Part shown: positions 1-64,000 of the stretch, piece after piece
How the letters are laid out: each line of letters opens with the position of its first letter
Position numbering within the stretch: position 1 is the first letter of the stretch
Source: Owenia fusiformis
Lineage: Eukaryota; Annelida; Polychaeta; Sabellida; Oweniidae
Assembly (NCBI GenBank): GCA_903813345.2
Contig: CAIIXF020000001.1
Coordinates: forward strand, 54,207,885-54,271,884
Direction: 5' to 3'
DNA length: 64,000 nucleotides
Position numbers and translations under genes: made by a program
The notes under the pieces: model-generated
Database searches by the model: none
Seen by the model: only the letters and a program-made list of their open reading frames with translations
What the model was told of the DNA's origin: nothing

Positions 1-575
1 GTACACCTGACCTGAAAACTGTCCCAAAACCAAGTACTAAATCAAAACACTACGGCAAACGCAAGTCAACGTAAGCCCGACGTGCGGCCACCGCGGGACA
101 GTTCTGCGCTGGCAACGGCCTGTTGATTTCTAGAGGGACCGTACGGTCTATAATTTTTGCGGTCAGTAACATTTCTACGGTCGGATACTTTTGCAGTCAC
201 ATTTCCTACGACAGCCGCATGGGGAATTTTGAATTTCTAACGTTAATGTTTGTTTTTATTTTATTTACATATGTTTAGTACAATTTATAAATGTGCTAGG
301 ATATAATATCAAATAAAAAATGTTGAAACAATGGTGAAACATTGACCAATAGTAACATAATCTTTTGTAATATACGTTCAGTGACCTTACATCAGACATT
401 ATACATTTTGCGTCTGTTCACAGCAAAGATATGACAGCAAACCTGACATGAAACACTGTTTCAAGGTACATACTAGTAACCTATCAAAACACTACGGCAG
501 ACGCAAGTCAAAATGTGTGGCCATCGTGGGACCGTTCTTCGGTCTGGCAACGGCCTGCTGATTTCAACGTGGACC
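1..575. repeat. Direct repeat of about 140 bp, two copies
   Basis: The segments at about 1-145 and 430-575 are diverged direct copies. Both contain a shared core (TCAAAACACTACGGCA, then ACGCAAGTCAA) and a GGCAACGGCCTG block in the same order. Nothing coding is visible. The region lies 3' of the last visible exon of the leftmost gene, so it may be intronic to that gene. Element type is not recognised. Confidence 0.6.
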
Positions 576-879
576 GCAAATATTATAACTCCGGAAATTC
601 AATGATTTAATTGATCTGCAGTTGACGTACGGCCGCAGTACGACAAATGTGACTGGGTTGTAAGATGTCAATCTTCTTTATATGTTAAAGAAGTATTTTA
701 GAATCAAAGTCAATGTAAAACACTGTATTTGAAACATTTGAAATAAGGTGAATTGGATTGAAATTGAAAAAAAACTAGACTAACTTTCGTATTGCGCTAA
801 TACGAAATCAACGCGTTTTGGTATTGATACAAACTGGTGGTATGACATGCATGTAGAATGGACAAAATGTCTATCATAC

Positions 880-3800
880 CTCTGTTCCCCTATTGTATGA
901 TGAAAGTTTAAGAAAATTGTGGACTTCAGCTCCATACGTTGATCCTGCCACCAGTGTAAATGCAGAGCCGAGCTGAAGACTTCTTATAATTTGTAATACA
1001 AAGGATCTTACTTTCATCTTGTCAACATCGCTAATTGATTTTGACATGTCAATTATAAAGACTAAATCAAGACCACACACTTGGACGTTCGTTTCGACTG
1101 AAATAGAAAAATTGTACATTTCAATGTATGAAAAGTGTATCAATTCAAAAAAGGTCAACCGTCCCTATTCAAATGTTATTAAATCACGTTTAAAAATTGT
1201 TCAGTTTTGTTTACTTAAGTTTTTTATTTTAAGAAATACATAGTTTGAAATGCTGGTAGTATATACCATCTATCTATTTCACATATATATCGTGTTTTTC
1301 ATCCTGGCCCCCAGGGTGAAATTTACGTTTTATTATGTCCATATGATTTGTATCCTCCAACACATGCTAAACACATTTAATTTACTAAAAAACTAGATAT
1401 AATTGAGAATTTATGTAGCAGTCATTAGTTATATTTCTCAAAATAATTATTCGAAATCGTATTGGTGCATAGCTGAAATCTTAATGTTCGGAGGATACAA
1501 ATATTGGACAGTAAAACCTAGATTCACTACAAAAATAACAATATTTTGGCTGATGTTTTCGTTGTCTGTCATTTAAAAAATTATTCCCAGGGAAACTTTC
1601 TTGCGAAGATTTCAAAAGATTATGCAGCAACAACATATCAACAATGTTAACTTTACCAGAGTTTTGGAGGATACAAATAATATGGACATAATAAAACGTA
1701 TTCTGTTTTATGAGCATCACTGGTGATCCGCTCGATTACGCTGGTTACCGAAATGGTTCGTTTTGGTAACAAATGTCTTTTTTCATTATTTCACGCGTTG
1801 TAAACTGAATCCCAACGATGTTTTTTCTCACAAACGTGTATCAGCATCATATGTTTTAGAAAATGTACATGTTTGCGAAAAAATAGCTCAGAAGACAACA
1901 GAATCATCGATTTAATTCCTCACTTAAGGTACATAATCGGTTTGGGTTAAAAGTGCAGATCTTAACTTAAGTGAGGAATTAAATCGACGATTCTGTTGTC
2001 TTCTGAACTGTTTGTTCGCAAATATGTACATTTTCTTAAACATATGATACCGATACACGTTTGTGTAAAAAACATCGTGGGAATTCTGCCTACAACGTGT
2101 GAAATAAGAAAAAAGAAAAATCGTACCTTCGATGTTCCGACATTTTGTTAATAAAACGAACCGTTTCGGTAACCAGCGTAATCGAGTGGATCACCAGTGA
2201 GCATGAAATATCAAACAATCCCCTTTTGAGAGCCGGTTGCAAACATATATTTTTTGTTTTTATTCTAATAGCAAGATGGAAATTATTGAAGCACATGACA
2301 TGGTGCAGGCTTTGCTAGAATAACAGAATTGTACACATTCATGAATATATTATAGTGTTCCTTGGAATTTTCTAACCCGTGGAGTTGCCGATGTTTAGTT
2401 TAATTAGCTCAACGATTTTGAACTAAAATACGTTAAATGTTGAAAACCGATAACGGAATTTGGACATGTCTGGAATCATGGGCCTCTAGTAAACTGAAGC
2501 CAAATAAGGTCATATTTTGAGATCAACGTTGATTGCGTTATTTTTAGTTCTTGCATCTTACCCACGCCCTTTTCTTCTAATGTTTTTCTACATTCTGCAG
2601 CAAAGCGGGAACAGGGATATCGCATGGAAGTATCTATTCTTCTAAAACTTTCGGTCACACCTTTTCCATCTTCACAGTGGGCAAGCTCGTATATATTTTC
2701 CTTGCACACTAAATAATTGCAGGATGAGTTTGCATATTTGTACTTGGAACCAGGCGTGCACTCTGGAGAAAAACAAGCATTTTTATTCGTTGATACTAAT
2801 TGTATATGTTAAATTTTACTGTTTTCATTCAATCATTTGGGTCTTCTTAAAAAGTAACTCTATTGATAACATTAGAGAGTATGAGCGATTGGTCATACGT
2901 ATAGGTTGCGGGGTTTCGATTTTACTGACATTAGTGCGTGCGCACGACTCTACATGCGTGTGTTAACAATAAACACAGGGCTTTCATCAATGTACACGCG
3001 ACGTGACATCAGAAAAGTTATCAGGGTAATACTGAAATCATGACATAGAAGATGAAAAGTAAATGTGGATAGGCTTTGTCCACTTTTCAATTTTAATGAA
3101 AAAAATATTTAAAATGTCTTCTTACCTTGTTGATGGTCTCCCATTGCATAACGTACTCCAACGTTCCCCCTCCTACCAGCCTTTTTGCGGGCGGCGACTG
3201 AAAAATAATATTCGTTTTCTAATACTTATCATCTCTCGATACAGGTATAAGGCATTTGATACGACAATAAACCAATAAACCTACCAAAATCTATCAACAT
3301 TTTCTTTCATTCTGACATATAGTTATGGTCTCCATACTTTTGTCTGTCAAAAAATCTTACAATTTCCAATAACTTAACAAGTACTGTTTAGACTGAAAAT
3401 CTACAAATTCTCATTTTCAAATCAACATTTTCTCATGTTAAAGCCGTGTCTATCAGTTGCTTTTGTCCTACTTCATTGAATTTGTAAACAGATCTTATCA
3501 CATGGTTTCTGTAATATTTTATTTTATCCTACCTAAAGCATGTGAGCTTTAACACTGGGGATGAACTGGAAACGAGGGAGGTTTTGCCTCGTATCAAAAT
3601 GGCGGGGCGTGAAAAAATTTCTTTAGGTAAGATTTTTGTTTTTTACAATTTTCGTGCTTTTATCCTTCAAATTAAAACTTAATATTTGGCAAGTAAATAG
3701 TTTATAAGTTCCGATTTATAATATGATTGCAAATTAGAAATCAATACAGACATTGCTGAGATATTTACATTTCAATTCTCTCACTTAGGAAACGAGGCAC

Positions 3801-6800
3801 CTGTCTACATTTTGTAACAATGAAACGAGGCAATGTTTGACTTGCAACGAGGCAACTATTCTTTCTGTGATAGTGTCTACATTTAATGATCTTATTTCCA
3901 CCGTTCTGGTCACATACGACCGATTACGTTTTACACGATATACATGATTATATATGTAAGAGTTAAAGGGATCCACCACCTTACAAAACTTCTTAACGGA
4001 GAGGAATAAGGGAAAATGCTTGCCGGATTCTGAATCTGTGTATTTTTTAATGATTTTTCACCGTCTTAGAATTTCAATTTTTTTCCTTTGAAAAAATGAG
4101 ATTTGCATTGTTTTCCAATTAGAAAAATGAGTAAACATGAATAGCTCGAAATCTAACGGTGAGATTTTGTTTTAATAAATCATGGATATCAAGGCTAAAT
4201 ATAGCTATACAGTAAACATAAAAAAGCAATGCTTGAACTCTTCATATTCACACAAAAAATTAATTAGTAAATGAGGTTTGATATTTGTGAGAATAAGTTG
4301 TACGAGGTGCAATGCTCTACAAACACCAGACTACAGGGTGGATTAGGATCAATGACACACATAAAAATTAATCTAAAAATATTTCATGATAATTATCTCA
4401 AACAAAAGCAGTTAGCGAAGGATACATAGAGGATATCCTATGATTTATGAGTGATATGATTTTTATCCACGAATGGATATGATATCTGCACGAGCGAGCG
4501 TAGCGAGAGAGTGCAGATATCAATATCCATGAGTGGATTAAAATCATATCACGAGTAAATCATAGGATGTTCTTTTTATTCCATAGTTAAAGTCATCGTC
4601 AGAATCGTCGGAAATTAAAGATGTCATTTTAAAAGCAAAAAAGGCTCCAAAACGTAATAAAATATGTAGTTTGGATGTTCATTTATGTCTGTGGATTATA
4701 TTTTATACCACAAACACTTATAAATACCTGAAATTTGCAATAAAAGTGCCCAAAAATTGTTGTTTCGAAATTCCCCATTTTTCCTGTATCGCGCTAGTCA
4801 CGTGACCCTTACGCGTAGCAGGCAATGCCTAGTATTACAGATATTACAGTACATATTTCAACATGTTCAATATGGCAAACATCAGCGATTCTGACTCCCG
4901 GGTTCTGGGAAATGGCTATATATAAATCGGCGAGAGGGTGTTATTTAAGGAGGACAATTTAAGGAGGGGAAATATGTCCAAGTATGCCAGTAAAAGAGCA
5001 GATATGGACTTTAGACAAGTACTATGACGGAGAATCAACTAAAAAAATGTGCGTTCTGAAGACCCGTTGCCATTGACTGAGAATCCCAGCGATCCTATAA
5101 TCCTACTCAGTTTGAATTTAGACGCGGAAAACAGGTTATGAAAACGGGCTCTCTGCAAAGTTATCAAATTTAGAAAATATGGATCTTGTTTTTGAGTGGC
5201 TTAACAAGCATTCGGATACAAGACTTGGCGCTATCTCTTGTCAAATACACGCAGACTTGCAGTAACTTGAAATTGGCCATTGCAAATTGCAAAATCAGAT
5301 CGTCAAATTAATCGCTTCGTTTTTAAACGTATGCTTCATATCTTCATCCAAAACTTTAGGATTCGATAGAGATAAGTTTAAACTTGTACAGGAAGAAATG
5401 GGAGATCCTACCTTAATTTAGAATCGCTGATTTCTCTGGACAAATTCCGAGAAGAAAGTGTTCAACATCGCGATCAGCTCAGACTAAACTTACATGTCGT
5501 GCATGTCACTCTGAACTCACGTGATAAAATACGGCATTTTGATTGGTTACTACTCGTGTTGTCATGACGCGAAAAACAATAGTAAACACTGAATATGTTA
5601 ATGAACTGTCATATATGGAGCAATTGTCTTTCTGATTGGTTAACTTTACACGCCTCCTAAATGAATATAGTAGTCGTAGTAAATGATTCATTGATAACTC
5701 TGAAAGTGGGCGTGACCAGCTTTATTTTGACACCAAATTCAAGATGTTTCAAATAAAAATGGCCTTGCAAGACGAGGTTGAAATATCGGCAGTATGATAC
5801 TGATATGGTCTACGATAGATCAAAATTGACTGCCCCGCGTCATATGTCAGGTGAGCCTATATTTGTTGAAAAATGAAAGAGATAGTGACACTTTTTAATC
5901 TTAAGTTAATACCAATATTACAAACACATATCTATTTTTTTCATTAAATATTTATTTCTTCATTATACATACATTTGTTTTACCCTGCATTGATTTATTT
6001 TTGCAAAACCTTTGCTATTAGATCTTTAAGTGATTTAATTCGAATTTTCCAAACGATCGGGCGATGTTGACACTTAGCCTCGTTTTGAGTCTGAAGTAGC
6101 AAAAATCCATAAACCATCGCATACGACGTCGTATGTCATGGTTAAAAAACCGTATGCTATGGTTAAGTGAAAATTTGTCAAACATATCATATTTTACCAC
6201 TGATTACAAAAAATACCGTTTTTATTTTCACATGTTATCCTATGAATATCATGCTAACTATGGAATAAATTTCATTACACTCAATAAATAGTTATCACTT
6301 TTTACTCTATATACATATCTCATGGGAATGTATTTCCATCTGCTCAAGATATCATATTTTAGCTTCGAAAATCACAATCGTTGGATAATACATTTGTCTC
6401 AGAATGATAGGCCACCCTGTAGCAATGTAGCTTTCACTTAAAGTGTACCCTTGAGAATAATGAACTTCAAATTGGTCTTGCTTTTGTGGTGTATGTGGCT
6501 TTTTAGCAAATCTGCCACGCTCATTTCTTTCCAGAACCATCTTGTTCAAATGTATCACTATACGCGCATGTATAGACTGATGACATAGATATACATATAA
6601 ATTTTATGTTAGGCCAGGGTAATTAAATTAGTTGTTTCTCTTTCTTCTATTTTTCAAAATTGATACGGGAATGACGGTTTTTATATTACCTTTTTGTCTA
6701 TCTAAAATGCTGATGAGGGACGGGATGATTTTTTTCTTTAAAATAACTGTAAAAAACTAATTTTGAAGGAAATAAACTAAAAATACATGCCACATGGTGA

Positions 6801-7296
6801 TTTTAAATGAACAGGGACGCTTCTTTTTATAGGCCCCGTTCTGTAAAAACAAAACATTTTTAATTAAATATGGTTGCCTCGTTTCATTCTTAAGAATGCT
6901 ATATAGCTGCCTCGTTTCCTTGAGAAACATGCCTCGTTTCCTAAGTGAGAGAATTGATATGTAAATATCTCAGCAATGCCAGTATTGATTTCTAATTTGT
7001 AATCATATTATAAAACCGGAACTTATGAACTATTTACTTGCCAAATATTAAGTTTTAATTTGAAGGATAAAAGCACGAAAATTGTAAAAAACAAAAATCT
7101 TACCGAATTTTTTCACGCGCCGCCATTTTGATACGAAGCAAAACCTCCCTCGTTTCCAGTTCATCCCCAGTGTTTAAAAGCGTTATGGTCATGTTTCCAT
7201 TCTGCGATACTTACACAAGCCATCTAGGCCGGTGGCTGTAGTTGTTTCAAGAACACAACATAGCACTATGATTACAGATGCAACGTAGGTCCTCAT
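880..7296 (-). CDS. Secreted vWA-domain protein, copy A (5' four coding exons; 3' end off window)
   Basis: Coding exons on the minus strand, in order, are 7296-7215, 3197-3126, 2762-2562 and 1097-880 (191 codons so far). Phases join as 1, 1, 1, 0. The start encodes MRTYVASVIIVLCC, a clear signal peptide. A short basic linker (AARKKAGRRG) follows, then a small six-cysteine module, then the front half of a vWA domain with a MIDAS-type DMSKS motif after CGLDLVFII. Each splice site reads as consensus (gtaagt/gtaaga donors, pyrimidine-rich cag acceptors). The exon plan matches the complete paralogue at 19428-22532 exon for exon, so two further exons (rest of vWA and C-terminus) are expected left of position 1; I do not see them in 1-870. 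The protein is presumably secreted and adhesive or matrix-associated; its ligand is unknown. It could instead be a truncated pseudogene if the missing exons are absent from the genome. Confidence 0.75.
1324..1701. mobile_element. TA-flanked MITE with 36 bp inverted ends
   Basis: The ends at 1325-1360 and 1664-1699 are inverted copies (ACGTTTTATTATGTCC inward to ATCCTCCAA) with one clear mismatch. TA dinucleotides at the ends suit Tc1/mariner-type target duplication. The 300 bp interior has no credible ORF. The element lies in the intron between exons 3 and 4 of the vWA gene copy A. Confidence 0.6.
1717..2200. mobile_element. Near-complete palindrome (foldback element)
   Basis: Left arm 1717-1928 and right arm 1966-2200 are inverted copies around a loop of about 37 nt. 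The outer end is TCACTGGTGATCC and its complement. Inner landmarks include GATTACGCTGGTTACCGAAA at 1733 and TTAATTCCTCACTTAAG at the stem top. Small indels separate the arms. It sits 16 bp from the preceding MITE in the same intron. No ORF is supported. Confidence 0.7.
2200..2561. other. Intronic sequence, nothing recognised
   Basis: This is the remainder of the third intron of vWA copy A. I see no coding signal or repeat structure here. Confidence 0.5.
4435..4568. repeat. Nested hairpin
   Basis: ATCCTATGATTTA at 4435 pairs with its complement ending at 4568, with further pairing through GATATGATTTTTATCCAC and TGGATATGATATCTGCAC. The loop carries CGAGCGAGCGTAGCGAGAG. It lies inside the larger TIR element and looks like a separate small insertion. 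Confidence 0.6.
4960..5440 (+). pseudogene. Possible decayed coding stretch inside the TIR element
   Basis: Several short same-strand frames read like protein (for example LSNLENMDLVFEWLNKHSD near 5160-5220) but are separated by stops and frame changes. I do not recognise the family. It may be a remnant of a protein once carried by the surrounding transposon; this is a weak call based on composition only. Confidence 0.2.
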
Positions 7297-8429
7297 GTCT
7301 TAAGTAAATATTTCCTAAAATGCACATAAATTTTAAATATTTTAAAATTTTTAAATAAATCTCATTTGTTACCTCAAAAATACAAATAAAATTGATGTTG
7401 GATTGTAACTGCAGAATAAATATAAATTATAGGAAAAACGATGTGTCGTTTAACTTTGCCATCTAAATATGATATTAGGGAGTTTAAGCTAGCAATGTTT
7501 TTCATAATCTAAACGTGAACAGAAAATATTTAAGCGATTGGGCGATTGGTCATACGTGTAGGTTGGCGTTTCAATTTTTATATGCAAGCCTAAACTTCCT
7601 ATTCATTTTGTAAACCGTATGTTTTTTAGATTGATAAATACGAAAAGTATTATTTTGTCTTCACTTTGGTATCGATTGTCTCCTATATTGGATATGTAAA
7701 TTGGGATAAGTCAAAAGATAAATAAAGTCATTTCCATCCCGTCTCCTAAGAGCAGTTCAATAATATACAGGTTTTGTAGATAGAAAAATCTCGAAACAAC
7801 TAGCACGGGCACAGAATCCAACAATGAGGTAATTTGATGACCAATTAAACTTTAGAAGAGGGCATTTATATCCAAAGAAACTTTGTAAGTTATGGATAAA
7901 CGATGCGTCTTGGGCATTAGGAAAAATAATGGTTAAGAGGCGATAACTTAAGAGCCAAGACGAATAGTTTGTCTAACATAAACCACTGCACGCAGGGTAA
8001 CACACTATGTACTGAGTGTTATTAAAGATAAATTGTCCATGATTAAATTTTAGGAAATTTCTTTCGTATTGACTATGAGGTAAATGCATTGAGAAGGGAG
8101 TGCGTGTAATTAGTTCAGCTATGCAGTGCACTGTATGTAACAGGGTTAACAGTTTACAGTTTGGTCTCTTTATGTTTACTATTCAACTATTGAAAGAGTG
8201 AATAGGGTAAAATTAGTTCAGCTTTAGTGCACAGCATGTGACAGCCAATCGTCTTTTGTGCCACACTGGTTTTGGATAATTAAAATAATGCACTCCTCTT
8301 TATTATAGCTAGAGATTCTTAAAAATAAGATACAGGACAATTTAAAGGGCAAAGGATGGGTATCGATATGGCGAACTTTTCGAACATACGTTTAAACCAG
8401 TCATCAAGAAATTCTGAAAATTTTACACA
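7297..8429. other. Upstream region of vWA copy A, no gene seen
   Basis: This holds the presumed 5' UTR or promoter of the minus-strand vWA gene copy A. The bases just before its ATG read as a possible 3' splice site (ttacttaag before ACATG), so a 5' UTR intron is possible. Nothing else is recognised. Confidence 0.35.
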
Positions 8430-9100
8430 TTGTCAATTTAATGGTCATATTTTGAATGGTAACAATATAATTTGATATAGATATATATACTTTTCTCTAT
8501 ATATTGTTTTAGAAAACACATCGGACACGTCTTTTGTTCTTGGTATAAAATGTTCGGAATGAAATGAAATATCTTTCCGAACCTCATTGGAACAAAATGA
8601 CATAAACACAGCGTGTTTATGTCTCTCAATATTGTAATTATACAAAGGAAAGTTTGGTTGATTTAAAAAAAGTATCTTGTTAATGAAATTAAAGGGTTAT
8701 CTTAGTTTTTATCTATTTCTGAGGTTTTTGTTTTAATTTTTGAACACTTTTTCTTAAATCAACCAAAATTTCCTTTGTACAACTGTAATATTGGGAAGTC
8801 TAAGAAAATGTTGTTATATGCTATTTTGTTCAAACAAGCTTCGGAAAGATGTTTTATTTCATTCTCAAGAAATGGTAAAAAGGAACAAAAGAAAATTGCA
8901 CTAAAAACAAAAGATGTTAACAAAAACAGTTATATAAAATATGTATAAATTTTGCATTGAATTGTTGTCAATCAGTCAACATTGGATAAAGGACAGTGTA
9001 TTTTTACGGAATGTTTTCAATAATTGGTTCAAGAGAAAAACATTGTGTTGAATTCAGTTTTCCATATCGATACCAATCCTTTAGTTTCCGTATTGCATAT
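8430..9100. mobile_element. Foldback repeat, uninterrupted copy
   Basis: This segment is an imperfect palindrome: GAATGAAATGAAATATCTTTCC at about 8556-8578 pairs with GGAAAGATG..ATTTCATTC near 8845-8866, and ACAAAGGAAAGTTTGGTTGA at about 8643 pairs with its complement near 8755-8780. The central spacer is around 8700-8740. A second copy in the same orientation is at 60345-60571 plus 63132-63590, where a LINE splits it. No protein is encoded; short antisense frames shared by the two copies are incidental. Confidence 0.7.
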
Positions 9101-9143
9101 TTCTGGCAAGTTGTCACCGTGGCAGAGTTCACAGTAAAGTCCA

Positions 9144-11979
9144 CCCTTATAAAAAATTCAACCTTGAAAGTCCGAATTTAAACCGTTTCCATCAATCATT
9201 GAATACTGATTGTTTCAACTACTAAGATCAAAGGAAAAACCATTGTACGGTGATAAGCAATCATTGTGCAACCATTGCGTTCAACCAAACAAAGTCAACT
9301 CTTTTTCAATGACTGCGCAACCATTTCTATACAATCATTGTAATCTGCAACCATTGTAAACTGCAACCATTTCACATTGAAATGTAAATGGTTGCAATAC
9401 ATTTTGTTCAATGATTACATAGTTCAAGCCCTGCAACCATCCTGAATTGGTATCGTTCCAAAAAAGTAATCATTTTACTTGAATTAAAATTATCTTTAAG
9501 TAAGGATTTCATTCTACCTCTATTCAACAACAGTATATTAGGATATTTTTTCTGCAAGCATACATGCATGTTTATTATAGTAAATTACTAAATTCATGTT
9601 CATATGTTTCTTTCTCCAGTACGGATTTAGGAATGCGATACCAGACTAGTTTTCCACTCAATGGCATATGATAATTTATGTTCTCTGTCATTTACATTAT
9701 TTACACAATTAAAAGTACCATATCTAGTGTTCATTTCCCGTTATCTGATATTGCCAAAATAATGTATTTTTAATATAATTAATTATGAAAAGAATTGAGC
9801 AAAATTCCAATTTGGTTAAGAAATTGACCAAGGAAAATCTTAAGATTTCCTTTAAACTTTAATAACAAAATCACAAGATGAGACACCATTGTTTTTGTTC
9901 ATGATTAGACTGATATACATGTATGATCAAAAGAAGCAGGGTATGATGTACAAAATAATACAAACATGTAATCACAAGTTGATTGCTTTATTTAGTGAAA
10001 ATGTTTTTATAGTAATAATGCATTCAGGCACCAAAGACTTAATTTTCACAGTTTCAATGGAAAACATCTGAATTAATAATTTCAGTAAAATTTTGTCAAG
10101 GTAGATGGATTATTGCTATACCCATGATATACAAATAGATTGGTTTGGGTACATATTGATATCGGAGGGTTTAGCTCAGGACCCCCACAAAAGTTTATAT
10201 ACAATGAACAGGCCAGTAGTCAGCCCCCCCCCCAGCAAAATGGGTCTTCAAATGTATCCATGTGTAGTTAACACCAAATATCAAGAGTATGACTCACTAA
10301 AATTTAAAAAATACAAACAAGAGGACTATTTTGATATTGACTGTATATTATGTGTGAAACACATTATTCACAACAGATTTAATTACCATGTTCTTTCTTG
10401 GCAAATATTTTTTATAACAATGCTCAACACAACAATACCTACTACATATTGATATTCTCATGGGTTTAAGAAAATCAAAATGCTTGAACAGCCAATTAAA
10501 ACGGTTGAACAGCTAATTAAAACGGTTGAACAGCTAATTAAAACGGTTGAACGGCTAATTAAAATGCTTGACCAGAAAAAGGGTTCATAGTCCTAGTTTC
10601 TGTTATATCTATTTTCATCTTGTGTTATACTATATATTTATTTTAATTATCTATTTCATGCAGAGGGGGGGGGGGAGTTAAAATTTAAAAAGTGTTTTCA
10701 GATTTTTGAGGGTTTATTTCTTTATTCAATTACTTCAATAAGTGCTGAGAAATCTCAAATAGCAAGTATATGAAACTGCAAATAATATTTTCAGAATATT
10801 TTATTTCATTTTTCTCCATAAGTCCATGGTTTTAATTTATTCACTAGGGCAGAGCATTTGTACTGAAGTGTTTTCAGTTTAAATGATATGTGTTGATGAT
10901 TAAAAAATAAAAACCAAAAACAGGGCTTATTTTTCAAAACTCTAAACTTGGAAAAATCTGGAGGAAAATATGGGAGATTTTCTTTGGCAAATTATTTATC
11001 AAGTTCTGTGTATGGAATAATTTAAATTACATAGGATGCTTCCTTTATAGCAGACTCTAATCAAACTGATATAATAAGGTTTGTTTTGCCTTGCCGAATT
11101 ATTTTTGTTTTGTTTATGGATTAATGGATTAATAAAGTTTCTTCAGACACATCCTTCAAAGCAGACTCTAATCAAACTAGATAGACTGGGTCTAACTGTA
11201 ATCAGAGTTTTTTAAGTTATGCTTATCGACTTAATTATTTAAAACACATCCTGTAATGTCTGATTGCATTTTCTCTATCAAATCAAAAATATCAAATCAA
11301 AACAGATTATTTTCCCATTGAAGGATTTCTTCCTTCCAGACACATCTTCCTTCCTTTATAATTGCGATGATTGCAAGGTGAAGTGTAAAATCCAAGACTT
11401 GACCCAATCAACATTTTTTTCAAATGATTTTGCAATAACTTAAAAAGTAGTGAAGTGATTTTGTAAAAATGATAGTCATGACAGCGAGGGGGATTTGCTA
11501 TGCCTAAGCATTGCTGTTATCTAGATAATATACATGTGAGTTAGACAATCACCATCCTTCAAAGTTAGATAAAAATTGGTTCAATATATTTTCATTCACA
11601 AGACAAGTTTACTTAACTATTTCAATACTTTAAATATCTTTTTGATCAAACCATTTAAATTCTGACAGTATGCATGAAATACACACATTTGAAATATTTT
11701 TTAAAGAGCAAGATAATTATTTTATGTTGTATTGAGATAAAATTGCCATAGTTTTAAAGGGTTGCATTCGATTGAAACGGTTGCAAGAAATGCAACCAAA
11801 ATTGTCAAGCGTTTACAATGGTTACATATGATTGAAACATTTCAATGAGTTTACAACCAAAATTGTAATGGTTGCATCGTAACGGTTGGCATGGTTGCAT
11901 AAATGATCGGATCAATGATTGTACAATGATTGTGCAACGGTTTAAATTCGGACTTTCAAGGTTGAATTTTTTATAAGGG
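9144..11979. mobile_element. 2.8 kb DNA transposon-like element with perfect 44 bp TIRs
   Basis: The ends 9144-9187 and 11936-11979 are exact inverted copies over 44 bp (CCCTTATAAAAAATTCAACC inward). Subterminal DNA at each end is packed with CAACCATT/CAATCATTG motifs, left in one orientation and right as AATGGTTG/GGTTGCA, as expected for clustered transposase-binding sites. The interior has only short frames and two homopolymer runs (C9-10 near 10216, G10 near 10665), so it is non-autonomous. Both flanks contain CAGTAA but no clean adjoining target duplication is seen; family is unassigned (hAT-like by subterminal motif style only). Confidence 0.75.
10481..10575. repeat. 21 bp tandem repeat, about 4 copies
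   Basis: The unit GGTTGAACAGCTAATTAAAAC is repeated about four times with small changes. It is internal to the 44 bp-TIR element. Confidence 0.8.
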
Positions 11980-13414
11980 CAGTAACTAAGTCAACATGAG
12001 GTGAGGTGGTTATTAAGATATCTCCGTTTTAAATAATTTTGTAAACGTTGTTCTCTTCGGGTGCCATTTTTTATAATTGAAAAACAAAATTGAACATTTT
12101 GCATTTATAAATTGATAAGTTTCTTGGAATACAACATAACTGTTAACGATTTAAGTCATTAATAATATTTCCTTCAGTGATCCCATGATAAATAGACATT
12201 AATGTTCAACCTTGTTTTCATGACTTTTAAACACGAGTCGACAATTATGTAGGAAAGTTCAATTCCAATATTTAGCCTTTTATCATGATAGATCGCCAAA
12301 ATGTGCATGTATCTCTCAATGGGGCGATATGTTTATAATTTAGAGATGTAAGCTCAAACAAAAATTCAAACTACCCGCTATTATTTTGATTGCACAAGAC
12401 GAAATTTCGTTTCGTTCTCGTAATCGTAAGAAAGATTATTCTGCATTTTCAGTCAAGCCCTACTTACCTTAATTTTAAAAATATTTAGATGAGAGCAATT
12501 TCTCCCAAAATGTGACATTGCTGTTGTATACGAAAAAGTGAAAAACCCTTGGAACAAGAAAGGTTTTCTTATTCAAAATACTTTCAAGCACTTTAGAGAC
12601 AGAAATTAGAGCTTGGAATGCTTACTTAGCTTATAAGTAACAGAACGTTCTCGAAAGTTATTAAAATGGATCAAAAATCAAAACATCTCTTAATTTACAA
12701 TTTCCAGGACTGGTGGTCGGAAAATGACTCCTATCTCGGTGAAGTGCATTCAGAACCAAATGAAAACATTTGTTTTTTTCTTCATCTGGCCACAATACAT
12801 TTTCTCAGACTCTAATATGATACTTTCTTATCATTTTGCTACTTTCAGCGGATTTAAAATATAGATGAATGATTTAATGTCATTTTCACCAAAAGAGCTT
12901 CTTGTATATCTTAGAGATTGTCTTACCTGTGCTAAATCCTAAATGTGGCAGTAGTTTCTATTATTCCAGTATTTAGAAATTATTCTCTATATTTTGATTA
13001 GCCAAAGTGAAAGACAACTTCCAGTCATCCGTATTTATATTGCATATTTTGTATCTGACTTGGCGATAATTTTTTTAATTATGAAATAGATTAAGTTCAT
13101 TAATAATCAAGATGAATGATGCCTTTTGTCGTATTGTTCTATATGTCATCACGTGCATCATACAGGGGATGTTCAATAAGTTTCATCGCAATAAAAATGT
13201 ATAAATGATTAATGATAGGTTACTTCTGTGGGAGAATTACATGGTTTAATTCCATAATGGTTTCATTTTAAGCAATTTAATTGATTTTTTTGTGACTTTG
13301 TGATGTATGATTGTGACAATACATTTTGTTACTTACAGAAATCACTTCGCATGTTGATGTCAGTTAGTCTTCTATATTTTTTTCCAAATCATTTTCAGAC
13401 TGATTTTGTAAATA
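11980..13414. other. Intergenic, nothing recognised
   Basis: AT-rich sequence with no credible ORF, splice-bounded exon or clear repeat by eye. Confidence 0.4.
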
Positions 13415-13632
13415 CAAACCGTTAGACCAGGGTCCCTCTTCTAGTTGTAAAGGGGATCGTCGACCTTGGGGAAGATGTTCCCCTTAGTAAATGGAAGTGG
13501 ACCATGAAGTCTATCTGTGTCTGTTCTCTATATTCATGTTTTACCACTTGTTATCTATTTCTATGTAATAATCAATTATTATTATCTCCAAAAATGGAGG
13601 CGAAATAAATCTAATAATATAATAATAATAGA
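13415..13632 (+). mobile_element. 3' end of a truncated non-LTR retrotransposon
   Basis: A short segment ends in GGAGGCGAAATAAATCTAATA followed by a TAATA-type short tandem tail, a typical CR1/L2-like LINE 3' terminus. The upstream part (GGTCCCTCTTCTAGTTGTAAAG) has the look of a LINE 3' UTR. No RT sequence remains. Confidence 0.5.
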
Positions 13633-13659
13633 TAGTGACAATTCTCAAGGATCATCATT

Positions 13660-14225
13660 GACATGTGTAATCATGATGAAACTGGACTAAAATTACAGCA
13701 AACAAAGAGATCACACAATTCCACACACTACAGTTTTCTAAAGCTCTTCAATTATTTTCATTCTTATCTTTACACAAAGACATTCATAATTCGAATATCA
13801 ACGAGGTCATTAAGATTCTGTAGGAATACAAAAACGTATTATGTATGATGTATTTTTGCCCTTTCTTTGGTAATGATAGAAATACTTTTTATAAAAATGT
13901 TATAGAAAAATGTTATCCAGTACTATCATCAGATCTTTTATCAACCTTTGTGCAAACTAAAACATATTGGGCCTTAGGAGAGGACATTTTCACATTGGGG
14001 GACAAGAAGAAGCTTTTAGGTTCGATAAATGTGTAAAGGGTCTTTTAAAATGTGTATATAAACCCCAGACCCATTAACATGTTTTAGTAACTTATATATA
14101 ATGCCTAACTGATACATGCTTTTAAATGTGTTGTCAAATGTCTGAAAGAGCTTTGTACACTGAATTTGTGTTCCGCTGTATTAAAAGCGTTTCAAATAAA
14201 TAAACAAAAATAGATAAATAAAAAT
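13660..14225 (+). mobile_element. Possible second LINE 3' fragment
   Basis: A 63-codon frame (13845-14036) is followed by about 190 bp ending in repeated AAATAAATA/AGATAAATAAA, resembling a LINE ORF C-terminus, 3' UTR and A-rich tail. The encoded stretch (FFGNDRNTFYKNVIEKCYP) resembles C-terminal tails of RT ORFs only loosely. Weak call. Confidence 0.3.
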
Positions 14226-17220
14226 GTAAGCAGCGACCGTTAATGACGATCACTAACATGAATCTAGCGAGAGAATATTCTATACAACCAAAGCCAGAGA
14301 ATACGGAATACTGCATTATGATAAAAAAAATAGTAGAAGATCAAAATATCCGTATTGATATTACTATTAATTAATATTATTAGAGAGATTATTTCAATAA
14401 ATCAGTTCCATAGTAGTCGGTAAATAAGTCGGTAAATACCTCGTCGTCAGAATATTATTAAAACGCTTGTAACCGAACAATAGCTAACATTTTCGATGTA
14501 CTTCAAAGAATTTGAATCAATAGAACAATGTTATTAATAAGTCGTGTCCGATTTAGAAAAAGAACGAACCACTTTTACCTTTCTTTAAACCCCAAAACGA
14601 AAACGTGAGCAATATTTTATTTCTACATTGTATTAACAATATCTGACAAAAGTACTTAACAAAAACAAATTAAGACACAATTATTAATGTATGAATATAC
14701 TGAGTATTAGTTTATACCCAGTATAATTGTGTTCTGTTGCTTGTATAGATCTTTCCATGTGAATGGAAAGGATCCGTCACTATAAGTATATTAAAAGTGA
14801 CCCCAGAGCATTCATAACCATTACGACATATAATATTGTATTTAATAAACAGTTAATCATTGCATAGTGTTCATGTACACTCTGAGTGTTATTGAGGTCA
14901 TCGTGGCCTTGTAAAGGTCAAGTCAGTGCAAATCAAACATTCTTGTGTGCAAAATCATCATTTATAAAATCTAAAATGTGAAAATATGATAAAGAATGTT
15001 GTTAAAAACTATTTTGACCTTAACCTTTGAACTTTCGAAAGTAGGTCAAACTTTCAAATTTCACAATTTTTGTTTTTATTTCTTTCATTTAAGGTCCATT
15101 GTTTTAACATTAAAAGCATCCAATGAATATATGATTAGAGTGCATCCAAACCATAAGGCAGACATAAAGCTTAATATTGTTAGAATATTGAATGTGAATA
15201 TATTCTTAAACTTCAGAAAATATTATCAAGAGAAAAACACACAGTTTTGGTAAAAAAATGGATCACTCTTGGATTGCCTGAAAACATGTTCTTGGGTTGA
15301 TTTAATTTCAAAATAAGGCATCAGTGAGTAAAGACTATTACCTCCATTATTTCATAAGAATTTAACATATGATCGTACGTTGGATTTATACCTTATTTAT
15401 AATGACACTTATAGTGACACATCCTTTAATTCTTATTCATAAAAATTGCTTGTACTATTTAGCGTCTAATTAATTTTACAAATACCTTCATAGTTCTTTG
15501 ATAGAACTTTCTATACAACATACAATCCTGAAAGAAATTGTCGGAATGGTACAGATATTTTTAAATAATATGCAGTTGTAAACTAAGTTACTTTTATCAA
15601 TTATGAACGTAACAAAAATGAAATTAGGTCATTGGGATTAAAACTAAGGTCATTTAGTGCATTTAAACGAATGCAAAGGGTATTCATCAATTGATATATC
15701 AAAACATCATTAAGGTAGGACACAAAGGGCAATATATCAGAAATACGAATCATAAATAATCCCTGAAACGTAATATGACATCTGAAAAAATGAATCCTAA
15801 TAAAGGTGTACTAGTCAGCAAGTGATGAGATCACATCAGATGGAATATAGGGTACCGTAAACAGTAGCCTTAACCTGTGCTGTCAACCTACATGTAGATG
15901 GTAGGATACTAAAGGCAATATCTTGAAAATAACAAAACCTACGAGGCATTAAACTCAAATGTTAAAACTCTAGTTGTGACCTTCCAATATATGATATACA
16001 GGGTGGCCCGAATGTATGCCCACGCCCTAGACAAACATATACCAATGTCTCAATAGTATGTGTAATATGTCATTTTAAAGCTCATCCGATGTTACATTGA
16101 TTTGCCAAGTATTATGGTACAACTCACAAATGGGAAAAATTTGAAGGCATTTCAAAATGAAGATAAAATAAGAACAATTTTGACCATCCAAATATATAGA
16201 ATTTTAATTCTAGTTGTAAGCCCGTTGTTTCATTTGAACCATTTATTCAATCTTTACCGGGCTGATGTCTGCAACTGAAATCATAGACCGATCTGATTCT
16301 AATAAGCAATTTGTTTGTTCAATATTTACAACTCAAAGTTATTGACAGGGAAAGAATTAAAAGTAAAGTTTATTGGCTCGGCTCCATGCGAAGCTATCTA
16401 AACAACGGATGATGAATAACATGATTTAATTACAACCTCCCGAAGTATAAATCTTGTTTCATTATTGTCTAAAAACTAGCATGGCATATTTATATATTTA
16501 GATTCTATTTTGGTGTCACGTGTTAACTTCGATTTATTTCGTTTCGATAAGTTCTTATCTTTATTATTAATTTATACAAAAATATAACCAATATTGCTTA
16601 TCATCAGATTTTATACTTATCAGCTGTTACACATTTACAGTAAACAACATTATTTTACAATAATTATAAAATATAGCGATAACAATATAGCAATGGAAAC
16701 AACAACTAGAAGAAAGAGGATGCCCCGTGATAAACACATTTCTACGTTTTTTTACATTTATTCTTTTATTATTCTATTCTGAGATTTTGAGGACTTCCTT
16801 TGTATATAACGTGCACTAGCATCAATTCTGAAATTGAAAACACCATGCCAAAATATTCAATATCAATGGAAGGGTTACTTATTTCAGTCTGAAACACGCT
16901 GTTCTAAACAGAAATGCTTGTGTGTATTTTTCTATCGATATTGCCTCTCATGGCATATTTATTCCATACTTTAATGCATGTTGGTTGGATATTATCGCAT
17001 TTTTGTTCAATAGTCTATTTACAGTAATATGATTCTTGTCCTTAAATTCCGATTTATTTTCTACCCACACCTTTCACTTTGAAACAGTTTTCATTATTAG
17101 CCTAATCGTTAATCAATTAAAGGCAATATTTATCCCTCCAAACTGGAAATACGGACAGAACTATTTTGGAAGTATAGAACAATGAAACAAATTAATGTTT
17201 TTCAAACTAAAACTGATTAT
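14226..17220. other. Intergenic, no gene recognised
   Basis: About 3 kb without a supported exon. A lone TACAGGGTGGCCC motif at about 15999 resembles the TIR of the MITEs at 17914 and 33034 but has no visible partner. Confidence 0.4.
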
Positions 17221-17505
17221 TTCCACCTTGCTGGGTCAGTTCTAGGGGTTTTACTGCTAGTTTAGAAGGCATTCATTTTACTATATCGACCTGACCAATA
17301 TGTGACGTCATAGTGGCGACCCTGTCGAGAATGCAATTCTCGACCGGCAATTTTCCCCGGGAAATTAAATATCGTTCAGTGCGTAAGATTTTCTTGCTGT
17401 TTCAGTCCTGGTCATTAACGGTGTTAATAATACTAATAATACGTCGGCCCTCGGTCCAATATTTCACTATATTGCCCTTCGAAATGACGTTATTGTACTA
17501 TTGAC
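17221..17505. repeat. Dispersed 290 bp repeat, copy 1
   Basis: This closely matches 39399-39702 in the same orientation, sharing CAGTTCTAGGGGTTTTA, the GTGACGTCATAGTGG block, CCCCGGG(G)AAATTA and AAATGACGTTATTGTACTAT. In copy 2 it lies inside a TIR-bounded element, so copy 1 may be a fragment of the same element. Confidence 0.75.
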
Positions 17506-17913
17506 ATCGCCTGATAGCAGGCACAAACCTTATATAAAGGTCTCACTGCATAGCTCTGATACTGAATGTTTTCGGATTTTTTTCAATTCTCACAAAATGT
17601 TTTTTAAGGTTAATATTTATTTCATATGAAACACATTTTACAAGTTAAGAACAAGTAGTACATATAATATTACAAACAATGTGAATGAAACCCGAGCCTA
17701 GGTCAACAGACATTTTTGGCTTGGTATACAGCAAACATAAAAGCATATAAGTTAAATGTTAAAAAAGTGATAAATCTCTTTTATATTATTTTGTATAACT
17801 CGTTACTGACACCTTTATGCTACTTTGTAGAAATCTTTAATGAAATTGAGGAATCAATTACTGAGAAAACACTTGTCAAAAAGCGATTCACTTTTTCTGG
17901 GACACCCGATATA

Positions 17914-19102
17914 CAGGGTGGGCCAACAAACGTCCACATTTTTTATTTCGACATAACTTTTTCGACGCATGAATGGATTTCAATAAAATTTGGACATGAC
18001 ATGCAGAATGAAAATTCAAATTAAAGAGGCTTTAACACGTAGTTCAATGGGGGGGGGGCTAAGGTTGCCAAACTTATGGAGGGGAGTGTAGGACACCAGA
18101 AATGAAATCACCTGAAATCGTTTATAAAGCTACTAAATATTTAAATATGAAAATTCAATAAAATCATTCTAATATGATACAAAGTATTATCGCTCGCCAG
18201 TAAATTTTCTTCAAACATTCAAAATGGCTGACATGACTCATGATCAGCCAACGGGTCCAAAACCTAATCAGATGTAGAAATGTAATGAGTTGAACAAGAA
18301 TTAAAGTTTTAGAACTAATTAATAACTGTGAGGCTCTTTCCCTTAAAGTTGGCCGACAGGAAGTAGGTATTGAGTTGAAATTTTGTCATCCACATCTGTA
18401 TGCACTCATGGGTTATCCCTGGCCCTGAAAATTTGAATATGATATCTATCGGTTTTTGGGAAAACTGCCTCTGCGTCCGGACAGACGTGCCTAGGCCGAC
18501 AATATGACCCCACACTATGTGCTAGGGTCATAAAAACGATGATTTAGGAAAATCTGCCTAACTGTGAAAGCTATTGAGATCTTATTTGTGGCAAAAAAGA
18601 TCAGTATAGGCCGATGGTGCTTGGTTGAGCCCACACATTAAAGAACCTGTTTCTGCATTGTCCTTTAAAGAGACCCAGATTAATAGTAAATATAAATTAA
18701 AAGCCAATAAGAGAACAATATTTTTCATCCAGACTTTCGCCTACCAATTCCGTTTTTCTTGATGTTGCACCAGTCTAATCTTCCTTATCAATAGCAATAC
18801 ACTCCCAAATGCTTTGATTTCTATCGGAATATAAATTACATTTAGTGTACTGTACATATAATACATAACATGTTTCTCTGGCTAAATGTTTAAAATGCCA
18901 ACCTAGAAATGTATTTGAGGCATGAGTATAATCATTGTAAAATTGTCACCCTGAACTTCATCCTGAAATCTGTAATTTTTCAAATATACCCACAGTGTCT
19001 TTTTGCCTTCATAATTTTAAAATCCCTGGGGATTTACTAATTCCACTTTCGGAACATTTGTAAAATTGATTTCTGCATATCTTGCAAAAATGGTCCACCC
19101 TG
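17914..19102. mobile_element. MITE with CAGGGTGGRCCA ends and TA duplication
   Basis: The ends CAGGGTGGGCCA (17914) and TGGTCCACCCTG (ending 19102) are inverted with one mismatch and flanked by TA on both sides, as in Tc1/mariner-type insertions. No transposase frame is visible in 1.2 kb. The element ends about 325 bp beyond the stop codon of the minus-strand vWA gene B and may limit its 3' UTR. A G9 run lies near 18050. Confidence 0.6.
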
Positions 19103-19427
19103 TATATGGAGTACGTTGTATGGTCTTTTATAGAGGAATTCGGTTTTATTTTTTCTTATTTTTTATTCAAGGCTTTCAACATGGTTAATATCATCGAAAT
19201 CACGTTGACAGGTTTAGGGTATTGATAGTCAGGAACAATTTCTTGTCACATCTTGAAAAAGTGCTGCTTTGTATAAGTTTTTACTTCTTTTTTTATCCAT
19301 TTCATGGTAAAGTAATAACAAAATAGAATATGCTGTTATAAATTGGAAACTGTAATTTATTGTGATCGACTATGTACAAATAAGGGTTGCATTGTCCTAG
19401 CCATGAGAAAGTCCATGTCCTAACCGC

Positions 19428-22400
19428 TCACATGTCTTCGCATGATGTTCTGAGTATAGGATTCATAACTGTATGGAGGTCATCGTAAGTTTCAAGATCG
19501 TAACGATATTGCGATCCCGGTGATGGTATATCTGCAAATTCGTTTTTCTTTAATTCTATCAGGTCGGCTAATTCGTCCTTTGACAGCTGTTTACCGTTCT
19601 CCCCGGTTCTAGTTTCTTCTTTTCTGTTTGGAAGTGACATTAATGCGACAACTGGTGGACTAACGCCTTCTTGGTAACTCGACTTTGCTTTTAATAACTT
19701 AGCTTCCTTAATGGTTTCAGGTGACTTCGTATGTGGGTGAGAAACTCCATCAGTCAAAACGAGTACGAAAGCCTGGAATTGAGCATAATAGAATGAGGTT
19801 TTGGTTTGGTTGTGTTCCTTGCAGAAAAATTTAATTATTTTTGATAAAAATTTGTTCCTCGTATGGCATGTGTTTCAAGTATGCATTTGGATGTTAATTC
19901 AGAAGGAATCTATACAAATTCTGAAAATAATACTTTTTGATTTGAGACAAATGTGCTTTTTGTGGGTAATAACATGTTTGTCAAATTGATCTAGTGACAT
20001 CGAGCAATGTTTTATCAGTTAAAGGGCCTAATAAGATAGTGCTGAGAGTAAATTTTCGAAAGGCTTGCCACAATTCTGCAATATATTCGGTTTCATCATT
20101 CCAAGTCATTTCTTCTCTCTAAGAAGTGCAACGTTAAGTTTTTTTTGGCAAAAACAGAGTTCTGATAGATTTTAGGTATTGTAAGGAAAATATTGGCTTG
20201 CTTTTGAAAATACTGCCTCCAATATGTTACAAGTTATATTTCTCTTAATCATTGAGGTAGATTTCTAAATAATCTGACTCCTTGCCTTTTTGCCCCTCCT
20301 CCGTCCATTTTCAGTCGTTAAAAATTCTCGGGCCTGTTTCAAGGCAAGCCATGTAGCTGTCCCCTTTGTCGGCTTCATGTTCATTTTCTTTACGGCGTTT
20401 ATAATCTTAAATTAAATTGCAAAATGTGGTGGCTAAAAGCTGAATCAATTTTTTAGTATGGTTCACATGATGGTGTTGTATTTGGTTATGAACTCAATTG
20501 TCTATGCAAAGTAGGGTCAAGAGAATGCCACTATTTTTCCTAAGGTTCCAATACACCATTGGAAAGGTAAGAATGTCAGCTTTAAGAATCTGGCCTAATT
20601 TGGAATATTTGCTATTTATACTGTATTCTGGTATGAGGATGAAATAGAGTTACTTAGCTTCACATACTTACCGATGTTCCACTATTGTACGAATCAAATT
20701 TAAGCATAGGGTGCACCTCAGCTCCATACGTTGCCCCTGCAACCAATGTGAATGCATCTCCGAGCCTTAGGTTTTTCAGCATATCTATCACAAATGATCT
20801 CACTTTCACTTTGTCTATCCATTCAATTGACGCTGACATGTCGATTATTAGAACGAGATCTATCCCACAAACTTGAGTGTTCCTGTCACCTAAAATGAAC
20901 ATACAATGTACAAAACCGGATGAATATTTTTAATTAATGTTTTCCCTCGAGACATTTCATCTTTTTGATCATGTCCTTACCTAAACCCTTTTCCTCTAAC
21001 GTTTTCCTGCATTCTGATGCAATGCGGGAACAAGGATACGTATTGGAAGTGTCCGCAATTTTAAAACTGTTGGTCACACCCTTTCCATCTTCACAACGGG
21101 CCAATTCATAGATTGTATCTTTGCACACTAAATATTTGCAGGATGCATTTGCGTATCTGTATTTGGAACTGTCAGTTGCCTTGCACTCTGGAGAAAACAA
21201 GCAAATCTTGTAGTTTCATTTGAAAAACAAAACAGGTAGGTTTAATTTTATTTCGTAGTCTGTGAAAACTTTGTGCAGTTTCTTGTATACGCCATCAATC
21301 TAGTTTTCCTAAGATGTAGGAAGAAATATTTTGTTACTGAAAATAATTTAAATATTTCGCATTATTGAAAAAGCGTTTTCGTTGTCAATTTAGCTATTGA
21401 ATGTTTGCTCGATGTACATAGCCTAAAAACGTTCACAGACGACCAAACAAAACTACATCTACCTGTTTTTGAATAAAATGATGGTTGCCCCTGTATCTCA
21501 TTATTTGTTTATTTATTAGAACCTGGCGCAAATTCGCAACGAGTATTCTAAACTACCAGTGTATACTGCAAAGTCTTTTTTCTACTCACCAATACCAAGG
21601 TCTCTTATATCTGATTGTGGTGCACCCCTTGATTTTTTTGCATTTGCCGCTGGTCCACCACGCTGCTTGACTAAAACCAGAATACTCATAAACATGACTT
21701 TGTGCGCAAGCCCAGTGTCATATCAATATGACAAAGAAATAAACGACGATAAATTTACTAAATAATACAAGAGTTGTAATTGAAAAAATAATTGAGGCAT
21801 TTGGATAACGTCGTTCTGCAGGGACCATGGAAGTTACTGCAACATATTTCAGACAGTCATTTGTTTGATTGTGGCTATTTCCTTAGGATTTTAACAGGTG
21901 CATATGTTAGGCCAATGCACTATCTCTTGGAAAAGTACTCATAGAGAACATTTCAGAAAAAACAACTCAACTCAACCCCAAGTCAACTCAACACAAGTCA
22001 TGTCAACCCTTAGTCAACTCAATCCTTAGTCTTCTCAACCCCAAGCTTTAAGTCAACTCAACTCTTAGTCAACCCCATATGTCAGTCAAATGAATCGTAT
22101 AAATAATAGTTTTTTCTCATTTAAATACGAGTAGTTTACTTTTTCTTTGGTAGCTCCCACCTGATGATATAAATGACATTTGGACCTCATCTATTTAAAA
22201 AAGGAATTAATAATGTGCTGTTTTGAAAAGACTTATAATGATTTTTTTGATCTGAAAAAATGTATGTTACATAATAATATTTTTTCTTTCTTTTTTTTTA
22301 CATAATAATAATGGGATATTATATTTGCACATATTGGAAAAATAATATTTTTAAAAATTCGTCTGTTAAGAACTTAAGGACCTGTTACGCAGAAGGCGAA

Positions 22401-22532
22401 TATTCTAACTGGTTATTCCAGTTTAGCTTTACCATATTTTTATTCAGGACGATACTTACAAAAGGATTTTATGCCTGCATTTATTCCCAGGGCACAACAT
22501 AGCACTATGAATGCGCATACGTAAGTCCTCAT
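19428..22532 (-). CDS. Secreted vWA-domain protein, copy B (complete, six exons, 347 aa)
   Basis: Exons on the minus strand are 22532-22460, 21670-21590, 21187-20981, 20889-20672, 20405-20286 and 19772-19428; phases run 1, 1, 1, 0, 0 and the total is 1044 nt. The protein starts MRTYVCAFIVLCCALG (signal peptide), followed by a lysine/arginine-containing linker, a six-cysteine module (cysteines in SPECKATD, NASCKYLVC, LARC, YPCSR, SEC) and one vWA domain. MIDAS elements are DMSAS, the GTAT threonine segment in exon 5 and VLVLTDG in exon 6. The C-terminus is hydrophilic, ending SCEDM. Intron 5 starts with GC (AAAAAG|GCAAGG). Copy B is a tandem paralogue, in the same orientation, of the gene at 880-7296. 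It is likely an extracellular metal-dependent adhesion or matrix protein; the exact family is not recognised. A TCTTTAG just before the ATG suggests a 5' UTR intron. Confidence 0.82.
21962..22085. repeat. Degenerate short tandem repeat (AGTCAACTCAAC)
   Basis: About nine loose copies of a 10-15 bp AGTCAACTCAACYC-like unit lie in the first coding intron of vWA gene B. Confidence 0.75.
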
Positions 22533-22893
22533 GTCTAAAGAAAAAGTACAAATAGAAATAAGATTACAAAAGAGAAAAGTTTATTTCAACGTGCGGATTT
22601 CAAAAATGGGTAACATCTCCCATTGACTTAATGATCCTATTCCAATTTATCCACAAGGGGAACAGATATAACTTGTCACGGTGAAATGCCTGTTATCAAT
22701 GTCCTATCATCAAAATTTCGAGCAACTAGAGCTATCGAAATAAAGAAATTGTGTGAATGTGACCCATATACAGCACCTATACAACCAGATAAGTAATACA
22801 AGAATATACTTCACATCTTAAACAAGCCGGCCAATGAGATTTTATCTGCCCATGCTTAAAAATTGATTTCGTTCCATAAGTATATTAATTCCG

Positions 22894-23630
22894 AAAGGAC
22901 TATGTGGGGTATGGAAAGTGATTTTAGACGGTCACATCTTTCACCATGAGTACTTTCCGGCCATGAATACAATGTTTTTTTAAAAACCGTATGTTTAGTT
23001 TCAAGTGAAGTTCCCATGATAGTAAAATATCAATTCACCTCTCTGCAAAATATGGATTAGGACCCCACCGCCTTGACACTTTTTAAAAAATGTTACGCTT
23101 ATTTTCTAAAAAGCATCATCTTACAAGTGTCCAGAATCCGTACTTCCTTGTTACCCCGGCCGGTAAAAAGAAAAGAGGTATTCTGGATTTTGAAGCCCTG
23201 CGTACTGAGGATGTCTAAAAAGGGGATCTTGTTTTTCTCAATTTTAACATATCAAACGTTTCTTCTACACTTTATTAACAATTCCTGAAAAGAGGAAGGT
23301 GATATCTTTAAAACTAGACTTTCAAACCATTCTACTTTTGAAGAAGTTTTAGACCCCTTGTGAATAATCTTTTCATGCAATAAAAATCAGAAAAAAGATC
23401 CTCTTTTGAGTAAATACATGTAGGTTCAACATTTTGGAAAAGGGTGTTGACATGGGGTCCATATTCATAATTTTTCGAATTGTTTGATTGATATTTTAAT
23501 CATCATGGGTACTTCACTTGAAAGAAAACATTTTCAAAAAAATAGAAACCATTGTATTTATGCCCAAAAAGTACCCATGGTGAAGGATATGACTGTCTAA
23601 AATCACTTGCCATACCTCACATGGACCTTT
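22894..23630. mobile_element. Palindromic MITE, 150 bp arms
   Basis: Left arm 22894-23040 and right arm 23485-23630 are diverged inverted copies (AAAGGACTATGTGGGGTATGG outward; GTGATTTTAGAC and TCAAGTGAAGTNCCCATGAT inward). The interior is about 440 bp with no credible gene. It lies just upstream of vWA gene B. Confidence 0.65.
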
Positions 23631-23640
23631 GACAAAACAC

Positions 23641-23820
23641 TAGTCTCGGTTTGGAGAACGAAGTTCAGCATCAGTCAACTGCACGTACCGACTGCTTTGG
23701 ACAATTTTGATATTTTTACAAATTGTAGATTTAAATGTCGTTTGAATATCCATAGTTTAATTTGGGTGTTATTTCTATATTTTTTATTAAAAATATAAGC
23801 GCAGTACACTGATGAAACTT
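23641..23820. repeat. Dispersed 170 bp repeat, single copy
   Basis: This begins CTCGGTTTGGAGAACGAAGT and continues through TTTAATTTGGGTNTTATTTC to CAGTACACTGATG. It matches a two-copy arrangement at 45916-46300. Confidence 0.65.
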
Positions 23821-26160
23821 TGAAATCTAAATTGTTCATTTTTAAAAAAAAGAGTAGTTCGACACTTAAACATGTTTGTTCAAAGGCTCTTTCAACTTGT
23901 ACTAGAATAACTTTTAATAACGTTTTAAACCATCGAATTCACAAAATTGATGCCTTGGTTATGAAATGATCAATTAGCCAATTTTGTAACGAGTGAACCT
24001 CAGTAAGCAGTCCAGATCGTGATGAGAGTTGACACTTTCATCTTTCAAAGGGTATATTCCAACCTTAGGACAGATTACGTTACTTCATTTATTTTCCATT
24101 AAGGAACAGACGCTTCCTGATGCTCTCGTCTGTTCAGCTGGACACAAATAGATAGGAAGCATGATATCAAAGCGGATGTGTTCATGAATGACTCAATTAT
24201 TATATCATTTATAAGATGTCTTTGTTCATCTTATCTAATATCAAGGCTTCTTACCTGTTGTTTTTGATATCACCTATTTCTATTATTCCAGTAACTAAAA
24301 GTGAAAGAGCTCCGCATGTCTTAGGTATTTATATGACATCTCTCCATCTCGCCTTCTCATTATTTCTTAATTGTGAAATAAATATGAAGCCCATAAACAA
24401 CTATTCTAATATCTGCAGATGCATGTTCAATAATCGAATATTTGCCATTGGCCTTTTATCTTCTTGTAATGCATCAACCAAACTAATGTTCAATAAGTTT
24501 GGACATGATGAATTATATATTAGATAAATAGATTTGTAATGTGGTTTAAATGATTTATCCCATACTTACGAATGAACTTGATACCTCTCTTGGGCAATGT
24601 TTTCTGCGTTTCACTCGAAAAAGATACTCCTAGAGCACAACCTTGGCACAACTATAGTTCTCAACCACAGTTCATTCTGGTAATTCATTCTGGTAGAAAG
24701 TATATTTTTTGTATTTCTTTCGAAAGGTTTAATGTGCTAAAAGATACATGTAATTGCATTAGGGTGTTTCATTTTTCAAGAATGTTCTCAGATCACAATG
24801 GCCCTTTATGGTGCTGGTAGTTCACTGATTTTTTTCAACATAATCGGAATACGTAAAAACTGGTACGTCGGTCATTCTTTCCGTCCCATTGAATTACATT
24901 GTGGGCGACGCCCACTTTTCAACGGAAAACATTATTTCGCACGTTTTTGCTTAGCATTTGCCGGGAATGGTTTTAAACCAATTTTCCTGTTATAAGCATT
25001 TGAATATAAACCAAACCACTCTCATTGATGTAAAATAGACTGTTCTAGAATTTTTATCGCCGAAATATTGTTATAAAATCACAAAGAGTGAAATATTTTT
25101 TATTGTATTGGACAGATAATATTTTCTTTTACTGGACATGTTTTAATTTGCATAACTATTAGATACATAAGGATGATATGAAATTTGAACCACTAAAACA
25201 GATGTAGTTTAAGTTAAAGGGAACTTTTACTATACCCGCGATGCTATCTGACCCGAACGAGCCACCTGGTGATGAAGCTGGTAACTTCCTACTCGCATCT
25301 GAGCTATTGAAATATTTCATGTAGAAACCTGAGATTTTATAAATGAAATGGGATATGATTTTCAAAATTAGGATTTTTAAATATCACATGCAAGTCAATC
25401 GAGCATTTCTTGATTGATTTATCAATTAGAGAATGACGAAGACAAAAATGCAAGGTATACTCTATTCCAATTCTGACAAATCAGAGTAAAAATCATTTTT
25501 CTAATAAATCTATCTTGTGATAACAGGAGCAGTTTTAATTTACTTGAATGATCCATCTCAAAAGAGCAAATAAAAAGGAATGCCGAACGTCATGATAAAC
25601 TACTTCTTGCAATGATTAACAACAAATTAATGATTGAAATATATTTATGTTATTACAAATACCAAGGAAACAATGTCTATAGGTCATGAATCATCGTAGC
25701 CTATATAGAGTTTGAGGTTCAATATTCTAAAACAACGTAGTGTACTTTCCCCTCGTTCCTCGTTCTCAGCTTCAATTTGCACTATTTAACGTACATGTAC
25801 AGTATGTATATATATATATATACTAATGTGTTTATCTTAACAATGGGTAAAAAGTATAATCTAACCTTCAGAAAAGACGTTGATATTTTTTTACCAAGGA
25901 AAGGTGTTTTTCATCTCTGGACACAAAAAAGTCTTCAAAACAAAATCCCAAGGTGTTTCTGCAGGAAAAATGCAACATGATTCTGAAAAACATGTTGAAT
26001 CTTTGGTGAAAAAATCATGCCCAAATAAAACTCTAAGATAATTTGCTATAATGTATCTGGTCCTTTCAATTTAAACCTTCAAAGTGGTCTTATATTTTTC
26101 ATTGACCCTTCTAGTCACAACAAACCAGTTTCCTTCTTGATTGGACGTACATGTACCTGG
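23821..26160. other. Intergenic; one dispersed repeat
   Basis: No supported exon is seen. The stretch at about 25095-25310 (CTTTTACTGGACATGTTTTAA through GCCACCTGGTGATG to CTACTCGCATCTGAG) is an inverted copy of 50690-50925. A short TA dinucleotide run lies near 25805. Confidence 0.45.
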
Positions 26161-26164
26161 AACT

Positions 26165-26640
26165 GTTTAATTCATGGACATACAAAATCAATTGTTTTTA
26201 ACTCAAAAGTTGATGCGGTTTCCACATCCAATGATAGTGCTATAGAAAATGTTGGGCAGTACAAATACCTTGGATGTGTATTCAGTAAAAAGAAGAATTT
26301 CGACCAGCATGTATTTTACTTAAACGAGCATGCAAGAAGATTTGTTTAAAGTTAAACAGCAATAAAAATTTAATGATATTCCAGTTAATGTTGCATCGCA
26401 CCTTTTCGACTACTTAGTTGAACCTATTTTAACTAATATGCTTCAGAGGTGTGGATCAATGAAAAACATTTGAAGACAATAGAGACAATGCACCTATGTT
26501 TTGTAAATGTCTGTTGGGTGTTTCAAAAATCAACTGCAACATCAGCAATTTATGGAGAATTTGGACGCTCCCCGTTAAAAATACGTCTTGAAATCAAATT
26601 AATAAAATATTGGCTCCGTTTACTTACATTTATACATTTA
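26165..26640 (+). pseudogene. Decayed non-LTR reverse transcriptase C-terminal region
   Basis: Two frames read as the region downstream of the RT catalytic core: VGQYKYLGCVFSKKKNFDQH at about 26246, then after stops and frame changes EVWINEKHLKTIETMHL and YGEFGRSPLKIRLEIKLI near 26446-26610. These match the style of the post-YADD part of LINE ORF2 (a YLG motif, then a GE.GR.PL..R segment). Multiple stops and at least one frameshift make it a fossil. Confidence 0.65.
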
Positions 26641-29600
26641 CATTTATTTATTGTTCCATTCAAATCATTTGACGCAGAGCGTATATTGTGTGTTTTAAAA
26701 AAGGTCTAAGGTCATGTAAAAGTAAGATAATTAATTGGTGGAGTATTGGAACATAACAAGTAACTAATAACTAATAATTTGAAATGATGTATTTTTGAGA
26801 GCTGCCTTAAATGAACACTTTCCTTAATTTCATTTGGTAATTTGTTATAGTATGATGGACGTGTAGCATCTCATTGCGAGCATCTTCAGTTTTAGAAGAA
26901 TCCAACAATCCATGTGAAACCGAATCCGGAGCTAACATGCCACTGTGCTCGCATACTATAGGTTTTCATCATTACTCAACGGAAGTGTTAACAGTTTTGA
27001 GGCTACGGCACCCGGTGGCAAACTTTAGCAGACCAGGGATGACCTTTAAGTGTTTCAAAAGTGGACACGGTTCTATTCAGTCGACTAAAACTAACATCAT
27101 TGGCAGTTCTGTCTTGCCATTCGGAGTTTTGTACAGCATTTATTGCACGTTTTACGATGTTTTTCCAAATTCTTAGTGGGGGAAAATGCCCACTAACTAA
27201 GTATTCGCGTTATGAATCTGGGCTGTATTTATTCAATATTCTGTGAATATCAAGAATAAACCCCTTCTTCGTTGATGTTGTAATTAGAATTGTGTTTTAC
27301 AAAAACTTTATGTATTTGTATTCAGTAGTTTAGTCTTAGGTCAATTTTGTATATTGTAGTTTTTATTTTTTTAGTGACTAATATGTCATTGTAATATGAC
27401 ATCAGAGATTCAATAAAAGATACTAGATATAGTATCACGTGTTCTGGTGATAGGAAGGAACTCCCAAAACGTCGAGCCTGCTAAAAATTAATGTTGACCA
27501 TAGTGCTTTTATTAGATATAGACCGTGTGACAATGTACTTAAGACGAGATGGAATGACTAAGAACTGATACTTTTCATGGGGGTAACCATGAGGGAGGGA
27601 GGGGGTGCGATGGGTGCATCCCACAAAAAGGAAAACCGGCGCGGCTTTGTTTATTTTGTCAAAAAAATTAACAAGTTATACTTTGAAATTCTTAGAATGC
27701 ACTATATATAACGATGTAATTTTTCCAGGGGTGAACCACCATACCCTATTTTGGGGGATCGCTTTGCTCGCAACGATTTAAACCCAAAATATCGCGCATC
27801 CCTTGACAATTGCTGGCTAATAGCTACCGCCCCTGTTTTTATCCTACCGGTGAAGAGTTATATAGAGCACGTATTGGCAACGAGGTTAAATTTGACTACG
27901 ATAAAAATTCACCTTGAATCTGACATTTTAAACCAAATATAAATGTACACGTTTTTTCAAATTTATAGCTCGCATATTATCGCAATTCTGTATTACACCC
28001 AACGACGACCTGGTAACTCATACTGATAGTCAGATATAGAATTATAGATTAATGAAAAATTATAATTGAAAGTGATAAATCATGACGTTTCAATCAAACG
28101 CTCGTCTTCGGTTGATATAAAGGGGAACTCAGAAGAATATTGTCTACCACTGGATACACAGACCAATCTGACTCTAATGAACAAATTGATTTGTCCAATA
28201 TTATTTATACAGCAAAATCCCTACCATGACATGGCTTCTTCCTGAAAATTCGTAAGAAATGTGTTTATTAAGTTTTTAAGTCTGTTGTGTTGGATTCACT
28301 TTTTCTGATCGATTCCTTTCTTCATTTATTCCTATATTTCTTCCTATTATTTATGCACAACAATATGACCAGTCCTGCTATCAATCAGCGCCGTGATTCC
28401 GGATGTTTAGTTTCCAGTGAACGTGAATTTATAATTGAATTAACGTTATTGTCTCATAGTCGTTCTGATCAATCACACCTTTCTGTTTTTCAAATAGAAA
28501 GGAACTATAGAAGAAGCCTTGATTTCTCAAAATGTCTCATAAGCGAGTGGTTCTCTATTTGCAGTAATCAACTATTGGGTAATTGCTGTCAAAAATCCTA
28601 CTGGCCATTTTGTTTCATCACTGCATTAAATTTTGAATTTTCTAAACTATAATCTTAAACTTCAGAGATACAAAATAATTTATTAATTTTGTGTCCCCTT
28701 CAGTATCACTCGCCATAGTTTGTAAAATGTATTTTTGTATTTTCGTCAATACCAGTGACAATGGTTTTACAATGTAATGATCATTGGAGTCCTATATGAT
28801 TATCAAAAACAAAACGTTTTATGTATCTAGGTTGTTTTGATGGTAAGCAAGAAGTCTGCGAGATTCTTCAAGAAAAGGCACATGAATTGAAGTCGCAGTA
28901 ACCATTAATCTTGAAAAGCTTGTGGAAATCTTTGATAATCATACTGTCTCTTTAAAAAGTTTTTCATTTTTTTCCTATTACTTATTGAATGAACTGTAAT
29001 CTGTATTTTTGTCAATAATAAGTTTATTTACAAGTATTTACATATAATAGAATAAATTGAACTGAGCGATCGACCAGATACATATAAATTGCTTGATTTA
29101 GTGCCATAAAAATCTCGTAGTATTAAAAAGTTATGAGATAAGATCAATTAACGTACAAAAGACTCATTGACGTCTTATCTTCATTCCATCTTGTTTATTC
29201 ATTTTCTGTAAATACAACATTATCGTCAGAGAGTAATAATTTGTCCATCGCTTTTAAAGGAATGTTTCAAGACATTTCTATACGATACAATAGTAAACAT
29301 TACAATTATAACTAGATTATCAACCACCCTTGACAATCGATGACCTCCTAGAATACTTGTGTTAATCTGTGTCTCATTTAGTTCTCAACTAGGATTTAAA
29401 GTAGCATGATAGCGAAATTTCATTTCATTTTCTCACGTTAAAAATATTTTTTGTGTGTTCTTGACACCATTCCCTACCAAAGTAAAAATCTATTTGTAGT
29501 GTACCATCAAAAACACAATATGAAACATGTGTTATTGTAATACAAGAATGTTTAATATCTGTAATTCAATCTGAGACTGGCATAAAATATAGACATATTG

Positions 29601-30098
29601 TAATTCCTGGGTGGATCCATTTGGATATAACTAAGTATGAACACGTCTCACAATGAAAGGATTGACTATATATGTTCTGTTGCAGATATTCATAAAATAT
29701 TTGTAGAATTATGAAAATTGATATTCATATGCGCATTAATGTGTCCTTGTTTGTTATTGGCTCTCGTTTACCGGCGTACACACTACAAATATCGTTAAAG
29801 CAAAGTATTCATTCGTATTTATACTATGAGTTAAAAATGAATAAATAAATTGACTATACAACGTGTATGCATCTATTTCTATATATATCTGTAAACATGT
29901 GACAAAAATGTAGCTGTTCTTGACTTAAATATATATTTTAAAAAAATAGTTGAATTTGAAAAATAAAGAATGAATTGAAAAAAGTAACATCAGAATTATG
30001 GATCTTTGGAACCACTACAAGACAGTGTAATGCTCGTATACATTTATCGTAATAGTGAGAGATAACTATAAACATGACAATGATTGCTTTATTTTCAG
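26641..30098. other. No gene recognised; expected catalytic exons not found
   Basis: This lies directly upstream of the galactosyltransferase-like exons, but I find no WGWGGEDDD-like or other catalytic-core coding segment on the plus strand. A 121-codon frame at 28287-28652 lacks family resemblance and splice context. The sequence at 27380-27425 ends in an ATTCAATAAAAGATAC stretch that could be a retroelement or gene polyadenylation end. Confidence 0.4.
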
Positions 30099-30644
30099 AA
30101 TCAAAGTCTCCAAATTAAAGGCAGGCCATGCTCATCGATGGAATAGAGGAATTCCACGATATACAATGCTTGGTCATTCTCGATCTAAAATACGTAATAT
30201 GGCAAGGTAAAGTAGGTGTTCGCAGGTGTCAAAAACGAAATTTGCAGAATAAACGACTTTGGTCAGCTTTTTGTGTAAAACGGTCAAATTGTAGCCTTAT
30301 TAACAAATATATACAGACTGTTAAATATTTTATTTCAATGAGATTTTGAGCTTTTGAATTTAATGTTATCTTTACTTTTCAGGTGGAAGCTTTTAAAAAA
30401 TTCAAAAGTTCGGCACCATTGTGATGGTCTCAACTCACTCACGTACAGATTAAACAAAGTTGAATTAAAGCCACTCTATACAAGCGTTTCTATCAGTATG
30501 GATCTAGATTTCCTGAACTCGACATTGTTTACGAAATGTAACATGACAACTTTCTACGAGGAAATCAAATTTGTCGAGGAAATAAAAAGACTACAACGAT
30601 TAGGAAACCCCTCTGGGAATGACACACTAGACAAAAATATATAA
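30099..30644 (+). CDS. Beta-1,4-galactosyltransferase-like, last two coding exons
   Basis: Exon 30099-30206 follows ATTTTCAG and ends AG|GTAAAG. Exon 30383-30644 follows TTACTTTTCAG and ends with TAA. Joined in phase 2 they encode a C-terminal segment containing RYTMLGHSR, KIRNMARWKLL, CDGLNSLTY and KPLYTSVSI. This matches the conserved end of Golgi beta-4-galactosyltransferases (known family pattern: RY.M..H..., then SDGLNSL.Y and PLYT.I.V). Such enzymes transfer galactose from UDP-galactose to GlcNAc or xylose acceptors in the Golgi lumen. About 60 residues follow the conserved core, longer than usual tails. No N-terminal anchor or catalytic exon is recognisable upstream, so this is either a gene with a long intron reaching beyond recognisable sequence, or a detached partial duplicate. 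A possible AATAAA lies near 30765. Confidence 0.7.
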
Positions 30645-31028
30645 AAACATCTGGAAAAATATATATTGCTGAAAGTGAAAAATGTTCAATATATCAACTA
30701 AAATCTTGTATTAGTATCATCACTAAAATGTATGCAACACTGGTAGGATAGTTAATTAATAAATAACTGTTCGCATGGATAGTTGTAAAACATACGGGAT
30801 TCACTGTATTGCAGGTAATCCAATAAGACACTTTTCTTAAACAATTCACGCGTTCCTGCCATCTATACGAGAACGAGTCATCCATCCACTACCACTTCTA
30901 AAATATCACATGATTTTATAATGTGTAACAATGTCATATTTTATTTTTGAACACAATTAGTTTGAGAAATCGTGGTATTTACTTTGCAGAGACCACTGTT
31001 GCATTTAAATGATTTTATTTTCATGACA

Positions 31029-31244
31029 TTAACTAGAACCATTATCTGCTGTAAATGGTCTTAATGGCTTACTAAATCGCCCCAAAGCTAGAAAGGACGA
31101 ATGAGGAAAATGGACCTTGTTATGCAAGTTGAGCGTTGGTGGATTAAAAGTAGGATCAGAATGAGACTGTCCTTGAACAATCATGCTAAACCCTATGTTA
31201 TTGTAATCTGATACAATGCTGTTTTTATTTTCAGATTTTTCAGA
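31029..31244 (-). CDS. Candidate terminal coding exon, unidentified
   Basis: On the minus strand, a TTTATGTTTCATGCAAG acceptor at 31245 precedes 71 codons and a stop (ending PLRPFTADNGSS). The composition is protein-like (GQSHSDPTFNPPTLNL, FPHSSFLALGRF). No upstream exon or family is recognised. It could be an alternative 3' exon of the TAX1BP1-like gene, a separate gene's last exon, or chance. Confidence 0.28.
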   Translation of the reverse strand, partial: SEKSENKNSIVSDYNNIGFSMIVQGQSHSDPTFNPPTLNLHNKVHFPHSSFLALGRFSKPLRPFTADNGSS

Positions 31245-31316
31245 CTTGCATGAAACATAAAACAACTTTAGTATATAATATGTAGTGATGTTTATTACAT
31301 ACAGGAATAATAACAC

Positions 31317-33031
31317 ACAGCTAAATTTTTGAGAAAATCACTTCATAAATATGATGATACTGCACATTTACTTGAATATGTATTCTGTATTATTCTTATC
31401 TACTGTATAACATGTACATGTATAATGAACTAATAAAAGCTATAAGCACATAAATTATAGTATCACACAAAAAGCAATCAAAGAATCTATTGCAGTATTT
31501 GATAAATTGTTAAGACTGATTTCACTGCACCAATCAAACCCGTTTTTCCAAAGAAAAAATATATACTTATACAAAATATGTCCAGGTATCAGCCGAATAG
31601 TACAGTTAGTTTGACGGAGGCAAAATATTGAATCAACTGTTTTTAAACAAATGTCTGTGTTTAAAATGAAAAAAAACTTGGACTGAATTTACAAAGTATA
31701 TTGCTAGCTTCAATGATAGTTTGTAATTATTTGCCTGAAGACATGAAGACCATTCACAGTTTTACACTCTCAAAAGATATGATGCAAACTGAATAAATCT
31801 TCACTTCAAACAGATCAACTGTAAAACGTGAAGAATTCAATTCATTTTAAATCCAAACATAAGTGATTCAAGTCGTTTCTAAACAAGAGATGCCCTTATG
31901 TTGTTATTATTTCTTCAATCCTTAACAACATAACCGTTTTATTACAGCCTAAAGATATATTATTTATATTGTCCATGCACAAATACATGTCCATATTAGA
32001 ACCTGGTAAAAATTATATACAAAATCCAATGGAAATAAGGTATCCATATTCTTATCATACATGTTTTAGCCCCAAATATAATACATAATAACTATATGCA
32101 ACTAGAAAACTGTATGCTACTCCACAGAGTAGCAATTACCACCAAATAAAACACGTTTTCTCAAATCATTTTTCATCTCATGCTTTTTGGTTTATTTTAC
32201 CAAAAATGAAACCTTTGACATATAACTATTTCAAATATGCATGAGCAAAATATGTCAATCAGTATTTAAGTTATTGGCAAAAATGTCAAATTGAACAGGC
32301 TTTCATTTAGAACTAAGACATCATTTTGGCAGAGTCACCATTTGGAGCATGGCGCCTTGATCAGAGGCTCCATGCCCATAACTTAGACAACCAATAAAAA
32401 TTCTAACCAAATCTGAAAACCGATGTTTGTGTTATTGCCCAGTCAGACAAAAAGCTTCTCCATATCCTTACATAAACTTAATCCAATGGGATAATTATAA
32501 GTATTATTACAATACTAAATTTGCATGCATATGGATATGATGAAATTATGTGGTACTGTCTTATTAGACTACCCTCTATACTCTCTATCACAAAACACAT
32601 TGTGAATGGTCGTACCAAATGCTCAAAGATCAAAGATCAGATTACTATTATACATAATGCAATGTTATCATTAACATTAGATACATTAATTTAACTTTGG
32701 TACCAGGCCAACTAGAGGTATAGCCAATGGACAATGAAATATTGGTAGTCTTTACAGAATATAGCAATACATCATCAACTATAACTCCCTCCTTATTCAG
32801 CTTTCAGGTTGCAAAATTGAATACCTAATGCATTGGTAAAATCTCGTAAAATGACACCATATACTTGTACAATATGAGCCACATTTCTATTATGCATTAA
32901 AAGTACAAACTGATTACAGTATGAAAAGTAAGTAGAATTATCAAATCAGTTTATAATTTTGACTCTTGGCTGCTTTATTGCATGAATAGTTTCTGTTTAT
33001 ACAGAATTCAAATGATGCAAAAAACTATAAG
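31317..33031. other. Intergenic or 3' UTR, nothing recognised
   Basis: No exon, repeat or RNA gene is supported by eye. Confidence 0.35.
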
Positions 33032-33033
33032 TA

Positions 33034-33614
33034 CAGGGTGTCAAATAAGTCCCTTCCCCCTGCTACAGCTAAAACCTTAATAGATGGTACCTAGTGTGAT
33101 ATACCATTGAGAAGATCATCCAAAGTTATGTTAACTCACCAACTCTCAAATATTTTGGATGAAATTTACCTATATTTTTATGATGTCCTTTACGGCTAAC
33201 GTATAGTCCTTTAAGCAGCTTTTTTGCGTCAAAATGACAAGGATATGACCTCAGAAATATGTCAAAAAGTTAATCTTTTTCGCATTCCACTTGTTAAAAA
33301 AAGGTTTTCAGCATTTTCCTTGCACCTCTATTTTCTACACATCTAACCCTATCCAGAAATTGGTTAAAGTCATTGCCATATACATGTACATGTTTAATCA
33401 AGTTTCGGTCCTTTGACCTTTCTTATATCTGATTCTTAAAATCCTCCCAAATGCGCCAAATTGCCATGTTTCTAGGCCTATGATCTCCTCAATTGATACA
33501 ATGTAAAAATTTGTGAGATTGATTGACCTTTCCAATGATATATCACACTTGGTACCAAATATCTTGGTTTTGGCAGTAGAAGGGGGGGGGGGGCGGGACT
33601 TATTTGACACCCTG
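33034..33614. mobile_element. MITE with CAGGGTGTCAAATAAGTCC ends and TA duplication
   Basis: The ends at 33034-33052 and about 33596-33614 are inverted copies (CAGGGTGTCAAATAAGTCC), bounded by TA at 33032-33033 and 33615-33616. A G-rich run near 33580-33592 faces a C-rich run near 33056. It shares the CAGGGTG terminus with the element at 17914, so the two probably belong to one superfamily. Confidence 0.75.
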
Positions 33615-33616
33615 TA

Positions 33617-34615
33617 TTATCATTAATATAATATACTTAGAACTAAATGAAAGAATATAATGTTCATACAATATCAGTCATCATAAAATATTCAACACAG
33701 CCCTCTGAATAAAATATCTCAATGCAGGGCATTCAAAACCCATTACTGGTTAAATTTTCACATAATGTACTCCCAAGTACTGCGATTATAGTACTGCATT
33801 TTCCTGCATTTTTCTCATACAGACTATACACAAGAAAGTGACATACATGATAAAACAGATATTAGAGATGACACGGAACAACAAAAAAATCAGTATGGTT
33901 CAGAACAGAGTGACTTTGTGTATTTGTGTTTTGGTTCTGGAACGAAACCGAAATTCTTAATTTTTGTTTTATGTTCCATTCAGAGAGCGTAATTCCGCGG
34001 GTCGGAACACAATAGGGTATCCGTGACACCTCTAACAGATATGCTAAGATAGTAGATCATTCAAAATTCATTATCTATGACATAATCTAGTTTTCATGAT
34101 CTATTTTTACAAAGGGCTACAGTTATCTATAATGGCGTGCACGTATCCTTTCATTCATAAATATGTTAGTTACCTCTTATTTATACATTCATCGAATAGT
34201 CATCAATCTTATGCATTTCTTTCTTAACTGTTGGCAATTATTTTCATCAAAATCTGTGGTGTTTAAATTCTTTGGCAATCAAATTGTTGTCTGTTAAAAT
34301 TGGATGTGACATTTGCATGTAGAAACATGAATGTTCTGAACTATTTTCACAAAAGTAGCAGTAACACATAATATTATGTAAGACAGAACAACGATCAGGC
34401 TAACGTCTTGGATAATAATGTGTCAACAAAGCATTATGACAGAATATGACAACTTACCTTTTGCTACTGTTGCAACATCAGCTCCATATTTAATCCTCAT
34501 TTTAAAAGTATTGTAATGTTTTCCTTTCCTTCAATCTTTCCTTAAGCAGATATAATTTAGTTGTTTATCATAAAGCATGAAGTTCATTTAAATTATTCCA
34601 TGAACTTCATTGATA
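33617..34615 (-). other. Downstream region of the TAX1BP1-like gene
   Basis: This directly follows the stop codon at 34616 on the minus strand and should contain its 3' UTR. I see no decisive polyadenylation site, and no coding exon here. Confidence 0.4.
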
Positions 34616-37600
34616 TTAAAAATACTGATCGCCAGTAGCAGGGTTATCATTGGCCTCACTATCAAAATGCCTCTGAACATGACGCTCAAAATCGTGTTGT
34701 GGGAAGTCCTTGTCAAAGACCTGCTGACACATTGGACACATTGTGACAAAATGACTCTGCACGTGGTCCTCATAGACTGCCTGAGGGCACTCTTGGAATG
34801 ATGTCATACACGTGGGGCATAGCTTTACACTCTCAGGATCCCCAACAGCATCATGGAACCTAATTTTTAAAAAAATCATGAGATTCAAAAATCAGAAGTG
34901 AAAGAAAATTTAGAAGAAATTTTCAAAATAGGAGAAAACTGGAACGATTTCATCCTATAAAGGACGATGACCACGGGATAAAATCCTATCATCAGGTTTC
35001 CTGGAATGACAAGATTTATTGGATAGATTGATGGATGGATGGATGGATAAATATTCAGTATAATATTTTGTGCATATTTTGCCCATTAAGATCTATAATT
35101 TTCACTTACTCATCAACATCGTCCTGCTCCTTGGAGGCATGTCTCTTCAACTGCTTCAGGCCAGCACCCTCACCAGACTGAACACCCTGACCTGGGCCAA
35201 CCTTAGCCACCTGTTTCACTGCAGCAACCTAAGGTACAATTTAAAACATGAAGCGAAAATATTATTATTTTTATGAAATAAAAAATCCTTTGAGTGTATT
35301 TCCTAGCTGGTTGTTAATTGAGCCAAGTAGTTTAAAAATATTCTCCACAAACACTTTCATTGTGAAATTATTTGTTCTTTTTGGTCTTTTCTGGCCAACA
35401 TGGGTATGTTTTAGCGTTATATTACTTTGATACAGTATACATTTTCTTGAGTAATGTTTAGAAACACATTTACATATTGACAAATCTTTTCCATAGTTTC
35501 AATAAATGCTTTGTACCTTTGCAGATGGTAACACCTCTGGCATCATTGGAGGAGGAAGAGGTTTTAATGGTTCCTCTAGCTGTCCAGTGGGTAAATCTTC
35601 ATCCAATGATGTTGTACTTGAGCTCTTTTCTTTGTCCTCTTTAACAAACTTCTCTGCAAGTGGGTTATGAAATATTTCAATTCTAAGGAATTGTCCAAGG
35701 AAATCATTAAGTGTTGATTAATAGGCTAGGTTAGGATTTCATATTCCAAGAACATAAGGGTTTATAGTTTGGAGTCAAAACTTCTGACAATTTGGGCATA
35801 TTGGTAAATTAACCAGCTCCAACTTTCCTCCTTTGGGGGTTAGAGTCACTTTTTCACCAAAACATGCCTTATTCAACTTTAAGAAAAGCCATAAAGTTTG
35901 AGGACATTTGACCAAAATACCTTAGGGGAGGGGGGGGGGGCAGATCTGGGCCCCTGACCATTTAAGGATTTTTTTTAAAAGTATTAATGTAAACTAAATA
36001 TCGACATAAAAATACCCCTTGAGCCTAATAATCATTAATGGAACTGAATGGCAGTTTAATGTTACCTTTGAATAAGCTATAAATGTCAACATACCCGTGT
36101 CATCCACATATGGGTTTCCATATTTCAGTGGAGGTGGTGCATTAACTTTAGCCATTTCAGCATAGGGATTGGGGTAGAGCTGCTGTGGGGGTTTCAGCAC
36201 TGGGCTACATGCTGCTGTATCTTGCTTCTTCGCAGCCTCCAGTTCTCTTTGCATCTTTGCCATGTCTTTATTTAGTTGGTCTATCACTCTCTGCAGTACA
36301 CAAGTGGATAAGAATATTACATGTATTTGGTTGAGCTGGAATGCTTTTAAAAACCAACTGAAATAATATCTGAACATAATTCAATGTCTATACAAGAGCA
36401 CTGCTGATGTTTATACACAACTGGAAAAGTACAACTTAAAGGATTGATCATTTTGAATTTATCAATTTTCTACAATTGCCTTTTATTCCAAATTATAGTT
36501 AAAGCAATGTCATGGAAAAAGTTGGAATATAATATGTAATATTAAACTCCTTTGCTTCTTACCTGTGAACTCTCCACATTTTCTTATATGTTATGTTAAA
36601 CTCCTTTGCTTCTTACCTGTGAACTCTCCGTATTTTCTTATATGTTATGTTAAACTCCTTTGCTTCTTACCAGTGAACTCTCCACATTTTCTTATATGTT
36701 ATGTTAAACTCCTTTGCTTCTTACCAGTGAACTCTCCACATTTTCTAATATGTAATGTTAAACTCCTTTGCTTCTTACCAGTGAACTCTCCACATTTTCT
36801 TATATGTTATGTTTAACTCCTTTGCTTCTTACCAGTGAACTCTCCACATTTTCTTATATGTTATGTTAAACTCCTTTGCTTCTTACCAGTGAACTCTCCA
36901 CATTTTCTAATATGTAATGTTAAACTCCTTTGCTTCTTACCAGTGAACTCTCCACATTTTCTTATATGTAATGTTAAACTCCTTTGCTTCTTACCAGTGA
37001 ACTCTCCACATTTTCTAATATGTAATGTTAAAATCCTTTGCTTCTTACCAGTGAACTCTCCACATTTTCTTATATGTAATGTTAAACTCATTTGCTTCTT
37101 ACCAGTGAACTCTCCACATTTTCTTATATGTTAATGTTAAACTCCTTTGCCTCTTACCAGTGAACTCTCCACATTTTCTTATATGTAATGTTAAACTCCT
37201 TTGCTTCTTACCAGTGAACTCTCCACATTTTCTTATATGTTATGTTAAACTCCTTTGCTTCCTCCCAGTGAACTCTCCACATTTTTTTATATGTAATATT
37301 AAACTCCTTTGCTTCTTACCAGTGAACTCTCCACATTTTCTTATATGTAATGTTAAACTCCTTTGCTTCTTACCAGTGAACTCTCCACATTTTCTTATAT
37401 GTAATGTTAAACTCCTTTCCTTCTTACCAGTGAACTCTCCACATTTTCTTATATGTAATGTTAAACTCCTTTGCTTCTTACCAGTGAACTCTCCACATTT
37501 TCTTATATGTAATGTTAAACTCCTTTGCTTCTTACCAGTGAACTCTCCACATTTTCTTATATGTAATATTAAACTCCTTTGCTTCTTACCAGTGAACTCT

Positions 37601-40600
37601 CCACATTTTCTAATATGTAATGTTAAACTCCTTTGCTTCTTACCAGTGAACTCTCCACATTTTCTTATATGTTATGTTAAACTCCTTTGCCTCTTACCAG
37701 TGAACTCTCCACATTTTCTTATATGTAATGTTAAACTCCTTTCCTTCTTACCAGTGAACTCTCCACATTTTCTTATATGTAATGTTAAACTCCTTTCCTT
37801 CTTACCAGTGAACTCTCCACATTTTCTTATATGTAAAATTAAACTCCTTTGCTTCTTACCAGTGAACTCTCCACATTTTCTAATATGTAATGTTAAACTC
37901 CTTTGCTTCTTACCAGTGAACACTCCACATTTTCTTATATGTAATGTTAAACTCCTTTCCTTCTTACCAGTGAACTCTCCACATTTTCTTATATGTAATA
38001 TTAAACTCCTTTGCTTCTTACCAGTGAACTCTCCACATTTTCTTATATGTTATGTTAAACTCCTTTGCTTCTTACCAGTGAACTCTCCACATCTTCTAAT
38101 ATGTAATGTTAAACTCCTTTGCTTCTTACCAGTGAACTCTCCACATTTTCTTATATGTTATGTTAAACTCCTTTGCTTCTTACCAGTGAACTCTCCACAT
38201 TTTCTTATATGTAATATTAAACTCCTTTGCTTCTTACCAGTGAACTCTCCACATTTTCTTATATGTAATGTTAAACTCCTTTGCCTCTTACCTGTTGACT
38301 CTCCACCTTTTGATCACACTCTAGTTTAAGCTCATCAACTTCAGAATCCTTTCTCTCGCACTCATCTCGAAGTTTCTTCAGCTCCTCATAGTAATGATTC
38401 TGCATGAACTCTCTCTTCTCATGCTCTTCTTGGTACAGCTTTTTGTATTTGTGTTTCTTCTGATTGCGCTCCTCAAGCTCATGACCAAGGTCCTCCAGTT
38501 GGGACTGCAGTTCTGTGCTGCTCAACTGTAGAGCTGCTGAGTCATTGTCACTCTGTGTAGAACTCTCTTTTGAATCTGTAACAAAGAACATGTAGATATT
38601 TCTTGCAAAAATAAGGGCTTGTAGTTCTCTTACTGTTCTAATATTATATATCTTATATACTTGTATATCTATATTATCAATGAATCAGTCACATTTGATC
38701 TACTGCAATCATACAGCAGCCATAGCTTCCCAAAATCGAGAGAAATATGCAGCATAAAATATAGGTATAAGCATTACAATGTAGATTTTCCTATCGATTT
38801 GTAAGGCTACGGCTGCCATATGACTGTCGTAGAGCAAATATGACTGAGGCTTTAGCAGCCAATTCTTCAAGTCTTTATCCTAGACACTGTAATGTTGTCA
38901 AAATGTTCTCACATATCTCCTAAGGACCCGATTATAGTAGCCTTGCACAAGTCGGTATTTTTTTACTAATCTGATCTTGAATTATTACCGCCTTGTACAA
39001 TCCTATACATCTCGGCTGATATTATGCTAAGATATTCAATGGTTTTGAGATTTCCATAATACCTACGCTATCAGGGGTATCGCGAAACCGAATTGATTGA
39101 CAGATCGCGTGGACGACACGACGTGTGACTTCAGGCTGATTGACCAATCAAAACGTTATCAGGTTGAGCTGCATAAACAAAGCAAACTTCCCGTCTACGA
39201 CTTGAAATTCAATGATCTGATCGAGTGTTGCAATATCATTCATGAACATATCATGTAATTAAATGTACATTGGAATGCTAGAGTCATTAATATAAATTAA
39301 ATCATGCGATTCAATGTTGATTTAAAACTGATTTCACGATGAAAATGCACGATGAAAATGTAGCGGGTCATGCAGTCGTCGATCAGTGATTATTAGTTAC
39401 CACCTTGCCGGGCCAGTTCTAGGGGTTTTAGTGCTAGTTTAGAAGGCGTTCATTTTACTATATCGACCTGAGAAATGTGTGACGTCATAGTGGTGGTCCA
39501 TATGGACCGGTCTAGAATATATTCTGGACCGGCAATTTTTCCCCGGGGAAATTAGATATCGTTCAGTGCGTAAGATTTTCTTGCTATTTCAGCCCTGGTC
39601 GTTAATGGTGGTAATAATACTAATAACGTCATTTCTGCGAGCAATATAGTGAAATCTTAAATTTCACTATATCGCCCTTAGAAATGACGTTATTGTACTA
39701 TTCGATCAATCTCAGCCTGCATGTTCGATCATTTGAATTCAGCGATCGTTTCAACATTTATTGTTGAAACCTTATCAGCTCTGGTTATCCAACTGATGCT
39801 GCGGCATCCACTAAACTCTGATTGATATTTATCTGATAAAATATTTGTATTTTCATGATGAATTCATGCAAGAATTGTTTGTGAAAAGTCCCGGTGAAAA
39901 GTGTACTTGTTTTTGACCGTGCAGAGCTAACGCTACAGGGCCGTCGTTCATTGGTCAAATTATCGGTAAAGCATGTGGCTTTCTCTTTGGTACAAGGTGA
40001 TCAAAATAGAAATCAAGATAAGTAAAAGAGACCGACTTGGGCAAGGCTACAATTATAGGTTTCTAATGCAATCATAAACAATAACAATTACCTGACTTTA
40101 CAGATGTCTGTACTGCACTAGTCTCCATCGAGGCAACTTTCTCTGCCTTCTGGTTGGTTTTTACTAATAATGATAATAATATTATTATAATATTGTAGAA
40201 TAAAATGACAGAATAGAATCCATAGAGTAGCAAATTAAAATAAAATATCAATCATTAATGGTACTTTTCAATGTTTTTTTTCATTTTGATTATTTCATGA
40301 GGGAAACAAAATGTAGGGGTGTAATAAAATAAACACATTTTTGGGTGACAATTTTTAATTCATTTAAGGTCACAGAAAATGAATTTGAAAGACAAATTGG
40401 TTCATATAAAATGAAGAGCTTAAAGTGAGAGTCAGATGGAGAAATCTATATAAATAGGGAGTTTTTGTTACATATTTAGTTGCAAGTCAATGCACATCTC
40501 ACAGTAGACTATAAGTTATGATTGTACCAAAAACTGACATCTGAATAATACTTTTTTTGGTACTTACTCTGCTTCTGTAGCTTCCTGATTTCAAGCTGGT

Positions 40601-43600
40601 ATTTCTTGCACTCAATGTATTTTTCCTTATACTCCTCAGCCCCCATTGCAAGACGCTCCTTCAAGTCTTCAATCTCACGGTGCATGTCACTTTCAAGTTG
40701 GTCCTTGCTTTTCTAAAGACAGCAACATAAAACATGAGTTCACAATCGCACTTAAGAGTCCCTTTTAAGCAATTGTTCTTTTTCTAGTTTGCTAGTAGGC
40801 CAGCTACAATAAATTGCTTTGGTCTACATATGAGGATATCAATAATATATCTATGAAAAGATTTTGAGGCAAATGTAAGAACACATTAAAAGAAAGTGAA
40901 TGATGAATTGATTATTAGTAGCACTTAGCAAATCAGCTAAAACAAAAAAACATGAATACAGGTCAAAATTCAGTGAGTTAATGTTTTGGAAGTATTGGAA
41001 CATGTAACTGGAGATAGTTAATTGAAATGTGTGCAGGAAAAGGGTGCAAGAACCATTTACACATCCTTACAAGACATTTTATAGCCTCATCCCGGTCTTT
41101 CACAGCATCTCCATGTTGTTTCTTAGTCTTTTCAAGTCTCCTCTCCAAATGTGCCTGTGCAATCCTAAGTGCATGCATTGGGCCATCTTGCTCAGTACGT
41201 GATTGGCTGGCCTGCTGCTTTAAGGACTCGCGGGTTTGATGGAGCTCATTTATTGTGCGATCTTTTTCCTGCAGTGATTGGATATTAACTGGCTTAGTGT
41301 TAAGAACTAATTTCTGTATGGGATATTTTGAACATGTTTTCTAGCTATTAATGACAACAAAATCATTTGATAAATGGTCCATGGGCTGTTAATTAATTAT
41401 ACTTCAAGAAAATCCAGTAGATACTGGCAAATAGACATTTTGCAGTTCTACTCAAATTCTCCAAAATGATTGTCCATCTATTCAGATATGTTTATTGAGA
41501 CCATTAACTTTAAGGTAGACAAGTGCAAGGTGTTAGTTCAAAGATTAAACTGAACAAGTGCAGGCAAGGATTTAAAACAGATTTTCAACAATGTTAGTAA
41601 AAACAACAAAGGACATACGATGTATAGCCCCTCGCCCTTTCTGAAAATACTTTTAATGTAGAATGTTGATTTGCATAATATCCATGAACAGAGTGCAACC
41701 AAGCAAAATAATCAAGGAAAGCTTTTTCTCATACCTCTTGAACTCCATCCAGAGTCATCTTAAGTGCTGTGATCTCATCATTCAGTTCTTGTTCCTGTGT
41801 CTTCTGGTGGTCTTCTAGCCTTGTTAACTGGCCCTTCAAGCTGTGGGCATCAGATCTTGCTTTCTGAATACAATATAAAACACACACTTGCATTTTGAAT
41901 TACACACCAGATGCTATTTTTTTCCTGGTAGCTGGTCTGCATTTAGTATTTCATGTTTCATTTCAAATGCTTCCTCTTGCATTAATCAGTCCACTGTACA
42001 CAAACTAAAGACTCCAGTATCAAAATAAATTTCAAACATAGTCTCAGTTTCTCAAAAATGTGCCCAAATTTTCAAAAAAGAACCCAAATGATATTTTCAA
42101 AAATTTATTTTGTTTCCAAAAAGAACCCCTTAATTTCTTACTTCATTCAGGTAACAATTTTAAAGATTTCAACATTGATGAGTATTGCATCCTAAATCAA
42201 GTTTTTCTCCTTATGAATTCGCAAATTTAATGAGATGAATCATACAACTGAACACATGGGTTATCACATACCGCTAAGCTCTGCGCCATCTTATCATGTG
42301 CTTCCTGTATGTTGGTCACCTCATCGTTTAGCAGTTTCTTACAGTGCTCGGCTGCACTAAGTTTGTCCTCTGTGTTCTTCAGGCGCTCTGTCACACAGTT
42401 TATATGTTCCTAAATAATAAAATAGTTTTTATAATTGATAATGGAATTTTAAGTTCAGTTGAGTTCAATCAGGTCAGAAACATTTTTGGCACATATAGAA
42501 TCTCTGGAAAGACTTTGCAGTTAGAGTAAATACCCAAAATGGTACATTGTAAATTATAAAATATTTGAGTGTAGATTATTTGAGGAAATCTAAATGACAA
42601 CTTACTCTGTCTGTTTTGCTAACACTTGACTGTCGTTTTAATTTTTTCCTTTCCTTATCAAGTTCCTCTCTCAGTCGCATTGTTTCCTCAGTCTGTTTCT
42701 GGCGTATGTCCTCCAAGTAGGCAAGCTGTTTCTTCAGGTTGTCAATCTCCTTCATGTAAGCTTGGATCGTACTCTCTGATGATGTAAAGTGAGTCTACAA
42801 TAGAGAACCATTACAATATAATACAATAGACATATAGTATTGCTGCAGTGTTCTCTTTGGTACTATTTCCTCAAAATCAAAAGAAAATACATGGTTAAAA
42901 TAGATGTTCAGGTTTGTTCAAGCCTTTGTGAAAAATGTCATTTTGGTAATGCTGGGTAGATCATTGTATTGGAGCTTGTTGTTTAGTCTCTCAAACAAAT
43001 CTATTTTGATAAACAGCTACCAGATTTCCCTAAATATTATTTGTGATTACTATAATTAATTTTAAACTCCAGGCTTGAATATTAAATCATCTGTTACAAT
43101 GCTCCAATGCATCATTATTGAATATGTCATTTTTAGTTCAATATTAAAAAGGCTTGTCACATTGATGCCAAGAAAGTATATAATACAAACATTACACTTT
43201 TGGATTTCCTCAGTGATATTTTCCAAAGAACACAATTCATTAATAATTTAGCTTCAGGCATCTTTAGCATTTCAGTGAACCTACCTTGAAAAGCTCTTTC
43301 TCTTCTTCCAGCATTCTATGTTTACCAACGAGAGCATCTTTGTCATTGTTCAATTCCTTGATCTTTTCTTGTAGTTTCTTAATATAGCTATCATTCTCAT
43401 CTAGACGTTTCAGAATTTCTTCTTTCTCCATGTTGACAATACTGAGTTTTTCTGTCAGGGCATCATGAACCAAAGCCATGTCCTTGGCCTCGTTGTGCAG
43501 TGAATGCAATTTTTCATTGCTCTCCTGTATGTATAGTCATTTAATGTTAGATGTATGTTATAGACTTATTAATATTCTCATTTTGTTCTAGGACTTCCTT

Positions 43601-46600
43601 TTAGACACCTCATAGTAAATGAAAGAAATGAACCTATTGTATAACTCTGCAAGCCAATAAAATTTCCATTTTGATTAATTACAAGTTATTTTTATCTCTA
43701 TTGTTGCTTAAGTTTCAACATTCAGTACCAATACATACCTGGACATCTTTCTGCAGTTGTTCAACATGATCTTCCTCAGTAGCCAGAGTTTTACTGATGG
43801 TCATTAGTTTATTGAGTAAACTGTCTCTCTCAACTTCTAGAATATCATGTGTCTGAATAACAAAATTGATAGTTTCAATAGGTTGAGGATGGTGAGAATC
43901 ATTTCTTTTGTATATTTAATCCAAAATAACCCACACTTTGGGGTATAACCAAAAACTTGCTTTAAATAGTTTTAAATTACAACAATAATCATTTTTAAAA
44001 ATATAAAAACATAAATTAAAATATATATGTAATTTATCTTAACCTTAACTAGCTGCTCATTTTCGGTTTTGACTTTTGCTAAACTGGTCTCGAGGGTCAT
44101 TGTTTTAGATTGAATAACCAACATGTTATTGTCGTCATCTTCAATCTCAACATAGTCTGTAACACCAGGTCTCTTGAATTGGAATGGCGTACTTGCTCCT
44201 CTAACTTGGCCCGACTGTGTCACATAACAGAACTGGTAAAATTCTCCATCATCTTTTGGTAGATTTTTTGCTGAAATATAGTCATAAGTTTAAAATAAAA
44301 CTCATGTAAACCTTTTATAAGTGATAGCATGTTTTCCAATATGGTGGCAGAAACATATATTTTCAACTTAATAATTAGATAACCTGAAGTAAACTAGATA
44401 ACCTATTTGATGTGTAAAACCTTCCTCCTGGTAATGATGACTAGATTTGTTTTTCCTTCCTCGTGCTGTTCTGAACCTCATTGTTAAGAAAATTAACACA
44501 TTATCTAGAATTGTGCAGCATATCATTCCCATAACCATGCTTGACTGTACCTAGCAGAGATGCTGCTTTTGGAATTCAGATCAAGAGCTAAGGTTATGCT
44601 CACTACACATTTTGAAGAAATATTCAAAGGGCTACATGCAAGTTCAGGACAATTATCAAAACAAATGAATTTTACTAAATAAATTTGTGCATGCACCTTT
44701 AGTACATCTTGGATTTCCAAGGCATGATATTTTCATACCTTGGAATATCAGGCTGAAATTTCTGCCCAAAACCCTACTAATTTGTCCTAGACTGAGGATT
44801 CTGATGAATGAGATAACATCTTATTCAGCCTACATTATGCTAATTCTTATGTATTAGGTAAATAGAAGCTGAGCAGTCAACCTCATTAGTAGTCAATCCG
44901 AAGGGCCATTAACTGGTTTAAAAGGAGTTTGACCAATGAGATCCTAGAGTAAAACAAACAAATCATCTGATTGTGCGCTGGATTTAACATGCACCAATCA
45001 GATGATTTGTTTGTTTTTCGGATAGAAAAGTTGTCCACTGATACCAGTGTGATTGAAAACCAAACTGGGAAACGAGTACATGTATATTTTTATGCCTTTA
45101 ATGAGAGTAGAAAATCAATTTCATTATCAAACCTTTTTTGCAAACCCCTCCATTTTAAGAAAGGTGAGGATTGACAAAACTCCATTTCAAAAAGTCAAAC
45201 AAGAACTCGAATGGTGTATTTGACCATTCTTGGAAACTGGATTTTCAGCTTAGATATAGTTACACAGGATCTTTTGAATGAGGCAGGTTTTGAATGGAGA
45301 ATTGTTTCAACTTGAAGTAAAGTTGAGTGACAAATGCGCAAAATGACCTTTTTCCTATCTAAATTCTTGACATGATGTTGTCATAAAATTTCTGATTTTT
45401 TTGTGGTCTAAAATGTTTCTGATGACAGCCCTGCAGGGTTCACATAACTGTGCTATAAATCACAGAATTTTGATCTCTACCACTGAATATTTCACATCAA
45501 TAGATGTATCTTTTTTTGTTCAATCATTTTTAATAATTATTTAAATACCTTGGAATACTATAGTAGAGTCTATGTCTTTGTTCTGTTCATGGTTCACTGG
45601 CATAGGTGCCCAGTCATAGTATGTGTAGTCTCTTGAAGATAGCCAACCAACCTGAAATGACATAAATGGTATCAAATTGATTTATTTACATGAGGGTGTG
45701 CACTGGCTGATTAGGGGGGGGGGGGGGGGCATGGGGGCCCGCCCCCCCCCTTGGGTGGGCCCAGAAAAAAAAATTTGGCCCAAAAAAAATGTTGGGCCAA
45801 AAAAGCCCTTCAGGCCCCAAAAAGTGGGCCTTTTTGGTCATTACTGGGCCTTTTAAGGCCTTATTTTTTAATTTCAGGCCAAATTTTGAAGAAAATGGGC
45901 CTCAAAAGGACGATTCTTGGTTTGGAGAACGAAGTTCATCAATCTAAATGAGCATTATCCCTGCTTCGGACAAATTTGATTTTTTTTACATAATATAGAT
46001 TTGAATGTCTTCTTTTGAATAGTCATAATTTAATTTGGGTAATATTTCTAGATTTTTCGCCAAAAAATATTAGCTCAGTACACTGATGGACTTCTTTCCC
46101 CGAATCGAGACTTGTATTTATATTGATTCGGTCTATTTGAGCATTATCTCTGCTTCAGACCAATTTGTTATCTTTACATCTTGTAGATTTAAATGTCCTC
46201 TTTTGAATATTCATAGTTTAATTTGGGTAATATTTCTATATTTTTCATGAAAAAAATTATTAGCCCAGGAGACTGTTCTCCAAACCGAGAATCGTCCTTT
46301 CAAAATTTGGGCCCACTTTTTGGTTTTAGGGGCCCAAACATTTTTTTCGGACGTTTTTTTCTCTGACTTGAAATTTGGGCCCCCCCTTGTTGATTCCCAG
46401 ATCCGCCCCTGGTGTGTACTTTTAGGTACACCCAGTCCCTGTATGTGTTTCCTTAAAAGCTTCACTTAAACAAACTGAGAACCTTCTAAGAAGCTCATGC
46501 TGAAAGAATATTCACCTTGTAAATTCCAACCCAATCTCTTGAGGTTGGAATGAGCTGTGATGTGATTGTAAAACGACAATCAATGTTGGCATCTGTCGGG

Positions 46601-46713
46601 TATGATTCCGCAATATTGTGGAAAACCACCTGAGCATAGTCTGGTACTTCAACTTCTGTATCTTTATCCATCTCGATATGCTCGAATTCTACTGCACTTT
46701 TAGGTTCTGCCAT
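34616..46713 (-). CDS. TAX1BP1: TAX1BP1/CALCOCO-family autophagy receptor (complete, 16 exons, 910 aa)
   Basis: Exons (minus): 46713-46516, 45651-45549, 44270-44044, 43852-43739, 43524-43285, 42794-42606, 42409-42272, 41863-41735, 41268-41071, 40712-40568, 40163-40092, 38575-38292, 36290-36095, 35653-35517, 35228-35110, 34859-34616. All phases agree and the total is 2733 nt. Residues about 27-132 form a SKICH domain (AQVVFHNIAESYP, DWVGIYK, then DDGEFYQFCYV and GASTPFQF). MLVI at 150-153 sits where vertebrate TAX1BP1 and NDP52 carry their noncanonical LC3-binding LVV motif. A long heptad-rich coiled coil fills most of 155-700. A proline-rich region with two NPY motifs follows. Two UBZ-like zinc fingers end the protein (C844, C847, H862, H866; C871, C874, H890, H894). 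The family links ubiquitinated cargo to autophagosomes and dampens NF-kB signalling. Human TAX1BP1 is 789 aa; the extra length is in the coiled-coil and linker parts. Confidence 0.9.
35030..35048. repeat. Tetranucleotide microsatellite (TGGA)n
   Basis: About four units of GATG/TGGA lie in intron 15 of the TAX1BP1-like gene (35030-35048). Confidence 0.7.
36541..38291 (-). repeat. 54 bp minisatellite built from the exon 12 end and its 5' splice site, 32 copies
   Basis: Read on the minus strand, each unit is GTGGAGAGTTCACTG then GTAAGAAGCAAAGGAG and an AT-rich remainder, 54 bp in total. Exon 12 of the TAX1BP1-like gene ends GTGGAGAGTCAACAG|GTAAGAGGCAAAGGAG, so the array repeats the exon end plus donor. 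I count 32 copies after the genuine donor at 38291; the distance from 38292 to the outermost donor (36563) is 1729 nt, 32 units. Donor GTAAG is kept in 31 copies; the one near 37261-37267 reads GGAGG. The two outermost copies have CACAG|GTAAG, the others CACTG|GTAAG. The unit length is a multiple of three, which explains long frames across the array. In the exon 12 frame each unit carries TAA. Confidence 0.92.
38937..40050. mobile_element. 1.1 kb TIR element in intron 11 of the TAX1BP1-like gene
   Basis: GTAGCCTTGCACAAGTCGGT at 38937-38956 is inverted at 40031-40050 with one mismatch. Outer flanks are GATTATA and AATTATA, possibly a degraded target duplication. It contains the second copy of the dispersed 290 bp repeat (39399-39702). 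No ORF is seen. Confidence 0.65.
39399..39702. repeat. Dispersed 290 bp repeat, copy 2
   Basis: This matches 17221-17505 in the same orientation. It includes a short inverted pair (GGTCCATATGGACC), a GTGACGTCATAG block and an ATTTCACTATAT inverted pair near 39640-39672. Confidence 0.75.
45704..46411. mobile_element. MITE with G/C runs and 8 bp flanking repeat
   Basis: The element lies in intron 1 of the TAX1BP1-like gene. Flanks GTGTGCAC (45696-45703) and GTGTGTAC (46412-46419) match at 7 of 8 positions, as expected for a hAT-type 8 bp target duplication. The right end reads inward as CAGGGGCGGATC, a form seen in hAT-type MITEs. Inverted TGGGCCC-rich tracts lie inside both ends, a G16 run at 45714-45729 and a C-rich run near 46380. 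The interior holds two copies of a 170 bp dispersed repeat. Confidence 0.6.
45916..46300. repeat. Dispersed 170 bp repeat, two tandem copies
   Basis: The segments from about 45916 and about 46135 share GAGCATTATCNCTGCTTC, TAGATTTRAATGTC and AGTTTAATTTGGGTAATATT with each other and with 23641-23820. CGGTTTGGAGAAC occurs in opposite orientations at the two ends. Confidence 0.65.
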
Positions 46714-47713
46714 TTTTTATACTAATGTATGACTAGTATATTCTGGAAGTAGTCTAGAAAAATTATATTTGATTATCTTGAAATATGAATTTAGTTAGTG
46801 TGCCAATGATTCCCTTATAATTTTATTGCCTGAAAAAAGTGTTACACATCATTGCAGAAAATAAACCCTTTGTTACACATGTGACTTTACGTACATGCAC
46901 TTTGAATAGAAGAGAATCATGTGAACACCCAAATGTTCTTCCTACATGTAGAAGTAATCATACATTTTCCAAATTCAGGCATGACGACATGTTCTGATTT
47001 TTAGTGTTTTTTCTTCATTCAGATTACTATTTCGACGAATTAAAAAAGTTATTGCTTGTGAAAACTGATAATACAAATCAGGTGCTGATGACGATTCATT
47101 GACACGATGACACATGTTTAATCTGACCAGTAATAATCTTAGAAATCTACTGCTGTCCACTTGACTTTTGTTTTGTTATGATTTTTTTGTGAGTCACAAA
47201 ATTTTTTAGAGCATTTTCTCCCAAAATACTACCTATTAGGGATAGCAAATTGTTCTTACCAAGAGTTATTTATACACTTCGTATTCACAGTGACAAGGTG
47301 GCAAATTCCACGCTGACCTTTGAACAAGCTGAAAGACGAAATTATGAGGTTTTGTGCAGTTTTTCCATCCTGATTGCAAAGTTTATTTTGGTTCGTGACG
47401 TCATGAACTTTACATCGGCTATCTCCGCTTATTTCCGATAAATCTAAATAATTAATCTGAAGAAAATTGCAAATTTATCTAACTAGAAAAGACTTGAATA
47501 AGCAAAAAAGAATTTCAAACATATTTCAAAATAATATCACATTATTTTTTTCAATAATTACATCCTCAAGTTCAAAGGTCACGGCCATTGTCTATCCTCG
47601 GCATTTGATCTTGAGTTCAGTTTTGCTTATTTGTTGATCGTTTCACTGTTCACACACATTCCTGATCGTGATAACAAAAGATTAAAACAAGGGGAAGTAC
47701 TACCGTTAGGAGC
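46714..47713. promoter_or_regulatory. Divergent intergenic region between TAX1BP1-like and GPD1 genes
   Basis: One kilobase separates the two start codons, which point away from each other. Both 5' UTRs and promoters must lie here unless upstream noncoding exons exist. I see no clear TATA box with correct spacing and no CpG-dense core. The layout allows shared regulation, but this is inference. Confidence 0.5.
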
Positions 47714-50700
47714 ATGTCGACGCCGAAAAGAATTTGCATCATAGGGTCAGGAAATTGGTGAGTAAATCTGTCGACCTTGCTCAATTTTTGGAAAAATTCA
47801 CGTCAACTCCGAGTGAACTGAACTGATTCAGTGATTGATTCACTGACTCGGCTATATACACCCATGTTACTGAACACACCTAGCTTTACTCGAGTCTCTA
47901 GTCAATACTTGGCTAGAGGTGATTTCATCTGGAATACTGTGAACTCTTACTCGAGTCTCTAGCCAATACTTGGCTAGAGGGGATTCATCTGGAATACTGT
48001 GAACTCTATTTGAAAAAAGCTGCCGGGGTGTCATAAATTTATTGAATATTTTAAAAATCGCCAGATAAATAAATCATTAATCAAACCGGACCCAGCTCGG
48101 CTCCTTGATGAGATATGACATGATTTCATCAGGATTTCGTCTAAAATTAAAACAAAATGGCTCCAAGAAAAATGGCGATGTTCGAAAACTGGACGAAATG
48201 TCGTTACGTCTGACATTAGTAACTGGCTGTAAATTCTAAGTTAGCGATCCAGAAGATGTGAACTAATACACTGATCACTTTGTGTGTGTTTTGGAATTTT
48301 TGGTGAGGTAATAAGACCAAAACTCGCAATTCAAATTGTGATGTGGAAAAATGGCGGACATATGATTTCAAATTTTATGATTACGACATGACCAGTTGTT
48401 CATGCAGGAATATATCTGTACTGGAAGGCCACGATACAGTGGCCTTAGAAGAAGGTAAGTGAACTCCATTTGAAAAAAGCTGGCCGGAGTGTCATAAATT
48501 AGATCTAGTCTAATTGAATATTTCAAAAATTGCCAGATAAATAAATCATCAATTAAATCGGAACCGACTCAACTCCTTGATGAGATATGACATGATTTCG
48601 TCTAAAATTAAAACAAAATGGCTCCAAGAAAAATGGCGATATTCGAAAACTGGACGAAATGTCGTTAACGTCTGACATTAGTAACTGGCTGTAAATTCTA
48701 AGTTAGCAATCCAGAAGATGTGAACTAATACACACTTCATTTGTGTTTAGGAATTTTTGGTGAGGTAATAAGGCCAAAACTCGCAATTCAAATTGTGATG
48801 TGGAAAAATGGCGGACATACATGTATGATTTCAAATTTTATGATTACGACATGACCAATTGTTCATGCAGGAAATTATCTTTCCAGGAAGGCCACGATAC
48901 AGTGGCCTTAGAAGAAGGTAAACCTAGCTGAGGCACCGTCCATTGCATATCTATAGTCTACTATAGGCTATTGCTCACAGACCCCAGTATCCCCACACTG
49001 AAAGCATTTAGCAAGCAGATCTTCTTATTAGTTGTTCAGAATTAAAGGGCTTTAGGGGCGGGGTCAAAATATCGATGTTCATATGGAGACGAAAGTACTT
49101 TCGCGAGGGGGAGGGGGTTTTTGGGCACTTTCGTTGACCAAAAAAACATCGATAATTCGGATCTGATATACAAAAAATAATTGGACTTACCCACTTTTTC
49201 TGGCGCTATGTTCTGATAAAAAGGCTTGTTTTCAATAGTTCGTGAGCTTTTTTGTGTGATAGGTCCAAAATATCGGTAGATAAAGACGATAATTCGATCA
49301 TTTTTCAAATGAATTCCGTACTTTTCCCTCCTCCTTTTGAAGAGTTCAATGCAGTTAAATTGCGAACGTGTGTTAATTCACCGTAATAATAAGCCGGCAA
49401 ATAGGATACGATTATGCCAATGTTTTTTTGAAGTGACCTAAGCTTTCGTCTAGAGGGGGGGGGGGGGGGTGGGGGGGTTGTTGTCCAAACGAAATTACTT
49501 TCATCTCCATATGAACATTGATATTTTGACCCCGCCCCTTAGATCGTTTTAATCCATCTGCTAAAAGGTGGCGATACTGGTGCCTGTGCTATTGCTCACA
49601 GATAGCAGAATTTTTCTTAGGAAATACATCCTAAATAAATACAAAGTGAGGAAGGCTTTTTGAAAAACAAAACAGATCCGGAGCCAGATCCAGCCCCTGT
49701 TGGTAATAGGCTCAAAGGATGAATGGGAAGATGAGACACGAGCCAAAAATGGCACATCAAAAAAATGACCACCCAAAAATACTGACCCTCATACTGACCT
49801 TTATTTTTTCCAACTGTTAGACATTGATTGATCAATATTTACCCTGTAATCTCTTCTTTATGTATTAGTTTGAATGGTTGCATGATATCCATTATTGATG
49901 CTGTAATTCGACTTTTCCCGGGACATTTATTTCAAATTTTCAGAGCGTAAAGATAATGGAGCACTTCGGTAATTTCTGGGAGTGTCCGATGTTGTTCGTC
50001 TCTCAAATTACGTCACAATGCAACAAACAGCCAATGAAAGTAAAGAATCGCGTAGCCTAATAAACCGTCGTTATTGTTTCTACGGGAGTTTAAAGAAACG
50101 TCATGGGACTTCTCGGTAATCTCTGATGTGACGTCATCCGGAGTGGCGTCACATTCTCACAAAAGTCATTTGACTTCGGGAATAATCATTTGAACATCGG
50201 AGATAGCCGAAGTGCTCCATTAAATATATGCTCGCTTATTTTATGCTTTTATCAACAGAAGCTTTCTTGGATGTTTGGCTTTAGTGATTGGAGTTGAAGC
50301 TAACAACAGTACGCATCGTTTGAGGTATGGCATGTGATATTTATTGATAAACTGACTCAAAAATCAAGGAAAAATAAATTTTCCGAAGATGTCGTGTCTT
50401 GTCCTTGAGTATATTTATTGAGCCTACCCAGAGGAGGTTATCTGGCAGAGGTCCGTGAAAAAAAATTGAAAAAAAATTCTTCCGGGTTTATAATTTGCAA
50501 ATTGTACATCATAAAACAGTTGAGAAATGACTAATCAATACAGATTTACGATTAACAGGGTTCAAGGCTTGAGTTAACAATGAAAACTTACCGCAAAAGG
50601 ATCGCAGTATTGTCAGGTCTTCGAAGATTGTTGGAGAGTTTGAAATATTGATCGTTGTTCTTCGCATACGGCACTGGCAGTATAACTGCGCGTAAAGGGA

Positions 50701-53700
50701 ATTACTCAGATGCGAGTATGTAGTAACCAGTTTCGCCACCAGGTGGCTGCCTCGGGGGAAATAACATGGCAGGGTATTACAAAATTCCCTTAAACTTGAA
50801 TATTCATCAGTTTTAGTGGTTCACTATTCATATTACCCTTATGTATCTGATAGTTATACAAATTAAAATATGTCCAGTAAAAGAAAATATTATCTACCCA
50901 ACACAAGAAAAGATATTTCAATTTTTGTGATATTACAACATGGGGGCTATGGGGAATCTCCCCGACCTAGAAGTCACATTTTCAAAGAAAATTAAATTTT
51001 CAAAGTTGATAAACTCTTTTCAAAACCATATTTCTAGATGTAATTTTACATGTAAATTCCAAATATGACATCAGTTTGACTGAATTTTTAATGACATGAA
51101 TCAAGATCATTTCTACTCGCATCTAGGATATTGCGTCAATGCGTACCACCTTCGTTTGCGCAAATTTTCACCAGTTAGTTTTTGAATATAACATATTGTT
51201 GTGATGTTTAATTGATGCTAACATATCCCTTACATTTTTCTTTATCTTGGTGTGAAATAACAAGCTATGATATTGATTAACATGCCAGAGATTGAAATAA
51301 TATTATTCGAAGCGTTATTAGAAAATTCGAAAATTTTGAACCGCCATATTTGTTTACCGATTTGGACCAATCAGGACAGTATGTCATCTCAATACTAGTG
51401 GAACAAGTAAGTTTTTAAAATATTTTGCTGTTTATTTAGTATCACGAGGCTCAATTTTGACCAAGAATAAAGTTAATTTGTTATAAAAAGACCGTAAAAA
51501 ACAATGGTGCAGGTTTCATAAGGAGTATTATGATAGAAGAGATATCGGACTTTCAAAAACCGGAAGTAAAATTATATCCATTTTTTCCAAGAAGCCTGCC
51601 TCACTTTGTATTTCTTTAGGATGTATTTACTTAGAAAAATTCTGCCATTTGTGCTATTGCTATCTATTGGAAATCTGAACCTGTGAGCCCCATCATGATA
51701 ACCACGCCCCCTTTTTCTTGATTTTTCCAAAGTGGCACTCAAAGGACAGATAAAAGTAGGTTTGGTAAACCAGAATATATAGGCCTGTTGATCATTATGA
51801 AGAATCCACAATTCAACTTCTGAGTCAGTCAAAGCCATGTAGAAACAAAAATAGACAAGATTCAACCTCCAAACACAGCCTATCTGGAAGCAAACAAAAT
51901 TCTCACCAACTTTTAACGTGGATTTTGAGCTGTGAATGGTGAGAGATCCTGTAAAATGCAGTTGATCATAACTATCTACAACGGTTAGCATGAGAACTGA
52001 ATAATGGATATATCAAGTTGATATAATCCTACTTGACTTCTCTAAGGCTTTTGACAGTCCCACAGATAGAACTCGGTGTGTTGTCCTTGATGGTAACAGT
52101 CCAAGTTTGCAGCCAGAGTGTGATGTTATCATATTAAAGAAATCGAGTCTCCTAAAAATACAATTAAAGTAGCCCCCTGATTTTTTCATTTTATTTGATG
52201 TAAAACAAGTTTGTTTATCAACTTACCAATGCTGAGGCTTGATCGTTAACAGTATCAATTTGATGATTGTTCATAGCCATGAATTTCCACTTACATCAAT
52301 AGAAATTCAAAATAAAAATTAAAAAAGCCCGCTCAAATTTGTTCCAGTCTGGTTGGCTTTTTTCTTCAGTTTGAACAGATTGTTTTGGTTCAGAGGAGCC
52401 ATATTTATTACTTCTAAGGGGTTAAAATATAGATGAATCCCCAAAAAACATTGTTTATTGTTTTCGACTTATTGTGTTCAATTCTGCTCTGTTGGTTGTC
52501 CTGTTGATTTCCTCATAGCAATTTATTGGTGAAATTGAGCTTCTGATTTGGTCTCAAGATATATCTTAGGTATATATGATGTTTTATGCGCAATTATATT
52601 GGGACATTTTTTGTTCATCCAATCCTAGTTTGATGTCACCTTTAGGGGCACATTTTATTTTTTGTATTTTCAAGTTTCTTCTTAAATAATGTCAGAGAAC
52701 AATCATCACTTATAGAATTTCTTTTCTTATTTTACAGTTTAATATTACATTAACACATACATGTAGCTAAGCAAGGTGTGTCCAGCCAATCAGGATACGC
52801 TATTTCATGGAGCTGCATTCCGTTATGTAACCAATAACACATTTTTGTATTGTTGTCAAGGTGAAAACTTAGACTACAGATTGAAATTGATGATTTGCCA
52901 GCTTGACCCTTGCAAAAAGTTTCATTGAAAATATGTATCTTTAGGTGATTTTTTAGAAAATGTTTTGCAATGTGAATTTAAGCCCAAGACTCAATGCATT
53001 GTGGCTGCTTCATTTCACTCAGGCGTTATTTCCTAAACTTTGCATGTGTTTTCAGGGGCTCTGTTATCGCAAAAATAGTCGGAAACAATGTGAAGGACAA
53101 TGGTAATTTTGTAACAGAAGTGAAGATGTATGTGTATGAAGAAATGATAAATGGACGCAAACTCACAGAAATCCTCAATACAGATCATGAAAATGTGAAA
53201 TATCTACCAGGACACAAAATACCAGAAAATGTCGTAAGTGTAGATTTAACATTAATATCATCATAGATAGCTGTTGTAAAAGATAAGTGAATTTCATTTT
53301 GATTACTATTATTTACAGTGGCCTTCCAATAAGTAGAGATTTACTGGTCAAAATTCCAAATTTTTCAAATATCTACTTGGTGCCCTTGGTGCACAGAAAT
53401 TTTCAAATCTCAACTGAGTGCAGAACTAATCTTGTGTATTATTATTTCAGATAGCCATAGCTGATCCAAAGGAAGCTGCCAAAGATGCCGACATCTTAGT
53501 CTGGGTTTTACCTCATCAGTTTGTTAGGGGAATATGCAAAGCTCTAGCTGGTAGTGTAAAAAAAGACTGCATCGCTATATCACTTATAAAAGTAAGAAAT
53601 TTTCATTTAAGGTCAAGTGTTTGTGGAGTATTTTTTGTATGTATTTATATTGTATGTCTTACAGAGTTTGAGAACAATGAGTTGATGACAAATCTCTGCT

Positions 53701-56700
53701 GGATACTGGAAACCTGAGTATTAACAGGGCTCAAAAGATTTTCAAGATTATGACTCAGTAATAATCTTAAAAAACATTCAGGGTCAGAATTTTGAAATGA
53801 AAAAAAGTTGGAGGGAAAGTCAGGCTTTTAGTAGACTTTTAAAGGATCGGATACATCAGCAAAATATATCATTAAAAAAGATCAACAATATTCACTATTT
53901 TCAATTATATGTTTTCAGCTCTCAATCCAAGTGTTATAATTAAAAGTTTTTAATGTGTGAAAGCTTGGCTGTTTAGATAGGATTCCAAACAAAACATGTA
54001 TCTTGTCATATAATGCTTTTTGATTTGGATTGTTCAATCAATTGATGACTGTATTAAGAAATGTGAACCAAATCGTAGAAACTACACTCAGGTGTCAGGT
54101 CACACATTTTTTGTTCCAAAAGGACCAAAGAGTTTAAAAGTTTATGTGCCCTGAATACCAGGTGTTCATTTACTGGTTGGATGGTTACTCCTTTGGAAGT
54201 TTAATATTGCTAATATATGATTAGAAAAGTTTAGAGTTAGGGACATATTATTTTAGTTTTTGGGGTGGTTGGTGTTTGGTATTCAGCATCTGTAACAAAT
54301 GGCAGGTAGTGATATTTTGCATATAAATGCCTTAATTGTGTAAATGATCATCATTGTCAATGGCACTTTAAATATGTTGGTTGTGATTTTTTCCATATTC
54401 CACTTAATCCAAGGCCTCTGATGATATAAATGCATTTTAGAAACAATAGCCATGTGTTCAAATGTTTATTTCATTATACAACAGTCATTTTTTGTTGATT
54501 CATTTTGATTTTAGTTGTTCCTTTGGTCAGTGTTTCTGAAGTAGTTGATATTTTCCAGGATTTGAAACATATCCTTTCGGAGATATGAGTATTTAGCAGA
54601 TGCACTGTGTGTTTGTAAGAGAACACAGGTATCCCAGGTAATTGCTTACTATTTATAAAAATTTCCATGGGGTGCAAAGGGATGCAGGCCTTTTTTGACA
54701 ACACCCACCGGCAGGCCTGCTTCATTGGGAGATATGGCATGCAAATTGAAATCTAGTCCTATTTAGAATGTGTGAGCATTATGTACAATGCAACAATCAT
54801 TTACAGGGCTTCCAATTGGGAGATTTAGATGGAACGTTACATCTTATATCCAATATAATCCGAGGTTTCCTGAAAATTGAGTGCGCCGTAATGATGGGTG
54901 CCAATGTAGTACCACAGGTTGCTAAAGAAGAGGTCTGTGAAGCCACTATAGGTATAAATCATGATAGACATTCACACGTAAGGTGCCTGCCTCGTGCTGT
55001 GCCTGGTGGCTTTTAATTAATCCTCTTACATGTTTATGTACTGTATGTATATAGGCAAGCCAAAAAAGACCTCAAAATGCACTGTAGGGGTAATTCAGGT
55101 CTTTGATGTATTTTCATATAATAATGACTGTGGCAATGTATTTTGAGGTCTCATTTTTGGCAGCTACTGTACATAATCTGGCTACTGAAAGGGGTTATAT
55201 CCAATTTATTTGGGTATGGTAGCTTGCTTGTTATGCATGTGGTCCATATTTGTTCTGGTGGTAAATCCATTTGGATAAATGTCATGTCAATAAATACATT
55301 TAGAAAGGTTAGCACAACATTCTCACTTAGCAATCATACATACCATTTTTAGCTGATTATAGACTGTGTTCATTAAAGAAACACAAGAGATATACTTAAG
55401 ATCTGATATCCTAATGGATATTGCAATCAGAAACATGGACCTTATTTTTAGAGCAGAGAAAATGAATATTGCTGACAAGTTAGCTGTTTTATTCTCTAGG
55501 GTTACTGCTGAATGAATGAATATAATGCCTCCAGGCCCGTAGCCAGGATTTGCCAAGGGGTGGTTCAGTTTTCAAAAAAATTTCCAGGGGGGTTCACATT
55601 TGACAATTTTGGCCCAAATATGGCTCAAATCACTTGAGTAGTACTCAAAATGGTGAAAAAATGCATGGTATTGAAAGAATTTTTGGCGGGGGGGGGGGGG
55701 CGAACCCTGCGAACCCCCCTTGCTACGGGCCTGGCCTCCATGCTCCAGGCACCACTTGCTGGCACTTCTTCAAGGCACATCTTTCATCCAGCATTAATCA
55801 TTTCAGTTCAGCACCAACTAACAAACCTATACAGTATTATGTTCTATGTGTAGCGATTTTGCATGCAATGGTTTTGTAAGATCCTTATTTTAGGCATAGT
55901 CATTGTGTGTTTCATCTTATTCATTTACTGTGCTACCTGCTTGTCATACAAATTTCATTTCCTCACTCCTAATATGATTTCTATCCTTCAGTCATCTTTC
56001 ATCACGTTTTGTGTTGTTTTTGTTGATTTCAGGGTTTAGATATCAGTGAAAAAGGTCTAGACTTGATCTCTAATGTGATTCGGGAACAACTGGGAATAGA
56101 ATGTAGTGTATTAATGGGGGCTAACATCGCACCAGAAGTCGCAAATGAGAATTACTGTGAAGCAACTATAGGTAGGAGTCCGAATGAGTCACTATGTTTT
56201 TACGAAGAAAACTTATTGGTCATTGGTATTTCACTAGATATACCTGTATTTTGATAAGCTTTTAGGGCTCCTCATTGGCTTCATGTGACTTCGAAATTTT
56301 CAGTTCTCGGAGAGTATTTTTATGATTTTTATGGATGGGCGTGTGATTGGGATGAAAGAACCCAAAATGTATTGATTCATCAGAGAGATATGCTTATAGT
56401 ATTAGATACATACACTGTAATATCTTTAAGTGTTAAATTGAAGTGATCCTGTGATAAATATGTTACATCTCTAATTATGATCATGAATATAACTAGATAC
56501 AGTAAATGCAGAAGTTTGCATGTATTCAGTGAAAGAATCTTTTTATGAATAATCTTGTGTCTAACTCAGATTCTATTTTGCAATAATGGGGTGATTAACG
56601 GTCTGTCATTTTTCACACTGTACTTTGTACAATCAAGTTCAATGCAAATAAAGTACAACATGTACTCAGAGATTGTTCTCTATGTTGTAACATCATGCCC

Positions 56701-59700
56701 CATGTGCATAGAGTACATTTATCTTTTAGTTCTACTTAACAGACATGCACTCAATATTCATGATTTATTTAAGATATACAATATTTAAAGATTTACTTTT
56801 TGACTGAAGAAAATTCACAGGATTGATTACTGAAAATATCCTTAAATATGTTGGTTTGGAGAGGTTCTTTCCTCGAGGAAAAATGAGAACTTGCCATCCC
56901 AATCAAGATCGAGTTTAAACCTTATCCTATTGATTACATAACTGTAAATCAAGAAAAACAACACAAACCTAAATTTGATCAATTATTAATGAATATATTT
57001 TGAAGCCATTTTTTAAAGTCTGGCATTTGCCAATGTTTTTAAAGACTGATATCACAACCTGATTTGATTAAACTAGAATTTTCATAAGCAAAATACACTA
57101 AACAAAATCTGTTATTATATGGATAAATTCCAGTAATTTTGGTGATGGGTAATGCATCGATGACTCACATCCCCTTGACATCTAAATTGATGCAATATTT
57201 AACATTATCAGGACCTCTTTTCTCACAAATCATTTTAATGTATGCACCTTTTATCGTTTTCTAAAAATCATTAGTGGTTTTGATTCATGAAAATTTATAT
57301 TTTATGTTCCTCCATTAATTTATGCATGCTATTTTATCTGCTGCTAGTAATTACTTGGGCTAGGCTTAACATTGTGTGAATTCCAAAGAGATCCATGCTT
57401 TTAATCTACATTGTTAAATCTATTATGCAACAATATAGTTCCATCCATCACAATATAGTTATTATTGTATTTGAGGATGATTATTAGGATAGTATAGGGC
57501 TTGAGCAAGCTATTGGTAGCACTTTTAGTCCCATAGAAGTGGATTTTCAAACTTGCTAGAAGAAAACATTTTCCTGAATCATAATTTTACTTAATGTCTT
57601 ACCTTTCATTTTTTATTGACCCAGAGATAACTTTTTGCATCGATATTGAAAAAAATCAGGATGATATTACAAGCCCCAACTTTGGCTCTTCGGAAAGGAC
57701 ACACACATAATTGCAATTATAAAGGGTATATATAAGTTTCAATATATGTTCCACATTTTTTGTTTTAAAGCATGCACATATATGGTTCTAAATAACTAAT
57801 AGTTTTTATCTGAATCATTATCATAGAAATGAATTAGGAAGACCAATCTCGTCACTTGGCCCGTGATTTCGGCAAAAAAGTTCAATCATTTTTCCAATTA
57901 CGATAAAACTTAATAATGTTGAATATCCTGTTGATTTTTCCTTCTGTCTGAATCATTACAAAGTCCTTAATAATGTTTGATTATATATGAGACAATCATG
58001 ATAGTATATATGTGTACCATATGATGAAACTACACTTGTCCAAAGCTCTTCGGAAAGGACATTTTTTAGTGTATTGCTAAATACTGTTTAACAGATTGAA
58101 TTTGAGGGAGCAATTTTCGGAGATTGTACATTTCTTTCTATTCATGTATTCATGTTTTCGAGATTTACCACTGATTACATCATTAACTGTGATTTTTCAT
58201 AGGTAAATATATGGGCGATAATAGGGCAAAACATCATTAAAGTCATCACTTTAAGGCTATCATGAATGTACTTGTAGTTTTTTAGTTGCTGGGCTGGGGA
58301 CATGTAGGCCTATGAAACAGCATTATGCACAGAAACGACTCAATTGTTGGTGGTAATTGTCAGTGAATTGAACCTATTATCACAGGAAAAATAGTGATGA
58401 AGATACAATTTTATATTTGCGGCATTCTTCATTTGCAATTTTACACTTGAGTGTTTTAAAGGGTTTTACAGTACTGTTCAAATCAAGATTCAATGTAATA
58501 TTTGTAAACATTGTGCTAATGCCTTTATACATCAGTAGAAAAGTTAGTTATAGACATCCAATACAGCATTCCTAATCAGAGACTGAATTGCTCTTCGGAA
58601 AGGACACATTTACTTTTGTAGTTCCTGTTTAAGTCTAAGTTACTTCAGTAAAGATATTTTATGTATAAAAGTTCATCAGAAAATATATTCCAGTGTGTTT
58701 CTCTTCAATATTGTTGGTAAATGCACTGTTTTGACAGAGTTTGTCTTTTCCGAAGAGCTCTTCGGAAAGGACTTTTTTCTTGTGTCGGAATTTTAAAATT
58801 GATTTAACAGGTATATGACAGTTCAAAGCTATTTATTTGTTTTGAATATTCAAGAAACTAAATGCATTTTGTTTTAAAATAGTTTTTAGGGTATCATATT
58901 ACTTCAGTCTTAAAATACACATGCTCTTCGGAAAAGACATATGCGTGTCGGAAAATCAGTTAGTTATTTTGAGAGCCAATATCTCAGGAACCACTACAGC
59001 CTTTTCTATAATTTTTTTAGTGACAGAATTTTAACATTCCGTACTTTTGATATCATCTTAAAAAAACTGTAAGCAAAGATTGGAAAATATGTTGAAAAAT
59101 TCAGTGTTTTTTAACATAAAATTTACAATGAAATGTTACACCAATGGTTGTGTGCTACAAGCAGTTATAAAAACTCTATACACTATTATGGACACACTTG
59201 TTGCATATCACTTTAAAGCAAATTCCTTAATCTTTCCAATGCAGCCAAATTACTTTAACTTACTCTATTCAAGTACATGTTTGAAGTATATATGTAAAGG
59301 TGGATTTTTTCTTGGGAATTTGTTACATAGAGAATAAGGCATATTTTGATACATGAAAATTTATAAAAAAATTATCATTCATCTTTCAAAAAAATGATAT
59401 CTTCCTCAGACATATAGTGGGTATACCTAATTAATAAGACTGATTTCCCATCTGTATCTTAAGCCTTGCATTTCTTCTGGGTGCCAATATGAAAGTGCTA
59501 CCAATAGCTTGCTCAAGCCCTATACTATTACACTGTGTGTTTCCTTATTGCTTATATTCTTAGATAGATCAAATTTTAGGCACAGCATTAAAGAAACAAT
59601 TTAAGACAAACAACATTCATTTCATTTTAAGAAAAACTATCAGAAAGAATAAATAAGCAGGCAGAGGTTTAATCATTAAATATAGAGCAATCTAAGCAAG

Positions 59701-62700
59701 CTAAGTATTTAAAATGACATATAGATATTTCTGAAATAGTCTTGCATCAAGATCCCCTATCAAACACCAAAAAGGTTGTACAAGTATTTAAAAGAAAGTT
59801 AAAAAACAGATCTTAATGCAAGACTCACTATGACAGAATTGGTCAATATAATTTACTTTTGCTTGTGTTAAATCTTGCAGGTTGTAAAAATCGTGAAATG
59901 GGTCTCTTACTAAAGAGCATGGTCCAAACTCCATACTTCAGAATAGTTGTAATAGATGATGAACATACTGTTGAATTATGTGGTGCTTTGAAGGTGAGAA
60001 TATAATTTATAGTTTAATATAAACATTTTGAAACATGTACAGTATAAATGTTATTTGTATTGACTTATAATCTGTGAACTGTATTATGCCTCATTTACAA
60101 ATTTAATGTGAAGACTTTCAGTAGAATTATGGAATTACAGCATTTTCATTTGTCTTATTTTTTATCTGAGATGTTGTTCTTGTAAAAAACATATAAATAT
60201 AATGAATCCAAAAGTATCAATGTAAGTAAAACATGAAATTGTATACATAGTGCCATGGTCTTTTATATCTTTCAATTTAGCCAGCCTTCTGAGGCAATTT
60301 TCACCGGTTGCATTCACAAAATCGCCTGTTGTTTTTAGTGACTTTTCAACATAAATTTAATAATCATTTTTTGGATGGTAACATTATAATTTGAAATATA
60401 TATTTTTCTGTATATTGTTTTAGAAAACACATTAGACACTTCTTTTGTTCTTCGTATCATATGTTCGGAATGAAATGAAACATCTAATCCGAACCTCATT
60501 GGAACAAAAAGACATAAACACAACGTGTTAAGGTCTCTCAATATTGTAATTGTACAAAGGAAAGTTTGGTTTTTTTTTTTTTATATTTTTATATTTCCTT
60601 TATTTCATAATACATCATACAAACAGATACAGGGCCTACGCCGAAGCATTATTGGCCCTGTTGAAGTAGTTACAATATAAGTTAAAATAGGTCATAATGT
60701 AAAAATGATAGATATAGAACATATTTATGAACATGAAAATAATCTTGAAAACATGAAGACAGGTCAGAGATATATGTATAAATTAATGAATATTGGACTA
60801 TTTAACTTCCTTGACAATAGAGTGTAAAAACTCGGCTGTTAATTCAATAGCCTTTTTATTTGTAATTGTGTCAAGAGAAGGATCTGCAAAAAGTAGAAAG
60901 TCTACCCTGTCCTCCTGTTTTCTATTATTAAAAGAGTTTAAATTAAAGGATGGCAGTCCCCCTAGTTCTCTGTGAAAATTGAGTCTTTGAGTGTTAAAAA
61001 GAGGGCAATGGAGCAATAGGTGTTTGGTTGATTCAGTAGAGTGACCACATTTACATTTGGCATTTGGAATATTTTTGAAGTTATGTGTAAAAAGATGCTG
61101 CCTAAAAATGAGATCACATCTCGTTTTATTTAAGACAATTTCTTTATCTCTGGATAGGTTTAATCTTGGGGTTGTGAATTCTTACTTTTTCCCATTCAAA
61201 AATGTTCTAATTTTATACTTAAATGAGTTGCGTGAGTGTGCTTGTTTCAGTTCATCAGGTAAATTATCCCATAATTTAATACTGGATAAAGCTGTAAACT
61301 TTCTAAGTTTAGCAGATGCTTTGAATGGGATCTTAAAATCATTGGTACGACGAAGTCTTTGGTGGGTTACCTGATTCTTATACTGTTCAAAAACATTTGA
61401 AACATATGAAGGCATCTTATAATTATTTACAAAGTCAAACATAAAAACTAGTTTTTTTTCTTTTCTTCGATTGGATAAGGATCTCCATCCAAGACATGCC
61501 ATCACCTTCTCAGAGTTTGACCCTTGGATGCAACCACTTACAATAAGACCCGCTCTATATTGGACTCTATCTAAACTTGCTAAGAGGTTTAGATTTGCGC
61601 TGTCAAAAATAATATTGCCATATTCGAGATGTGGGAGAATGAATGCCATGTAAATTGTCTGTAAGTGTTTTGATCTTACTGAAAATTTGAGTGCTTTTAA
61701 TGGATTTAACATTTTATTACACCTAGTAATCACTGAGTTAATGTGTTCTTCAAAGCTAAGGTGTTTGTCTAAAATGATGCCTAAATGTTTATGGCTATTT
61801 ACAAGAGGTATTTGCTCATTACTCATTGTTACTGGAATTTGTTTCTTAACTTTTCGTGTGTGTTTAGATTGAAAGATAACCTCCTTACTCTTAGATGCCT
61901 TAAATTTGAGTTTCCATTTAGTGGACCAATTAGCCATTTCATTGATATCTGATTGAATTTTTTGATTTGTTGTTTCAACTGATTCATTCTTTGGTACTGT
62001 CAAGAAGATCGAACTATCATCAGCATATAAGAAAAGTTTACAATTATGAACTGAGTCTGCTAAGTCATTAATATATAACAAAAATAATAGGGGGCCAAGA
62101 ATTGATCCTTGGGGAACCCCACTATTTATTTCATAGGATCTGGAGTCTCGATTTTGACGATTTTGAGGAATATTTGCACCAGTTTCAGCATTACATGAAA
62201 TGTCTGAATAAGTATCATTGATCCTTACTTTTAATTTCCTATCTGTTAGATATGAGGTCAATAACTCTATAATATTGTTGCCTAATCCATAAGATTTCAT
62301 CTTATGGAGTAACAAAAAATGTGGGACTGCGTCAAATGCACCTTCCACGTCTAAAAATATTCCACGGGTTGCTAGGTTAGAGTCAAAATTATCGGCTAAC
62401 ATATTAACAATAGAAAATAGTTGCTTCTGTGTATTATGGCCTGGTAAGAACCCGGACTGATTTTCATAAATGAGGTTCTTCGAGGAAACATGGTCAAAAA
62501 TTGCTGTATAAATTATTCGTTCAAAAAGCTTTGAGAGATTATTGAGGAGGCAGATTGGTCTGTAGTTGGATGGGTCTGTTTTTGAATTTTTATTCTTATA
62601 TATAGGAACAATTATACCCAGTTTCCAGCAATCAGGAAATGTATTTGTCTCCAAGAAAATAGTAAATAATTTAACTAGTTCAACATCGATAGAGTCAGCC

Positions 62701-63906
62701 ACAAGTTTCAACATTTTGTTAGTGATATTATCTTCTCCACCTTTTTTGGATGAATTAAGGTTCCGTAAGTTATCATTCATATTTTTTCGAGAAATATTTA
62801 TGTAAGTCAAAGATTCATTTGTTTTCATAGGACAGGGCGGCAATGACTTATCAATTATATTATGGTGGAACTTAGTCATGAACTTATTTAAAAAAGCATT
62901 TGCTTTTCCAAGGTCATCATCAATAATTTTATCATTTATCTCAAGAAGAGGAATGCCTGTTGAAAACTTGGTTCCTATAAGTTTCTTTATAATTGTCCAG
63001 TAGTTTAGGCCATTTGCTGCTTCTTCATCCAAGTTATTACAAAGTTTATCTTGATAGTTGTTCTTTGAGTCAGTAATTAATTTGGTAAGATATGCGTTTT
63101 GCTTTTTAAATTGGTTGATGTTTAAGTCATTAAGTTTGGTTGATTTTAAAAAAGTATCTTGTTAATGAAATAAAAGGATTATCTTGATTTTTATCTATTT
63201 TGGGGGGTTTTGTTTTAAGTCTTTGCATACTTCTTGTTAAATCAACCAAAAATTTCCTTTGTATAACTATAATATTGAAAAGTGTCTAAGAAAATGTTGT
63301 ATATGCTATTTTGTTCCAACAAGGTTCGGAAAGACATTTTATTTCATTCTCAAGAATTGGTAGAAAGGAATAAGAAACAATTGTACCAAAAACAAAAATG
63401 TTAACAAAAACATTTATATAAAATGTATATAAATAATTTTTGCATTAAATTGTTGCCAATCAGTCAACATTACATAAAGGATCGTGTTATTTTACAGAAT
63501 GTTTTCAATAATTGGTTTAAGAGAAAAACATTGTTGAATTCAGTTCACCATATCAATACCTATCCTTTATGATTTCCATAAATTTTGCCTGTTGGTTTTA
63601 AATTATTTAGCCTGTTGTGAGAAATTCTAGTGAAACCCCTGATGAAGTGTGATGTATTCTTATTGCCACCCTTGTGTGACAAATGTAGACAGTCAGCATC
63701 TATAACAAATTATTGCACTTTTGTAACCATTTGCAATTTACCTACTGTATGTAATTTCTATTCACCTTAGTATTGATTGTTGTAGAATATTGTAGCTGTT
63801 GGTGCAGGGTTTGTGGATGGGCTAGGCTATGGGGATAATACAAAGGCAGCTGTCATCAGGCTAGGACTTATGGAGATGGTTAAATTTGCAGAGACATTTT
63901 ATCCAG
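47714..63906 (+). CDS. GPD1: Cytosolic NAD-dependent glycerol-3-phosphate dehydrogenase (5' part; 3' end off window)
   Basis: Exons: 47714-47757, 53056-53233, 53451-53591, then alternative 54807-54951 or 56033-56171, then 59881-59993 and 63786-63906. Phases are 2, 0, 0, 1, 0, 1. The enzyme interconverts dihydroxyacetone phosphate and glycerol-3-phosphate with NADH in the cytosol, feeding lipid synthesis and the glycerophosphate shuttle. The Rossmann motif GSGNWG (residues 11-16) is split by intron 1. Exon 2 carries VKMYVYEE. Exon 3 has [13 protein letters not shown] and ends at SLIK, whose lysine aligns with the catalytic-site K120 of human GPD1. Exon 4 has MGAN and CEATIG. Exon 6 has [20 protein letters not shown]. 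The start is chosen because [14 protein letters not shown] begins at the family's usual distance before the glycine motif. The remaining C-terminal exons lie to the right. Introns are large and full of repeats. Confidence 0.93.
47887..48007. repeat. 60 bp tandem duplication
   Basis: Two copies (47887-47947, 47948-48007) of TACTCGAGTCTCTAG...AATACTGTGAACTCT lie at the start of GPD1 intron 1. The second copy runs directly into the 460 bp duplication. Confidence 0.85.
48001..48922. repeat. 460 bp tandem duplication in GPD1 intron 1
   Basis: Copy A is 48001-48460 and copy B is 48461-48922, with high identity. Each contains AATGGCTCCAAGAAAAATGG, AAAATGGCGGACATA and a 47 nt exon-like segment bounded by CATGCAG and GTAAGT (A, 48408-48454) or GTAAAC (B, 48871-48917). 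No GPD1-related protein is encoded by the segment. Confidence 0.85.
49055..49538. mobile_element. MITE with 50 bp TIRs and TTA duplication
   Basis: GGGGCGGGGTCAAAATATCG at 49055 and its complement ending 49538 extend about 50 bp inward (GTTCATATGGAGACGAAAGT). TTA flanks both ends (49052-49054, 49539-49541). G-rich runs occur near 49100 and 49456-49480. It lies in GPD1 intron 1. Confidence 0.75.
49585..51665. repeat. Inverted pair of 75 bp repeats
   Basis: The segments 49588-49663 and about 51588-51662 are inverted copies (AATTTTTCTTAGGAAATACATC / GATGTATTTACTTAGAAAAATT). The stretch at 50690-50925 between them is an inverted copy of 25095-25310. All are within GPD1 intron 1; element types are unknown. 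Confidence 0.6.
49860..52990. other. Rest of GPD1 intron 1, no further gene seen
   Basis: Besides the repeats and RT fossil listed separately, I see no exon. A 139-codon minus-strand frame at 51572-51991 overlaps a repeat and has no recognisable homology. Confidence 0.45.
52018..52136 (+). pseudogene. Small reverse transcriptase fossil with internal deletion
   Basis: [13 protein letters not shown], the RT motif A region with its first catalytic aspartate, is followed directly by [15 protein letters not shown], which in LINE RTs normally lies about 30-40 residues further on. The intervening segment is deleted. No RT flanks are recognised. Confidence 0.65.
54807..54951 (+). CDS. GPD1: GPD1 alternative exon 4a (divergent form)
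   Basis: This follows CATTTACAG and ends ATA G|GTATAA. It encodes [20 protein letters not shown] through [20 protein letters not shown]. It is homologous to exon 4b, with about 25 of 38 residues identical from the LISN region on, and is two residues longer. It departs from the usual GPD1 sequence at its start and at VVPQ, where the family has IA.E. Both boundary phases equal those of 4b. Confidence 0.85.
55532..55733. mobile_element. 202 bp MITE with CAGGCCCGTAGC ends
   Basis: CAGGCCCGTAGCCAGGATTTG at 55532 is mirrored by CAAGGGGG-type and GCTACGGGCCTG sequence ending at 55733, with GCCTC directly repeated on both sides (55527-55531, 55734-55738). A G13 run lies near 55688-55700. It sits between GPD1 alternative exons 4a and 4b. 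Confidence 0.75.
56033..56171 (+). CDS. GPD1: GPD1 alternative exon 4b (canonical form)
   Basis: This follows TGTTGATTTCAG and ends ATA G|GTAGGA. It encodes [18 protein letters not shown] through [20 protein letters not shown], close to the usual animal GPD1 sequence in this region. Length 139 nt; like 4a (145 nt) it is 1 modulo 3, so the two exons cannot both be included without a frameshift. Confidence 0.88.
57495..59522. mobile_element. 2.0 kb element with perfect 31 bp TIRs and a recurring GCTCTTCGGAAAGGAC motif
   Basis: TIRs at 57495-57525 and 59492-59522 are exact inverted copies (TAGGGCTTGAGCAAGC inward), flanked by TA. Inside, GCTCTTCGGAAAGGAC or a one-base variant occurs in direct orientation at 57685, 58045, 58590, 58757 and 58923, and once inverted at 58743-58758, abutting the fourth copy to form a palindrome. 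No transposase frame is seen. It lies in the GPD1 intron between exons 4b and 5. Confidence 0.75.
60572..63131 (-). mobile_element. 5'-truncated non-LTR retrotransposon with 10 bp target-site duplication
   Basis: The target duplication AAGTTTGGTT lies at 60562-60571 and 63132-63141. The element is antisense to GPD1; its A-rich tail appears as a run of T at 60571-60582. The RT frame is open to the very 5' edge, so the endonuclease and ORF1 parts were lost by truncation during insertion. About 225 bp of 3' UTR separate the final stop from the tail. Confidence 0.88.
60798..63131 (-). pseudogene. LINE reverse transcriptase ORF, truncated and with one in-frame stop
   Basis: The frame is open from the truncation edge (63131) to TAA at 61182-61184, then continues in the same frame to a second stop at 60798. 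Counting from codon 63032, RT landmarks are SNYRPI (about 157), [12 protein letters not shown] (about 226, motif A), [14 protein letters not shown] (about 303) and LYADDSS (about 335, catalytic). The part after the internal stop contains CKCGHS and HLLLHCPLF, a C-x-C...H...C module common at the C-termini of such ORFs. The TAA therefore looks like a disabling point change; no frameshift is visible. The clade is CR1/Jockey-like in a broad sense. Confidence 0.85.
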
Positions 63907-64000
63907 GTAGATTTTTTCACATATTTTCTACGAAAAATCTATAGAGCTCAATGTTACATGTGCGCGTATAAGGTTTAGGTACTGGGAGGTTTTGGATACA

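Follow-up and report, generated by a model that had tools for sequence, protein, structure and literature searches.

The host gene and its intron

The stretch of Owenia fusiformis DNA analyzed here (64,000 nucleotides; the window, to which all coordinates refer) carries a TAX1BP1-like gene on its minus strand, predicted to encode a receptor of the autophagy type. This assignment, already made when the letters were read without database searches (the sequence-only reading), is supported by Pfam matches to the SKICH domain and to autophagy-receptor zinc fingers. Furthermore, the zinc-finger exon matched only chains of Tax1-binding protein 1 among solved structures in the PDB (five sequences, best match 2.9e-11). 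The relevant parts of the gene are as follows:

46498..46716, minus strand: open frame that includes the first coding exon, N-terminal part of SKICH (Pfam PF17751, 8e-11)
43975..44289, minus strand: open frame, C-terminal part of SKICH (Pfam PF17751, 1.1e-8)
38292..38575, minus strand: coding exon that seeds the array at its 3' end, exon 12 of the sequence-only reading (open frame and splice signals)
38286..38294, minus strand: true 5' splice site, CAG/GTAAGA (donor listing; U1 duplex -11.5)
38271..38273, minus strand: in-frame TAA after VRGKGV, reached when the true donor is skipped (reading frame)
36291..38291, minus strand: host intron of 2001 nt, 1760 nt of which are array (splice signals)
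36095..36290, minus strand: next exon, phase 0 start, exon 13 of the sequence-only reading (splice signals; 3' end read by eye)
34619..34891, minus strand: last exon, an open frame encoding two zinc fingers (two stretches matching Pfam PF18112, 1.2e-8; PDB, 2.9e-11)

The exon-exon junction is in phase 0 on both sides, with one exon ending at 38292 and the next starting at 36290. Skipping the first donor adds VRGKGV and then the TAA, whichever distal copy is used, and the stop would lie 33 nt upstream of the new junction with the first distal copy and at least 87 nt upstream with later ones. The truncation that had been predicted for distal-donor use is thus borne out by the frame, and the zinc fingers of the last exon would be lost. 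Elsewhere in the window, a reverse transcriptase domain (RVT_1, 2.7e-32) in an open frame of 659 codons (61185-63161, minus strand) marks a retroelement.

A minisatellite built from an exon-intron junction

The array that fills most of this intron was recovered by TRF as a repeat of period 54 with 32.9 copies and 95% matches. In the donor listing it resolves into 33 positions. The first is the true donor, with the G of its GT at 38291; of the 32 copies that follow downstream, 31 keep GTAAG. Both results confirm the 54-bp period and the copy numbers of the sequence-only reading. Its range of 36541-38575 does include the array and the exon but merges the two. The features of the array are the following:

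36532..38311, minus strand: 54-bp tandem array (minisatellite), 33 unit positions, donors in the gene's sense (TRF and donor listing)
38292..38311, minus strand: 20 bases at the end of the exon, which form the exonic part of unit 0 (comparison with the copies)
37260..37268, minus strand: dead donor copy at 37265, GGAGG for GTAAG (donor listing, U1 duplex)
36611..36619, minus strand: distal copy at 36616, CAG/GTAAGA, identical to the true donor from -3 to +6 (donor listing, U1 duplex)
36557..36565, minus strand: most distal copy at 36562, CAG/GTAAGA, likewise identical from -3 to +6 (donor listing, U1 duplex)

Donors are spaced by 54 throughout except for a single step of 55, and one copy, that at 37157, has a 1-base insertion. 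The copies differ pairwise by 4.3% on average (43 differences from their consensus in 1,728 cells).

Each unit consists of the last 20 bases of the exon and the first 34 of the intron. The exon tail matches the copy consensus at 16 of 20 positions and the most distal copy at 17 of 20; over the whole unit, the exon version departs from the consensus at 5 of 54 positions, four of them among the exon bases. With the array and its near flank set aside, 124,176 20-mer positions on the two strands of the window were compared with the exonic part of the consensus, and none shared as many as 16 bases with it (best, 15). Because the unit carries 20 exon bases together with 34 intron bases, its resemblance to the exon end is not a matter of chance. 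The origin from the exon end and its donor that the sequence-only reading had proposed is upheld, with 20 exon bases in place of about 15. Its other concern, that the array might be an unrelated satellite or the likeness a coincidence, is answered by the exon bases in the unit and by a whole-genome search in which all 32 matches fell inside the array, using a tool that skips very common words.

Divergence is uneven along the array. The exon unit has five differences from the consensus, the two most distal copies have four each and the other 30 copies have none to three (inner copies average about 1.2). The three copies adjoining the exon differ by only one base each, which leaves the exon unit and the distal end as the basis of any edge pattern. 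No higher-order period stood out, with mean differences of 2.0 to 2.6 at all lags from 1 to 20. CTG replaces CAG in the 30 copies nearest the exon and is absent from the two farthest, a distribution that fits the spread of one founder unit.

The antisense strand of the array contains an open frame of 406 codons encoding an 18-residue repeat (37109-38326, plus strand). This frame stays open because 54 is a multiple of three, and the gene-sense unit likewise spans 18 codons. The antisense unit also includes a pyrimidine-rich run, ...CTTACCAG, that resembles a 3' splice site.

The abundance of U1-complementary sites raises the idea that the array acts as a U1 platform (telescripting) that shields the transcript from premature polyadenylation. 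The number of such sites is the sole point in favor of this idea. Only 241 nt of the intron lie outside the array, which means that the array itself supplies the length that would need protection, and we find a role of this kind scarcely credible.

Strength and conservation of the repeated donors

Duplex energies were computed with the sequence that we take to be the 5' end of U1. The true donor scores -11.5, as do the two most distal copies, whereas 29 copies score -8.0 and the dead one -4.7. The sequence-only reading had described near-identical decoys weaker than the first donor, which holds for 30 of the 32 copies but not for the two most distal. Its suggestion that a stronger first donor buffers the array agrees with the energies of those 30 copies; however, the idea does not account for the two most distal copies, which are as strong as the true donor.

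The same reading had asked whether GTAAG is conserved beyond the rest of the unit. We found no such excess: the GTAAG columns show two changes in 160 cells (permutation P(<=) 0.52; two of the five columns vary) and the columns from -3 to +6 show four in 288 (P 0.41). Conservation of the donor columns does not exceed that of the remainder, and selection need not be invoked to explain why so many copies keep GTAAG. Selection on the donors was set aside as an explanation on the strength of this column permutation.

These results bear on a regulatory role for the copies, in which U1 bound to them would slow or divert splicing so that a share of the transcripts would keep the intron or be spliced from a distal donor, yielding a receptor without zinc fingers or a degraded mRNA. 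That 31 of 32 donors are intact, two of them the same as the true one, speaks for such a field of decoys. A human parallel is the donor minisatellite of IFI6 (6-16/G1P3; Turri 1995, as cited in PMC4526556, PMC2572611, and PMC3618361), which, according to passages of the citing papers, also offers repeated splice donors to one transcript. Splicing there is reported to employ two downstream units as donors (PMC4526556), whereas any such use here would add a stop. Against a regulatory role stand the donor columns, which lack excess conservation, and the weaker CTG at -3 to -1 in 30 of the 32 copies. Furthermore, the arrays of amphioxus known as mirages are reported, in passages of PMC3087553, not to interfere with splicing. 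We consider regulation by decoys improbable.

Likeness to amphioxus mirages and proposed origin

Mirages are minisatellite-like tandem copies of an exon-intron boundary with a splice signal in many copies, and in this the TAX1BP1-like array is the same. Published passages describe them from a handful of amphioxus genes (PMC3087553), namely Adh3, the globins BflGb6 and BflGb9, troponin C and PGBD5 (PMC3087553, PMC3902484). The unit derived from a boundary is present here as 20 exon and 34 intron bases. The repeated AG/GT is represented by GTAAG in 31 of 32 copies, with AG/GT itself in two distal copies only and TG/GT in the other 29. The Owenia array belongs to another phylum and has 32 copies, against 6 and 3 in two haplotypes of BflGb6. 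In the BflGb6 mirage, the edges of the cluster are described as excluded from homogenization (PMC3087553). Mirages are further characterized by length instability between alleles or cells.

Other known systems are less close. Intron gain by tandem genomic duplication, as outlined in PMC4974935, also involves a tandem duplication that carries splice signals, but here an existing intron was enlarged and none is new. Indeed, the copies lie inside one intron whose sides join in phase 0, rather than forming a new intron within an exon. Intronic minisatellites are described in earthworm metallothionein genes, and the passages of that report seen here do not mention copies of splice sites (PMC12783039). 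In mainly open-access literature, represented mostly by titles and the openings of abstracts, we found no report of mirages by that name outside amphioxus. Human IFI6, as described in the citing papers, is a precedent outside amphioxus without the name.

Together, these features make it probable that the array is a neutral minisatellite of the mirage type, which arose when sequence spanning an exon-intron junction was duplicated, and that splicing normally uses the first donor. The 20 exon and 34 intron bases on either side of the junction would have been duplicated in tandem, and unequal exchange or slippage may then have multiplied and homogenized the units. The intact exon would have remained with its own donor at the 5' edge of the array, which would explain why the array is tolerated: the spliceosome would normally choose the first donor, because the whole exon precedes it and because its pairing with U1 is stronger than that of 30 of the 32 copies, and the array would be removed with the intron. 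In favor of a neutral mirage we count the exon-tail unit, the single locus, the higher divergence of the exon unit and the two most distal copies, the lack of donor-column conservation and the similar arrays elsewhere in the genome. Against it we count the two distal copies equal to the true donor and the 31 of 32 GTAAG, which selection could explain too. On balance, we infer that the TAX1BP1-like array is neutral.

The array is a real and long example of the mirage kind, from a phylum new to it, and its genome apparently contains others. Arrays of this type are natural tests of how the spliceosome chooses among tens of near-identical donors. With 31 intact copies, two of them identical to the true site, the TAX1BP1-like array is a good substrate for such tests.

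Other donor arrays in the genome

We also searched the genome for tandem donors. Three-copy CAGGTAAG patterns matched 99+75 times at gaps of 4-34 (reversed motif, 57+6) and 416+85 at gaps of 35-65 (reversed motif, 54+2). CAGGTGAG patterns (gaps 20-50) gave 241+173 matches versus 16+30, and CAGGTAAGT patterns (gaps 25-55) gave 101+39 versus 52+1. These counts are matches rather than arrays, one array giving many, and are not normalized for octamer frequency; octamers within the window were too few for that.

Among the matches listed (about the first 100 per donor search), 31 donor arrays (20 + 11) were picked by eye as a non-random sample that leaves out C6:40170651 and a dispersed family starting CAGGTAAGCACGTCATGATGTGCAGGGTATCAG, and the 5' flank of each array was read. 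By unblinded inspection, 20 of the 31 start where an open, exon-like stretch ends. Pfam matches at E <= 0.001 stop no more than one residue from the first donor in seven of the 31: NIF (L018), B56 (L028), Peptidase_M24 (L030), DHC_N1 (L022), PF15874 (L025), Rieske_4 (L084) and Kringle (L091), with the L022 and L091 matches (two of the seven) below Pfam's curated cut-off. The scan covered 24 of the 31 arrays, all except L087, L089 and five of the first 20 in which no frame reached 25 codons. Three further matches were less exact: Caprin-1_C ends seven residues short of the donor in L090, L088 has a weak match (0.02), and L017 has a tRNA-synthetase match in an exon that seems to end before the array.

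The controls were the complete list of nine reversed-motif arrays (18 edges, 29 frames). None of the nine had an abutting Pfam match, and a single RasGAP match ended 35 residues from the edge. The difference between seven of 31 and none of nine arrays gives a Fisher P of 0.14, or 0.03 counting the 18 control edges; open-frame length at the first donor (20 arrays versus 18 control edges) gives P 0.07. Short exons from other arrays, when compared with the PDB, returned no match. The evidence is suggestive of other arrays sharing the build of exon tail plus donor. Finding it several times in a lophotrochozoan genome suggests that duplication across splice junctions is a more general route of intron growth.

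The Hox genes of this genome include two with a UbdA-type flank and one with a Lox5-type KLTGP flank, which we take to be lophotrochozoan Hox markers and which speak against a cephalochordate origin, and 11 homeobox matches lie together on contig C1. O. fusiformis is reported to have 12 chromosomes, with the Hox cluster on chromosome 1 (PMC9977687). A COX1 search of the genome returned no match; a search for the GFP family was also empty, but so were its controls, and it carries no weight. The dynein-like exon of L022 also has a two-copy duplication around its 3' splice site, within about 300 bases before the first donor.

The repeat starting CAGGTAAGCACGTCATGATGTGCAGGGTATCAG occurs with small variants on C1, C3, C4, C5, C6, C7, C9 and C10 among the matches listed and is a satellite or transposon family. 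Such a family raises the alternative that the TAX1BP1-like array is itself an anonymous satellite or transposon-borne repeat that adjoins the exon by accident. Some CAGGTAAG arrays are indeed dispersed, as this repeat is on at least eight contigs among the matches listed, or lie away from any visible exon (e.g., L023, L029, L035). The TAX1BP1-like unit, in contrast, includes 20 exon bases and was found at its own locus alone (with a tool that skips very common words), which makes an accidental neighbor very unlikely.

Unit build in other donor arrays

The junction-duplication reading of the TAX1BP1-like array can be compared with the build of the other units. The exon tail was measured (>=10) in 17 of the 20 exon-anchored arrays, and L021, L084 and L088 were dropped for short or misaligned tails. 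These units are mostly exon tail, with a median intron-only share of 0.125 and 16 of 17 below 0.5; L031 compares two copies within the array, and without it 15 of 16 are below 0.5, the exception being L091. The TAX1BP1-like array differs, with 34 of its 54 unit bases intronic. The intron breakpoint of donor-array units lies soon after the donor.

In four of 16 arrays (L018, L033, L093, L094), the exon has AAG exactly where the donor has AAG at +3 to +5. With a chance of 1/64 per array the binomial P is 9e-5, and with 1/20 it is 0.007, but the coincidence was noticed post hoc and exons may be AAG-rich. This hints at microhomology at the breakpoints. More broadly, and as a rather doubtful proposal, 5' splice sites could be recurrent seeds of minisatellites in this genome, where microhomology of the donor GT/AAG(T) with exonic AAG(T) allows slippage and the first donor wins. 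If true, splice sites would continually supply tandem repeats, and with them material from which new introns could form, in phyla that are only distantly related.

Probable arrays at 3' splice sites

Both 5' and 3' boundaries are reported in amphioxus mirages, and arrays copying acceptors at exons likely exist in O. fusiformis too. Three-copy TTTGCAGG patterns (gaps 35-65) gave 82+129 matches versus 0+37. When the 3' flanks of 19 acceptor arrays were read, some were seen to enter an exon-like open frame whose first bases are those repeated in the array (e.g., L047, L049, L061, L062). A Pfam scan of 21 frames after acceptor arrays (13 of the 19 arrays) matched two families at E <= 0.01 and, more weakly, MoCoBD_2 (0.011) and AMP-binding_C (0.071). 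The arrays L047-L065 consist of tandem copies of an intron end, AG and an apparent exon start.
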